Positions 1 through 64,000 of a stretch of DNA of 64,000 bases are shown piece after piece. Under the pieces are notes generated by a model, which was not told where the DNA came from, searched no databases, and saw only the letters and a list, made by a program, of their open reading frames with translations. The DNA comes from Hanleya hanleyi (Eukaryota > Mollusca > Polyplacophora > Lepidopleurida > Hanleyidae). The first letter of the stretch is position 1. Each line of letters starts with the position of its first letter. The stretch is taken from NCBI GenBank assembly GCA_036873755.1, contig JAVTVY010020521.1, positions 1 to 64,000 on the forward strand, written 5' to 3'. The translations under genes and the position numbers were made by a program.

Positions 1-99
1 AGACATCATGTACAACTAATGCCAGGGCCCACAACTCTGCCCTTTTTATCTACCTCAGAGAACAGAGACAAAGTCAACCATGCTGTGGTATTCATTCTT

Positions 100-105
100 T
101 TTATT
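100..105 (-). terminator. Poly(A) signal downstream of the ATPase gene
   Basis: AATAAA on the minus strand lies about 60 nt beyond the ATPase stop codon, at the spacing expected for cleavage and polyadenylation of that transcript. Confidence 0.55.
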
Positions 106-163
106 ATCCCCATCATCAAACACACACACCCCAGCTGGGGGCGCCACTGTGGGTGTGTTTACA

Positions 164-773
164 TTATTTGTGCATGTACACGTGGTGGGTCTCTCCGGGA
201 AAGATGCCGGTCCGTAGTCGAAGGTGGTCGGGAGTGGCTTGCTTGAGGTCGAACAGCATATACCCGTGCTGAGGGGTTGTGGCATCTTTGAAGGCTTCCA
301 ACGCAAACGGTGTGCGGCCGGGATACATCTGTCTCGCCAGGTGCAGCAGTTGAGTGGTATCTCTCGGGTTTTTTGAAGACCACCAGGTAGTGGGCATTTA
401 AGCTGATATTCCGATGTTCTTTGTTTTTACTGAACAGATTCTGCACAATGTAGATGATGCTGAGCCGTCGATGATGGCTGCCTTTGGTAAAGAGTTGGGT
501 GACCCGTGCATCCGTCTCCGCCATGAGATCATCCAGAACCACCAGGGTGTCGGGTTCCAAATCGGCCAGGTTGGGTAGGCCTTCCACGAACGTGATGTGG
601 GGCATTGCTGCATACGCTTCCTGCCATTCTCCGTAACACCACACGACTCTGGCAATGGGTGGGGTGATCATGCTGTCGGCGTGTTGAAGGAGCTTCCTGA
701 CGAAGTGCGTTTTGCCCGAACCCGTCGGTCCTGCGATGACGCAAGTGAAGGGATGCTGCCACCCAGGGTCCAT
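164..773 (-). pseudogene. FtsK/A32-like genome-packaging ATPase, frameshifted
   Basis: In adintoviruses and Polintons this ATPase is thought to pump DNA into the capsid. From the ATG at 773 the protein shows Walker A GPTGSGKT at residues 15-22, Walker B TLVVLDD at 76-82, and a following HHRRLSIIYIVQNLF segment (100-114), an order typical of the A32/FtsK-like packaging group. The frame breaks in a run of six A (369-374, plus-strand T) at about residue 134. The family-like C-terminal part continues in another frame to the stop at 164, so one base appears to be extra. The shift required is +1, and the run is not in phase for a -1 slippery site. This could be decay or a homopolymer assembly error. 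No clear TATA box lies upstream, and the start lies inside the membrane-protein ORF. Confidence 0.85.
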
Positions 774-1237
774 GGTTCGAGGTGTATCCGTTGTCGTGGT
801 AACCCGCTCTTGTAAATTTCGTACGAGTGAACTGGAGTGGTGGTGGGTACAACGTCGGCCGTCGTTGTCTGTTCACGTTCAGAGATGGTGCTGGGGGTGG
901 GTACAACGTGGGTGGTCGGTTCACTGTGAGGGATGAAATCCGGTGGGTCTTGAGACGTAGTAGGTGTACTTGGTTTAAGTGTAGCGCTCGACGTGGCTTG
1001 TACGCGGGGTGTGGTGGTGGTGGTGACTGGGCTCGATACGACTGGTGCTCTCTGTAGACCCGTTTCACTGATGGCTGGTGTTCTCAGTTGGTTAAGTAAC
1101 GTACTGACATAGGCTACGTCGTAAAACACACCTCCGTACAACACACTCAGCAGGGTTAGCAATAGCACCCCAAAGACCACTTGCGCTTTGCGCGTTTTGC
1201 GAGACGCTGTCTTCGGAGGCAGCTGCTGTTGGTCCAT
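668..1237 (-). CDS. Single-pass membrane protein with Thr/Pro-rich stalk
   Basis: The ATG at 1,237 gives a 189-residue protein. A short basic N-terminus (TASRKTRK) is followed by one hydrophobic segment at about residues 18-40 and then a long Ser/Thr/Pro-rich region (about 66-140) that looks mucin-like. Positive charges before the segment suggest an N-in/C-out (type II) orientation, with the stalk outside the membrane. The gene lies 50 bp beyond the integrase stop and overlaps the ATPase start by about 105 nt. The longer ORF reaching back to 1,351 was not used, because the TATA box at 1,286-1,292 falls inside it. I do not recognise a named family. A virion-membrane or attachment role is only a guess. 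Confidence 0.6.
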   Translation of the reverse strand: MDQQQLPPKTASRKTRKAQVVFGVLLLTLLSVLYGGVFYDVAYVSTLLNQLRTPAISETGLQRAPVVSSPVTTTTTPRVQATSSATLKPSTPTTSQDPPDFIPHSEPTTHVVPTPSTISEREQTTTADVVPTTTPVHSYEIYKSGLPRQRIHLEPWTLGGSIPSLASSQDRRVRAKRTSSGSSFNTPTA

Positions 1238-1285
1238 AGCACTGTGGTCGGACGTGGAATGAAGGAGGACGGCAGTGGTGTCTGG

Positions 1286-1292
1286 CTTTATA
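1286..1292 (-). promoter_or_regulatory. TATA box of the membrane-protein gene, overlapping the integrase stop
   Basis: TATAAAG on the minus strand begins 55 nt before the ATG at 1,237. The TAA stop of the integrase gene is part of this box, so promoter and upstream coding end are fused. Confidence 0.6.
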
Positions 1293-2360
1293 GTCGTTTC
1301 ACCTGGTTGGCAGCGACCCAGGAATTGAAGGAACTGGGCCAGCCTTGCCATTTTACGAAATGAAACGGTTTGCCACGTCGACGTTCCGTTTTCAAAATCT
1401 GCTCCACCGTGTAGTAGTCTTGCTGTGTTTTTACAACAGGCTGTAATTCCGTGTCGTAAAACGTCCCCAGCAACGTTTCCCCTTGGAGATCTTCCAGTTC
1501 ATAGATTCGCCGCTGTCGGGGTAGGCGCCGTTTAATCAGGAAGTGCTCATCGCTCCAGTTGGGCAAGTAACTTTTCTCGAACTTGCCCTTGACTTTACTG
1601 ATCCGTACAGGGTCCCCGACCTTGTACACCGCCTTCGTCGCTCGCTGCGATGGCCTGGGGTACAAGACACGCCGGACTTGGGCTTCATTGCGTTGGGTCA
1701 CGGTAATGGGGGCTCTCTCTATACTTCGATGATAGGCTCGATTGTAACCCCTCACCAGTTTCGGGAGAACATCGATGTACCGCCTTGTATTCTTATAGGT
1801 GAAATATTTATACATGTGGCCTTTGAATGTCCTGTTGAACCTCTCCACCACGGAAGCCTTGGTCTCGTTGTACGTATGGAAGAAAAACACCTTCTGGGCT
1901 TTCAGAAACTGCTTGGAACGGTCTGTTGAGGAATTCCGTGCCTTCGTCGGTTTGCAAATACAAAGGTTTGCGCCCGGTCTTGAAGATGTCTTTGAACGCC
2001 GCTATGAGATTTGCCCCGTTTTCGTCCGGATGGGTACCACCCACGCATACTTGGATAGGATATCGATGCACGTCAAGATATACCGATTCTCATCGTTGTG
2101 TTTGGCAAAGGCGCTCATATCGACCAAATCCGCTTGCCACTGGGCATCTATTCCTCCCACGATGACCCGGTTCCGTAGAAAATGGCGACGGACAGATCGA
2201 TGTAAGGTATAGGTGTCTTGTCTTCTTAACCAATCTCGGACTTGGGCACGTTGTACCCCTGGGGTTTGGCCGCTCGATAGAGAGCCGACAATGCACTATA
2301 GGCCGCCGGACTGTCGGGACTGTAGTATAAGTTATCCAACACCTTCTCCCAGCGCTTCAT
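1288..2360 (-). pseudogene. Polinton integrase (DDE, rve-type) with C-terminal chromodomain, multiply frameshifted
   Basis: The enzyme would join element ends to host DNA. The start is an ATG at 2,360-2,358, 44 nt after a TATA box. Catalytic residues are visible: Asp at about 2,130 (context AQWQADLVDM), Asp at about 1,948 (QTDEGTEF), and Glu at about 1,845 (VVERFNRTF). The last two lie about 34-35 codons apart, as in D,D35E integrases. A chromodomain follows (YTVEQILK ... FVKWQGWPSSFNSW) and ends at the TAA at 1,288. The reading frame is broken near 2,250 (A/C/G runs), near 2,010 (a GGGG run) and near 1,900-1,920. The copy is therefore non-functional as assembled, unless those small indels are assembly errors. 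Confidence 0.9.
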
Positions 2361-2394
2361 GGTGACAAAATGATGATGGACCCTGGCTCTATCG

Positions 2395-2404
2395 TTTATT
2401 TATA
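2395..2404 (-). promoter_or_regulatory. Fused TATA box (integrase) and poly(A) signal (upstream gene)
   Basis: Minus-strand TATAAATAAA holds TATAAATA, 44 nt before the integrase ATG, and also AATAAA, about 97 nt after the stop of the PC4-like gene at 2,497. One ten-base motif may serve both genes. Confidence 0.5.
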
Positions 2405-2496
2405 ACGGGTATATCTTGGGCCGGAGTTTCTTTCTGATTTTCTTCGTGGACTTCCACAGTGGCCATGGTAAATGACCAGTCCAACTCGTCTGATGA

Positions 2497-2858
2497 TCAT
2501 GACCGCTTGATAAGCACTTCATCCACATCCACCACGGCATCTTCCAATGCAGACCATAGATCAGGGTGAAGGGTAAAATGCACTGTACCTCCATCTAGCC
2601 GAGCCAATTGAGCAAAGAAAGGGCCGCGTCGGATGTACACATCGTGACACAAGTGGATGAGATCGCCGTCCAGTTCACCAGACAACACCCGTTTGAATTT
2701 GGTCCAGCCCTCTCGGGACAGACGAATGTGAGCCGGGCACGGTTGTGTAGGGTCCGTGTCTCCACCACCTCCTCCATGATATCGACCTTATCCGCATACA
2801 CGTGCAGGAAAACCTCGGGGGTCAAGCTGAAATACGCCAGTACTATATGCTCCGTCAT
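2497..2858 (-). pseudogene. PC4-like protein, second copy, frameshifted
   Basis: From the ATG at 2,858 the protein aligns with its neighbour at 2,885-3,418. The N-terminal part (MTEHIVLAYFSLTPEVFLHV) is in one frame. After about 2,700 the homology continues in another frame with VLSGELDGDLIHL and LHPDLWSALEDAVVDVDE. The shift lies in the CCCGAGAGGG tract near 2,705-2,720. The last motif resembles the strand-helix end of the PC4/SUB1 ssDNA-binding coactivator fold (I.L.P..W..L...). The two genes look like a tandem duplication. Function, by analogy only, may be single-stranded DNA binding in replication or transcription. Confidence 0.55.
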
Positions 2859-2884
2859 GGTCAGTACGTGAATGGTACCAGATT

Positions 2885-3418
2885 TCACTGTCTCTCGTAT
2901 TTATAGGGAGAACCCCGTGAGATCAAAGGATCATTGGGCTGACTGAGTCTAGCGGGGTAATCAATGGCATCGTCGTCGGGTTCATGTAGTTGTTCATGGG
3001 GTTCAGCCGCCGCGTCTTCCATAGCACGAACCCACACCAATTGGTCGGGTGATCGGTCGTCCGGTGTAAACAACTGGTCCACAATAGGCACTACTTTCTC
3101 CAAGGCTGACCACACAGAGGGGCTTAGGAGGATACTTCGCGTAGGCTCTTGGTAGCGGCCCAGGCGTATGTGGACGGGAGGTACGGAATATACGTAGATG
3201 GCATTGTCCAGGTGGATGAGGTCTCCGTCCAACTCACCGCTCAACACCCGTTTAAATTTAGTCCAGCCATCACGCTGTAGCGTCACCGTATTCGATAGCA
3301 TCTCAGCGGGCGCCCAGTAAATAGCTTCATCGTCTTTCACGAGGATGACTTTATCTTGATAGACGTATAACCCCACACTGGGTGTAAGAGGCAGGATGGC
3401 TCGTAGATAAGTTGACAT
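2885..3418 (-). CDS. PC4-like protein with two related motifs, first copy
   Basis: The ATG at 3,418 gives 177 residues and lies 60 nt after the TATA box. Two similar motifs are visible: VTLQRDGWTKFKRVL (residues 45-59) and LSPSVWSALEKVVPIVDQ (98-115). Both have a strand followed by a W-containing helix, as at the end of PC4/SUB1 domains. An acidic tail (residues 132-160) follows. The last residues, PYKYERQ, are encoded by the TATA box of the next gene. The frame is open throughout, unlike its paralogue. The PC4 assignment comes from the motif pattern only and should be tested by structure prediction. The gene is otherwise unknown to me. Confidence 0.6.
   Translation of the reverse strand: MSTYLRAILPLTPSVGLYVYQDKVILVKDDEAIYWAPAEMLSNTVTLQRDGWTKFKRVLSGELDGDLIHLDNAIYVYSVPPVHIRLGRYQEPTRSILLSPSVWSALEKVVPIVDQLFTPDDRSPDQLVWVRAMEDAAAEPHEQLHEPDDDAIDYPARLSQPNDPLISRGSPYKYERQ
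2898..2905 (-). promoter_or_regulatory. TATA box of the frameshifted PC4-like gene, inside the upstream coding end
   Basis: TATAAATA followed by CGAG, 40-47 nt before the ATG at 2,858. The same CTATAAATACGAG context precedes the paralogue, showing that the promoter was duplicated with the gene. It lies within the last codons of the 2,885-3,418 gene. Confidence 0.6.
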
Positions 3419-3470
3419 GCTTGCTCTAAATGTCGAAGGGAGAATGACACACACTCTGTCTCATCCCTCG

Positions 3471-3478
3471 TATTTATA
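3471..3478 (-). promoter_or_regulatory. TATA box of the intact PC4-like gene
   Basis: TATAAATACGAG on the minus strand, 60 nt before the ATG at 3,418, starting 3 nt after the stop codon of the 108-residue gene upstream. Confidence 0.6.
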
Positions 3479-3481
3479 GTG

Positions 3482-3808
3482 TCAATACCACAGCGCTAGG
3501 GTGAATAGGGCACAGACTAGTATGAGGCCAACCAGCCGGCGCTGGTTCCGGCGTGAGCGCTCCTGGTCCATAGCGCGAGCATCAAGGATGGCTGTCATAG
3601 TCCAGTAGTGGTGAGTGATGGCACGCCTCTCCATCGAGTGCACTCTGTGGAGGACCGCTTCTGTGAACTCGTTCAGGATCTGGCGTCGTCCCTCGTTGTC
3701 GTCGCCATCTGCAAACATGGACCGGACCACTGCTCGGTAACCCGTGAATGAATTCACCACGGTGGCATACTGTAAAATGCGAGTCGCATGGGGCTGGATC
3801 TCCGCCAT
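3482..3808 (-). CDS. Small tail-anchored membrane protein
   Basis: This 108-residue ORF begins at the ATG at 3,808, 47 nt after a TATA box. Most of the protein is soluble and helical in character, with a highly charged stretch (DQERSRRNQRR) directly before a single C-terminal hydrophobic segment (LVGLILVCALFTLALWY, about residues 92-108). That is the layout of a tail-anchored protein facing the cytosol. It is the outermost gene of element A, next to the terminal repeats. I do not recognise the family. Confidence 0.6.
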   Translation of the reverse strand: MAEIQPHATRILQYATVVNSFTGYRAVVRSMFADGDDNEGRRQILNEFTEAVLHRVHSMERRAITHHYWTMTAILDARAMDQERSRRNQRRLVGLILVCALFTLALWY

Positions 3809-3847
3809 GGCTCTGTAGAAATGAAGGTGTGGGATCCAGAGGGACGT

Positions 3848-3855
3848 GTTTTATA
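3848..3855 (-). promoter_or_regulatory. TATA box of the tail-anchored protein gene
   Basis: TATAAAAC on the minus strand, 40-47 nt before the ATG at 3,808. Confidence 0.55.
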
Positions 3856-3926
3856 GACCAGATGTAGCTCTACGGGTGTAGTCCGTGATACGTACTATTC
3901 TGATGGGTTAGTCCAAAAAAAGGGAG

Positions 3927-3950
3927 CAACAACAACAACAACAACAACAC
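3927..3950. repeat. CAA microsatellite
   Basis: Seven uninterrupted CAA units followed by CAC. A minus-strand AATAAA lies just right of it near 3,970, but no gene that would use it was identified. Confidence 0.8.
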
Positions 3951-4041
3951 AGATTACAGATCAATCCTTTTATTATGCGTGAACAACATAGAAATGCATG
4001 TAGTGACCTGTCTGTGGGAGGTTTCCCACAATGGCGTTCAC

Positions 4042-4118
4042 CTTCGCGTCTTTTCGTGTACGTCCGTGTCTTTTCGTGTACGTCCGTGTATCTTCGGTAA
4101 AGTCCGTGTCTTTTCGTA
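4042..4118. repeat. 20-bp tandem repeat, four units
   Basis: Imperfect repeats of a GTCCGTGTCTTTTCGTGTAC-type unit between the gene block and the terminal arrays. They keep minus-strand ORFs open by chance; no protein is supported. Confidence 0.7.
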
Positions 4119-4161
4119 GACATGACCGCGGATGAATACATTCTTGCACTCACTCACACCA

Positions 4162-4527
4162 GCCGCCATCTTGTACCCAGCACCCACCATCCACACACGC
4201 CGCCATCTTGTACCCAGCACCCACCATCCACACACGCCGCCATCTTGTACCCAGCACCCACCATCCACACGCCGCCATCTTGTACCCAGCACCCACCATC
4301 CACACGCCGCCATCTTGTACCCAGCACCCACCATCCACACACACGCCGCCATCTTGTACCCAGCACCCACCATCCACACACGCCGCCATCTTGTACCCAG
4401 CACCCACCATCCACACACGCCGCCATCTTGTACCCAGCACCCACCATGCACACGCCGCCATCTTGTACCCAGCACCCACCATCCACACGCCGCCATCTTG
4501 TACCCAGCACCCACCATCCACACACAC
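4162..4527. repeat. Ten-unit array of YY1-like sites with higher-order structure
   Basis: GCCGCCATCTTG occurs at 4,162, 4,199, 4,236, 4,271, 4,306, 4,345, 4,382, 4,419, 4,454 and 4,489. Spacings are 37,37,35,35,39,37,37,35,35, so a five-unit block has been duplicated. On the minus strand the core is CAAGATGGCGGC, which matches the known YY1 consensus. Between cores the unit reads TACCCAGCACCCACCATC. Long ORFs on both strands here are artefacts of the repeat. Confidence 0.9.
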
Positions 4528-4534
4528 ACCCACG

Positions 4535-5110
4535 CATGCGCACACGCCCAATTGTGACGTCACCAAAGGTTCTGCGCATGCGCACTGACGCGCTATCCAC
4601 CCAATTTACTCCTATACCTCACTCGACCCCATTCGACCATTAGGGGCTCCCCTAGCTCCAACACGGCTATTTGCATACCCTTGGGCCACCGCGCATGCGC
4701 AGAATGCCGCTATTTCAACCCCACACCCAGTCCATTAGATGCCCTTTCATGAATGCTTCACTTTGATACCTCACTCGACCCCATCGGTCCACTAGGGGCT
4801 CCCCTAGCTCCAAAAAGGCTATTTTCATACCCTTCGGCCACCGCGCATGCGCACAATGCCGATATTTCAACCCCACACCCAGCCCATTAGATGCCCCCTC
4901 ACCTAAGCTTCACTTTGATACCTCACTCGACCCCATCGGTCCACTAGGGGCTCCCCTAGCTCCAAAAAGGCTATTTTCATACCCTTCGGCCGCCGCGCAT
5001 GCGCAGAAGGCCGATATGTCAACCCAACACCCAGCCCATTAGATGCCCCTTCACCTAAGCTTCACATTGATACCTCACTCGACCCCATCGGTCCACTAGC
5101 GGTCCCTACA
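4535..5110. repeat. Terminal repeats with NRF1-type palindromes
   Basis: Three diverged units of about 142-162 bp contain GCGCATGCGC at 4,691, 4,853 and 4,995, with a further site at 4,574. Each unit also carries CTAGGGGCTCCCCTAG, CACTCGACCCCAT and an ACCCAGCCCATTAGATGCCCC-type stretch. The same family, in the same orientation, lies near the right end of element B (27,500-27,985). Confidence 0.85.
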
Positions 5111-5143
5111 GATTGCCGAACACTTCCACGAAAACCCACGGTT

Positions 5144-5366
5144 TTGGGACTACTTTCGGTCCGCGGAGGCAGACCGCATCACCGCCAGACCGCATCACCG
5201 CGGAGAAATACATGCCCCCAAGGTCACGCCTCATTCACCCCAACCGGAAGTGACGTCATACCTGCGCACAACACTCCTGCGCACACCGCCACAATACCGC
5301 CACATTTTTTTTTCTGCGCATGCGCAGTGAAGCGCTAAGTACCGAATTTACCGTTTGTATACTACT
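5144..5366. promoter_or_regulatory. Outer terminus of element A with ETS-CRE composite site
   Basis: CCGGAAG (5,244-5,250) directly abuts TGACGTCA (5,251-5,258), an ETS site fused to a full CRE. Positions 5,221-5,259 are repeated in inverted orientation at 21,894-21,932 with two mismatches. A TGCGCATGCGCA palindrome spans 5,315-5,326. The segment 5,149-5,206 (GGGACTACTTT ... CGCATCACCGC) matches the outer right end of element B. The exact end of the element is not resolved. Confidence 0.6.
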
Positions 5367-5623
5367 TATGCCCGCCTATATTCACTATCACCCAAGATAG
5401 AAGGTGAGGAATACTGGACAAGGTCCCATTCTGTAAGAGAAAATAGTTTGTCAAATACAGCAACAGAACATTTAACCGGGATTGGGGAGGGGTGAGAAAA
5501 GGGTACCGGGTGAGGAGTTTGAATGTGAGAAAGACACGTATCCAGTTGGCGCTGAGCCAAGAGCGTTGAAGAATTGACCGATCCCTTATCCTTCGCGCCG
5601 CCTGGCTGCCATAGAGCAGCCAG
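5367..5623. other. Unannotated flank between element A and a MITE
   Basis: No gene, exon or repeat is recognisable here. A small inverted repeat (TGGCTGC/GCAGCCA) lies near 5,603-5,622. Base composition is closer to the host introns than to element A. Confidence 0.4.
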
Positions 5624-5633
5624 CAAACAAGAC

Positions 5634-6379
5634 TAACCCAGAAACTCTGGCTGTGATAGGTAAATTTAGGGTAAGGGGGCGTGGCATTCCTATCACAGCC
5701 CAGATCGAGGGTGGGTTAAATTTTGGAGAAAAAAAATTCGTCTCGCGAAGAGCAACTTTTCGCTGACGAAAATAACGAAACGGGAGAGAAAAAATATGCC
5801 AATTTGATACAGTTTGACCGACCTGAGCTTCTTTCACCATGTACCATCTCTAATGACTGTTTGGGACTCCAAAAAATTAGTGACGACGAAGAAAACACAA
5901 TAAACGCTCGATTTCGATGTTTACCGCCATTTCCTCAGATTACAGCTCAACGAGACTTGGCCGCGCGTGCGCACTAGTATCGTGACCTTTCTGATCTGAC
6001 TATGGTGAAATGGACGAGTCACGTGGTCAGAAAGGTCAATCGCGTTGGAAATCTCGTTCTCTCAACGAGACTGAAAATGGCGGCAACTTGACGAGTTAGA
6101 TGACAAAATTAGAGTTTGGAAGAAGATTTCGTCTAACGGAATGAGTCATTAGTTGATTATCAAAGTTCTGGAGATGCCAAATCATATTATTTATTCGATA
6201 AAATGCTTTTCGTGCCTTTGTCTCAATTCCCCACGCCGTATGCAGTTGAAGATCTCGAGCAACTGACTTCTTATTTATTTTTTTCCTTTTCGGTCTGTAT
6301 ATGTGATTCGGGCTAAAGGGGTCAGCAACAACAATAAAAAAAGAAAAAAATAGACCCCTTAGCCGATGTTTTCGGGCTA
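5634..6379 (-). mobile_element. Mutator-like MITE, copy 1
   Basis: Termini are TAACCCAGAAAC (left) and the complement of TAGCCCGAAAAC (right), a 12-bp imperfect inverted repeat. Flanks CAAACAAGAC (5,624-5,633) and CAAACAGGAC (6,380-6,389) look like a 9-10-bp target duplication, the size usual for Mutator-like elements. It is about 746 bp, non-coding, and homologous in inverted orientation to 8,200-9,064. The assignment rests on duplication length only. Confidence 0.65.
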
Positions 6380-6399
6380 CAAACAGGACCAGAAACATG

Positions 6400-7198
6400 T
6401 ACGCTAATACTATTCAGCTTGTATCACTGACGTCCCTACTCTCCTTGTTCCCCCCGCTGATTCACATCGCATATTTCGCGCCTCTTGGCCGTAAGGGAGC
6501 GCTCTGCACAGGCCAACCACCAATGACCAATGAATATCACTCTTACGGAAGAGTCTTCGAAATACGAGTTGTCTCCCTTTTCAAACGTTCTTATGTCGTT
6601 ACAGCAAAACTAACAATAAACGGACGGCAAACCAGCTCTAATTACGTTAATTTCTGAGTTAAGAGTGAACAGATTTTTGGATAACTTCCTCCAGTGTTTA
6701 TTAAGGTTCGTCAACTGATGGCAAACAATTGTTCACTGATACCTTCAAATAATTAACAAATATATCCCTGTAAATGTTGTTAATATCCCACTGATAAGAC
6801 CACGCTTTATCGTCATGCGTATATAAGGAAATCAAGCTGCCTAGAACGATAACGTAAAAACACCGTTCATTTGTTTCAGATTTTGAATTGAATGTTGACT
6901 GTAATAAAGGCGGGGAAAAGTTCCTTTGAGAGATGCGGTAAGCGAGCGTGTCGCTGTCAAAATATTGGCATGGCTTCCACATTACGTGCGAGTCGTGATC
7001 TCACCATCATGAAGGAATGACGTAATCACGTGAGGTAGTTAGCCAATCGTGGTTTGTATGAGGAATCTGGTTATCTCCGAGCTATTACGGCACGGCGATT
7101 GTGTAACCAGATAAAACAGGCACGAACTTGGCGATGTGAATCAGCGGGGGGAACAAGGAGAGTAGGGACGTCAGTGATATAAGCTGTTTATCAGCGTA
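6400..7198. repeat. 0.8-kb segment with about 70-bp inverted ends
   Basis: Positions 6,400-6,470 and 7,131-7,198 are inverted copies (both contain CACTGACGTCCCTACTC and GCTGATTCACATCGC). The interior shows no coding sequence. It may be a foldback transposon; a target duplication was not clear. Confidence 0.6.
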
Positions 7199-7966
7199 AG
7201 AAACATGGTGCTGGCTCAACACTAGTTTTTGTTGGTGGAGGCTCAACCACACCATAATTATTGAAATAATAGGAAATTGTGAAGACCGATTGCAAACAAT
7301 GGTGTCCATGTCAGGTCAACATCAAATAACTGTGCTGTTCGACACCGATGAATGGCGCTGAAAACGGCCCAGCACCATATTTTTGTGTTGGTTGGTAAGT
7401 GCTGAGACAGACTCAACTCCACAAACAGGTGTTTCTTTCCTGGCTGTGTAGTCTGCATGTGGAGTGAGGGAGAGTTCGACTCCCATGCGGCCTGTCATAT
7501 CTCTTAGCCGATAAATTTATCAGGAAGACATAATATACAGTTTGGGAGAAGTCGAAATCAAACTCAAATTTCATTCCGTTATTTATTCTCAGCCGGCAAA
7601 GTTGTATGACTTAGCCCACCAGTGCTTTTCCTATACAGACGGTATCGTCAGGAAGACAAACTCGAAACACATCAACGAGAAATGAAAATATTTTTGAGAT
7701 ATTTGGATCTTGTTCCAAATAGTTTTGATTTGATCGAGGGTAGGTTGTCTGTCTTTCGAGTTAGTTTTCTATAGCTTCAGTATTTTTATTTTGTATTGAT
7801 CAAAATCCTCCAGTCTAGATCCATTGTTTTACCCGGAAACTCTATCCTTCTTTGTTTCGTGAAACTTACACGAAAGGTAAACCGGAAGGTGGAGCTTGGG
7901 GCGTCAACCCTCACAAGCGATATGAGCGTGCATACGACTTTCAACGCTTATCTCCCTTCCTCTTAC

Positions 7967-8116
7967 CTCTCTGATGTCAAAGTGAAAAATCTGTCTCAAA
8001 CAGGTGGGGAGGTAGGTGAACATGGCGTAGTATCCCCAGGCATAGGACACATGCGCCACAAATATCGCCCAGAATGGAACTGAGGTAAGGATACAGCGCC
8101 AAGGAATTGGCATTTT
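7967..8116 (-). CDS. SLC17-family transporter, internal exon (KMPIPWR ... FHFDIRE)
   Basis: A 150-bp, phase-0 exon. The acceptor is TATTTTCAG before 8,116 and the donor is GTAAGAGG after 7,967. It encodes MPIPWRCILTSVPFWAIFVA and YLPTCLRQIFHFDI, the segment at the start of the second half of SLC17 (sialin / vesicular glutamate / Na-phosphate) major-facilitator transporters. The exon that should lie between this one and 18,057 (usually ending in an HPRIS/EREYI-like stretch) was not found by eye. Further 3' exons are not visible between here and element A, so they must lie left of the window or be lost. The exon is bracketed by inverted MITE copies. Confidence 0.88.
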
Positions 8117-8199
8117 CTGAAAATAGATATGTTATCCATATAAAATCTGTCTGTTCCTGCTGTCGACATGTAGGAGGTTTCAAGAGACTTGCTACGACC

Positions 8200-9064
8200 T
8201 AGCCCGAAAACATCGGCTAAGGAGTCTATTTTTTTGTTTTTGTTGCTGACCCCTTAGCCCGAATCACTAATACAGACCGAAAAGGAAATAAATAAGACGT
8301 CAGTCGCTCGAGATCTTTAACTGCACACGGCGTGGGGAATTGAGACAAAGACACGATAAGCATTTTATCGAATAAATAATATGATTTGGCATCTCCAGAA
8401 CTTTGATAATCAACTAATGACTCATTCCGTTAGACGAAATCTCCTTCCAAACTCTAATTTTGTCATCTAACTCGTCAAGTTGCCGCCATTTTCAGTCTCG
8501 TTGAGAGAACGAGATTTCCAACGCGATTGATCTTTCTGACCACGTGACTCGTCCATTTCACCATAGTCAGCATCCTCTCCCAGGGTGCTTTGCGCTACGC
8601 TGCATTTACTAAATGGAGTGGCGCGAAGCAGAACGTAATGAATGCCTGGTAGAGCTAGCATAGTCAGCTGTGCTCGCCATTAACACAGCTGAACATGGAG
8701 ATCGAGGAGATTTTAAAGAGTTTTCACAAAGTAAAAACATGATACGAAGTTGTTCATTCAAAACCAAAAAGGCTGTAAACATCAAAACCGAGCGTTTATT
8801 GTGTTTTCTTCGTCGCCACTAATTTTTTGGAGTCTCAAACAGTCATGAGAGATGGTACATGGTTAAAGAAGCTCAGGTCGGTCAAACTGTATCAAATTGG
8901 CATATTTTTTCTCTCCCGTTTCGTTTTTTTCGTCAGCGAAAAGTTGCTCTTCGGAACATCAGATTTTATCTCCAAATTTTAACCTAACCTCGATCTGAGC
9001 TGTGATAGGAATGCCACGCCCCCTTACCATAAATTTACCTATCACAGCTAGAGTTTCTGAGTTA
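8200..9064 (+). mobile_element. Mutator-like MITE, copy 2
   Basis: An 865-bp element with ends TAGCCCGAAAAC and GTTTCTGAGTTA and an exact 9-bp duplication GCTACGACC at 8,191-8,199 and 9,065-9,073. It is inverted relative to the copy at 5,634-6,379, with an extra or replaced segment at about 8,565-8,795. It carries an internal GCTGTGATAGG/CCTATCACAGC inverted pair. No transposase is present. Confidence 0.75.
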
Positions 9065-9299
9065 GCTACGACCTAACCCAACAAAACAAATGATCACCGC
9101 ATACGACTTACAAACCATTTGTCAGTATTTGCAATATCTAGGACTGATGTATCGAGGAATCAAAAACAGAGTCTCAGCCTCACATAGAAACGGAGATTTT
9201 GTGCATCTGGGCTGTCAGCATTTCTTGAACGGCATGTATTGGTGAGGCTGGAAATGCAGGTTAAATACTACTTGTTTTAAATAAAGTTACTTCATATAT

Positions 9300-9914
9300 T
9301 TAACCCTATCTGGGATGGGCGATTCGTAACCTGTCCATGCCGGGGGAGGCTCATTTCGGAATAAAATATCCCCTCTAGAATGTTTTTTCTTATCGCTTGA
9401 GCTAGGGGGCGGACACTTGGCACACCATACGCTTGGGACAAGCTCTACCGGAAAATGTATTAAAACAAACAAGATGGCCGCCGTGATGACGTCACCGGAA
9501 CGTCATTTAAAAAATTAAAAAAATTGGCTGACTTTTCGGTAAGATTTTCGAATTTTTCGTGTATGTGTTTTCTTCGCAAAAACTGCTTGGTAAATTGATA
9601 AATAATAACCTGATGTGAAATGAAATACATGTAGCTCTTGTCGCATTGTTCTCACAGAGAAGCAGAAATTCTTAAGAAAATGACGAAAACATAATTTCTC
9701 TCGTATCTCACATGGACGCAATTTTGAATTTACCCATGATGTTCTGACCGCGGGGTTATGCAAATAGGCTCAAAATGACTCCAATATGATAAACTATAAA
9801 GCCGTGGAATGTGAGCTCGCAAGTTTTTATCTTTTCGAAGATACATGTATGATAGAAAGATTGGTGGGCGCGGGGGCATAATGGCCCCTTCGCTCTCAGG
9901 ACTGGTAGGTTTAA
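9300..9914. mobile_element. piggyBac-like MITE (TTAA-flanked)
   Basis: Starts TTAACCCTATCTGG and ends TGGTAGGTTTAA. TTAA duplications and CCC-starting inverted ends are the hallmark of piggyBac. Its centre includes CAAGATGGCGGCC and matches the reverse complement of the copy at 19,573-20,003. Non-coding. Confidence 0.6.
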
Positions 9915-10467
9915 GCTTACACAATGGAACTTCCTTAGTCCCAAGGTGTTGTGCCCGTGTATATGTGTCGCCACATGCACTCATTGTAAATTTAAGTCGG
10001 GGAATTCGAAAAAAATAATAACATAGTTAACATTAGCTAACTTAGCTATTAAGTTTCGAAAAGTTGTCAACTCTGTTACCAAAATGTCAACTACGTTATC
10101 AAAAAATGACGTTGTTGATAGTCCAACAGGCAGGCCCAACACTATATTTAATAACTTTGGCGGGTGGTTGGGTGGGCACGGGTTCCTGTTGCTTCAATGC
10201 ATTTTACTGAGAAGCAACAGAAACTTGATGTCTAGCACTTCAATATCAGTTATCTTCTTTGCACCGTCTAAGCGTCCTGTCTGTGTCTTGTGTTCTGTAC
10301 TCGGTGTATTATGGATTGGATGGAGGGTGTGTGGTTCCAAGCTGCTTCAAAGGTTTCTTCTATGAAGTAGCAGGAACGTAACTTGACTTGATGGTGCTTA
10401 GATGGTTCGTCGCGATATGACTGAAACAATGGTGAAAGCGGCGTAGAACCCTATTCACTCACTCATT
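9915..10467. other. SLC17 intron, little structure
   Basis: There is an imperfect inverted repeat of about 18 bp (10,180-10,196 against 10,361-10,378, GTTCCTGTTGCTTCA-type) and a local hairpin GTTGCTTC/GAAGCAAC. Nothing coding is supported. Confidence 0.4.
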
Positions 10468-11072
10468 TTAACCCTACCTGGTCGGGGGAGGGGGGGCGAA
10501 AAGTGCCCCTCCCCCCTCCCTAGTGAACTTTTCTCTGCTGTTCTGAAACGACAAAACCGAAGAGGTTGAAACTTCGTGACTTTTAAGCTTATCTTTTGGA
10601 ATTGGAACCTATTTTCATATACCCCCCGGCAGAGGATCATGGGCAAATTCAAAATGGCGGCCATGTGGTATCCGCGAAAGTCGTGTTTTTCAATCTTTTC
10701 GCTCCATTTCTTAACATTTTTCTTGCCTAAAAGGCCTTGAAAGTATTTTATTTATGCAAAACTAATTATTCTATATTTTATTTGATTTTTTTCGAGAGAA
10801 AAATCGGGAAAATGAAAATTTCGAAAAATCGACCCCAAAAAGGCCGAAAAAAGGCTTCCGAGAAGATGACGTCACTATGACGTCATCATGGCGGCCATCT
10901 TGGATTTGTTTACATTTCCCGGTAGAGCTTGAACCAAAGATACTGTGTGGTAAGTTTCAGCGCTCTAGCCTCAGTGGTAGAGAAAATATATAGGGGGGGG
11001 CACTTTCCGCGCCCTGCCCCCCCCCCCCCAGGCTGCGATTCACCCCAAGTCACCCAGGCCAGATAGGATTAA
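10468..11072. mobile_element. piggyBac-like MITE (TTAA-flanked)
   Basis: TTAACCCTACCTGGTC at the left and CCCAGGCCAGATAGGATTAA at the right give a TTAA duplication and matching inverted ends. It is 605 bp with G-runs just inside both ends, and AAAATGGCGGCC and ATCATGGCGGCC inside. No coding sequence. Confidence 0.75.
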
Positions 11073-11106
11073 TAAAGCACCAATATATTGGGTTTGCGTT
11101 GGGTTA

Positions 11107-11200
11107 TTAATGTTTGAATTCACAGTGTCCGGGAACTCACAGTGTCCGGGAACTAATGTTTGAATTCACAGTGTCCGGGAACTCACAGTGTCCGGGAACT
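11107..11200. repeat. Short tandem duplication
   Basis: A 47-bp block containing two CACAGTGTCCGGGAACT units is present twice in tandem, giving four copies of the core. Confidence 0.8.
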
Positions 11201-12164
11201 TACTGTCTCACTTATTTCTGCCAATTCTGGAGAGCGTAAGCCATCAGAGAGCAGTATGATCTCTTGTCGGAGAAAATATGAATATATGGTCAAATCTACA
11301 AATGTAAAATTCCTAATTTAGCAAAAGATCATTGGACACATATGTACATACCTCTGGAGTCGATCCCAATGCTTTCTCTATATATTCTCTTTCTTCTTTA
11401 AAGATGGTGGAGTGACGCGCAGGCGTATCAGCCACAAGGATCACCCACGCTATCGACCACAGACATCCAGAAACGCCTGTAATATAGTCAAACTCTCAGA
11501 TCATTTGTAGGAGACGACACTTTTGTATGTTCAAGTTTAATGTTAGTATCTGTTTGGTCTTCAATTTCCTCAAAGTGGGCAGTGAATCGATTGCAATGGA
11601 TTGCCTGAATTGCTGGTTTTCCGCTGGAGCAGCTGGGAGAAGACGACCCGATCAGGCCTGGGCGATTTGGAGAAAGTCCAAGCCTGGAAGGGGGTATCTA
11701 TATTTTCGTTACTTCTGATAGAATGATGCTCAAAATAATTGGCAAAATAAATTGACATTCGTGCCCTGTTAGGCAAGAAAAATAAAAACAAGATGGACAG
11801 AAAAGACCGAAAACTCTGAGGACACCTCATTGGTGCCATTTTAATTTACCCGTGATCCTTTGCACCTATGATGAAGAAAAATCCCCAAACCTCAAAATGA
11901 CATTCTCGGATAAGTCGGAGGAAAATTTCAGGTCTCTTCTTTTCTTCATTCCGGTTCTGGGGTGAGAAGTTTGGTTAGAGCATAATGCTGCACCCCTCCC
12001 CCCCCCACCTCCGGCCAGATAGGACGAAAATGGGACTTGAATCACTGAGGAAACGCTACATATACAATGTATCTGTCTCTTGTCCCGACTTGACTATTAA
12101 TTGTTTTCACCTACACACTCCTCTACCCTTGTCGGTACACTCACAAATATCCAGGAGATTAGTC

Positions 12165-12473
12165 CTGATCTGATCAGGTTGTATATCCACAACTCTATTT
12201 CAGGGATTTTGACTGATTAACTAAATTTCAGGAAAACCACCCTCACTGAATGAGAGGATTTTCACTGAAATTCAGGCAAATTTATTACCTTGATAAGTAA
12301 GTTCCTGACACTATTTAGGTACGTAAAATCCACTAACATTCAGGTAATTTAGCTATAATTCAGGAATGAGAGATGTACATGTATACCTGCATTTCGGGAA
12401 ATTATCTCTGGATTTCAGGTAAAACCCCTGAAATTGGTTTGTGGATGTAGAACTTGATCAATTCAGGAGTATG
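12165..12473. mobile_element. MITE-like element with about 42-bp inverted ends
   Basis: CCTGATCTGATCAGG ... TATTTCAGGG at the left is mirrored by CCCTGAAATTGG ... TGATCAATTCAGG at the right. The interior is rich in TTCAGG words. Total about 310 bp, non-coding. The target duplication is unclear. Confidence 0.65.
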
Positions 12474-13340
12474 CCCTGAATATTTATGAGAGTAGGTCAG
12501 CTCTCAATTTTTATTTTTTTTTCGATAAAAAGTTTGGTAAGGGCCGTATTGGCCGTATCTCCCTCGGGCCTGTAACGTTTAAGTTTACACAATAGAACTT
12601 CCTTATTCCTGAAGGTTTGTGCACGTGTATATGTGCCACCGCATTTTCAAGATGCAGTCGGAGTGCAAAATTTTATCCAACTTGGTGCCTCAGTAAACTG
12701 TTTTATTTCTGACATCACAGTGGTCGAATCTCTATTTTATTTTTTCATCAACATTTGCTGATTGTACACTGTGTTTATTCCTCATAATTTTTCTTTCAAT
12801 AGACTCCAAGAACGCGAGCAAAACGGTTTTTTTTTGTAAATGGTTATGACCACCCTGTCAAGTCGTTCATTTCCAGCCAGCTGTGTCGAGAGAAGTCTGC
12901 CAGGTGGACCTTATTTGAACAGTTGTTTGGTTTTGCAGTATCCCCAGTTTCCATCACCTTTTAGCCGGAATTGGTCTTTGCAGTCCGGATTCTCTATTAT
13001 GCAATCTGTTATGTCGTGATTTGATTTCCACATTGCTTCTCGCCGTATGGGTTAGATGATCGCGAATAATATTCTTTATTGACATTTTGCATGGATGATA
13101 GATGTAGAGGTTCAAATCATTTTGTATAAATGAAAGTCATCGAGTCATATGTTAAGGTAGACCTCTGGTGATGTTTTGCCGATTTTTCCTAATAGGTTAT
13201 TTCACTTTGCTGGGTTTATGGGGATTTCCTTTAAAAGTCATTCAGCCGAGAATTTTGCACAGAAACATCAAAACAATCTGAGAATTTTTTTATTATTTTA
13301 GACATTGTGATTACATGGTAGTGTGACTAACGTCACAGGA

Positions 13341-13906
13341 CCTACGAAGTAGGGTTTGATATGATTTAAGTGCGTACTCGAGAAATGACTTGGGGGCCCT
13401 ATGTGCTACCGTGAGAGAATTCAAATAGCAGCCTCTAATTGACAGTGGGTACTATTACCTTTCCCAGATGGCACTGCTGGTGAGTTATTAGCGTAGCAAC
13501 TATTATCGCCCTCAGTTTCTATTACCATGGACACTTATCAGCCCAGCAATACAACACCAGGTCACCCATCCAAGTCTTGACCGGACTCAAAGTCGCTTAA
13601 CTTCGTTGATTTTACGAGAACGTAATATGCCGTATCAGGGAACCTTCAAAAGTCACAGTGAAACATACAGCCAAGGGTTCCCGATGGGCATAACAGTGCA
13701 CTCGCTGAGCCATCAATAAATAATTAAAAAATTATAAATTCGGTCAGCTCAGAACTTGATGATAACAATGCCCTAATGCACGTTCATGCCAAAAGTCAAG
13801 GTTCTAATGTCAACGGTTCTCCTTATTTTGCTGACGAAAGGATTCGTATGGACTCACTGACTCACTCATTACCGGAAAATTTGCAAATGACAGCCTACTT
13901 CGTAGG
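13341..13906. mobile_element. CCTACGAAGTAGG-bounded repeat, copy a
   Basis: Begins with CCTACGAAGTAGG and ends with its reverse complement CCTACTTCGTAGG (13,894-13,906). The family's outer arm GTGTGACTAACGTCACAGG precedes it from about 13,321. The same family occurs at 48,661-49,010, 49,109-51,084 and 51,107-52,881. The interior carries a 5S rRNA-like stretch on the minus strand. Confidence 0.7.
13563..13640 (-). pseudogene. 5S rRNA-like segment inside a repeat
   Basis: The minus strand reads GTTCTCGT ... GAAGTTAAGC ... GTCCGGTCAAGACTTGGATGGGTGACC with close spacing. These are the internal-promoter parts of eukaryotic 5S rRNA. It is too diverged to be a working 5S gene. It fits a 5S-derived (SINE3-type) short retroelement or an old 5S insertion. 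A second, in part better matching copy lies at 50,738-50,822. Confidence 0.7.
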
Positions 13907-14112
13907 AATATTCAAATAGTTAGAATATAAGTAAAATTTGAATTTTATTCAGATGATTTTTCATGAGGCAATGTTTTTGGACACTTGAAATAATGGAAAA
14001 CCCTCATTGCAATGCATTTCAATGGGCCTTGCTTCTGTAGTCGGGTTCCACCTCCCATCATGCTTCACGAGTTACGGGAGTCAGGTTGGCGGCTTCCAGT
14101 GGAAGATTCAAC

Positions 14113-14167
14113 ATGGCGGCTCCCCAGCGTGTAGAGATGGACGATGCGATTTTTTGCCGTTTTTTTG
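14113..14167 (+). CDS. Possible first coding exon, unassigned
   Basis: ATGGCGGCTCCCCAG starts a short open frame (MAAPQRVEMDDAIFCRFF) that runs into a good donor site (G|GTAAGCG) at 14,167. This resembles a small first exon of a gene opposite to the SLC17 gene. No following exon was identified, so it may be chance or part of a repeat. Confidence 0.25.
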
Positions 14168-16085
14168 GTAAGCGTATTGTCGCCATGTTATGTCATTACA
14201 ATACAATGATTCCTAGTATACCACTCGTCATTTCTATATATCGGAAAGTATTTGTCGGCTGATGACTTATGCCGAAGCCAACCAAATAGTCCAAGTAGTT
14301 GTCAAATGCACGGGAGGTCATGCACGCACTGACTGGAAACACAACAGCACAATCAACGATGCCCTGATTTTTCTGATACTTTTTTTCTTTCAGTTGATGA
14401 TACCCACCAGCCTGGTTTTAAAAAACAGTTATTCTAAATTTTACTGATAAAATATATTTCCTTGGGGGATGGGGGGGGGGGGCTATTTATTTTGGCATTA
14501 ATTTCTTGTGCATTTATCACATATAATTTACCAGCATTATTGTAATGAAGCATCAAATCACAGTTTATTGTTTGTCAAACCACATGCGTCTCTATCCCAA
14601 TTCCCATTGCAAAGGTTCATCTCCCAGCAGCATACATGTCAATTAACATTTCAATACACTGAATTAAAAATTATTCTTGGACCTATCAAATTACCTTGCC
14701 TCAGGATACCATTCTCAGCTTTACAGTCCATTTAAAATGAACGAGTGAAAATCTTTGAATAATGGTTTGTTTTCGCAGAAGTACCAAATTGATCTACCTG
14801 CTTGAGTCTGTAAACTTATTTAATAAAGCTGATAAATAATATACATATACTTTTTGTTTGACAACATTATAAACCTTTTCTTTTCATTTATCCTAACAGT
14901 TTAGTGACACCCACATTGTGTGCTGTGACACTTGTATGCCACAAAACCTCTTTGGAGTATAATGCAGTTTCAAGTCCAGCTGGTATATGCATACACCATC
15001 AGATATATTTTGATGAAAAATAATTTGCTTGTTAAAATCAGATATTCTGAAAACTTATTCTGAATTGTAGTTGAATCAAAGGAGTGTCTACATTCCACAT
15101 GTAGGCCTTCCCTATTGAGATTTTTGGACTAATGGATTTCATCTTGTTGTGTATGACGAAAGAATGAAATATAATAAAGGCCATAAACATTTTCAAAGGA
15201 GTGTCGGTAAAATCAGATGTGTTTTGTAGAGGATTCTCTCAATGATGATACTATACTGTACACATACAAAATATGAAGTGTTGATGTGTGGGGCCTATAG
15301 CACAAGATCACAAGCAAGTTGGTACAACTAGGCACACAGGGTCTCATTTCTGCCGCTAACGTGTTGATTTGGGTGGGGGCGTCCTCTCAGGGGGAGTTGG
15401 GGTTGGGAAGGGGACTAATGTCTCCAGCAGTATTCAAGGTTTTCCATCAATGTACTCTATTCCATACCCCAATATTACAAGCACGTGAAATCAGACAAAA
15501 ATTATGTGCGGGGAATGTGACTTCCGCATCCCTGGCTGGACATGCTAGTGGGGAACCCTCAACCCCAGGTTAATTACCATTGGTGGAGTTAACGTCCAAC
15601 AAATGCAAACTTGAGCTTGGCATCCGGTCCGATGTTATTCAGTGACGTATTCCCCTACGGACCCTGTTGCCTCGACGGAGGTCTTTGCGCTCATCCAGCG
15701 CTTGTTTCACATGAAGTAGCAGCGGCATTAAACCCAAGTCAGTCAATTCACTCAAGCCAGCAAAGGTGATAAACAGCAAGGATCAATTACCAGTCTATTT
15801 CCTTTTATATCCTGATAGACGAAAGAGTCAGCCAGATGTGGCCAATAGTCTGCCGTGGAGGATTTACAAATTACTATGGAATTTCGAACTCCTATAACAT
15901 TTGGATCCTATAGATACTATAGGGTGAGTGAATAAATGTGGTTTTCAACAATTTTTCAGTCATATCACGACGAGGGTGGAGCGGGGCTACCTACTTATGA
16001 TAGAGCATTCCCACTGCTACCATTTCATAATCCCGCATGTCGTAGACAAACAGAACATCTCACCCAGTCACATTATACTCTCTAA
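14168..16085. other. AT-rich SLC17 intron
   Basis: A poly-G run lies near 14,469, and otherwise there is AT-rich sequence without convincing exons, repeats or RNA genes. The open frame at 15,319-15,573 has no recognisable domain and was not called. Confidence 0.4.
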
Positions 16086-16260
16086 AAACAACTGTGTACC
16101 AAAAGTGCACAAACTGTGTACCAAAAGTATCGCTGTAACAAAATTCAACATCTACAATCACTTTGTAGCTGTGATGCCCAATTTGTGTAGAAAAAGTACA
16201 CAAATTGTGTACTTCTGATACACATTTTTTGTAGATGTGCAATTCTGTACACAACTGTTT
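16086..16260. mobile_element. Short MITE-like inverted repeat
   Basis: AAACAACTGTGTAC at the left and GTACACAACTGTTT at the right, with further matching words (TGCACA, TGTGTACTT) inside. About 175 bp, non-coding. Confidence 0.6.
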
Positions 16261-17574
16261 CTTTTTTTTCAGAGGACTGACACAGAGCGAGCCAGTCCTT
16301 GTTCTGTCCCCTTGATGCTGAGCGTATCATATTTCCTATGATTGACACAGCAGTATAAGCAGAAACATTAGACTTGTAGAAGAAATTTTTTGGCACCCAA
16401 GCGAATGCTGAATGGGGTCATATTGCCGCGAACTTTAGCAGGCAGACACTGCCACGGGCCGGATTTAGTTCCCATCTGCTCCTTCGACATCTGGCTTGCT
16501 ATACTTGATCTATGTCGAATATCTAATCACGAGACCGAAATATGGAAATTATTGTCAAATAATGTTATTTGTGTATGTACCGGTACAACTATATACAACT
16601 ATAATTGAGTTATCTGCCCCTAACCTTTTTCCGGTGCACCTAGACACCCTTGCACGAGGTACGCATAGCTACAATCGATTGCATCCGCTATTCAGCCTTT
16701 TCGAGGCTAGATGCCATACTGACGAGAAGCAAAGGATATTCACCATTCTTGGTACTGGAAAAACCCTCTCCACCCACCCAGATTTTTCTGTTTTTTCCCC
16801 ATTTTCGGTCCTTTTCTACACCCCCACACATTTGCTGGGTACAAACTTTATTCAAAATTTCTCTCTTTGGGGGCATGTTTTGATCTCGACACTTTATTGG
16901 ATTATTTGATTGTTATATGCCCCCATCATTTGTCGGTCATTATTTCTTTGACCTGCCCTGTCATTTATAATAAATGGCCTTATCACAAACTTCTGCGTTT
17001 GTTTTTGTATTAGTTAACAAATTGAGCTTCATCTCTGACCGATCTTGTAGCGTACACAAAATAGAATTGCTCACGGAGCAACAAGCTATATATGACCCAA
17101 TTTGGGAAACAAGTAATCTCGATCCTGAAAGTTTAGTTATAGGAAACGGCAGCAACTGATGTCTTGGTTCTGTAAATATTGGTATAGTGAATGGAATAGG
17201 GTTAGCTTAGGTGAAGAAATATGGGAAGGAATGGGTTTCAGTTGGCGATCATTTCGAAATCCAAAATGGTCACTTCAGGGCTTGATAGGAAAAAATGGTG
17301 ATATCTCAATTATTGATATACGTAAATTTTAAAGTTAATATAACCAAAATGGAGCCAAAATGCCCACTGACTCCAAATTTGCTACATAAGCCAATAAGCC
17401 TCGAGATTGTCTTGTAGCAGTTCAATTTTCTTTCAGAAGTTCTTTATTGCATGTTATTATAAAGATGGTGTCCACTAATACAAAAGGAAAATATAGTGTT
17501 TCCCTACCACACCCCTGTTAACTCTCGATGTACTTGTGGTATTTGGGGATAATTTTATTGACCCAGCCATGAGT

Positions 17575-17826
17575 TCCTCAATAAATCGAAATCATTGCCA
17601 TTTGCGTACACTCATCCATAAGATGGGTTGCGAATCGTGTGTCTCCATTATCGCGGAGCGATATCCGGAACTTTACAGGATTCTGTTCGGCCTTCATCCG
17701 GGGGAGAACATACTCGAAAAATCTGACAAATTACAGGTTTTCATACCACTTCGGAAACAGATATTGCCTGGGCTTACAAAATATATAGGTATGAATAACT
17801 TTCGTATCATCCAAGAGATGTGGTAG
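17575..17826 (+). CDS. Open frame of unknown nature
   Basis: About 83 residues open from the first ATG near 17,569 (content CESCVSIIAERYPELYRILF and KLQVFIPLRKQILPGLTKYI). It has a protein-like composition but I recognise no family. It lies antisense in an SLC17 intron and may be a retroelement fragment. No splice sites or promoter were established. Confidence 0.2.
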   Translation, partial: SSINRNHCHLRTLIHKMGCESCVSIIAERYPELYRILFGLHPGENILEKSDKLQVFIPLRKQILPGLTKYIGMNNFRIIQEMW

Positions 17827-18056
17827 ATCTGTAATTTTGAACAAGTAGGACATCACATGGCGGGTTACGTTGAGGTTACGTCGGTAGACTTAAACTGATT
17901 GGCTAACGAAGTCACGTGGTATTGATTTCTGGAAATCCCCTCTTGCAGTTGCCGAAAGTAGGCTGAAATGGATACACATGATTCCAGGGTCAGTCTTACC
18001 TCGTATAGATGACCCAGATGGTTACAGGTTGAATTATTCCATATCAACATTCTTAC

Positions 18057-18152
18057 CCATGACGTAGAAAATCGACGGCCATCCACCGAGGAAGCTCGAG
18101 GCGGCTAAAAGTCCTGACACGAACAGTGAGATAACTATCCCCAGTGGAGTTC
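18057..18152 (-). CDS. SLC17-family transporter, internal exon (GTPLG ... FYVMG)
   Basis: A 96-bp exon, phase 1 to phase 1. The acceptor is TATCTTCAG and the donor is GTAAGAATG after 18,057. It encodes TPLGIVISLFVSGLLAASSF and GGWPSIFYVM, the well-conserved membrane segment of SLC17 proteins in which a GGWPS(I/V)FY(V/I) stretch follows TM5-6. It joins in frame to the exon ending at 18,678. Confidence 0.92.
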
Positions 18153-18677
18153 CTGAAGATATAGAAAGTGCGGCGGACATTGGTATATCATGACTTGGAA
18201 AGTGACTGACAATGGCTTTGACCGTACTCATTCTTAGATATTGAACGTCCCCTGACTGACACATTTACCGTTCACATTATTATACACTGATCAGTCACAC
18301 TCCGCGAGGGTTTAAATTTAGAATTTTTCAATCGCTTTACCGTGCAAATTTGTGTGAGAATCAGCTTGCCAAGATCATTTGCTCCTAGGATTATGAAAAT
18401 ACGACCACCATATAAAAGGCGGGCAAGTTAGAAAGTTCTATCTCTCAGTTTTTCTTCGTTCACATCAGAAAGGGTTGAAGCTGTGGATCGGGTTGGAGAT
18501 GTATATCGTTCTCATGAACAGACTCTTTAAAGAAAAACCAAGGTACAAATATTGAACCCCACCTGTGAGGCGCGGTTCTGGCATGATCATAAGAATGTGG
18601 GAATATGTTTGGCAACTGTAGACGATGTTTAGTTGGAGGACTGAATAATAATCCAACACAACGGTTTTTATCCTCAC

Positions 18678-18765
18678 CCGCAATGACAAATGCGAATAGC
18701 CGGCTTCTTTCCACGGGTGGCGCCCATTTTTCGAATATGGTTTGGATGGCTGGAAGAGCAACACC
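18678..18765 (-). CDS. SLC17-family transporter, internal exon (GVALPAIQ ... FVIAG)
   Basis: An 88-bp exon, acceptor TTTTTCTAG and donor GTGAGGAT. It encodes GVALPAIQTIFEKWAPPVER and SRLFAFVIAG, matching the KWAPPxERS signature between TM4 and TM5 of SLC17 carriers. It starts in phase 0, consistent with the upstream exon 20,269-20,502 ending EGVTQ, and ends in phase 1. Confidence 0.92.
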
Positions 18766-19572
18766 CTAGAAAAATAGCATGACATTTATGCAGATTCGAA
18801 GCGAATAGCCAATGCATGGAAGCCCAATGCTACAAATCCCATCATTGCAACATTGTTTTTATTCACGGAGGGAGATGTTGCGAAAACGATGTAGCGATGC
18901 GAAGACGGATCTCTCCCGCCCGGCAGGGTTTCTGCTAGAGTTTCTTCTAACATGACGACTTGCTGGTCCATGCTGGCTCATATAGGTCTGGTGACGTTAC
19001 CACCCTTCTCTCTCCGGAAGATCGCGGCCCTCCTCGCAACAACTGTTGTCATGGAGACTGGTCCCGTTCGCTTGCGTTAGATCTTCTCGGCGGCGTCCCG
19101 CCTTGGTTATCAAGTCAAGAGGATGTCAGCAGTTACATGCAAATTGTAGCCCACAATTCGTCCAGATATCTTCAGGGAAGGCTATATAGGTTCCTCAAGC
19201 GATGATAAAGTCTTGTGTCCAACCCATATATGGTTTGCTTAAGGGGGGCCGCTTTTCATAGATCTCAAAAGCCAGGTTCGCTACAGCTACAACATTGCTC
19301 TCCTTAATATGACCGCGCTGTTACGACCCTGGAACCGAATAATATGGTTTTCATGAGTTTATTATATGTGAGAGGCCAGGTAAATAAACTTAGATCAGCG
19401 GGCGTAAGAGGCTCGTCTCTCCCCCTAAATTGATTGCCTCCCCTTAAGCCCTAAACAGAAGCGCAAAACTAACTCTACCCTGAATAATATACCATTAGCC
19501 CAAATCCGATAATAAACCACATAAGTAGCACCTTACCCTGGGCTACGTCTTTAACTCAGCTGTGCAAAGCCT
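18766..19572. other. SLC17 intron, no clear element
   Basis: Open frames near 18,786-18,971 and 18,960-19,205 have no recognisable domain or splice context. No repeat structure was identified. Confidence 0.4.
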
Positions 19573-20003
19573 TTAACCCTACCAGACCTTGGGGGGGGGG
19601 GGGCAAACTTCCCACTTTCTCCGCTATCCCCGGAGCGACAAAAAATTAAGAGCTGACACTCCGTGACTTTATAGTTTATCATATTGGGGTCATTTTGAGC
19701 CTATTTGCATAACCCCTCGAGGAGAGGATCATGGGTAAATTCAAGATGGCGGCCACATGGGGTACCAGAAAAGTAATGTTTTCGTCATTTCTCTTCAAAA
19801 TTTCTGCTTTTTCGAGATGAAAGTAGGACATAAACTATTTTATTTCACATCACATCATGCAGTTTTTTGTGGAGAAATTGCATAAATAAAAAGTTTCAAC
19901 CCCTAGCTCAAGGGGTAAGAAAAATAATTAGGGGGAGCCATTTCGCCCCCCTCCCCCCTCAGGCCTGGACAGATCCCAAAATGCCCAGGCCAGATAGGGT
20001 TAA
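19573..20003. mobile_element. piggyBac-like MITE (TTAA-flanked)
   Basis: TTAACCCTACCAGACC at the left and GGCCAGATAGGGTTAA at the right, 431 bp, with G-runs inside the ends and CAAGATGGCGGCC in the middle. The best-preserved copy of the family in the window. Confidence 0.8.
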
Positions 20004-20268
20004 TACATCCCGGCATCAGAGCGAGTATCTCCCTCCCGACTGAACCTCTGGCTGAATGGGTTGTTGTTGTTGTAATGACAGGTCAGTTACACAATTCTTT
20101 TTTCGAACGTTCTATGTTTTGGAACAAAATGTTCTTGAGTTAGATAGATTTTTTTTGATATATGATATATGAATAGTTTCTGTGTTTAGAACAGTATCAG
20201 AGCGAGGCACCAAATGTAAAGCTAAACACAGCAAGCCTCTAAGATATTATAGAACATAGCTCCCTTAC

Positions 20269-20502
20269 CTGTGTCACGCCCTCCAGAACTCTCGTCGCGA
20301 TGAGAGCACCCACGTGAAATCTCGCGGCGACCGGTGTCAGAAGGGTGAGAATTGAAGAGATTAAAATCGAGCAACCGAAGACAAGTTTCCCGCCGAATCT
20401 CTTGGCCAGAATTCCGCCAGGGATTTGCGTGATGGCGTAACCATAGTAGAAAGACCCCAGGATGATACCTTGTGTTTGAGAATTCCAGTTAAATTCTCCA
20501 TT
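20269..20502 (-). CDS. SLC17-family transporter, internal exon (NGEFNWN ... EGVTQ)
   Basis: A 234-bp, phase-0 exon. The acceptor is TTATTGACAG before 20,502 and the donor is GTAAGGGAG after 20,269. It encodes FNWNSQTQGIILGSFYYGYA, TQIPGGILAKRFGGK and LIATRVLEGVTQ. These are TM2-TM4 with the MFS signature loop (TQIPGG.LA.RFGGK) diagnostic of SLC17 carriers. It joins in frame to 29,314-29,582 upstream and to 18,678-18,765 downstream. The upstream intron is 8.8 kb and contains element B. Confidence 0.95.
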
Positions 20503-21700
20503 CTGTCAATAAGGAAACAAAGTTTCTGTCATGTACTTCACCAGTAGTTGCATCCACTTTGTGACCGTATACGCCCATGTGGCGACAATGTGACGCCATT
20601 AGGGATCGTAATGACATGGAGGCTCAAAATTTGTCATTTTTTTGTTATTTCATTATTTGAGTATTCAGTATTTGGTGTAAAATTGAAACCAAAATTCCCA
20701 AAATTTTAGAGTTGAAAATTTAGTTCCTGAAATATGTGGGAAAGTTAGACAGATTACGTTGTGTGGTCCGGTACCCCGTGTGTATTGTGAGGCGTTAATG
20801 ACTGCACGAATGTGTATTGCGCTCTAATTGACAGACATGACGGAAGGGAATGACCAGTCTAATTGTCTAATATACTGATAAACAGAAATACGGCCTTGGC
20901 TTTGTCATCTGTTATTTGTGTTTGATGAATTTTCATTTTCTAAACCTGGTGAAGCTAATTATCTAGAAATCCTACCATATTACGTGCACCTTACGTGTAC
21001 TTGCCCCCTCTTTCTGATAAAGTCTATACAAGTAGCCATAGGGAAAAATGAGAAAATACTGATGTGGAGAAACTTTATAGAAAAAATACAAAACACCTTC
21101 TGGAATGAGCTACATTCTTCTATTCCGAATGCAGTTTCGAACTATATGTTCTTATCAAGGAATATAGTATACACAGATGACATATCAGTTTTATATAGAT
21201 TTACATGTATGGCTGTTTTTAGCAGCGAGGCACAAGTTCTAACAAGATGTTATAGTACAGTGAGATTAAAAACTACACAGCGCGAACTGATCATGGCAAA
21301 TGATACGTATAGTGTGCAGACAAAGAGAGATTATAAAAAATATAATACATATTGAACACCTAGTTTGTTTGTCTGAATGTTAAAATGACGTTAAAAATTG
21401 TCCTTGGAGGGGGGAGGATATTTTTTGACGTCCCCAAACTGACGTACTGGCAACTTTTAACAGGCATTCTGACAAAACAAAGGAGTGACAGAAATAGAAA
21501 TTAATAAGAAAATAAACCTGTCTTAATTCATGGCCTGTGACTAACATTCAAGAACGGGTGTAAATTTTCAATGAACATGGTTTCTTTGACATTCAATAAA
21601 GCTTGATTTCCATTTTGGACTTCGTAGAACGGAAAAACTGTGAAGAAAGTTGTCAAGCTCAGCGCACATTCCCTTATGTTCCGACTTACCGGAAGAAAAC
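20503..21700. other. SLC17 intron left of element B
   Basis: AT-rich sequence. An open frame at 20,918-21,355 (145 codons, plus strand) has no recognisable domain, TATA box or splice sites and is not called as a gene. Confidence 0.4.
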
Positions 21701-21768
21701 AGTGATTTTCATGATTACTTTGTTATCTGTGTACGGTTGATCTCCGCGGTGGAAACCTTTGCGCGCCG

Positions 21769-21880
21769 AGGTCAAAGGTCAGTTCCGGTCACGTGAACGG
21801 AAGCGGAAGTGACCTCACAGTTGGTCAAAGGTCAATAAGGCCAGTGTCCCGTTAAATCTAGCCTTATTGACCTTTGACCT
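21769..21880. promoter_or_regulatory. Cluster of DR1 nuclear-receptor-type sites with a 19-bp-arm palindrome
   Basis: AGGTCAAAGGTCA at 21,769-21,781 is a perfect DR1. TGGTCAAAGGTCA at 21,822-21,834 is a near-perfect one. TGACCTTTGACCT at 21,868-21,880 is a perfect DR1 on the other strand. The last two sit in a perfect inverted repeat GGTCAAAGGTCAATAAGGC (21,823-21,841) / complement (21,861-21,879) with a 19-nt loop. CACGTG is at 21,790-21,795. DR1 is the known RXR/HNF4/COUP-TF type of site. The cluster lies about 0.4 kb upstream of the first zinc-finger gene. Confidence 0.75.
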
Positions 21881-21893
21881 CAGAAATCTGCAT

Positions 21894-21932
21894 ATGACAT
21901 CACTTCCGGTTTGGGTGAATGAGGCGTGACCT
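21894..21932 (-). repeat. 39-bp inverted counterpart of the element A terminus
   Basis: The reverse complement of this stretch equals 5,221-5,259 except at two positions. The ETS half (CTTCCGG) is kept, while the CRE is TGACATCA here. Confidence 0.8.
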
Positions 21933-21980
21933 TTGGACATGTCCAGACTTGTTTGTGTTTGTCTGGGGTTTTCCCCCACA

Positions 21981-22186
21981 ATGGCGGCTAATGGCGGCTA
22001 ATGGCGGCTAATCTGCCATGTTGGAAAATGGCGGCTAATGGCGGTAATCCGCCATGTTGGAAAATGGCGGCTAATGGCGGCTAATCCGCCATGTTGGAAA
22101 ATGGCGGCTAATGGCGGCTAATCCGTCATGTTGGAAAATGGCGGCTAATGGCGGCTAATCCGCCATGTTGGAAAATGGCGGCTAAG
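21981..22186. repeat. 37-bp tandem array of GGCGGC / GCCATGTTGG motifs
   Basis: ATGGCGGCTA words alternate with CCGCCATGTTGGAA. The GCCATGTTGG core recurs at 22,015, 22,051, 22,088, 22,125 (GTC variant) and 22,162, a period of 36-37 bp. The array ends about 65 bp before the TATA box of the first zinc-finger gene, where an enhancer would be expected. Confidence 0.85.
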
Positions 22187-22249
22187 CTCTTGGAGCTCCG
22201 AATAGATCACCAGCTGAGTGTGCTAAACATAGATGACCAGCTAGCGTGC

Positions 22250-22285
22250 TATAAAAGGGAAGCGGCCTGGCCGTTTCATCAGACA
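22250..22285 (+). promoter_or_regulatory. Core promoter of zinc-finger gene 1
   Basis: TATAAAAG (22,250-22,257) and an initiator-like TCAGACA whose A (22,281) is 31 nt from the first T of the box. The predicted 5' UTR is only about 22 nt. An identical arrangement precedes gene 2. Confidence 0.75.
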
Positions 22286-22302
22286 CTGTGTCAGCCACCA
22301 AG

Positions 22303-23226
22303 ATGTTCACTTGCACAACTTGCCAGAAGCAGTTTATTCGTCTGCACGACTTGCGCCGCCATGAGGCCTCCACCCACAACGATGCACGGTATACTTGTAT
22401 AATCTGCTCACGGTCATTCAATCGGGAGGATAATTTACTGCGCCATGAGAGGGCACGCCACGCGGGTGCGACGGTACAATGTAACGATTGTGGTCGACTC
22501 TTCAAACGACCCAGTCGGTTAAGACAGCACCAACGTTGGATTCATACCCCGTCTCGACGGTTTGGGCGACAACTTTCCACTAAAGAGGAGCCGCGGAAGG
22601 TCAGACCAAGTGAAGATGAACCCGGGGAGACGAACGCCACTGGTGATGCGACGATGAAGAGCCCGCCTATACCCACAGTCCAGGAGGGCCTGGATATCCA
22701 GTCGGACCCCAGCGTTACGGTTTCGAGTCATACGCCTGACGACATCGAACATTTTCTGGACGAGCCCATAAATGTTCCTAGCGATCTCCTACAGGGCGTC
22801 CATCCAGTGAGTGACATCTATCGGCGCCATTGGCCCAAGATACGGCACTGTTTCCACCGTCATCGCCCTATTCAAGGCATCTACAATTTCCGACTGACCG
22901 ATCTCGCCCGTCTACGCAGCTACATGGAAGCCGTCTTCAATGACCAAGCTACGTCCTTCAAATTAAATCTGGCGTTTGGTTATGTGCTGAAGCATAAGGA
23001 GACAGACCATGTCCGATACTTTTACCCGAGCAGTAACATCCAGGTATTTGACCAACCGTTTACCATCATGGATAGGGCGTCACTAGAGACGATGCTGGAG
23101 AAACTGGACACCGTGGATCCCTTGGAATGGGCCCAACGACAACGCCCCAACACCAAGTGGATAGTGGAGAGGGTCACCAATGTTACGTTTTTCGTGACCA
23201 AGCTGACCGACCAACCCATCGGTTGA
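22303..23226 (+). CDS. C2H2 zinc-finger protein with conserved C-terminal domain, copy 1
   Basis: The first ATG after the TATA box is at 22,303 (context ACCAAGATG), giving 307 residues. Three complete C2H2 fingers are visible: C4/C7/H20/H25, C32/C35/H48/H53 and C60/C63/H76/H81. A Ser/Pro/Glu-rich linker (about 82-165) follows. A conserved C-terminal domain (about 170-307) includes YNFRLTDLARLRSYMEAVF, FKLNLAFGYVLKHKETDHV and NTKWIVERVTNVTFFV. From memory of the families, this C-terminal part resembles the region found ahead of protein-primed B-family polymerases in Polinton-like elements, so it may act in DNA binding or replication. That link is an inference. No polymerase motif follows. It is one of two tandem transcription units. 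Confidence 0.8.
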   Translation: MFTCTTCQKQFIRLHDLRRHEASTHNDARYTCIICSRSFNREDNLLRHERARHAGATVQCNDCGRLFKRPSRLRQHQRWIHTPSRRFGRQLSTKEEPRKVRPSEDEPGETNATGDATMKSPPIPTVQEGLDIQSDPSVTVSSHTPDDIEHFLDEPINVPSDLLQGVHPVSDIYRRHWPKIRHCFHRHRPIQGIYNFRLTDLARLRSYMEAVFNDQATSFKLNLAFGYVLKHKETDHVRYFYPSSNIQVFDQPFTIMDRASLETMLEKLDTVDPLEWAQRQRPNTKWIVERVTNVTFFVTKLTDQPIG

Positions 23227-23345
23227 ACGCGTCACCCGTGCACTGATGAATACCATAACATGCCGTACAGACTCTATATGTCTACATGCTGGTCGTTGAC
23301 TTGCGCTCAGTAAACACTTGTACCTAATGTGACGGTGCGTTAAAT

Positions 23346-23351
23346 AATAAA
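23346..23351 (+). terminator. First poly(A) signal of zinc-finger gene 1
   Basis: AATAAA 120 nt after the stop codon. A second signal lies at 23,447-23,452, just past the hairpin, so two alternative 3' ends are possible, with or without the hairpin. Confidence 0.6.
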
Positions 23352-23397
23352 ACATGGTGTTTGATATTTCAATTTGTTTTGCTATGAACATACTAAA

Positions 23398-23430
23398 CAT
23401 ACCTAGGGCGGCTCCCCCAGCCTGGGTATG
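23398..23430 (+). promoter_or_regulatory. Conserved 3' UTR hairpin, copy 1
   Basis: Arms 23,398-23,409 and 23,420-23,430 form 11 pairs with one bulged A (23,405) around the loop GGCTCCCCCA (23,410-23,419). AATAAA starts 17 nt after the hairpin. The copy at 25,070-25,102 has the same loop, bulge and spacing, with compensatory changes in the stem. Confidence 0.75.
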
Positions 23431-23488
23431 ATGAAACATTAGGGATAATAAACTGTATGAACATTGCTGAACTTGTTGTTATTCATGT

Positions 23489-23572
23489 GGTATAATACAG
23501 CACAGATTTGGTATGATGCGAGACAGATATGGTATAATACAGCAAAGATATGGTATAATGCACGACAGATAT
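23489..23572. repeat. 21-bp tandem repeat, four units
   Basis: GGTATAATACAGCACAGATTT-type unit repeated exactly every 21 bp (23,489, 23,510, 23,531, 23,552), between the two zinc-finger units. Confidence 0.9.
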
Positions 23573-23680
23573 GGATGGTCCATCTCTAGACCAAATACCT
23601 TCCTGCACTTTCCTAAAATGCCCACTGTCGCTACTACTCGTACTGATGACGTCACCGATGACGTCACAGATAACGGGAAC
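23573..23680. promoter_or_regulatory. Single CRE-pair unit upstream of zinc-finger gene 2
   Basis: TGACGTCA at 23,647-23,654 and 23,659-23,666, within a segment homologous to the array units at 25,400-26,105 (shared GATGGTCCATCTCTA and CGCTACTACTCGTACTGATG). It lies about 170 bp upstream of the gene 2 TATA box. Confidence 0.75.
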
Positions 23681-23834
23681 TATCCGGATATTTCAGTTTC
23701 TATCGGAATGCATCTGAGAACAGAAGAACCTATGGAGGTTGATTGTTCTTGACGTCCGCGCCTACATCCGGGTTCTTGTCGCTGACGTCCAAGTTGAACT
23801 GATTGTGCTAAAAATAGATCACCAGCTAGCTTGC

Positions 23835-23870
23835 TATAAAAGGGAAGCGGCCTGGCCGTTTTATCAGACA
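23835..23870 (+). promoter_or_regulatory. Core promoter of zinc-finger gene 2
   Basis: TATAAAAG at 23,835-23,842 and TCAGACA with its A at 23,866, the same 31-nt spacing as gene 1. The flanking GATCACCAGCTAGC and GGAAGCGGCCTGGCCG are also shared with gene 1. Confidence 0.75.
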
Positions 23871-23887
23871 CTCTGTCAACCACCAAG

Positions 23888-24820
23888 ATGTTCACTTGTA
23901 CTACGTGCTCGAAATCATTCACTCGTCTGCACGACTTGCGCCGCCATGAGGCTACCAAGCACGACGGAACCGCCCGGTATAGCTGTACGATATATAGGCC
24001 TACACTGTCGTTTCAGCGCCCGGATCATTTACAGCGCCATGAAGGTTCAATTCATGGGCCACCCAAGCGTCCATGCGAAGAATGTGGTCAACTCTTCAAA
24101 CGACCCAGTCAGTTAAAACGGCATGAGCGTTTGATTCATGGTCCGTCACCACGGCATGAGGGACAACTTTCCACTAAAGAGGCACCCAGGAGGGACAGAC
24201 TCACTGAAGATGAACCCGGGGAGACGAATGCCACTGGTGATGCGATCACGGAGAGCCCGCCTATACCCACAGCTCAGAAGAGCCTAGATATCCAGCCGGT
24301 CCCTAGCATTACTGTTCCCAGTCATACGCCTGACAACAACGAACATTTTCTGGAAGATGCTGTGGATGTTCCCAGCGATCTCTTACCCGAAGATCATCCA
24401 GTGAGTGAGATGTATCGACGCCATTGGTCCATGATCCGACACTGTTTCCACCGTCATCGCCCTATATTGGACTTGTACAATTTCCGACTGACCGACCTCG
24501 CCCGTCTAAGCAGCTACGTGGAAGCCATCTTCAATGACCAACTTACATCCTTCACATTAAATGTAGCATTTGGGTACATCTTATGCCATAAGATGACGGG
24601 TGAATTGCGCTATTTCTATTCCCGTGCCATCAACCCAGTGTACGACCATCCTTTCACAATCATCAATCGGGCGTCGCTAGAGCCCGTGCTGGACCAAGTG
24701 GACACTGTGGATCCCTTGGAATGGGCCTATGAACAGCACCCCAACACCAAGTGGATAGTGGAGAGGGTCACCAATGTTACGTTCTTCGTGGTTAAACTGA
24801 CCACCACCCCCATCCGATGA
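23888..24820 (+). CDS. C2H2 zinc-finger protein with conserved C-terminal domain, copy 2
   Basis: 310 residues from an ATG in the same context as copy 1. Finger 1 (CTTCSKSFTRLHDLRRHEATKH) and finger 3 (CEECGQLFKRPSQLKRHERL) are intact. Finger 2 is damaged: its second Cys is Tyr (CTIY) and two residues are inserted before the helix. The C-terminal domain is well kept (YNFRLTDLARLSSYVEAIF, FTLNVAFGYILCHK, TKWIVERVTNVTFFV). The whole unit, from promoter to 3' hairpin, is a tandem duplicate of the unit at 22,250-23,452. Retention of the C-terminal domain with loss of one finger suggests changed DNA specificity rather than simple decay. Confidence 0.8.
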   Translation: MFTCTTCSKSFTRLHDLRRHEATKHDGTARYSCTIYRPTLSFQRPDHLQRHEGSIHGPPKRPCEECGQLFKRPSQLKRHERLIHGPSPRHEGQLSTKEAPRRDRLTEDEPGETNATGDAITESPPIPTAQKSLDIQPVPSITVPSHTPDNNEHFLEDAVDVPSDLLPEDHPVSEMYRRHWSMIRHCFHRHRPILDLYNFRLTDLARLSSYVEAIFNDQLTSFTLNVAFGYILCHKMTGELRYFYSRAINPVYDHPFTIINRASLEPVLDQVDTVDPLEWAYEQHPNTKWIVERVTNVTFFVVKLTTTPIR

Positions 24821-24919
24821 AAGTATTCACCCATGCACTGATAGATACTCAGAATGCGCAAACAACTATCTAAGGATATGTTGCCTCAACGGTATCCTGG
24901 CCTGCCCGACGATGATTAG

Positions 24920-24925
24920 AATAAA
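24920..24925 (+). terminator. First poly(A) signal of zinc-finger gene 2
   Basis: AATAAA 100 nt after the stop codon. A second AATAAA at 25,119-25,124 follows the hairpin, as in gene 1. Confidence 0.6.
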
Positions 24926-25069
24926 CGGTTCAGAGCGAACATGGCCGAAGATGGAACTTTCTGAAATGGAGACTTCTGATTAGACAAGAATACATCTAAC
25001 GGACAGGAACGAATATGACAGATGCAAATGGTGGCCTCTGATTGGACAAGAATCTTCTTGAATTGTAAA

Positions 25070-25102
25070 TATACCCAACGCGGCTCCCCCAGCGTGGGTA
25101 TG
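25070..25102 (+). promoter_or_regulatory. Conserved 3' UTR hairpin, copy 2
   Basis: Arms 25,070-25,081 and 25,092-25,102, bulged A at 25,077, loop GGCTCCCCCA (25,082-25,091). Relative to copy 1, one pair is swapped (G-C to C-G) and three others change within pairing rules. AATAAA again starts 17 nt downstream. Confidence 0.75.
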
Positions 25103-25384
25103 ATGTAACATTGGGGAGAATAAACTATATGAAAACAAACTTCTTGTTCTTGTTGTTCTCTCATGTGTCATCCTTGTTGTTGCTGCTGTTGTTGTTCTCT
25201 CTCCGGTCTATATCATGGCGTTATGTTAGAGTGTTAAGGTGTAACGACGGGCGTTGACGGGCGTCACTGCATTTCGAAGAATGAGTGACAATTCCATGGA
25301 ATATCAGAGCTTCTGAGCTATTTCACCAGGGCGTTGAAGCATTAAGAATGGCGTTGGTGGGCGTTGCTACAAGATGACACCTCA

Positions 25385-26105
25385 CACGACGCATTCGCAC
25401 CGCGGATGGTCCATCTCTACACCAAATAACATCCTTCACTGCTAAAAATGCCCACTTTCGCTACTACTCGTACTGATGACGTCACCAATGACGTCACAGA
25501 TGCTGTGGATATCCCTCAAATCGGGATCTATACCCCGAGAGCTACAACTTGACCCCTCCCATGACGCATTCGGGCCAAGGATGGTCCATCTCTACACCAA
25601 ATACCATCCTTCACTGCTAAAAAATGCCCACTTTCGCTACTACTCGTACTGATGACGTCACCAATGACGTCACAGATGCTGTGGATATCCCTCAAATCGG
25701 GATCTATACCCCGAGAGCTACAACATGACCCCTCCCATGACGCATTCGGGCCAAGGATGGTCCATCTCTACACCAAATACCATCCTTCACTGCCCCAAAA
25801 TGCTCACTTTCGCTACTACTCCTACTGATGACGTCACCAATGACGTCACAGCTGCTGTGGACAGCCCTCAAATCGAGGTCTGCACCCCGAGAACTACAAG
25901 ATGACACCCCACACGACGCATTCGGACTGAGAATGGAGCATCTCTACCCCAAATACCTTCCTTCACTGCCCCAAAATGCTCACTTTCGCTACTACTCCTA
26001 CTGATGACGTCACCAATGATGTCACAGATGCTGTGGACAGCCCTCAAATCGGGGTCTACACCCCGAGAGCTACAAAATGACACCTCCCAGGACGCATTCG
26101 GACCG
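25385..26105. repeat. 176-bp tandem array with paired CRE sites
   Basis: Four units, each with two sites in a TGACGTCACCAATGACGTCA arrangement, begin at 25,477, 25,653, 25,829 and 26,004 (period 175-176). Seven of the eight sites are perfect palindromic CREs; the last is TGATGTCA. Each unit also carries CATCTCTACACCAAATACC and CCTCAAATCG.GGTCTA. The units lie downstream of zinc-finger gene 2 and toward the right terminus. Confidence 0.9.
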
Positions 26106-26400
26106 TGAATAGCCCATCTCTAACCCAAACACACCCACACACACCCCAAAAAATGCCTGCTTTCTACACTACGGCCAGGCTGCGCATGCGCACATTGACG
26201 CGTCTTGCACTTAAACACACGCCATTCTGACTCTAACCCACACAAGCTTCACTTTGACACCTTCCACGACCCATTCGAACCGTGAATAGTCCATCTCTAC
26301 CCCAAACACATACCCACATACCCCCCAAAATGCCTGGTTTCTATACTACGGCCAGACTGCGCATGCGCAGACTATTGACAACGTACGAACCATTAGTCCA
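26106..26400. repeat. 177-bp units with NRF1-type palindromes
   Basis: Two units with GCGCATGCGC at 26,182 and 26,359, sharing CATTCGAACCGTGAATAG, CCATCTCTACCCCAAACACA and CTACGGCCAG. The start of the unit resembles the CRE-array unit, so the arrays are probably related. Confidence 0.75.
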
Positions 26401-26555
26401 GGCGGATGCTCCTCCTCGAGGGCTTCAAAATAAGACCTCATACGACACCATTGGACCATTAGTGGCCCACCTAGACTCCAAAACGTCCACCCCGTATGGA
26501 CCTATACACCCATAGCCATGCAGTATAGGCCTATGGGCCTACCCAGGCCTCGGTG

Positions 26556-27225
26556 ACTTTTTTCAAAATTTTCACCGTTTCGCTCCGGGACACTTCCTAT
26601 CATGTTCTAAATTACGAGACGTGAAAAACAAATCCAAACAACCATACCACAAATGTATAGAAGTAGGTTTCCCAGGGGGACAAACATTGGTCCTATACCC
26701 CCAGTATGGGACTATATGGGTCTATATGGGCTGTATGGTACTTTTTCAAAAATTTCACCGATTCGCTCCGGGACACTTCCTATCATGTTTGTCTTGACGA
26801 GACTAAGAAAACGAGACCCCACAACCTATACCGCAAATGTCTAGAAGTAGGTTTCCCAGGGGGACAAACATTGGTCCTATACCCCCAATATGGGTCTATT
26901 TGGGTTGTATGGTACTTTTTTCAAAATTTCACCGATTCGCTCCGGGACACTTCCTATCATGTTTGTCTTGACGAGACTAAGAAAACGAGACCCCACAACC
27001 TATACCGCAAATGTCTAGAAGTAGGTTTCCCAGTGGGACAAACATTGGTCCTATACCCCCAGTATAGTTCTATATGGGCTGTATGGTATTTTTTCAAAAA
27101 TTTCACCGTTTCGTGCCGCGACACTTCCTATCATGTTTGTCTTGACGAGACTAAGAAAACGAGACCCCACAACCTATACCGCAAATGTCGAGAAGTAGGT
27201 TTCCCAGGATGGTCCTATACCCCCC
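26556..27225. repeat. 174-bp tandem array, four units
   Basis: CACTTCCTATCATG recurs at about 26,592, 26,774, 26,948 and 27,122; the last three units are exactly 174 bp apart. Because 174 is a multiple of three, a plus-strand frame stays open (26,706-27,257) as a 58-residue repeat. Protein coding is not supported by any promoter or known domain. Confidence 0.85.
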
Positions 27226-27478
27226 ATACCCCATATAGGCATTTTCCCGTAATTTAGAATAAAGTCCGTATTCCGTATTTTTTCAGGAAAAATTTTACAT
27301 ACACCCACCCTGGAACTAGGGGGAGATTACTCTATTGATAGGCAAGCCCCGTTAAGCTCGGCGACCTATATACCCCCCATACCCCATATAGCCATTTTCC
27401 CGGATTTTTCGATAAAGTCCGTGTTCTGGGTTGTTTTTTTCAGGAAAAATTTTACATGCACCCACCCATGACTGGATG
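27221..27478. repeat. Two-unit repeat of about 150 bp
   Basis: CCCCCATACCCCATATA, ATAAAGTCCGTRTTC and CAGGAAAAATTTTACAT are shared between 27,221-27,315 and 27,373-27,475. Confidence 0.75.
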
Positions 27479-27479
27479 C

Positions 27480-27985
27480 CCCTTCACCTAGGCTTCACAT
27501 GGATACCTCATACGCCTCCGTCGGCCCATTAGAAACCCCGCTCGATCCCAAAACGTCTATTTTCATACCCTTTGGCCACCGCGCATGCGCAGAATGCCGA
27601 TATTTCAACCCAACACCCAGCCCATCAGATGCCCCCTCACATAGGCTTCACTTTGATACCTCACTCGACCCCATTGGACCATTAGTGGCTCCCCTAGCTC
27701 CAAAACGGCTATTTTCATACCCTTTGGCCACCGCGCATGCGCAGAATGCCGCTATTTCAACCCCACACCCAGCCCATCACATGCCCCCTCACATAAGCTT
27801 CACTTTGATACCTCATATGACCCCATCGGCCCATTAGTGCCTCCCCTAGATCCCAAAACGTCTATGTCCATACCCTTTGGCCACCGCGCATGCGCAGAAT
27901 GCCGATATTTCAACCCCACACCCAGCCCATCAGATGCCCCTTCACGAATGCTTCACTTTGATACCTCACTCGACCCAATCGGACC
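27480..27985. repeat. Right terminal repeats of element B (NRF1-type)
   Basis: Units of about 152 bp with ACCGCGCATGCGCAG (GCGCATGCGC at 27,581, 27,733 and 27,886), homologous and co-oriented with 4,600-5,110 of element A. They share CCCTTTGGCCACCGCGC, ACACCCAGCCCAT and CTTCACTTTGATACCTCA. Confidence 0.85.
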
Positions 27986-27995
27986 ATTTTATATA

Positions 27996-28090
27996 GGGAC
28001 TACTTTTTCTCCGCGGAAGGCTTTTTCCGCGACCGCATCACCGCCAGACATGACCGCATCACCGGAGGAATACATTGGAACACTTCTGGG
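27996..28090. other. Outer right end of element B
   Basis: GGGACTACTTTTTCTCCGCGG ... GACCGCATCACCG ... AATACAT matches 5,149-5,213 of element A. Homology stops after AATACAT, so the true end may lie here or the two elements differ beyond it. Confidence 0.55.
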
Positions 28091-28267
28091 CTGAGGGTAG
28101 TTTTGTCAAAATACTCGCTTCTGATTGGCTGTCGCTGAGGGGTCATATGCAAATTTTTGAGGCTAAGTTGACTCGAAAAGCATGCTATATACTACTGTCC
28201 TGCCACAATAGGACGAGACCTGAGGTCACGAGGATATTGCATTGCAATATATTCAGACTTTTAATGT

Positions 28268-28640
28268 TGAATGGCAGATTTGATTTCCTCTGACTTGTAT
28301 TTTGGAAGACCATAAAAATTACTTGTGTTGTAATCAAAATTTTTTAAATAATCGTTTCTCTTTTTTGTCAAAAGTTTTTCATGTTTTCTTACCAGCTTTC
28401 GAAGTTCTGTTAGAATTTTGTTTTCTGGGTTATTTTCCACCTTCCTGTATGTATTAGGTTCATAGAGCATCTCAAGAAGCTTTTCGTTGTAATAAATTCT
28501 AACCATAATGAAAACAGCTTTACCCTAGTCTGCCTCTTTTATAATGGTATCCGGGTTTGATGAAAGATTCTGAATGGCAGATTTCTGACGGAAGGCAGAT
28601 TTATTTCTGACTAGAGTCGTCTATGGCAGATGAATCAGTA
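28268..28640 (-). pseudogene. Penelope-like reverse transcriptase, N-terminal fragment
   Basis: The minus strand reads NPDTIIKEAD, a stop, then GKAVFIMVRIYYNEKLLEML and later FYGLPK. This corresponds to the start of the RT domain in Penelope-like elements (IKxADKG ... YGLPKxHK). It is truncated on both sides and lies between element B and the SLC17 exon at 29.3 kb. Confidence 0.7.
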
Positions 28641-29313
28641 AAATTGTGCATAAGTTCACTCATTCGTAGTCCTTTACTAAACTCGCGGATATCTGAGGAA
28701 CGGTCAAAATGTATTATGTAACAGAATTCAAGTATTAGAATTATTGCTTGAAGCGGACGGTTTTTGTCCGATATCGAATAGTATTCATGCTATGTATGAA
28801 AAATTCGGCATGTCCGTTATTTACGTTGTGTTCCCGTCAACCCCGTCTCATTTTTTTCAGGTTCATCTTAGTTTTCGAATTATTCAGCTTTTAATATAGA
28901 AAGTTTTAAGATAATCGATTTTTGTCAAATCATTTTAGTTAAAATGCTGTAAACTATAACCAGGAAACAACCACGCCATCCATTATAACAGAATTATAAC
29001 ACTTCTACTTGTGCGCTCTCTATAAACCGAATGACTGGAACAGATAGGCGAACTTGTATATAGATCTTTCTTTTATATTTTTACTTCTCTATCTTTTCCA
29101 AATTGTCCTAAACCAAGTGCTTGTAAAATTATGAATTGAAAAAAAGTATAATGAAATATTAAAAGAGCGGCGAAATCCGCATGGCAAGTGGTTATTATAC
29201 TGCAATTTCAGTCAAAACGATCTTCTTATTCTATACTGCATTTTTCTTTACATGCATAATAACGCTATATATATATAGTATATTACAATACCCAAACTAG
29301 ATATAGTAAATAC

Positions 29314-29582
29314 CTTCAATGTTTCTCGAGATTCTTGCGATGTGAAGCTTGCATCATCGGGGCATTCCGTTTCCGTAGCATTGCCTCCCCTTGTTTCATT
29401 TACCATGGCCACCAGGGCGACGCTCAAGTTGACTTGACATTCCGTTTCCGTAGCATTGCCTCCCCTTGTTTCATTTACCATGGCCACCAGGGCGACGCTC
29501 AAGTTGACTTGAAGAGCGTATAAATTCATAAACCCCAGGAAACCGAGGAATGTTAGTATGTATCGTTTGGGGATTTCAGGCA
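29314..29582 (-). CDS. SLC17-family transporter, N-terminal exon with internal duplication
   Basis: A 269-bp exon. The acceptor is CATTTCCAG before 29,582 and the donor is GTATTTAC after 29,314. It encodes IPKRYILTFLGFLGFMNLYA, TM1, then a luminal loop with N-glycosylation sites (NETRGGNATETEC), as in SLC17 carriers. A 75-bp segment is present twice, so QVNLSVALVAMVNETRGG and the following NATETEC appear twice. The exon joins in frame (phase 0) to 20,269-20,502. The preceding first exon with the initiator Met was not found. The N-terminal MILCLHSF of the open frame is intron sequence. Confidence 0.92.
29363..29512. repeat. Exact 75-bp tandem duplication within the SLC17 exon
   Basis: Two copies (29,363-29,437 and 29,438-29,512) appear identical, in frame (25 codons). 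They duplicate the end of TM1 and the glycosylated loop. Confidence 0.9.
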
Positions 29583-29899
29583 CTGGAAATGAATGGAGAC
29601 ACAGGATCATTTAATATCCAGGAATAATGTGGCTTTAAGAGCTTGTATCCCACTTGACTTTCAAAACCAGTCATTGTTTTATTACATAATTTTCTAATTC
29701 GACAATGAACCTTTCTTTTGGTTAAACAGAAAACACATTAAAATGATAATTCTAAATAGCGAAATTTTAGAGCTGTACTCTTCTTTTCAGACATAAAGAC
29801 TTGGTGCGAAAAATTTACCGGCTAAGTGAGACTTCACGAGCACCCCGTGAGTAACATCCTGGTCGATGGTGTGTATTAGCAGGCGTTAATCATCAACCA

Positions 29900-30490
29900 C
29901 TACCGCTAAATAGACTGTCTCGCTTTATTCAAATTTAAGAAATAAGAATTCATACAATATTCGCAACACATGTCAATTAACACTATACAGATGCCGTACT
30001 GAGCTTCTTCGAAACTCTTTCTTTCCAGCTACTGTTCGAGATTGGAATAGTTTACCTTCATTTGTACGCAATATGTCGAGCCTTCCCCAATTCAAACGGC
30101 AATTACTCCAAATGTATCAAAAGCCTACTCCACCCCCTTGGAACCATGTTGGTCTTAGGAAGCAAAACATACAGCTTTGCCGTACGTAATGGTTGTAGCA
30201 ACTTAAAGGGCCACCTGTTTAATAATCACCTGTCTGATACTACATCATGTGCATGTGGCTTCCGCGATGAGACAGCCAAACATTTCTTGTTTGATTGCCC
30301 CTTATTCATTGTTCCGCGTCAAAGAATGTTTGCAAACTTGTCTACCATCTACGGTAACGTTCATTCAGTCCCCTGTCACAATCTTCTTGCGGGTGACAGC
30401 AATAACACCGAACAGGAAAATATAAATATACAAATTTATGTTGGCACTTTTATTGAGGAAACAAACTGTATGGATTGATATATTCATGTC
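29900..30490 (+). pseudogene. LINE C-terminal fragment
   Basis: The plus-strand frames include FFPATVRDWNSLPSFVRNM and LKGHLFNNHLSDTTSCACGF followed by ETAKHFLFDCPL. This is the Cys/His-containing tail found after the RT domain of many invertebrate LINEs (CR1/L2-like group). At least one frameshift separates the parts. It is 5' truncated and abuts the Penelope-like copy to its right. Confidence 0.65.
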
Positions 30491-30544
30491 ATCCGGTGGC
30501 CAACTCGCACGGACACTGATCATAGCTGACGACACCCTGTTGGT

Positions 30545-31461
30545 ATGAAAAACTCAAAATATCTTACGGAACTTGATGCTAAAGGTCACATACCGTACAG
30601 ACATGTATCCACATGGGATTTCTCGACTCTCTATACTACAATCCCTCATCAGGACCTTATTGACCGTATAAGTTCATTAATAGTATCTGTGTTCAAGAAA
30701 ATTGATCGTAGATATATTAATGTCGGAAGCCATAAAGCATTCTTTAGCTCGACTACATACAAGAGATATCATTCATGGATGTTTCTTTGTTTATAGAGTT
30801 GCTTGAATTTCTCATTAAAAATATCTATGTGAAATTTGGCAACACAATATATCAGCAGCATATAGGTATTCCAATGGGTACTAATTGTGCACCCCTGTTG
30901 GCTGACCTGTATCTGTTCTCTTATGAATATGACTATATGCAGGCGCTTTCAAAAACCGATCCATTCAAAGCCCGTTCCTTCTCATCCACCAAACGTTATA
31001 TAGACGATATTCTCGCTGTGGATAATCGCTATATAAATGACGCAGTGAAGGATATATATCCACCTTCACTGGATCTGAAGGAAACTACAGACAGCCCTAC
31101 AGGCACATCATATTTAGATCTATATCTCTATAAAAATAAAGCGGGCATTCTCTCTCGTCGACTTTATGACAAAAGAGATGATTACAATTTCGACATCGTA
31201 AACTATCCCTTTCTGGACAGTAATATTCCAGTGGGACCTGCATATGGCGTATACATATCTCGCTTAGTAGCATTTGCTAGATCCTGTGTTAAATGCGACG
31301 ATTTTAATCAACGTCACAAAACATTGTTACATAAACTTATAAAACAGGGCTATTCCACCAAACGCCTCCACTCAAAGTTTCTCAAATTTGACGATACATA
31401 TCGCATGCTGATAAAAAAATACGAACGTAGCGTGCAAGATCTATGTCGCTACGTTTCGTAA
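30545..31461 (+). pseudogene. Penelope-like element reverse transcriptase, 5'-truncated and frameshifted
   Basis: RT motifs are in order: WDFSTLYTTIPHQDL (30,618-30,662), GIPMGTNCAPLLADLYLFSY (30,867-30,926) and catalytic RYIDDIL (30,995-31,015). The tail YDKRDDYNFDIVNYPFLDS and AYGVYISRLVAFARSC follows. The frame changes near 30,770-30,780. No GIY-YIG endonuclease domain was recognised after the stop at 31,461. The family resembles RTs that are multi-copy in many invertebrates; the Penelope placement rests on motif style and the YGLPK-containing relative at 28.3 kb. Confidence 0.7.
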
Positions 31462-31870
31462 CTTGTATGTAATTCCGCTTAATCCGGGGCTAGGGGCCGT
31501 ATGAACCCATGTACTTCAAGATCCTCATGGTACTCATATGAACAGTCACAATCAAAGCGTGACTGAGATACATCATTCTTTAGATGACGACTTTACAACG
31601 AATATTATGGATTAAGAATACTGATCAGCGATACGGATTTGATATTTTTGGAACATCATGCATGATGTCTTGCCGGCATCATTGAAAACTGTTGACCGCT
31701 TCTCTCTTGCAGGAAACAAGCCTATGTTTATGTATACTATGATTGTCTTTTTGAATTTGGTGCTAATACTGTTATATGGAATATGGAATAGGTCTTTGGA
31801 TTATGGACGCGGATATTCTCTAATGGACGACGGCTGAATTATGGATGACGGACTAGACGCTTGTAATTTT
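31462..31870 (+). other. 3' region of the Penelope-like element
   Basis: Homologous to 33,122-33,480 and 34,240-34,620 (both minus). It holds a degenerate small ORF with one hydrophobic segment (YTMIVFLNLVLILLYGIW) that ends GYSLMDDG in all three copies. Confidence 0.65.
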
Positions 31871-32619
31871 ACTTTTGTACTTCGTTTTATCAAGCTATTG
31901 TAATACCGAATTACATCACTACAACCGGCAAGCCGCTCATCAAGTATATATACCTACCGTATTACAATGTTTTCTGTAAAGAATAATTGTTATATATGTA
32001 TTTGTAACCGCAACGTTTCCTGTCAAAGCAATTTATTTTAGAAGACCCACTAATGAGCTCCGCTCACTGTGCTCCAATGACTTTGTGTAATAAACGTTGT
32101 ATAAACCAAGAAATAATGTTTTCACAGGCGTGCAGCGTGCTTAATCGTTATTTTACACACGGTTAGTGTGGGAAAGTTTATATTTTAGGGCAAGGGCGAA
32201 GCATAGCTATCAGTCATAGCCTCTCACCCTACATCGTTTCACTGTTTGGGAAAATTCCCCGTGATTTGAACCGACCAATCAAATGACATGTCAATATCTG
32301 TCTGGGTCGTCATGCGGTTTTAGCAAATTTTTGTCTAAACATTCATTGGAGTTGTGAATAAACCTTGATATTTGGTTAATAAATATTCAATTCAATTGAA
32401 TTCAATTCAATTCATTCAATTCAATTCAATTCAATTCAATAAAGAAGTATTGGGCATTGCAAGTTGGTAGAAGGATAGAAGGATATAGAAGGACTCATCT
32501 GGTACAAAACAATTATATTTTATTATCATTCCTTGCGGATTTATTTCGTGTGCAGCTCGAATGTTACGCGTTATTTTTCAAAGAAAACTTCCCAATGATG
32601 AAATAGAAAGGGGAGTAGT
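31871..32619. other. Non-coding, microsatellite
   Basis: AT-rich DNA with a (TTCAA)n microsatellite at 32,385-32,440. Nothing else supported. Confidence 0.5.
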
Positions 32620-33098
32620 CCAAGAGCTAGGGCACTTTTAATTGTACGTCGGAGGCCAAACGGTTTGAGCATGTTTTCTAGACCAGAATTTTGTGCTGAG
32701 TCAGAAAATGTGTGTCTTGGTGGTCAAAGATGCTGCATTTTGGATGCAAAACGCAATTTTTCGATTTTTTATCAAACAAATGTATAATTACCAAATATTT
32801 AACTGTGCCTCCATATTTGACGGCAAATTGGAGGTGCTGAAATGGTCCAAGCATACACTTCAGAAAAAGCCATATGTAATTGATTCTCACGCGATTCTTT
32901 CGTCCAAATGAGGTTAAAATCGATCAAATCTGAAAAAAATATCGCTAAAATTATCTCGCTGATATCTGTATTTCAACGAGTTGGTTATTTTTAGGCACCC
33001 AGAAAACTGACGACAGCCATTCGGCATTCAGCGATATCAAATGCGCCATCAAGCTACCCGTTTCCCTTTTTCGGCAGAATCGAGAAAATGTGCTTGTC
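32620..33098 (+). repeat. Interspersed repeat, copy 1
   Basis: Shares about 0.5 kb, in inverted orientation, with 42,678-43,206 (GGAGGCCAAA.GGTTTGAGCA, CATGTTTTCTAGACCAG, CGCTGATATCTGTATTTCAA). Both lack clear ORFs. Family unknown. Confidence 0.75.
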
Positions 33099-33121
33099 TT
33101 TTACAAGCGTCTGGTCCGTCA

Positions 33122-33800
33122 TTCATAATTCAGCCGTCGTCCATTAGAGAATATCCGCGTCCATAATCCAAAGACCTATTCCATATTCCATATAACAGTA
33201 TTAGCACCAAATTCAAAAACACAATCATAGTATAAATAAATATAGGCTTGTTTCCTGCAAGAGAGAAGCGGTCAACAGATTTCACTGATGCCGGCAAGAC
33301 ATCAAGATGTTCCAAAAATATCAAATCCGTATCGCTGATCAGTATTCTTAATATAATATTCGCTGTAAAGTCGTCATCTAAAGAATGATGTATCTCAGTC
33401 ACGCTTTGATTGTGACTGTTCATATGAGTATCATGTGGATCTTGAAGTACATGGGTTCATACGGTCCCTTGGACACAAGTTACGAAACGTAACGCCATAG
33501 ATCTTGAACGCTACGCTCGTATTTTGCTATCAGCATGCGATATGTATCGCCAAATTTGAGAAACTTTGGGTGGAGGCGCTTGGTGCTGTAGCCCTGTTTT
33601 ATAAGTTTCTGCAACAATGTTTTGTGACGTTGATTAAAATCGTCACATTTAACACAGGATCTAGCAAATGCTACCAGGCGTGATATGTATACGCCATATG
33701 CAGGTCCCACTGGAATATTACTGTCCAGAAAGGGATAGTTTACGATGTCGAAATTGTAATCATCTCTTTTGTCATACAGTCGACGAGAGAGAAGGTAGAG
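33122..33800 (-). pseudogene. Penelope-like element 3' fragment, copy 2
   Basis: The minus frame 33,480-33,800 encodes the RT tail (SRRLYDKRDDYNFDIVNYPF ... YERSVQDLWRYVS), nearly identical to 31,140-31,461. The following 33,130-33,423 frame is the small membrane ORF, open here. 5' truncated at 33,800. Confidence 0.75.
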
Positions 33801-34221
33801 ACCACGATTTGGCCCCACTATCTGGCTCATCTTCGCGAATAGAGACATGGAAACTTCAACAACCGATATTTGAGTCATGCTTTATCTCACTGGCCGCCAT
33901 ACTGACTTCACGTTAACGTCATGAACTTCAAACGTTATTCTCATATAACATGACCGTTTTCCATGGGAGAAAGCCATTGTAGAAAAATCGTCTACCATGA
34001 GCTGACGTCATGCCGTTACGTCACGCACTATTTTCATCGTCTGCTTGTTACAATGTTACTGTTTCGTGTCAGTCGACTAGCACTGAGTGAACTTTCACGC
34101 TACAGTATATGCCGAATGTAGACAAGTGTTTTGAAATCGGCCAAACCGTAGAGTGCAGAGGGCAAAAATCTCTCACTTTGAACTGAACTGTTCGTTTCAC
34201 CGACACTGTTTATTGCCGAAT

Positions 34222-34859
34222 TATAAGCGTCTAGTCCGTCATCCATAATTCAGCCGTCGTCCATTAGAGAATATCCGCATCCATAATCCAAAGACCTATT
34301 CCATATTCCATATAACAGTATTAGCACCAAATTCAAAAAGACAATCATAGTATACATAAACATAGGCTTGTTTCCTGCAAGAGAGAAGCGGTCAACAGTT
34401 TTCAATGATGCCGGCAAGACATCATGATGTTCCAAAAATATCAAATCCGTATCGCTGATCAGTATTCTTAATCCATAATATTCGTTGTAAAGTCGTCATC
34501 TAAAGAATGATGTATCTCAGTCACGCTTTGATTGTGACTGTTCATATGAGTACCATGAGGATCTTGAAGTACATGGGTTCATACGGCCCCTAGCCCCGGG
34601 TTAAGCGGAATTAGACACAAGTTACGAAACGTAGCGCCATAGATCTTGTACGCTACGTTCGTATTTTGCTATCAGCATGCGATATGTATGGCCAAATTTG
34701 AGAAACTTTGAGTGGAGGCGTTTGGTGGAATAGCCCTGTTTTATAAGTTTCTGTAACAGTGTTTTGTGACGTTGATTAAAATCGTCACATTTAACACAGG
34801 ATCTAGCAAATGCTACTAAGCGAGATGATGTATACGCCATATGCAGGTCCCACTGGAAT
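34222..34859 (-). pseudogene. Penelope-like element 3' fragment, copy 3
   Basis: Same orientation as copy 2. The RT tail occupies 34,622-34,859 and the small membrane ORF 34,250-34,444. Its 5' truncation falls at 34,859, further into the tail. The three copies share the same 3' limit (CTTATAAGCGTCTAG/GTCCGTC region). Confidence 0.75.
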
Positions 34860-35039
34860 AAAAAACCCTACGAAGCCGCATGTTTTCACCAAACCCAACT
34901 AAATACTTGACTTAAGTACTCCCCCACACAGCAAATAATAGTGGACCACTGGTGGGAGTGGAGCGGGCTCTAGTGACACGGGCGGCAACGGGAGCCGAAA
35001 ACGGCCCGACGCCGGACCGCCCATACATTTGGAGCGTCC

Positions 35040-35343
35040 ATGTCATCTGACGTGTGGATGACATCGGGGCTACAAACGATCACCGACATCTTGGTGGTAC
35101 CACGTGACATTAATGTAAAAGCATTGGTCAAAACAAAAGTGAGAATCAAATTATATTATTTTTTATTCAATTATATCTACAAAATTTATGATGGGCCTAC
35201 GTATAAAATTAATTTCATTTACTGCGGGAAATTTATGCCGACTTTGGGCGCGAAATTCGTGTTCAGTTACTTCCCCATGCGCGGCACTGTGATCGTCTGC
35301 CTAAGATGCTATTTTATTGAAGACGAAATCTGCTATTTTACAG
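35040..35343 (+). CDS. Possible exon within the 4.28-kb element
   Basis: The open frame MSSDVWMTSGLQTITDILVV ... EDEICYFT reaches a TTTTACAG|GTATGTG junction. The protein has no family I recognise and the splice partner is not certain. It may simply be an open frame in a transposon. Confidence 0.2.
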
Positions 35344-38300
35344 GTATGTGTTGATTGTTTTTTCTTGACATTTCGCAGATAATTAGTTAAGAATGTTCTG
35401 AGTCAACCTCCATCGTGTTTATACTTTAGAAATATGTATAATTGTACATTTTAGCGCTGAAAGTTCAGTGGTGAGCGCCGTCCCAACTTTGTTTGTGACG
35501 TCGCTTCACAGACCATGCGGCCTTAAGGACGAGGGGTCCCTATTATACTTTAAACAATCTTCTGATGGGTTCTTTTAGGGTTCTTATGGGTTCTTTGTGG
35601 GTTCTTTGCACTAAAAATGTTGGCACTAAATATAGAATCAACTGGGAACGATGAATACTGATTCAACAATAGATTTCGCCACACAAAAATGACATGGGTG
35701 TTTACATCTTGATCCATGTTCGCGCGAGTCCTTAATGTCCAAGTTGATGAAGTGGACTCTGAAGTGATTTATTTCCGTAGCGATGACTGGAGGTATATTT
35801 CATTGTTTAGAACTTAGTTTTCGATGTTAAATGTTAGGGATAATAGCAAATTATCACAGAAAGACTGTATGACTTGAGAGATAATTATTAGTCATTTTGG
35901 TATTTTGAACTGAAGATGGTGAATATTCTATGTTCTAGATACAGATGTGTATACATCCCATACAGATAAAGTTGAATGTTGTGATAGATTTCGGTGAATT
36001 CTGCCGTTCAGCTTCTGTTACCTAATTATTTATTGACAGATAACACAACACGGGTTGATTATAAAAAAGTTTCATATTTTATTCCTGGAAGGATAATGTA
36101 GCGTAATGTAGTCAGGCTAATAGAATGAAAACATAATTTCCTAAAGGATCAGCATTTGATATGAATTTCATGTTATTGTATTTTGTATACATGTGGATAT
36201 TGATCTATGAGAAATAAATCACTAGATACAGGCTTATAGATTAAATATTACCCGACCGTGAAATTTAATTGTCTATGAAAAAGCCTCAATCATGTCAATT
36301 TGAGTTGTATTCAGCAATTTACACTGAGAAGTATTGAATGATTACATATTTACAGATTATATGTAATCAACTCCTTTAATTTCATTGCTCTAATTCATTT
36401 TATTTCTGTCTTTTTACAGAACCCTGCTTAATGAATAAAGCTGTTACTGAAATATATTGGCAGTAGTCAAGATTCTGTTTCAGTCAGTTGTGAGTAAATC
36501 TTCCAGGATACAATATAGTATCAGTTGTAATTGATTCCTTGTTTTACTTATTAAACAAATTATGTATAAAATATTATTATCTCCATTAGATCAGGGTATT
36601 TGTGGTATCCTGAGAATTATCCCCTTTGGCAATATTGTGATATATATGATGTAATAGAATGAAATAATTCGGAGGACTGGGCATGAGTCCAGGGGTCGAT
36701 AACCATGATGTAATTTCATGTTGATGCTCCAGAATACACTCCTCATTTATCAGTCCAATTTGACTTGTTTCCTCTATCTATCGGGTGCTCTGATTATTAC
36801 GACAGTATTTTTGGGAGGATGTTATAATATTTAGTTTGTGTTTGCATTTTTCAGCGACTGAACACAAACTATTAACTATCCACATTTGAATTAATTCACC
36901 AGCATGAACATTTGAATTAATTTGTCAGCAAGAATGATATATGTGTGAAATGATCATGTACTTTTCATGTTGATTTCAGACTAGTGCTTTAGGCCTTTTG
37001 TGGGGAAATGATGTCAGACACACCACCATATGAAAGCGATATTGGGGACTGATGCTGCCCATAGCTGGAAGTGGTCAGGAAAAGGGGCAAAGGACAAGTT
37101 CATGGACTTTGTTGAATAATACTGTGTTCAGTAAGTATGAGAAATACAATTTGTATAGCTAACATTTGGTTAGAGTGAACTACAAATTCAAACTACATCT
37201 CCTTTCTAAATTTGGCCAAGAAGAATGAGTCTGCATTCTATCTACTGCCTTCTCTAGTGAACACAACACAATTCCTGGTAGAAATTTTGTTTAGATTCTT
37301 TAGAAATTTACCACGTATTATCATCACCATATGAAGATGTACACGTGACCCTTTTTGACCTGATCCATCTTGTTTCCTCTTACAAGTTATGCGACTTGAT
37401 TGTTGAAACCACCACTTTCATCTGGATTTGTTTGAGTGAATGCCACTTATCACGTCCTTTTCGGGGAGAGCCCTGTTAGTGTCTACTTTGTATGTTTAAG
37501 GGCATATCTTGGGCTCAGTTGAGGTCTTGTTTATAATGAAACCCATTTTGTAATTAAAGAGAATTTAAGCATTACACGCACTGTTAACTCTGGTTGGGAC
37601 TGTTTTAATTAATGGTTTGCTTTTGCAATTCTCCCTTGAGGTTTAGTTTGATAATATGATTACTAGCCGGAGATATATATTCAACCACTGATGATATTTT
37701 TCATTTGATGATCATACATTCGTATAAAGCTTGACAGTAGAAAAGTCCTTGTTTTCAATCATTAATATCAGGATAATTTTGACCAGTGCCTTGTCTGCTT
37801 TCTGTTTTAGAGTGCAGGAGGAAACATCATCTGGAAACTAACGATAAAGAGATCGAAACAGCAGTCGGCGGCCGGAATAATTCATGTGATCAAGATGGCA
37901 GGCGAAGGAGCCGAGCTGACAAAGCAGCATCATTCAAAATATCTGGAGATGGTCGGCTTGAAGCATTTGCTTTATCCTAAAATTATGATTTAATTTAATA
38001 TATCCACTAGACTATTGAATATTTTGTTGTGATTTTGTAGTCCCATTAATAAAGTCTGAAGTAAGAAACTTAGTATTCTTAGAAAACATATAATTTAAAT
38101 TTTGAACAACCTGAAAAACATTGAAAACATTTGGAAAAATTGATCGTGGACTTTTTATGCCAAGAACGTTGTTTTGAATATAAAATTTTCGAAGATTTTA
38201 TTTCATTTTGTGTGTCATGACAATCGACTGAAATAAAGTCTTCGATATGAGAGCTGGCGAAGGAATGCGGTTATTCCTTTATCATCACCTTCTGACCTGG

Positions 38301-38410
38301 AAAGTTGAGCCTTACAAGCCTTCTTTGGTGAAAATGTTACTTCTTGAAAAGAAGACTACATCATGTCGTCTTAATTAGTAGGTGCAGCTGATTGTCTAGC
38401 TGAAAGTACA

Positions 38411-38735
38411 CCGAATCCTCGAATATTTCAATCACATGCAATTTTTGGACAAAATATGATCATTACACTAAATTTATCACCCTGTGAAATCATAATGATT
38501 ACGAAATAATGGATTATTTGTTGATTTTGGACCATTTTGTGAAGTGTACTAAATAAATATTTATGATCATATTTATTTAGTACACTTGGAAATATGGTCC
38601 AAAATCAACAAATAATCCATTATTTCTTAATCTTTTGAATGATTTTAGAGGGTGATTAAATTTACTGTAATGATTTATTTTGTCTAAAAATTGGATGTGA
38701 TTGAAATATTTGAGGATTTCGATGAATGTCGGGGA
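38411..38735. repeat. Large palindrome (arms about 160 bp)
   Basis: CGAATCCTCGAATATTTCAA at the left is mirrored by GAAATATTTGAGGATTTCG at the right. The core arms GTACTAAATAAATAT/ATATTTATTTAGTAC meet at TTATGATC near 38,565. Arms are imperfect but collinear throughout. Confidence 0.85.
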
Positions 38736-38751
38736 ATGGGTAGCACTGCTC

Positions 38752-38897
38752 ACTCGAATGTTGATCAGTCAGAAACATTCTTGTGATGCTGGAAATACTC
38801 TAATAATTCAATCACTGGGGAAATCACTTCCTATCATTGAATTATTATAGTATTTACATCATCGCAAGATTGATCAACAGCCGTGTGAGCAATAGCA
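38752..38897. repeat. Second, adjacent palindrome
   Basis: CTCACTCGAATGTTGATCA at the left is mirrored by TGATCAACAGCCGTGTGAG at the right, with AATAATTCAAT/ATTGAATTATT inside. It directly follows the larger palindrome. Confidence 0.75.
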
Positions 38898-38924
38898 GCC
38901 ATTGTCAATCCAACAATTGGGTCA

Positions 38925-39180
38925 ACAGTGGCAGCCACTGCTGAACCGAAGTAATCGGGCCACCGGTGGGCCGATGAGCAAAACTTTAGTGGTCCTTCGA
39001 CGGTGGCCAACAATGGGCCACCAGTGGAAACCGACCGTCGGGACAGAAGTGGCCGTCACTGGTGGACCGAAGTAATCGGGCCATTGGTGGGCCGATGAGC
39101 AAAATTGTGGTGGTCCTCTGGCGGTGGCCATCAAAGGGCCACCAGTACAGCCGATGGTGGGCCACTGGTGGACCGTTAAA
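38925..39180. repeat. GTGGCC minisatellite, subterminal to the 4.28-kb element
   Basis: Two diverged units of about 125-130 bp (ACCGAAGTAATCGGGCCA ... GGTGGGCCGATGAGCAAAA ... GGCGGTGGCCA). Self-complementary GGCCACCAGTGG words recur. Confidence 0.75.
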
Positions 39181-39196
39181 ATTTGCTGTGTGGGGG

Positions 39197-40200
39197 CCAC
39201 AAATGACACATAGTTGCAGTAGCGGAATATTTCAACAATTTCGGTGTCATTAAAGTAGTGTATTACTTACAGAAATCTTGTTCTCTTTTATTCAGCGCTT
39301 GTAGCCTGGGTGTGATTCGGCCCATTCATGGCCTAAAGTGCCCAATAGTAGTATTGCGCGCTTGACCTGGTTTTGCGCTTACAAATATCGCCGGTCGAAA
39401 ATGGGACATCAGCCTTTATTTTAGCTTCTCTGATATGTTATATGAGAAAAAAGCTCTCGCACTCGTTCATTTCTAGACGGAAAGCGAGTGCAGGGCACAT
39501 TTTTATCAAATGAGTGTGGGAAAAGTCGTCTAGAAATGAACTCATGTGAGAACCTATTATTCTCGAAATTTTTCATTTATTTTTATTTTTTCACTTTCTT
39601 GTATATTTAACTCAATACAACTGTTTCTGTTAAATGTAATAATTGGATGTCCTTTATGGTAGCAAAAAATGCAATGCTTCTAGGCAAAAGGAAAACTGAA
39701 AGCTTTAAGACAGGCAAAATAATATGTATATAAGTGATTTATGAAGTCAATAAAAGTACCATATTGGCATTTAACATGCCCAATTATTAGCTTTACATCA
39801 CATTTTGGCTTCTTAGTGCAGGGGCGTAATTCTTTGAGTATATTTTGTTTGTAAATTATTGACAACATGCATTTTCTTATAAATTGAACATTTTCGACTA
39901 ACAAAATTGTTGGTTTCAAGTTTTCTTTTCTGAGTTTGAAGCAGTTTGGATTAACCCTTTCTGACCTCGTTGATATTGGACATGGAAGTTTAGCGCTCTT
40001 TTGAACTTTTCGTGGTATCAACGGAATGACAAATAATCGAGAGTCAAGACTTTCCAAGATTTTAGAATATTATATTGGGATTATTTTGCACCTGTTACAG
40101 TCAGACACCCCTTCATATACTGAATGGAATAGTCCAGATATGGGCAATCAATTCCGGACAGACTGTTCCATACAATATTAAAAAGGGGAGCCATTGATTG
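39197..40200. other. Intergenic sequence with a small foldback
   Basis: TCGCACTCGTTCATTTCTAG (about 39,456) is mirrored near 39,530-39,553, forming a hairpin-prone segment of about 100 bp. The minus-strand open frame 39,680-40,057 has no recognisable domain. Confidence 0.45.
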
Positions 40201-41450
40201 CGATATTCTAGTAAATAACCGTCATGTTTTAATTCAAAATCGAGCTCATGTGGGGGGGGGGGGGGGCATCCATAAAACGCGCTTTATTCATAGCTCAATG
40301 TGCAAATTTGTTAACACCAAGGAATCTCATATCAGAGGCTATGGCCTTTTGCATATTTTTTTTATATATTTGCATAATTTTCAGCGTAAAATATGACGGA
40401 TTAATTCAAAATGGCGGACATGTGGGGTAATCGGAAAATCACACCTTTTCATGTTTTTTTCGTGTTGTTCAAGGCATTATTCTTACCTCATTGTGCACAT
40501 TTATCAAAACCGAGGGGTCTTTGAGCATAACATCGTATTCCCATTTTTGAATCTATTTACATATCCCCAAGATCATAGTTTGATGGTAAAATTCAAAATC
40601 GCGGCCATATGGAGTCATCTGAATATCATACTTGTTCATGTTGGTCGTATTCAAGACATTATTCCTAGCTTGTTGTGAAAAGTTACCAAAAACTGAGAGA
40701 TATCTAAGCATAGCCTAGCCATACTTTTTTCATCGTGCTCCTCTAGCCAAAGGCATTCTTCTTAGATCACTGTGCAAATTTATCAAAAGTAAGAGATATG
40801 AAAGCATAACCTGACAAATTATGCCCGTATTGAATCTAATTACATATCTCTAAGATCAAAATTTGAAGTCAAAATGGCGGCCATATGGGTCATCCGAAAA
40901 TCATTTTTTTTTTTTCATGTTACTCGTTATATTTAAGGCATTATTCTTAGCTCACTGTGCAAATGTTGATATCCAAGCATAGCCTAACATCTTACGCTCA
41001 TTTTGAATCTATTTACTTTTCAATAAGGTTAATATGATGAAAAAATTCAAAAAGACAGTCATATGGGTTCCTCTGAAAATTACACTCTTCAATTTCTCCC
41101 ATAGTTCAAGGCACTATTCTTAGATCATCGCGGCAATATATCAGAACAGAGGGAACACTAAGCACAGTCCAACACCTTATGCCCATTTTGAGTCTATTCA
41201 TAGATCCCTAAGTTCAAGATTTGATGGTCAAATGCAAAGTGGCGGCCATGTGGAGTCATCTAAAAATCATATTTTTCATGCGGCTCGTTTATTTCATGGC
41301 ATCATTCTTACCTCGTTGTCCAGAATTTATCAAACTCGAGATGTATCTATGCATAGCCTAACATCTTATGACAATTTTGAAGTTATTTGCATATCCCAAA
41401 AGTTCAATCTGTTTGCTTAATCCTCAGATTACAAATGATAGTTACATTCA
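40200..41450. repeat. Diverged tandem repeat of about 180-190 bp with ATGGCGGCC cores
   Basis: Units share TCAAAATGGCGGCCATATGG, GGCATTATTCTTAGCTCA, TGTGCAAATTTATCAAAA and GAGATATGAAAGCATAACCT. Cores lie near 40,411, 40,600, 40,874, 41,050 and 41,240, with one unit heavily decayed. Non-coding. Confidence 0.75.
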
Positions 41451-42677
41451 AAACTGGGTAGAGAAAAAGAAAACACTATTCAAGACCTTTCGTTGACGCC
41501 ATTCCGAATTTGTCTGGAATAATTGTTCTAGAATTCATCAGTTATGTCATATTCAACGCTTGGTTACACTAATTTATCTCATATACCTTTTAGTTTCAAA
41601 CGTGAATTTTCGTACATATATTTGAGAATATATGCTGCGACTTGTGGGAAATCCGTAATTTCAAGGAATATGGCGGCCATATTTGACACCATATTGGATT
41701 TTGTGGTCACAAGAATAACAATACACTTTTTTCTTTCACATAATAAAAAAAAAACACCCTAAACATAGTATTATAGTGAGTTGAATGGGACCATAATATC
41801 TAGCTGGTTACGGAAATTGAAATTTTAATCAGGAAGAGCGGAGGGGTCTAGAGATGCATGTCTAAGTTTTAGGGAGAGTTGGGGGGAGGGAGGTCCGGGT
41901 CAGACTGCCACACCCAACACCTGTCATCGAGCTAAGAGGCATAATGTGTTTATACATAGACATAGGTATCTGCGTACAACATCTACACCATTCCACTATA
42001 AAACCTATACAAGGCGGGTGAGCGGCATCAAGCTGGATCAGCCCAGAAATTGCATTTCAGATTGTTTCGAGATCCCAACGATTTCACGTCGCTGTGATAC
42101 TGTGATCAACCCAATATTAAACGTTGTGTTATATACTTACAGTACTAAATCGCCGATGTACAGTATTATGCTGTCTGTCTCACAAAAAAAAACTTTCTGT
42201 TTTCCTTGTGCATTCAGTTCTTTTCGTTGTTTCTACCGCAAACATAACAAAGGATATGCAATTACTATACTGCAACAGAAACTTTTGTTTTCTGTTAGGT
42301 ACATCAGTCTGTTATCGTGCAAACAGTGGATAATAAGCTGGTATATTATAATAATAATAAACTTTATTTAGAGAGGGACAGCACAGCTATTAGCACAACC
42401 AAGGACGCAGCATATGGAGTAGGTATGCCACATAAGGTATCAGTCTGTCAGTCTAAGAAAAATAACGTAAAAACAAAAAATGAAATATTCCGAGAAAATA
42501 ATATGTTGAATGACGATCTGATTTCATGACGTCACCGTGACGTCAGCATAATGGCTATTGAGACGTAAGTTTCACCGTTTGATACATCATCACTCAAGTA
42601 AAAGTTGTTTGAGTTTCAGCTCTCTATTCGCGAAGTTGAATCAGATTCTGGAGCCAAATCACCGTCTCTGAAGAAAA
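41451..42677. other. No recognisable feature
   Basis: AT-rich; open frames at 41,946-42,371 and 42,317-42,529 have no recognisable domain. The ATGGCGGCCATATTTG word at 41,670 may be a further decayed unit of the repeat to the left. Confidence 0.4.
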
Positions 42678-43206
42678 AAATCACATTTAGCAGATTCTGT
42701 CAAAAAACGGGTTAGGGGTAACTTTATGGGGTATCGGGTGATCGTGGACATATTTGCTATTGCTGAATTCCCAGTGGCTGTCGTCAGTTGTCTGGATGCG
42801 TGAAAATAACCTACCCGTTGAAATACAGATATCAGCGAGATAATTCTAGCGATATGTTTTGTGGATTTGAGCAATTTTAACCTTATTTTGGAAGAAATAT
42901 TCGCGCGAGACCACTGTAAACAATTACATATGGCTTTTTCACAAGTGTATGCTGGAACCAATCCGGCACCTTTAATTTGGAGCCAAATATGGAGGCACGG
43001 TTAAATATTTGGGAATTATGCTTTCGTTTTATCAATTTCGTGGAAAATTTGGTCAAAAAAATCCAAAGATCGCATTTTTCATCCAAAATGCAGCAGCTTT
43101 GACCACCAAGACGCGCATTTTCAGACTCTGCTCAAATTTCTGGTCTAGAAAACATGCTCAAACCTTTTGGCCTCCGAAGTACAATAAAGTGCCCTAGCTC
43201 TTGGAC
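42678..43206 (-). repeat. Interspersed repeat, copy 2
   Basis: Inverted counterpart of 32,620-33,098, with several small indels. No ORF is conserved between the two copies, so this is annotated as non-coding. Confidence 0.75.
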
Positions 43207-44340
43207 TAGAGAAATATGGAATGTTGCATAGACTAATGATATAGCTTATGTGCTGGCGGATCGCAAGGGTCTGAATACAGGTAGATTGAGGCTCAAGACT
43301 CAACGGAATATAGATGATCCATGGGAAATTCATGTTTGTCCGAAAACTATTGTCAGAATCAATATAATTTGCCACAATTACTTTTCTCCATTCATCTTTG
43401 AAAATCTTCAAACTAGGGAAAACTCATCGTCACGAGCGCAACAGCTTTCCGCTATGGCATTCTCTCAGGCTCCAGCTGTTAAAAAATATGGGGTGTATGC
43501 GTCCATGTATTTCACATCCCATCGTGGTGATTCAGTTTTTTTTTAGTGGAGACGTGACTAGAATTTGAAGTCCTTATATGGCACGCCTTCGCAGTATATG
43601 TAGTATTTTGAACTATGGATGTGAGGTAGACTTTTCATTGATGCTTGGAGTTAGATACGTGATATAAACATCCGCCTGCCTACGCTTGCCGCAAAAATTT
43701 AAACTTACGACAAATGCGTCAGCACATTCCTTTGAATTAGATCTATTTCATTTTTATTTTTTGTAAAAATAAACCCATTTCAATCACCAAAAGCCCATAG
43801 TTCGGAATAAACCTGATAGAATATGGATTTGGGGATTTTTAGGTGTAAAAATGAAGATAATAGCAGAGAATATGTAATGATATATGGATCATACTCCATG
43901 TAAGAATCACGAGACAATGCATACAATAGCCAAGTCTGGAGACAACAATGTATGCAGAAGTATCTGCCTGATAGCTCCCAACCGGTGTAGATACTGTGAG
44001 CCATCGACTTAGAAGAAAAGCCAATAATCTCCCATTTTCTATTAGGCATTAGTCAGACCTGGGTCCTAAGAATGAGAAAATTTTGTCAAATCAAATTTCG
44101 GGAGAGATTTCCCTGGTCCTGTTCGCCCGAGTACAGTGGGCGGTATCCGCCTTTTCCTGGAAGTAGTAGAGAAGGGCAAAATCTTGGTCCCTTGACTACT
44201 TTCAGAGTTATTCGCAGCAGGTCATAGGCGCTGGGACTAAAATATGCCGACAATCTCGCAAAAGTAATCCGGAAAGACTGTTACATAAACACATTTATGT
44301 TATTCTTCTGAAACAAACTATAGGATGTCGGTATTTGTTC
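43207..44340. other. No recognisable feature
   Basis: Open frames at 43,250-43,546 (plus) and 43,780-44,049 (minus) lack known domains, promoters or splice context. Confidence 0.35.
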
Positions 44341-44960
44341 GATTCGGTTGATGCTGTAACGTACGATGGGAGGGGTTTTGTGGCCGTTGGTTGATTTTCG
44401 CTGGAAAGCCATGGGGCGCATGCGCACTTGCCATGAAGGCCTAGAGGGGTCGTTTTTGGGTAGGGGTGAGCTATCCCTGGTGCAAATCGGTTATTTTGAA
44501 GCTTTTGTCAAGTAGAGTCAGAGTAGAGTAGTTTTTACCTAAAATGATGTCAATTCGCGCATGCGCATTCGGAAAATAGTAGAAAAAGAACGTTTGGGTG
44601 ACAGTGTTGAGGTAGTTGTGATACGTTAGTTGTAAGTATATATGTTGAACATTATATATATTCAATTTGGCTGTCATTGTCCCGTACGACTGGAGGGGCC
44701 GTCGATTTGATTTTCGCCGGTAAAGTCATCGTGTGTATGCGTCCTCAACATGTAGTCCTGGGGTCGGTGTTTAAGGGCAAAGATGAGTCATCTGTGGTCC
44801 AAACGAGAATGTAGGGAATGACCAGAGTCGCTCTAATGCGCACTTGGGACATGTCTACCCCTATACACTGACTCTTAGGACTGAGCATGCGGTGATTGAG
44901 CTCTCGTTGTTCACGGGGCCTTGGGCCAGTGATACACGCATGCGCACTGAAGGAGTAGTA
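44340..44960. repeat. Two diverged units with NRF1-like GCATGCGCA words
   Basis: GTACGA.TGGAGGGG ... TTGATTTTCGC.GG.AAAG ... TGGTGCAAA words recur about 320 bp apart. GCATGCGC palindromes occur near 44,418, 44,559 and 44,938. Possibly an old duplicated promoter-like repeat. Confidence 0.45.
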
Positions 44961-47049
44961 GAGAAAGGACAGTAGCAAGCTTGGATATTTTGATGGTGGT
45001 GGTTGTGGGGGAGGAGGTGGTGGTTGCAGTTGTGGTGATGGTGATGTGTGTGAATATAGGGCTTAACTCGTGTCAATCATCAGTGCTAATGATCTAGTTA
45101 TCGACCTGTCAAATACGAGTAATTCTGTCCCTATACGACGACAGCCAGAGGCCCCGACGGGATGTGGAAAGACGTCCTGGATCAGTCAATTCTTAGAGGG
45201 ACGGCCCCTCAGATATACCCATATTGTCTAGTGCTACAGTCAGTATCAGATCCCATACGAAATTACAAGGTTGCAAACTGTGACCTTCAACCGAGACATT
45301 CCTCACTATATCGAGGAAGCGTATTACTTCAAACCCAAACAGACCAACTGCATGGCTACCTAGGCCAATTCAAAACATCGCCGAATTATTCTACCAAAGG
45401 GTCTCATAATCTATTTGACTCAGAATCTCTTTCCTCGAAGGAAAGCATCCACATATATTGCCTTGATCTGTCAATATTTCGTGCTTTCTCCAATCCCACC
45501 GAGCGAGTGCTACCTGTTCATGGACTTAAATGCCTATACTCCCGACTGACGACCCACTGTTACCCGCAGAGAGGCCCTGTCGAAGTGAGAGTGAGAGTGT
45601 GCGACACTCAGACCATCCACCGAGTCCACGCCCTGCAGCTCTCGTCCGGCGAACCGCTATCCTACCCGCTTCCATACAGAGAGCCCCTTTCATACTACTA
45701 GCCGTGGATTACTCTAATCACCCAACCATGTCGATCCAACCTAATCCCATAATTGGGGATCACATGACCAACCCTGTAAACACACGGTTAAGATGGGATC
45801 TGTTCAAATAAAGCTTGGACGTCGAGGTGGGGCAGACGTTGGTGGCCAAAGAGAACAAGTTTCACAAAGCCCTATCTTAACGCTTTAGCGTCCTATCGTA
45901 CCTCCTTAACGCATTGTCGATCGTCCAATCACAGGCACATGCATTGAAAATTGGGCATAAAGAGGGTTGTTTCTGCTTAATAACTTTTAATTTATTCATC
46001 ATAAAACTCCAAAATATTCATGCGACTTCGCTTATATATCTGTTACTATTGTTACATTGAGTGGGAATAGTCTAATTTTTAAGCAAAACGTAGTTTATTA
46101 TTATGACAAATAGACCGACCACGATTTTTTTTTTTTTTAATACCATCCCATGCTTATATATAGTCCATGTTCGCCAATGGCGGATGTGTCTTAGTTCGAT
46201 ATATATTTTTTTTTAATTCGTTAGGCAAGAAAGAAAGAAAGAGAGGTAGTTCTCGCTTACCAGTATGATATGGAAGTAACCCTTTTCCACGACAAGCGAC
46301 GACCCATTTGACGTATCAACCATCTAGAAGTCTCCACCCTCACCAACACCCCACCATGACCGCTTGAGATAAAAACATCGCTATTTCATCGTCGGCATTA
46401 TATTACTGGGGCGATATGCAAGAGGTGGGAAACGTGACGAGGTCTGAGGACTGAAAAGCAACCGTATGACTCTACAGGAAATCTTCTCTCGGCACCTCAC
46501 AGTCAGACCCGAGAATACGGTGGATTCTCGGACGTAGCCGTATAGTATCTCAGCCGCGCTCTTATTGCAGCTGTTCATGCGAAGACTACCAAGTATCCAC
46601 ACGGCCCCTAGCACCGGCTTAAACACGCTAGCCCGGGAGCTGTGATGACCGATCACATGATTGATGAAAGATTGTGTATGATTATACCAAATGGAAACAA
46701 CAAGAAACCTCTAAGTAATGTACTTACTGTTAACATCTATGCTCAACAGATCTTACACAGTCTCTTCTTCCCAGTAATCGAAAACTGTAAAGAGTATTCT
46801 TCCAGTTGTCTGTAAAATCAAAATTTTTATCTGACTAATTCATCACTCGGCCAGCATACGTCAGTCGTGCGTTGAAGACATTCATCTACAGCAGATGGCA
46901 AAAGAAAAGCGGACTATTTCTAAATGAAACTAGACCGGTATTGAGACAACGCACATTAAAACTCAAATCACGTACACCTATTTCACCACGGCTATGAACA
47001 ATTTGAAATATACCCGCTGTTTATGGTTGTGTGTATGCTAAAGGCCAAT
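44961..47049. other. No supported gene
   Basis: A GGTGGTGGT-rich microsatellite lies near 44,990-45,050. The open frame at 45,162-45,701 (179 codons) and others have no domain I recognise. The minus frame at 46,381-46,656 contains NKSAAEILYGYVRE, which faintly resembles a retrotransposon integrase tail; too little to call. Confidence 0.35.
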
Positions 47050-47146
47050 CTAATTAAAATTATATCCTATCTGCTCCCCCATTTGGATATATCGCCTACA
47101 GCGATATATATCCAATTGGTGGAGCAGATAGGATTTAATTTTAATT
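47050..47146. repeat. Near-perfect short palindrome
   Basis: ATCCTATCTGCTCCCCCA ... GGATATATCGC is followed after CTACA by its complement GCGATATATATCC ... GGAGCAGATAGGAT. Arms of about 45 bp. Likely a foldback MITE remnant. Confidence 0.8.
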
Positions 47147-48660
47147 ATATTTACTAAAGGTTTCATGATCCCTAGCGATACGTTTTAACAACTTACCGGT
47201 TTTTCCTCAACAAAATTGCAATAGATATGTTTCCTGAAAACTGTTCATATAGGGTATTAAAATTTAGTGAAAATTGTGTCCTGTTGATTATTACAACATA
47301 CAGGTAGTGTACTTTTCCAACAAAAAACGCAAAACGTGACCCATTCAAGTCAAAGGAAGCATGCATTTGAAACGAAATGGTGACTTAGAATAATTGCTCC
47401 CAAACCATAGAGACAAGTAAAAGTTACAACTCGATATAATCGGCGAACTGTTTCCAGACATTGTACTCATGAGATTGAGAGATGAAATAAAATATGTTTC
47501 AATAAAAAACAACGAAAAAAGGAAGAAAGCGGTTCAGAAAAAGAAATCCAAATTCTAGGAAAAGAAGTGGGAGAAACATTTTAACTGTAGAAACAGAAGA
47601 AAAAAAATAGATTGCGAGTCCAAAGAACAATTACAAAATAACAGAAAATGCAAGGTATAATTGCAAGAACAAAGGCGAAATGAGCAGACAAGGATGAAAA
47701 ATCAAGCAAATATTGAATAGAAAAAAATAGACCATTAAACTAAAGGCAAAATGTAGGTACTGGAGCCTTTTTGGGAACAAGCTTTTAACAGTCAAAAAAA
47801 AGTGTTATGGAGGCTTGGATATCGGTAGAACAGAAACGCCGCGTAGAACGATATTGAAGAAGCCATGGTTTCATTGGAGTTCGATATACTGTTATACGAG
47901 CACTTTCTTAATGACAAAACCAAATTCTTCGGAATTCGATATTCAACTGATCAAGATGGGGAGTACCTATGCCGAGCTGACAGGTGCATTAAAGAATACA
48001 CAAAACGAAAACAGTCCCGACATCGATGGGTTTCCTTTAGAATTCTTGAAAATCGTTTGGAGACAAAGTGGTCTTTTTATGCTAAGATCTGTCAACGCTG
48101 TGTGTGATAAAGATGAAAGACAAAACCGGATATGTCTTCCTAAACCCGATAAACATCGCAATTTATTTAGGAACTGGAGCCCTATAACGCTGTTTCGTGT
48201 GTTCTATATTAAAGCTATCCTCATATTTTATCGAGAATTGAAATTAATTTCATTTTAGATAAACTGATTTGTGAGATCAAAAAGGATTTATCCAGGGATA
48301 GTTCATCTGAGTTAATGTATGACTAATATATAAACTGCTGCTATCTTGTAAAGCGAAGGATATACCCGGACTCATTTTGCAGATTGACTTTGAAAAAGCG
48401 TTCGAATCTGTGTCGTGAATATTTTTTGAAGAACGACTTAACCTAGGCCTTCAATTTCGAAGAATCATTTAGAAGGTGGGTAAAAAAAAATATACGAAAT
48501 ATCCAGGCGTGTGTTACACAAAACGGTCATCTATCCGAATTCCTCCAGGCTGGTGCGGTTGTCCCCAGGGTGATTCGATATCGCCATATCTCTTTCTTCT
48601 GTGTGCCGAAATGACACAAATGAAACATTATAGGTATGACAATTGGAAACGTAGAATACA

Positions 48661-49010
48661 CATGAGCAGTGTGACTAATGTCACAGGACCTACGAAGTAG
48701 GGTAGGCACTAGGGCTCCGACACGAACTGAACTCTTGGAAATCCCAACCCTCCAGTTGAAATCCTGCCTATATTCAGATGGGCATTGCCCAAGTCAGAAT
48801 CATCAGTGATTTTCATCAAAAATCACCAGAAATTTTCACCAAAAGTAGGTCAGCTCAGAACTTGCTGGTAACAGTCCCCTAATGCACCTATATGCCAAAA
48901 ATCAAGGTTCTAATGTCAACGGTTCTCCTTATTTTGCCGACGAAAGCATTCGGATGGACTGACTGACTCATTACCGGACAATTTGCAAATGAGAGCCTAT
49001 ACTTCGTAGG
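48661..49010. mobile_element. CCTACGAAGTAGG-bounded repeat, copy b
   Basis: Starts CATGAGCAGTGTGACTAATG and ends CTTCGTAGG. The LINE reads straight through at 57,538 where this copy is absent. Short form without the 5S-like part. Confidence 0.8.
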
Positions 49011-49108
49011 AAAAATAAGTCAGTAAGCAGATGTCACACAGCAGATCCTTGGCGGCTCAAAACACGCAATACTCAGAAACACTCCAAATAATAATCACGT
49101 TTATAAAA

Positions 49109-51084
49109 CATGAGCAGTGTGACTAACGTCACAGGACCTACGAAGTAGAGTAGGCATTTAGACTCGAACGCGAATTGAACTCTTGGAAATCCCCACCCCC
49201 AGTTGAAATCCTGCCTATAATAAGATGTGCACCGCTCAAGTCAGAATCGCCAGTGATTTTCATCAAAAATCACCAGAAATTTTCATCAAAAGTAGGTCAG
49301 CTTAGAACTTGTTGGTAACAGTCTCCTAATGCGCCTTCATTCCAAAAATAAACCGATCGCCGATTTAATTTTACAATTTTTTAACTAAAGGAAACAGATT
49401 GAATAATAAAAAGTTCAGTAGATTTCAAGATTTACGCGTGAAAATACATTTACATCTCTTTAATGGTTTTCAGTGCCCTTGTCCAGGATCAAAGAAACTT
49501 TTTGAATCGCATTATTTTCCCAACAATACAACAAATTTTTATATATAGTACTATAGTAGAAAGGTAGCATTTATGTAGTTTACGGTAATTCAACTCAAGA
49601 CCAACACCTTCTCAGCACAAGATAATAATGATTCTATGTCATTCTCCTGAGCATAACCGGTACAAAGACGAATAAATAGCGTCTCTACATCACGTTGTGA
49701 TCTAGATATATGAGACAACACATTTTGGGTATCGGCAATCTGATGAATGTACTATTCCGGTATTCTTGTTTCACATTATATTCTATGACGGTTGATCGGT
49801 GATTTTCTTCATTGATAAACATTAAACCACCTCAGCTTCGTTGTGTGAATCGGAATTGCATTGCTGTGACACACCAACACACTCCGTGGCAGTGATTCTG
49901 TATCCTCCAGTCAAGGAATCAAAGTGGATCAAGATTTGAAATGACAAGAAAAATGTAGACATATTTTGTTTACACATGTAATTTTTTGCTTAAATTATAT
50001 CCCAGTGTGATATATAGTCAATATTCAAGAGGTACAAAAAAACTCAAACTATGTTCTCATATTTTCACATTATGATCAAAGTTACTTTATCTAGTTAAAT
50101 TCTACCCAAAGAAAATAAATTAAGACCCTTTAAACATGCCGGCGTGGCTTTGTTTCACCCCCAGTAAACTTTTATCATTGTTGCTCACACAGACTAATCT
50201 GAAGGATGATACCACATCTTTCTTTCTCCTGCTGGGTTATTGCACCAGGCTGACTTAATTGGTTGATGTAGGATATTTCACAACCAGTGGAAAATTTGAC
50301 CTGAATTTGAAGCCTGCTGTGGTGTGTGATGAAATGTTTGGATGTGAAATAGGATACAAGTTAAAGGCTACAGTTTACATCTATAACAATATACTGAATT
50401 GTGTGTATTGAGGCTGGCAAGTTGGTGATAGCAGTGTAGATAAATGCACTAACAAGTGATGGAAAATTAGCAGTTCCTATTTCATACATGATAATATAGC
50501 CCACCAAAACGTTTACACTTAGATTAGGTATGACCAGGAGTTCGGTGCGCGTCGGAGTCCTAATGCCCACCCTACTTAGGATGTCGGATAGCACAGTGGT
50601 AAATTTAACAGACCTATGACAGAAGGTAAATGTACGTTTTCATTACTATGCTTATTGCATCAGCTTGCGCTTTCAACTTGGGACCTTCGTCTATTAGACT
50701 GAATTCACTCATTTATCCATTGGTTAAATGGGCCCCGTTACACAAAGTCTTGACCGGGCTCAAAGTCGCTTAACTTCGCTGATTTTACCAGAACCGGTGT
50801 GTCTTGATATGCCGTATCAGGGAACCTTCAAAAGTCACAGTGAAACATACAGCCAAGGGTTCCCGATGGGCATAACGGTGCACTCGCTGAGCCATCAATA
50901 AATAATATAAAAAAAATAATTATAAATCAAATTTTCATCAGAATTCGGTCAGCTCAGAACTTGCTGGTAACAATGCCCTAATGCACGTTCTAATGTCAAC
51001 GGTTCTCCTTATCTTGCCGACGAAAGGATTCGGATGGACTGACTCATTACCGGACAATTTGCGATCTGTAGCCTACTTCGTAGG
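49109..51084. mobile_element. CCTACGAAGTAGG-bounded repeat, copy c (long form)
   Basis: Starts CATGAGCAGTGTGACTAACG and ends CCTACTTCGTAGG (51,072-51,084). Its empty site is at 57,610 in the other LINE copy. It contains the 5S-like segment (50,738-50,822, minus) and an AT-rich middle shared with copy d (CACACCAACACACTCCGTGG). No protein domain recognised. Confidence 0.75.
50738..50822 (-). pseudogene. 5S rRNA-like segment in copy c
   Basis: The minus strand reads ATACGGCATATCAAGACACA, CCGGTTCTGGTAAAATCAGC, GAAGTTAAGC and GCCCGGTCAAGACTT. These lie in 5S order and spacing over about 80 nt, including the ACGGC..AT start, but the segment is cut before the final helix. Confidence 0.7.
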
Positions 51085-51106
51085 AATATTTGGATTAAAA
51101 CTAAAT

Positions 51107-52881
51107 ACATGGCAGTGTGACTATGCGTCACAGGACCTACGAAGTAAGGTAGGCATTAGGACAGGCACTGAGCTCTTGGCAATCCCCCCCCCCCCCCCCC
51201 CGCAGCCCCAAGTTGAAATCCTGCCTATATTAAGATGGGCACATGCAGCCCAAGTCAGAATCACCAGAGATTTTCATCAAAACTCACCAGAAATTTTCGA
51301 TTAAAACAGTATTGAATATTTTGTTGAAGATTAAAAGTGATGGGATTGAATGAATAGTTTACCAGTTACTGTGCTGATGTGAATCTGCGACATACCAACA
51401 CACTCTGTGGCAGTGATTCTGTGACACACCAACACACTCCGTGGCAGTGATTCTGTATCCCTTAATCAAGGAATCAAAATTTGAAATGACAAGAAAAAAT
51501 TTAGACATAATTACACATGTAATGTTTTTGTTTAAATTATATCCCAGTGTGATATATAGTCAATATTCAAGAAGTACAATCAAAGTTACTTTATCTAGTT
51601 AAATTCTACCCAAAGAAAATAAATTAAGACTCTTTAAACACGCCGTCAATGCCAGATGTTGAGTTTTATACAGCTGTAGATCAGGGCTCTGGGTGCATAT
51701 ATCATGTTTCCATATCCTTGATGCACACAACAGCCGCAAAAACAAAGCCTCCTTGAACAACCTATCTTTATACAGGAAATTCTTAACCCAGAAAATACCA
51801 TTCTCTCTCAAAAGAAAACAATTTACGCCAGGAAGGCCTTTTTTATTAAGCTAATTTTGTTAGGTAGGGGCCTACTTAGATTCAATAATTGTCATGAAAT
51901 TTCTTTGGTTATATCGTAATTGCAACTATGTTTGTTCCTCAAACCTGACATGCTTGAGCTATACATGTATAACACACTTTCATTTGAGAGTCCAGACATT
52001 CCACCATTCATGTGAACAAATTGTACTAAACATGGAATAATTAAATTCACACTACCCATTTCTACATATCAGTACTATGTTACTATCTGTAGCAGTTGAA
52101 ACCCAGTAAAACTTAAGCAATTAAAACCAGTAAGAAATTTGTCTGTTGAATAACAGAAAATATGGTATGGAGATTTGAATGAGTAAACTATTAAACAACT
52201 TACATGATACCAACAAAATGTCCCAACACAAGCTGATAAATTCCTTGGGTGGCTTGCACGACGGCTTTGTTTCACCCTCAGTAAATTTTATCATTGTTGC
52301 TCACAGGCTAATCTGAAGGATGATACCAGATCTTTCTATGTTCTGCTGGGTTATTGCACCAGGCTGACTTAATTGGTTGATGTAGGATATTTCATCATCA
52401 GTGGCAATTTGACCTAAATTTGAAGCCTGCATGATTTGGTCTGTGATGAAATGTTTGTATGTGAAATAGGATACACGTTAAAGGCCACAGTTTACATATA
52501 TCTATAACAATATACTGAATTGTGTGTATTAAGAATGCACTAACAAATGATGGAAAATTGGCATTTCCTATTTCATTATCCCATCACGTTTTGTACTGTG
52601 TTATATATACAGTGAAACATACAGCCAAGGGTTCCCAATGGGCATGACAGTGCACTCGCTGAGCTGTCAATAAATAATTAAAAAAATAATTATAAATCAA
52701 ATTTTCATCAGAATTCGGTCAGCTCAGAACTTGCTGGTAACAATGCCCTAATGCACGTTCATGCCAAAAATCAAGGTTCTAATGTCAATGGTTCTCCTTA
52801 TTTTGCCGACGAAAGGACTCAGATGGACTGACTCACTGACTCATTACCGGACAATTTGCGATCTGTAGCCTACTTCGTAGG
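51107..52881. mobile_element. CCTACGAAGTAGG-bounded repeat, copy d (long form)
   Basis: Starts ACATGGCAGTGTGACTATGC, ends CCTACTTCGTAGG (52,869-52,881). Empty site at about 57,630. The LINE sequence resumes about 220 bp further on than it stopped, so a deletion accompanied or followed this insertion. A poly-C run (51,186-51,200) lies near its left end. Confidence 0.75.
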
Positions 52882-53088
52882 AATAACAACAATAAAATCA
52901 GCTGTTTTGTCAAACTGACACATCTCTTCGTTGTTTTGCCAAATACACCCCAAGAATTTATATAAGAGCTTAATTCCATTATATTTAAATTTATCTAAAA
53001 CGGAAGAAGTGGTAGAATTCAAAGAAAAATAATCAACCAAGACTGCAAAATAGAAACGATTAAGAAAGATCAATGCGGCTAATTTCAG

Positions 53089-53839
53089 GCAAAGTTTATA
53101 AGTGTCTTCGATAAAGGGACCATCACTGCATAGTACTTCATGAAAGTGTAGCTGTTTTTCCCCGAACGGTCTACCTGGAGCAACACGTAAGTTAGCTATA
53201 CTGGCAACAAACACCTCAAACCTATTCACGAAGAATTATCATATCCATTTTGACCTTTTCAAAGCCTGGTATCTATGCCAAAGTAAAATGAAGCCAGAAA
53301 CCATACCGAATAACTCGACAAATCCCTGTGGTATAATACTATCTAGAGACAACCCACTTCCTTGATTAAAAAACTGATTTTGAAAATCTTAGGCACATTC
53401 GCAACATTATAAATGACAACACATATAAGGGAAGTGGGAAGAGGTGCCGACAGAGGTAAAATGCTATCCTTCAAGATTCTAAGATTACGTTTGGTTTGAA
53501 GTGAAAAATCTAGACTGTGCGTTTGGCGAAAAGAAATACTGTGGAGTGGACGAAACATTTGTATAACAAGGGCTCCAACACTGACTAACTTATTCCTTGG
53601 AAGGAGGCAACTTTACCCGCCAGAATATCATTGTGGAAGTGGAATAAGGTTGATTAACCATTAATTATGCCTAATTTCTATATTGCTTGTCACAAAACTG
53701 TATATTTAAGGAAATAAACTTACACGAGATACGTTGACTTTCAGTGTACTGCATTATACTACAGAGAAGTTAATTGCCATAATGCATATGAATCTGTCTG
53801 GCTCCCCCCTCAACCAAACTTTTTGCCCGTAGACCCGGA
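53089..53839. repeat. First unit of a LINE tandem duplication (no insertion)
   Basis: GCAAAGTTTATAAGTGTCTT at 53,089 recurs at 53,840 and 58,039. Sequence through AACCAAACTTTTT is repeated in each. This unit lacks the 460-bp insertion at GTTAGCTATACTGG (53,191-53,204), so it preserves the empty site. Confidence 0.8.
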
Positions 53840-53950
53840 GCAAAGTTTATAAGTGTCTTCGATAAAGGGACCATCACTGCATAGTACTTGATGAAAGTGT
53901 AACTGTTTTTTCCCGAACGGTCTACCTGGATCAACACGTAAGTTAGCTAT

Positions 53951-54410
53951 AGACCTTTTCACCACGGATTCGGTAAATTTCGCGTCCATTCGGAGAAGCA
54001 AGTCACGTGACGCATAAACATGCTGGTGGGTTGACAAGTCGGCTCACTTCATCGTTTTCTGTGTGCAGATTTGTCTCTGCCTTAACAGAGGTATGTAGCA
54101 AATAATTACAACGAATGATCTTTGAATTGAAAAACATTTTCTTTTGTAATAAAGCGTCTGTGTTCCAAGCTGCCATAAGTCTGCAACCGTCAGTGTATTT
54201 TTTGTTTTAATTTATGATCTTTTATCGGCAATAATTTCAAGAAATAGTGTGATTTCCGGTTGTGACCTCCAGGCAGAGGTCGCAGCATTTTTTTACAGCC
54301 CACCAGCAACTGGTTATTTCATTGGTCGAATCCAGCGTGCAATCGGGAGTTTCCGTTGACAGCTTTTCACCTTGTCACGTCTTTCGGCTATTTTCAGTAT
54401 GAAAAGGTCT
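53951..54410. mobile_element. 460-bp TIR element inserted in the LINE tail
   Basis: Inverted ends GACCTTTTCA/TGAAAAGGTC flanked by TATA on both sides; the uninterrupted site reads GCTATACTGG at 53,195. No ORF. A TA or TATA target duplication suggests a Tc1/mariner-like or related MITE. The sister copy at 58,150-58,606 has lost its right end. Confidence 0.75.
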
Positions 54411-55959
54411 ATACTGGCAACAAACACCTCAAATCTATTCACGAAGAATTATCATATCCATTTTGACCTTTTCAAAGCCTGATATCTATGCCAAAGTAAA
54501 ATGAAGCCAGAAACCATACTGAATAACTCGACAAACCCATGCGATATAATACTATCTAGAGACAACCCACTTCCTTGATTCAAAAACTGATTTTGAAAAT
54601 CTTAGGCACATTCGCAACATTATAAATGACAACACATATAAGGGAAGTGGGAAGAGGTGCCGACAGAGGTAAAATGCTATCCTTCAAGATTCTAAGATTA
54701 CGTTTGGTTTGAAGTGAAAAATCTAGACTGTGCTTGTGGCGAAAAGAAATATTGTGAAGTGGACGAAACATTTGTATAACAAGGGCTCCAACACCGACTA
54801 ACTTATTCCTTGGAATGAGGCCACTTTACTCACCAGAATATCATTGTGGAAGTGGAATAAAGTGGATTAACCATCAATTATTCCTTATTTCTATATTGCT
54901 TGTCACAAAACTGTATATTTAAGGAAATAAACTTTCACGAGATACGTTGACTTTCAGTGTACTGCATTATACTACAGAGAAGTTAATTGCCATAATGCAT
55001 ATGAATCTGTCTGCCCCCCCCCCCCCAACCAAACTTTTTACCCGCCCACCCGGAACGAAGAGAATAAGAGAGTTGAATCTTTCCTACTTTTCTCCAATCT
55101 TATCGGCGTCATTGTGGGACTAGTTGCACAATCCTACATTCAAAGGATCACGAGTAAATTCAACATGGCGGCCACGAAGTATCTTCGTAGTCACGTTTTT
55201 CGGTATTTCCGGTCCATTTTTCGTATTTTCTAGCCAAAAATGGCATAAAAGTAATTGATTTTGCAGACACTTATTGTTCTCTGTCATATTAATTAGTTTT
55301 TGAGAGAAGCTATCGAAAATAAATCAGACAATTTGCCGAAATAATAGGCGAAACTTGGTTCCCGACAAGATGACGTCACTGTCTTCGTGGCAAGAAAAAT
55401 AGATTTTTACGTTTTATTGTACAGTTTGACCCAAATATATAGTATGGAATGTTTCAACCCTCCACACCCAGGGTAATGAGAATAAACAGGGGCGGGGGAT
55501 TGCCCACACCAAACAACACACAAGAACCAACAGTCCTGGACAAATCTCAAATCGCTCAGGCCTGATGATACGATTAATAAAAAAATGGGCGTCGGTTGAA
55601 GGTGCTATAGAAAAGGTTGACCACATGTGATACATATATCAAGAGACTGAAATGTTCTGGGAATAGGCATAGCTATTTTATTTTTCAAAGTGATATGTTA
55701 TTATACGTTTATCTGTGTGTAGCACGTGTGTGGTTTTGTTTTGTATGAGTACGCATATCCATCAAAGTATGTTGTATATTTGGTTGTTATTTATGTATAT
55801 GTCAATATTCTGTGTTTATTATTATATGAAAATAAAATAAAAATATCTATTTAAAATAAGTTAGAATAATTGAGTCATTACGCTCTAGAGCATACGGATT
55901 ATTACATCCAGTCTGAATAACCTCGAAAAAAAAATGTTACTGAAGATTAAACATGTTTT

Positions 55960-56235
55960 ATGTTAATTCCTGCTTTGACACGCTTGTCGCTTTTATTAAA
56001 GTTTTCGGCGCTGGTGATTAGCTGTACACGAGCCGTTTTCACATCGACCCTGACCTTCCCCATATCACGGTAGACGCCATATTGCGTACATTTGGGCCAC
56101 TACGCATGCGCAGTTATGGCGTCTATCGTTATATGGGGAAGGTCAGGATTGATGTGAAAACTGCTCGTGTACATGTAATCACCAGCGCCGGAAACTTTAA
56201 TAAAAGCGACAAGCGTATCAAAGAAGGAATTAGCT
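55960..56235. repeat. Large palindrome with NRF1-like centre
   Basis: Arms of about 110-117 bp (left from TTAATTCCTGCTTTGACACG, right to CAAAGAAGGAATTAGC) are inverted copies with few mismatches. Shared words include CGCTTGTCGCTTTTATTAAA, CTGACCTTCCCCATAT and TAGACGCCATA. The spacer holds CTACGCATGCGCAG. The paralogous locus at 60,824-61,035 keeps the right arm and only the inner half of the left arm. Confidence 0.85.
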
Positions 56236-56766
56236 TCTCGAAAATAACAGGTAAGGAGCACCAAAATGAACTTTTATACGGTACGGGTTAAAGCACACGG
56301 AGATCAATGAACGACATGTGTGACTATCAACCGAAGGCATTATTGGTATGAACAGTGTTGTGACTAGGTCGAAATCTACTTTCTCATATTCTCTTTTATA
56401 ACAAAATTCAATTTTGATTAGAAATCCACATCAGTAGATTCAAATTGTCCACTAAGTCACTCACCTGCTCACAGAAGAAGACTTTTGACATTGTTGTAAG
56501 CGACCGTGTCGAAATAATAACAATAGCAATGCCGTGGAGACTTTTGATTTGGCAGTACCTATATATAACTATTTTCAAAGGAGACCAGTACTGCTTCTCC
56601 TGGATTAATTAATGACAGTAATCTTGTTACAGAAATACGTGAAATGGTCAATGCATTCAATCAACATACCACATCCGCTGGTATGAACTTGGCCAATGAA
56701 TTGCCAGGAAATCTGGAAATCACAAACCATCGGAATGTGAGCGATTTTCGCGATTTCCGCTTCCGT

Positions 56767-57172
56767 TTAACCCTATCAGACCTGTCAAAGCCTGGGGGCC
56801 GAAATGCCCCCCCCCCCCCCCACTATCCAAGATGGCCGCTTTGATTATGTCATCTTGAAAAGCGGATTTTTTTGTCGATTTCTCGGTCAGATTTTTCGAT
56901 AAATAAGTGAATATTAATGTGATGTGGAATAAAATAGTTTTTGCCCACTTTTCATCGCGGAAAAGCAGAAATTTTGAAGAAAAATTACGAGAACATCACA
57001 TTTCTGGTAACCCATGTGGACGTCATCTTGAATTTACCCATGATCCTCTCCTGGGAGATTCTGCAAATAGGTTCAAAATGACCCCAATATCATAAACTAT
57101 AAAGTCACGGAGTGTCAGCTCTCAATTTTTTGTCGTTCCGGAGATAGCGCAGAAAGTTTCGTAGGGGGGCAT
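56767..57172. mobile_element. piggyBac-like MITE, one-ended
   Basis: TTAACCCTATCAGACCTG with a C-run inside the left end, and the body words GGATCATGGGTAAATTCAAG (complement) and CAAATAGGTTCAAAATGACC shared with 9,300-9,914 and 19,573-20,003. The right end (GGGGGGCATTTCG) stops without a visible TTAA end. Confidence 0.55.
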
Positions 57173-57239
57173 TTCGACACTGTGTTGTTGGATTTGCTGG
57201 TCCAGAATCCGAAACTGTAGATACATATCTGGATATATC

Positions 57240-58150
57240 TCATTTTGCAGATTGACTTTGAAAAAGCGTTCGAATCTGTGTCGTGAATATTTTTGGAAGA
57301 ACGACTTAACCTAGGCCTTCAATTCCAAAGAATCATTTAGAAGGTGGGTAAAAAAAAATATACGAAATATTCAGGCGTGTGTTACACAAAACGGTCATCT
57401 ATTCGAATTCCTCCAGACTGGGGCGGTTGTCGCCAGGGTGATTCGATATCGCCGTATCTCTTTCTTCTGTGTGCCGAAATGACACAAATGAAACATTAAA
57501 GGTATGGCAATTGGAAATGTAGAATACAAAATAAGTCACACAGCCGATCCTTGGTGGCTCTGAACAGGCAATATAGAGAAGCACTCCAAATAATAATCAC
57601 GTTTATAAAATATTTGGATTAAAACTAAATTTTAAGAGAACTAAAGTAGCATGGATAGGAACTTTGAGTAAGTCTGAAATGCGTTCGTGCCAGGAAGTTA
57701 AATTGTATTGGATTACAGACTTCAATCTCCTCGTAATGAGTTTGTTCACCATCAATTCCATGGATATTTCGAGAATAAACTATTTGGCTAAGCTCAATGA
57801 ATTGAAAACAGAACCTACTAAATTAAAATTAAGAAATTTAACAATCATAGGTACAATAACAACAATAAAATCAGCTGTTTTGTCAAACTGACACATCTCT
57901 TCCTTGTTTTGCCAAATACTTAATTCCATTATATTTAAATTTATCTAAAACGGAAGAAGTGGTAGAATTCAAAGGAAAATAATCAACCAAGACTGCAAAA
58001 TAGAAACGATTAAGAATGATCAATGCGGCTAATTTCAGGCAAAGTTTATAAGTGTCTTCGATAAAGGGACCATCACTGCATAGTACTTGATGAAAGTGTA
58101 ACTGTTTTTTCCCGAACGGTCTACCTGGATCAACACGTAAGTTAGCTATA
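57240..58150 (+). pseudogene. L1-like LINE fragment without insertions
   Basis: Carries the IDFEKAFESVS and GCRQGDSISPYLFLLCAE words, then LNELKTEPTKLKLRNLTIIG and KSAVLSN of the L1 RT C-terminal part. It reads across three positions (57,538, 57,610, 57,630) occupied by repeats in the other copy. Stops are frequent. Confidence 0.7.
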
Positions 58151-61100
58151 GACCTTTTCACCACGGATTCGGTAAATTTCGCGTCCATTCGGAGAAGCAA
58201 GTCACGTGACGCATAAACATGCTGGTGGGTTGACAAGTCGGCTCACTTCATCGTTTTCTGTGTGCAGATTTGTCTCTGCCATAACAGAGGTGTGTAGCAA
58301 ATAATTACAACGAATGATCTTTGAATTGAAAAACATTTTCTTTTGTAATAAAGCGTCTGTGTTCCAAGCTGCCATAAGTCTGCAACCGTCAGTGTATTTC
58401 TTGTTTTAATTTATGATCTTTTATCGGCAATAATTTCAAGAAATAGTGTCATTTCCGGTTGTGACCTCCAGGCAGAGGTCGCAGCATTTTTTTACAGCCC
58501 ACCAGCAACTGGTTATTTCATTGGTCGAATCCAGCGTGCAATCGGGAGTTTCCGTTGACAGCTTTTCACCTTGTCACGTCTTTCGGCTATTTTCAGTATG
58601 AACAAACAAACGGCAATGGCAACAAACACCTCAAACCTATTCATGAAGAATTATCATATCCATTTTGACCTTTTCAAAGCCTGATATCTATGCCAAAGTA
58701 AAATGAAGCCAGAAACCATACCGAATAACTCGACAAACCCCTGCGGTATTATAGTATCTAGAGACAACCCACTTCCTTGATTAAAATACTGATTTTGAAA
58801 ATCTTAGGCACATTCGCAACATTATAAATGACAACACATATAAGGGAAGTGGGAAGAGGTGCCGACAGAGGTAAAATGCTATCCTTCAAGATTCTAAGAT
58901 TACGTTTGGTTTGAAGTGAAAAATCTAGACTGTGCTTGTGGCGAAAAGAAATGCTGTGGAGTGGACGAAACATTTGTATAACAAGGGCTCCAACACTGAC
59001 TAACTTATTCCTTGGAATGAGGCAACTTTACCCACCAGAATATCATTGTGGAAGTGGAATAAAGTGGATTAACCATTAATTATTCCTTATTTCTATATTG
59101 CTTGTCACAAAATTGTATATTTAAGGAAATAAACTTACACGAGATACGTTGACTTTCAGTGTACTGCATTATACTACAGAGAAGTTAATTGCCATAATGC
59201 ATATGAATCTGTCTGCCCCCCCACCCAACCAAACTTTTTACCCGCACACCCGGAACGAAGAGAACAAGAGAGTTGAATCTTTCCTACTTTTCTCCAATCT
59301 TATCGGCGTCATTGTGGGACTAGTTGCACAATCCTACATTCAAAGGATCATGAGTAAATTCAACATGGCGGCCACGAAGTATCTTCGTAGTCACGTTTTT
59401 CGGTATTTTCGGTCCATTTTTCGTATTTTCTAGCCAAAAAAATGGCATAAAAGTAATTGATTTTGCAGACACTTATTGTTCTCTGTCATATTAATTAGTT
59501 TTTGAGAGAAGCTATCGAAAATAGATCAGACAATTTGCCGAAATAATGGGCGAAACTTGGTTCCCGACAAGATGACGTCACCGTCTTCGTTTTATTGTAC
59601 AGTTTGACCCAAATATACAGTATGGAATGTTTCAACCCTCCACACCCAGGGTAATGAGAATAAACAGGCGGGGGGGGGGGGGGATTGCCCACCCCAAACA
59701 ACACACAAGAACCAACAGTCCTAGACAAATCTTAAATCGCTCAGGCCTGATGATACGATTAATAAAAAATGGGCGTCGGTTGAAGGTGCTATAGAAAAGG
59801 TTGACCACATGTGATACATATATCAAGTGGCTGAAATGTTCTGGGAATAGGTATAGCTATTTTATTTTTCAAAGTGATATGTTACTATACGTTTATCTGT
59901 GTGTAGCACGTGTGTGGTTTTGTTTTGTATGAGTACGCATATCCATCAAAGTATATTGTATATTTGGTTGTTATTTATGTATATGTCAATATTCTATTAT
60001 TATTATATGAAAATAAAATAAAAATATCTATTTAAAATAAGTTAGAATAATTGAGGCAGATTTATTTAGAATAAGCGTTGTACAGCGTCGTGTCCTTTTT
60101 TTAAGTCATTACGCTCTAGAGCATACGGATTATTACATCCAGTCTGAATAACCTCGAAAAAAAATGTTACTGAAGATTAAACATGTTTTTTTTATGTCTA
60201 ATGAATTTCTTGTCAAATGATTTATTACCTCATTAACTTGTCAGTTAAATAGTTTGAAGAAAGTTAATTATTTCAGAGAGAGAGCGAGAGAATTATGGTT
60301 TAACGTCGCGTTCGACAATATTTCAGCTATACAAAAAATAATTCAGAAAAGTAATTCAACAAAAGTAAATTAGTGACAATCTATAAGTGGTCCAGGCAAT
60401 CTAAAAGTGATCAACACAACACATTAAAACCATATGTATACACATTAAAATTTATGTAACAAGCCGATTTCCCCAAAATAACCTAAATCAAATCCTCTTT
60501 TACCCGACCAAAAAGTAATTACTCGATTGACAGATCCTCGTGTAAAATAAACATGCGTGGATTGACAAAGTGCTCACTAGACAATCCAGTTTTCCGTGTG
60601 TATCTCCAAACGTCTTGTCCGTCAGCTCATTTTAAAAGCTCTTGGTGAAATAAATAATTTGGTGAATTTTTCACCCACTTACATAATTGATTATGGATAT
60701 TTATATTACGTTTGAAAGCTGGTTCGAGATCTTACACCCATGACACCCCGACTCCAACTGCTGGCATGGCGGCCCAGGAGGACAAGCCAGGGGGGGAAAA
60801 GGCATGGTGGGGTAGTAACACGAGCCGTTTTCACATCGACCCTGACCTTCCCCATATTACGGTAGACGCCATATTGCGTGCATTTGGACCACTACGCATG
60901 CGCAGTTATGGCGTCTATCGTTATATGGGGAAGGTCAGGATTGATGTGAAAACTGCTCGTGTACATGTAATCACCAGCACCGGAAACTGTAATAAAAGCG
61001 ACAAGCGTGTCAAAGAAGGAATTAGCTTCCCGAAAATAACAGGTAAGGAGCATCAAAATGAACTTTTATACGGTGCGGGTTAAAGCACACGGAGATCAAT

Positions 61101-61390
61101 GAACGACATGTGTGACTATCAACCGAAGGCATTATTGATATGAACAGTGTTGTGGCTAGGTCGAAATCTACTTTCTCATATTCTCTTTTATAACAAAATT
61201 CACTTTTGATTAGAAATCCCCATCAGTAGATTCAAATTGTATGCCTAAGTCACTAAGTCACTCACCTGCTCACAGAAGAAGACTTTTGACATTGTTGTAA
61301 GCGACCGTGTCAAAATAATAACAATAGCAATGCCGTGGAGACTAATTTGGCAGTACCTATATATGACTATTTTCAAAGGAGCACTGTAAA
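58039..61390. repeat. Segmental duplication, right copy
   Basis: Counterpart of 53,840-56,600. It shares the 460-bp element at the same site (58,150-58,606, right end replaced by CAAACAAACGG), so the duplication followed that insertion. A GAGAGAGCGAGAGA tract and AT-rich DNA are unique to this copy. Confidence 0.8.
60766..61043 (+). CDS. Possible coding exon over a palindrome
   Basis: ATGGCGGCCCAGGAG opens a frame (MAAQEDKPGGEKAWWGSNTS ... HIDPDLPHITVDAILRAFG ... GYRYMGK-like ... VKEGISFPK) that reaches a donor-like ACAG|GTAAGGAG at about 61,043. The frame is also open in the paralogous palindrome (about 56,034-56,289) with a mix of silent and replacement differences. It resembles a first exon, but no domain is recognised and most of it is palindrome sequence. 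It may be a coincidental open frame. Confidence 0.25.
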
Positions 61391-61399
61391 AACGGCCAA

Positions 61400-62140
61400 T
61401 TTCAGGGAGTAAATGTTCAACCTGTTATCAGTTCAACGTTGAACCAATTTTTAATGACAGTAAACGTTTACCCGGAATCTGGTTGAACGTTTTCAGTTCG
61501 AATTCAAGCATATATTGATACTTGCATGGAGGTAAACGTTGAACCTGTTATTGGTTCTTCTTTCAACCTATAACTGGTTCTACGTATAACCACATGATAC
61601 TAGCTTGGGCGTAAACGTTGAACCTATTATTGGTTCTACGTTCAACCTATAACTGGTTATACGTTCAACCACATGAAACTCCGTGCATGGTAAAACGACA
61701 CCAACATGACCGAAACAATGGGATATGAATGTCTGAGAACAGGGAGTAATTTTCTTATTAATATTAAGTTAAATTCTGCAGACTTTTCCAAATAAACCAT
61801 GTGGTTATGCTTAAAACTGAATGTCCAAGTCGTTAATAACGCGTGTCGATTTGGGAAACTTCGCTGTTATGCACTTATTTTGATGGCATATTACTATTTT
61901 CGCTCATAAAATAGCCTATCAACAGTCAGAAACAATCATAGAAGTTATCAAAAATGAAAGACGTATTACTGTTGTGTGGGTCAAAATTATTCTCGACCGA
62001 GTATACGTTCAACTGTTTTTCGGTTCAACATATTTCCCGCCCTCGTTATTGTTTTTCCCGCGGTGGTCGTCCAAAGAACCACTTTTTGGTTCAACGTTCA
62101 ACTGGACTATGGTTCAACTGGTCATCGGTTATCGTCCTTC
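61400..62140. repeat. Irregular minisatellite of GTTCAAC/GTTGAAC words
   Basis: TAAACGTTGAACCT, TTATTGGTTCTACGTTCAAC and CTATAACTGGTT words recur irregularly at 61,405-61,680 and again at 61,995-62,135. Inverted as well as direct copies occur, so the region can fold. Non-coding. Confidence 0.65.
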
Positions 62141-62701
62141 GTTTTATGAAGCGCCACCTACTGGATTGCAGTGTGAGGAGGAGAGAGAACGTGTGGTGTT
62201 GTTGGCAGCTTAACAATGAACATTACTCGTCCCGTTACATCTGTTTTCTGGTAAGTAATATGGACAAACAATTGTTTGAACTGAATACGTTACGCACAGA
62301 TATCTCGTCCCCGTTGCTTTCGCTTTATGTTTTGAAATCGAAGCTGTGTCGAAAACTGGGCTATGCTTCATTGTTCATTCTCCGTTCATTTATTCATTGC
62401 GTGAAAGAATTTTGCTGTCTGTTGTCTGTTTTAATATGTCATTGATATAATTTACTGTTACCACTTGGCGGTATTTTGCAATTTCCAATCACTTATTACA
62501 TTTAGCATGTCGTTTTTTCATACCAGTTGTGGATGAGTGCAATCTAGGGCCCTTACAGGCTATATAATTTCCTATGTATTTCCAAAAAAGAATTAATTAA
62601 ACTGTCACTATATCTGCATAGGTCAACAGCTATATACATATGGATACCAGTAATTATCAGCCGCGTTGTCCACAAAAATACTTGCAATACGCTTTGTGGC
62701 T

Positions 62702-63003
62702 TAATTAGCCAAATTGGGCAAGAACAAACACAAAACCTTTTAAGATAATATAATTTATTATAATAATACATATCGTTAAGATTAAATGATGTAGCAGTCA
62801 TATAAATGTTTGGGGTTATTGGCAGGCCCGGCGAGCACTATGTGCCACACATGTGCATGGTCACTAAGGAATACAAGGTGAAATTTCGAATCATGAAAAT
62901 CGTAAAGGTGAACTAGAAGATGTCTTATGTGACCGACTGACTAGGTAGAAAGGCACATGTACATGTAGGCCATAATGCTGACCTGGCCTCCAATTTACCC
63001 ACC
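62702..63003. repeat. 302-bp direct repeat, copy 1
   Basis: Nearly identical to 63,433-63,734, 731 bp away (TAATTAGCCAAATTGGGCAA ... CTGACCTGGCCTCCAATTTA). The two copies differ at only a few positions, indicating a recent duplication. No ORF. Confidence 0.9.
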
Positions 63004-63432
63004 CCTAAAAAAAAGAAGAAAAAAAAAAAAAAAAACATTAAAATGTAAAAAGGGGTGGGTGGGTGGGATAAAAATTTTACATGAACTTGTTTGACATGAT
63101 AAAAAGGCGCCTGCTCGGAAAGTGAGGAGGAGAACCGAGGTCGATGGTTATATTGCACGAGAAAACAAGATGGCGTCCGAAGCCAGGGCATGATGGGAAC
63201 CACGGATTCCAAAAAATTCATATTGGAAATATAAAAAAAAGGCATGCGAAGCTCAACACTTACAAGGGGCGGTTGTATGCTTCTCATAAATTCAAGGAAA
63301 TAATTGTTCACTTATATAATACAGATATAACAAACCTGAAAGCTTAAGCCAGAAAATTATACACTGTACACAGCTCCCCCTAGCGTCCCTGCCCAATGCC
63401 AATTACCCATTCTGACGGCCGCCAGAATGTCA
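63004..63432. other. Spacer between direct repeats
   Basis: A poly-A tract lies near 63,017-63,036. An open frame (63,144-63,347) has no recognised domain. The ACAAGATGGCGTCC word at 63,167 is another YY1-like site. Confidence 0.4.
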
Positions 63433-63734
63433 TAATTAGCCAAATTGGGCAAGAACAAACACAACACCTTTTAAGATAATATAATTTATTATAATAATAC
63501 ATATCGTTAAGATTAAATGATGTAGCAGTCATATAAATGTTTGGGGTTATTGGCAGGCCCGGCGAGCACTATGTGCCACACATGTGCATGGTCACTAAGG
63601 AATACAAGGTGAAATTTCGAATCATGAAAATCGTAAAGGTGAACTAGAAGATGTCTTATGTGACCGACTGACTAGGTAGAAAGGCACATGTACATGTAGG
63701 CCATAATGCTGACCTGGCCTCCAATTTACCCACC
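63433..63734. repeat. 302-bp direct repeat, copy 2
   Basis: See copy 1. After it the sequence enters a G-rich tract (63,790-63,820) and no further feature is supported to the window end. Confidence 0.9.
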
Positions 63735-64000
63735 AAAACACACCAAAACACAGTCTGGGCCGAAATGACAAATACAAGTGTTGGAGAGGCGGGGGGAGGG
63801 GGGGGGAGGGGGAGGGAGTGGATGAGGGCAGAGCGGTTAAGAATTGGAAGCGACTGAACGAGCAAAGGTCTGAGACGCAGAAATAAGGCGAGTGAAACCA
63901 AAATCAAGATAGCGCAAATAAGCGTCAGAAGACCATCCCCCGATACATTGGATTATCTCCCCTGGAACCCCCGCTCTAAAAGCATATGACGCACCCCCTC

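Follow-up and report, generated by a model that had tools for sequence, protein, structure and literature searches.

The left end of the window, by which we mean the whole 64,000-nt stretch of Hanleya hanleyi DNA that was analysed, is part of a Polinton, in that it carries both an integrase with a chromodomain and a packaging ATPase. The corresponding Pfam matches, Chromo (5.9e-7) and Pox_A32 (2.4e-5), both pass the cut-off, and the ATPase frame has 757 relatives. A further frame at 2885–3454 looks PC4-like by eye and is without a Pfam match.

Two zinc-finger genes, which are tandem paralogues with a dN/dS of 0.40 and a dS of 0.53, are located 17–20 kb from this Polinton part. Their C-terminal domain resembles the PolB N-terminus of a Polinton from a tubeworm MAG (38% over 161 residues); of PolB, only N-terminal-like domains were found in this lineage. 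Additionally, homologous tandem repeats occur near the Polinton end and beyond the zinc-finger genes. Based on the PolB-N-like domain and the shared repeats, the zinc-finger genes are regarded as Polinton-related, and the repeats tie them to the same lineage. The coordinates of all features are listed in Table 1.

Table 1 Features of the window that bear on the 3'-end hairpins
Feature	Position	Strand	Description
AATAAA poly(A) signal of hairpin copy 3	100-105	-	19 nt past hairpin
Hairpin copy 3	125-157	-	directly 3' of the Polinton ATPase frame
Packaging-ATPase frame, A32/IVa2-like	159-773	-	terminates the integrase-to-ATPase unit; frame shifted in the C-terminal part when compared with relatives
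Chromodomain frame	1288-1890	-	the overlapping frame in copy L051 of the same genome is longer and reads as a Polinton integrase
152-nt tandem repeats	4614-5106	none	close to the end of the Polinton; shares 86% identity with 27503-27986 over 484 nt
Core promoter and 5' UTR of zinc-finger gene 1	22249-22302	+	TATAAAAGGG; 5.6% divergence from one unit to the other
Zinc-finger gene 1	22303-23226	+	three C2H2 fingers and a domain related to the Polinton PolB N-terminus
Hairpin copy 1	23398-23430	+	3' UTR of zinc-finger gene 1; stem of 7 bp and then 4 bp on either side of the bulged A, with GG/CC at the apex and a CUCCC loop
AATAAA poly(A) signal of hairpin copy 1	23447-23452	+	16 nt past hairpin
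Zinc-finger gene 2	23888-24820	+	paralogue of gene 1; two stretches recognised by PF00096
Hairpin copy 2	25070-25102	+	3' UTR of zinc-finger gene 2
AATAAA poly(A) signal of hairpin copy 2	25119-25124	+	16 nt past hairpin
153-nt tandem repeats	27475-27988	none	homologous to 4614-5106; beyond the zinc-finger genes

The 3' UTRs of the two zinc-finger genes contain the hairpins that a preliminary description of this DNA had presented as a shared, covarying element. When checked on the sequence, its account of them proved accurate: both copies have the identical loop GGCTCCCCCA, 11 pairs apiece and a bulged A at position 8, and the common 17-nt distance holds in the sense that AATAAA begins 17 nt past the last stem base, leaving 16 nt between. 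The swapped pair, G–C at 23407–23422 against C–G at 25079–25094, is present, and three more single differences between the copies are all compatible with pairing. As evidence of covariation, copies 1 and 2 alone are weak: when changes matched in number and class were scattered randomly over the stem, 2.3–3.5% of trials still left all 11 pairs intact.

The conservation of the surrounding sequence is more pronounced. The 68-nt block comprising the hairpin and AATAAA differs by 13.2% between the two zinc-finger units and is free of gaps, as against 38% at synonymous sites and 50%, with 78 gap columns, in the 3' UTR ahead of the element. Because the block is far less diverged than either, the likeness of the hairpins goes beyond chance. 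Together with the core promoter and 5' UTR, it forms the best-kept non-coding part of the units. Among the 150 AATAAA sites of the window, three have a perfect hairpin of such shape within 60 nt upstream, namely copies 1, 2 and 3 of Table 1. A search of Rfam over positions 22000–26000, which cover both zinc-finger copies, gave no match at E-values up to 5.

Copy 3, which the preliminary description had missed, was found through a loop search with mismatches (minus-strand match at 134–147) followed by a structural scan. All 11 of its pairs form, the bulged A is shared, and nine of the ten loop letters agree. Relative to copy 1, the upper-stem columns 9, 10, 12, 25 and 26 are changed, and pair 3-31 is C–G rather than U–A. 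All 33 pair cells of the window's three copies are standard, with two-sided changes at three pairs, and in random-placement trials between ATPase and zinc-finger copies full pairing survives in 0.3–1.2%. TAAA, hairpin and AATAAA can be aligned throughout in all three copies. A GATAAAAAGG promoter-like sequence and then a new gene follow 3' of the ATPase module, indicating that the module ends the integrase-to-ATPase unit.

The association with the ATPase was examined in 30 loci, the window being one of them, that were chosen by protein and not by hairpin. The hairpin, accepted on TAAA in front, at least 7 pairs and at least 7 of 10 loop letters, with the poly(A) signal not required, is present in 26 of these loci, and AATAAA follows within 42 nt in 25 of the 26, at a distance of 19–21 nt. 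With the signal made obligatory, 25 of the 30 loci pass, the failing ones being L044, L047, L052, L071 and L072. The sampled loci are the best protein matches and hence young copies; the best 150 of 27,187 first-look ATPase candidates are each 100% identical over 130 residues, pointing to a recent burst of spread. Eleven pairs are kept in one of the 26 young copies, that of the window, 10 pairs in 20 copies, 9 in four and 8 in one, such that 25 of the 26 are without at least one pair; pair 3-31 is broken in 24.

Across the animal's own genome (2.48 Gb), the exact 14-mer GCGGCTCCCCCAGC has 16,675 copies, compared with 2 for its reversed control, and a looser motif, defined by AA, the A-bulge, the loop and the right spacing with no stem required, has 25,206 copies, compared with 58. 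Three stem classes, one-letter variants included, cover 96 of the 100 looser-motif matches listed: GGGC, the class of zinc-finger gene 1; ACGC, that of zinc-finger gene 2 and a second zinc-finger gene; and CAGT, that of the ATPase. The module thus recurs at unrelated genes, with at least three gene types preceding the sampled copies: the PolB-N-like zinc fingers, the second zinc-finger gene and the integrase-to-ATPase unit. Genes were assigned by the nearest upstream match, under which window copy 2 fell to the second zinc-finger gene though it lies behind zinc-finger gene 2, so the two zinc-finger classes overlap. By reading of the sequence, the second zinc-finger gene encodes one C2H2 finger and a differing C-terminal part.

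Because earlier counts had in part admitted copies only with a poly(A) signal, spacing and orientation were recounted without that condition in 61 distinct contexts containing exact GCGGCTCCCCCAGC, with no stem or signal condition applied. AATAAA occurs no more than 42 nt downstream in 52 contexts, against a chance expectation of 2.6% (A(A/T)TAAA in 42 nt at the same loci), and at exactly 16 nt in 48. Eleven pairs are kept in 45 contexts, 10 in eight, 9 in three, 8 in three and 3 in two. For orientation, the nearest of four query proteins was taken with both strands allowed: a same-strand gene lies upstream in 59 contexts, no gene lies within 1000 nt in two, and none of the 61 has a gene on the opposite strand. 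The recount gave a sharper picture of spacing and orientation and showed the exception of the ATPase copies more plainly, and it made none of the readings less probable.

These counts bear on whether the hairpin could be a DNA-level element, that is, a replication, packaging or recombination site that stands at gene ends by accident. Replication and packaging sites commonly have hairpins, and the very high copy number would suit such a role. Against this stand the sense orientation and the 16-nt spacing just described, along with G–U pairs, which are good only in RNA, at pairs 1, 5, 9 and 12 (in 6, 7, 9 and 11 of 42 distinct hairpins, respectively), and we consider a DNA-level role very improbable.

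Covariation was assessed in those 42 hairpins, which were aligned out of 46 distinct ones, with two false positives (L037:789 and L074:2216) removed; as many copies had been sampled by the exact 14-mer, which spans columns 11–24, those columns are biased. Paired cells make up 91.3%, versus 82.0% in shuffles, and two-sided cells number 38, versus 17.6. The covariation score is 0.304, versus 0.166 in shuffles (sd 0.013), with none of 500 shuffles as high, and it reaches at most 0.092 when the partner is slid along. Two-sided changes occur at five pairs (3-31, 4-30, 6-28, 9-26 and 10-25). Neither the number of such pairs (5 versus 4.1; 153 of 500 shuffles as high) nor that of further pair types (14 versus 15.0; 438 of 500 as high) is above shuffles. 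The signal derives from three main gene-type lineages and a few later events, at pairs 4-30 and 6-28. Pair-preserving changes exceed chance between gene types, a comparison that comprises few independent lineages.

Single copies behave differently from gene types. In the zinc-finger class, 67 copies kept at 8 or more pairs show 14 transitions on the wobble side versus 12 on the mismatch side, the latter including compensated cases; there is no pairing bias, the outcome that free decay of most insertions would give. The wobble-side pattern alone was counted genome-wide and has 12,177 copies. Since single copies lack a pairing bias, it is the comparison of gene types, with its small number of independent lineages, that provides the evidence for selection. 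The preliminary description had named unpaired stem changes in other copies as what would refute a selected element. Such changes do exist in part of the copies, with pair 3-31 unpaired in 12 of the 42 distinct hairpins as well as in the young ATPase copies noted above. We read the unpaired changes as neutral decay of dead copies and not as absence of function; most copies seem to decay neutrally.

The same data can be viewed as shared ancestry only, with a 3' end that recombined between genes and was kept by recent amplification, its folding not selected. Copying clearly happened, since the module is alignable from TAAA through the hairpin to AATAAA in the three window copies, and the recent spread of identical ATPase genes, the single changes without pairing bias and the loss of a pair in nearly all young ATPase copies fit such a history. 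It accounts poorly for three pairs changed on both sides with 11 pairs intact in every window copy, an outcome rare under random placement, and for a module much less diverged than synonymous sites. We therefore regard ancestry without selection as improbable.

Folding refines the structure of the apex. Within the 10-nt loop as first described, G13 and G14 pair with C20 and C21, yielding a CUCCC pentaloop and leaving A22 unpaired. Columns 13 and 20–22 are invariant in 36 distinct hairpins, a sample partly chosen by loop, and at the ATPase loci the loop varies at columns 16, 18 and 19, within the pentaloop, whereas G13, G14, C20, C21 and A22 are constant. The loop, earlier described as unchanged, does vary across the genome, with eight loop forms in 81 contexts, 65 of them GGCTCCCCCA, in a sample mostly picked by loop. 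The sequence of the apex and lower stem is conserved across gene types.

A structure with the bulge at nt 9 and A8 paired to U26 is equally open to the zinc-finger copies and impossible in the ATPase copy; among the 36 hairpins this alternative pairs 89.6% of cells versus 91.9% for the structure with the bulge at position 8, a difference that is not decisive. Folding z-scores for copies 1 and 2 are moderate, at −1.9 and −0.8 over 68 nt and −2.2 and −2.7 over 33 nt. In the amplified ATPase form L051, the stem re-registers on a downstream TGTGTTT (z −0.4), and in the common ATPase form L045 the predicted minimum-energy fold departs from the hairpin in its upper part (z −0.6).

The capsid unit ends differently. 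The unit is assigned in L094–L097 through matches, at 34–49% by segment, to a frame of L011 that we take to encode the double jelly-roll major capsid protein (MCP); Pfam gave no match. The bulged hairpin is absent from this unit in L094, L096 and L097. Its 3' UTR instead carries four or five AAGCCC-cttgttct-GGGCTT hairpins (one AAGTCC) in tandem before AATAAA, and then one ACGTG-gttgttct-CACGT hairpin, with the stem end 9–15 nt before AATAAA. This arrangement was seen in 3 of 3 loci reaching that far, L095 ending short of the site.

Hairpins of another kind at the capsid unit lend themselves to a regulatory interpretation, in which the bulged hairpin would label transcripts for an RNA-binding protein that the element encodes, possibly the zinc-finger proteins themselves, and that times expression of the unit. 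The zinc-finger genes do carry the bulged hairpin. RNA binding by their products is putative: the Pfam matches are to generic C2H2 models, one of them named for double-stranded RNA binding. We consider such unit-specific regulation rather unlikely. A system of 3' labels, with the bulged hairpin on the integrase–ATPase unit and the zinc-finger genes, a UUGUUCU-loop array on the capsid unit, and element factors timing or sorting the transcripts, is likewise offered as a tentative and doubtful proposal. If true, unit-specific labels would amount to a structured-RNA regulon within an animal mobile element.

Elements from other sources were also surveyed. An ATPase search of genome contigs returned five loci, of which L013 and L014 are more distant and L015, a weak Xanthomonas match, was unused; L011 and L012 lie in an Escarpia endosymbiont MAG and are for that reason taken as tubeworm DNA. 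None of the four Polinton-like loci L011–L014 has the hairpin. Their nearest structure, on the minus strand at position 3011 of L012, was rejected, having nine pairs, 8 of 10 loop letters, a G for the bulged A and no AATAAA within 37 nt. The 60 nt before AATAAA were also folded, in a scan that asks for any strong fold and not specifically for the bulged hairpin: neither L011 (3 sites) nor the part of L014 that was scanned had a z below −1.8, L013 (24 sites) had one, and L012 is without a site. In IMG/VR, the exact 24-place pattern matched 0 loci; a looser pattern matched 10, all with at most 8 of 11 pairs and no AATAAA within 37 nt, and these were attributed to chance. Protein searches of IMG/VR with the zinc-finger protein, the zinc-finger alignment, and the ATPase both singly and aligned found no relatives, and the zinc-finger protein had no match among INPHARED phages.

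The interpretation that we consider reasonably probable is a structured 3'-end module of the Pol II transcripts of one Polinton lineage, serving 3' processing, export or stability. The initial suggestion was a selected, Polinton-linked RNA element with a role in 3' end formation, stability or packaging; an RNA-level element at the 3' end gains support from the copies at unrelated Polinton genes, the sense orientation, the near-fixed spacing to AATAAA and the stem swaps between gene types. In the module as proposed, TAAA is followed by a bulged hairpin whose C-rich apex is conserved, by about 16–21 nt and by AATAAA, and several unrelated genes or gene units of the element carry it on their sense strand. 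The nascent transcript would fold just upstream of the poly(A) signal, where a trans-acting protein, host- or element-encoded, may read the apex (GG-CUCCC-CC-A) and the bulged A. The protein-bound hairpin would then promote cleavage/polyadenylation, export or stability of the Pol II transcripts. No introns were seen in the reading frames of hairpin-bearing transcripts and AATAAA stands close behind, so the bound hairpin would most plausibly aid cleavage/polyadenylation or export, though it may instead act in stability; the hairpin probably helps to end or export element messages. Action of the module at the RNA level is well supported, although inferred from sequence; binding of the hairpin by a protein and the choice among the three steps are predictions.

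Polintons rank among the largest animal mobile elements, and we are aware of no description of the way in which their transcripts end, leave the nucleus or are timed. A structured element common to unrelated genes of one lineage offers a handle on these processes. Present as more than 25,000 motif copies in a single genome, it could also serve as a tag for element transcripts in RNA-seq data, and the copies constitute a large natural data set on the evolution of RNA structure.

Several known systems invite comparison. The carrier itself resembles Polintons/Mavericks or adintoviruses in its chromodomain integrase, A32-like ATPase, and capsid-like and PolB-N-like proteins, and differs from the other Polintons surveyed, L011–L014, in its 3' hairpin. 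Intronless viral mRNAs have pre-poly(A) hairpins and RNA export or stability elements, and these, too, are structured RNAs close to the poly(A) site in nuclear transcripts that lack introns; no such element of this shape and apex was found in the Polinton- and mimivirus-centred literature searched or by Rfam on positions 22000–26000. That literature also yielded no described element of this kind in Polintons, in agreement with the preliminary description.

The histone mRNA 3' stem-loop is a short conserved hairpin that ends intronless genes whose mRNAs are without poly(A). The likeness lies in a short conserved 3' hairpin on a set of intronless genes; the difference is that AATAAA follows the Polinton hairpin and that Rfam returned no match in the region searched. 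The Mimivirus "hairpin rule", as set out in the relevant passages of its report, describes hairpins that are tied to polyadenylation and stand where the transcripts of a large dsDNA virus end at their 3' side (PMC4402537), a feature held in common with the present module. In those passages, the Mimivirus hairpin replaces the eukaryotic poly(A) signal, lacks sequence conservation and is cleaved internally in the cytoplasm by an RNase III-like enzyme of the virus (PMC4402537). Compared with that account, the Polinton hairpin precedes a canonical AATAAA in 52 of the 61 loop-picked contexts and does not replace the signal, and its apex and lower stem are conserved in sequence across gene types. 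As several defining features of the Mimivirus and histone hairpins were looked for and not found here, both are best regarded as functional analogies of the Polinton module and not as its relatives.

Throughout the 2.48 Gb Hanleya hanleyi assembly, a first look at the Polinton ATPase returned 27,187 candidates, and all of the best 150 were 100% identical over 130 residues, pointing to a recent Polinton burst in this genome. The C-terminal third of the window's ATPase frame (159-773, minus strand) departs from the frame of its relatives, and the frame seems to shift near the same place in three of these (P0007, P0009 and P0010). ATPase copies whose frame remains open further than that of the window are also present.

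Variants of the hairpin module with a different flank, such as ttatgatggagggg or ctgtgatggagggg ahead of AATAAA, were observed at four loci of the same genome (L019, L024, L029 and L038), with stem pair 6-28 changed on both sides in the L024 variant. At three capsid-unit loci (L094, L096 and L097), the 3' UTR carries four or five AAGCCC-cttgttct-GGGCTT hairpins in tandem, followed by a last hairpin, ACGTG-gttgttct-CACGT, which lies 9-15 nt upstream of AATAAA. These hairpins, with their common loop and differing stems, constitute a second type.

Features and their positions
Feature	Location	Basis
Zinc-finger genes vs Polinton PolB N-terminal part	window 22303-24820; L011 39-4232	sequence comparison
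Capsid-unit 3' UTR hairpin array	L094 3180-3335; L096 3430-3580; L097 3200-3380	own genome
37-nt tandem arrays (two)	window 4155-4527; 21990-22185	motifs GCCGCCAT or CCGCCATGTTGG
176-nt repeats	window 25366-26129	paired TGACGTCA

Polinton sequence of animal type (L011 and L012; genome_contigs) is filed in a MAG assigned to a bacterial endosymbiont of Escarpia laminata, a tubeworm, and L014, from a mussel symbiont MAG (genome_contigs), may be a similar case. The window's two zinc-finger genes appear to be copies of the Polinton PolB N-terminal part that stand on their own and are joined to C2H2 fingers. The motifs of the 37-nt arrays are YY1-like and the paired motifs of the 176-nt repeats are CRE-like; both sets may be arrays of sites for host factors at the ends of the element.
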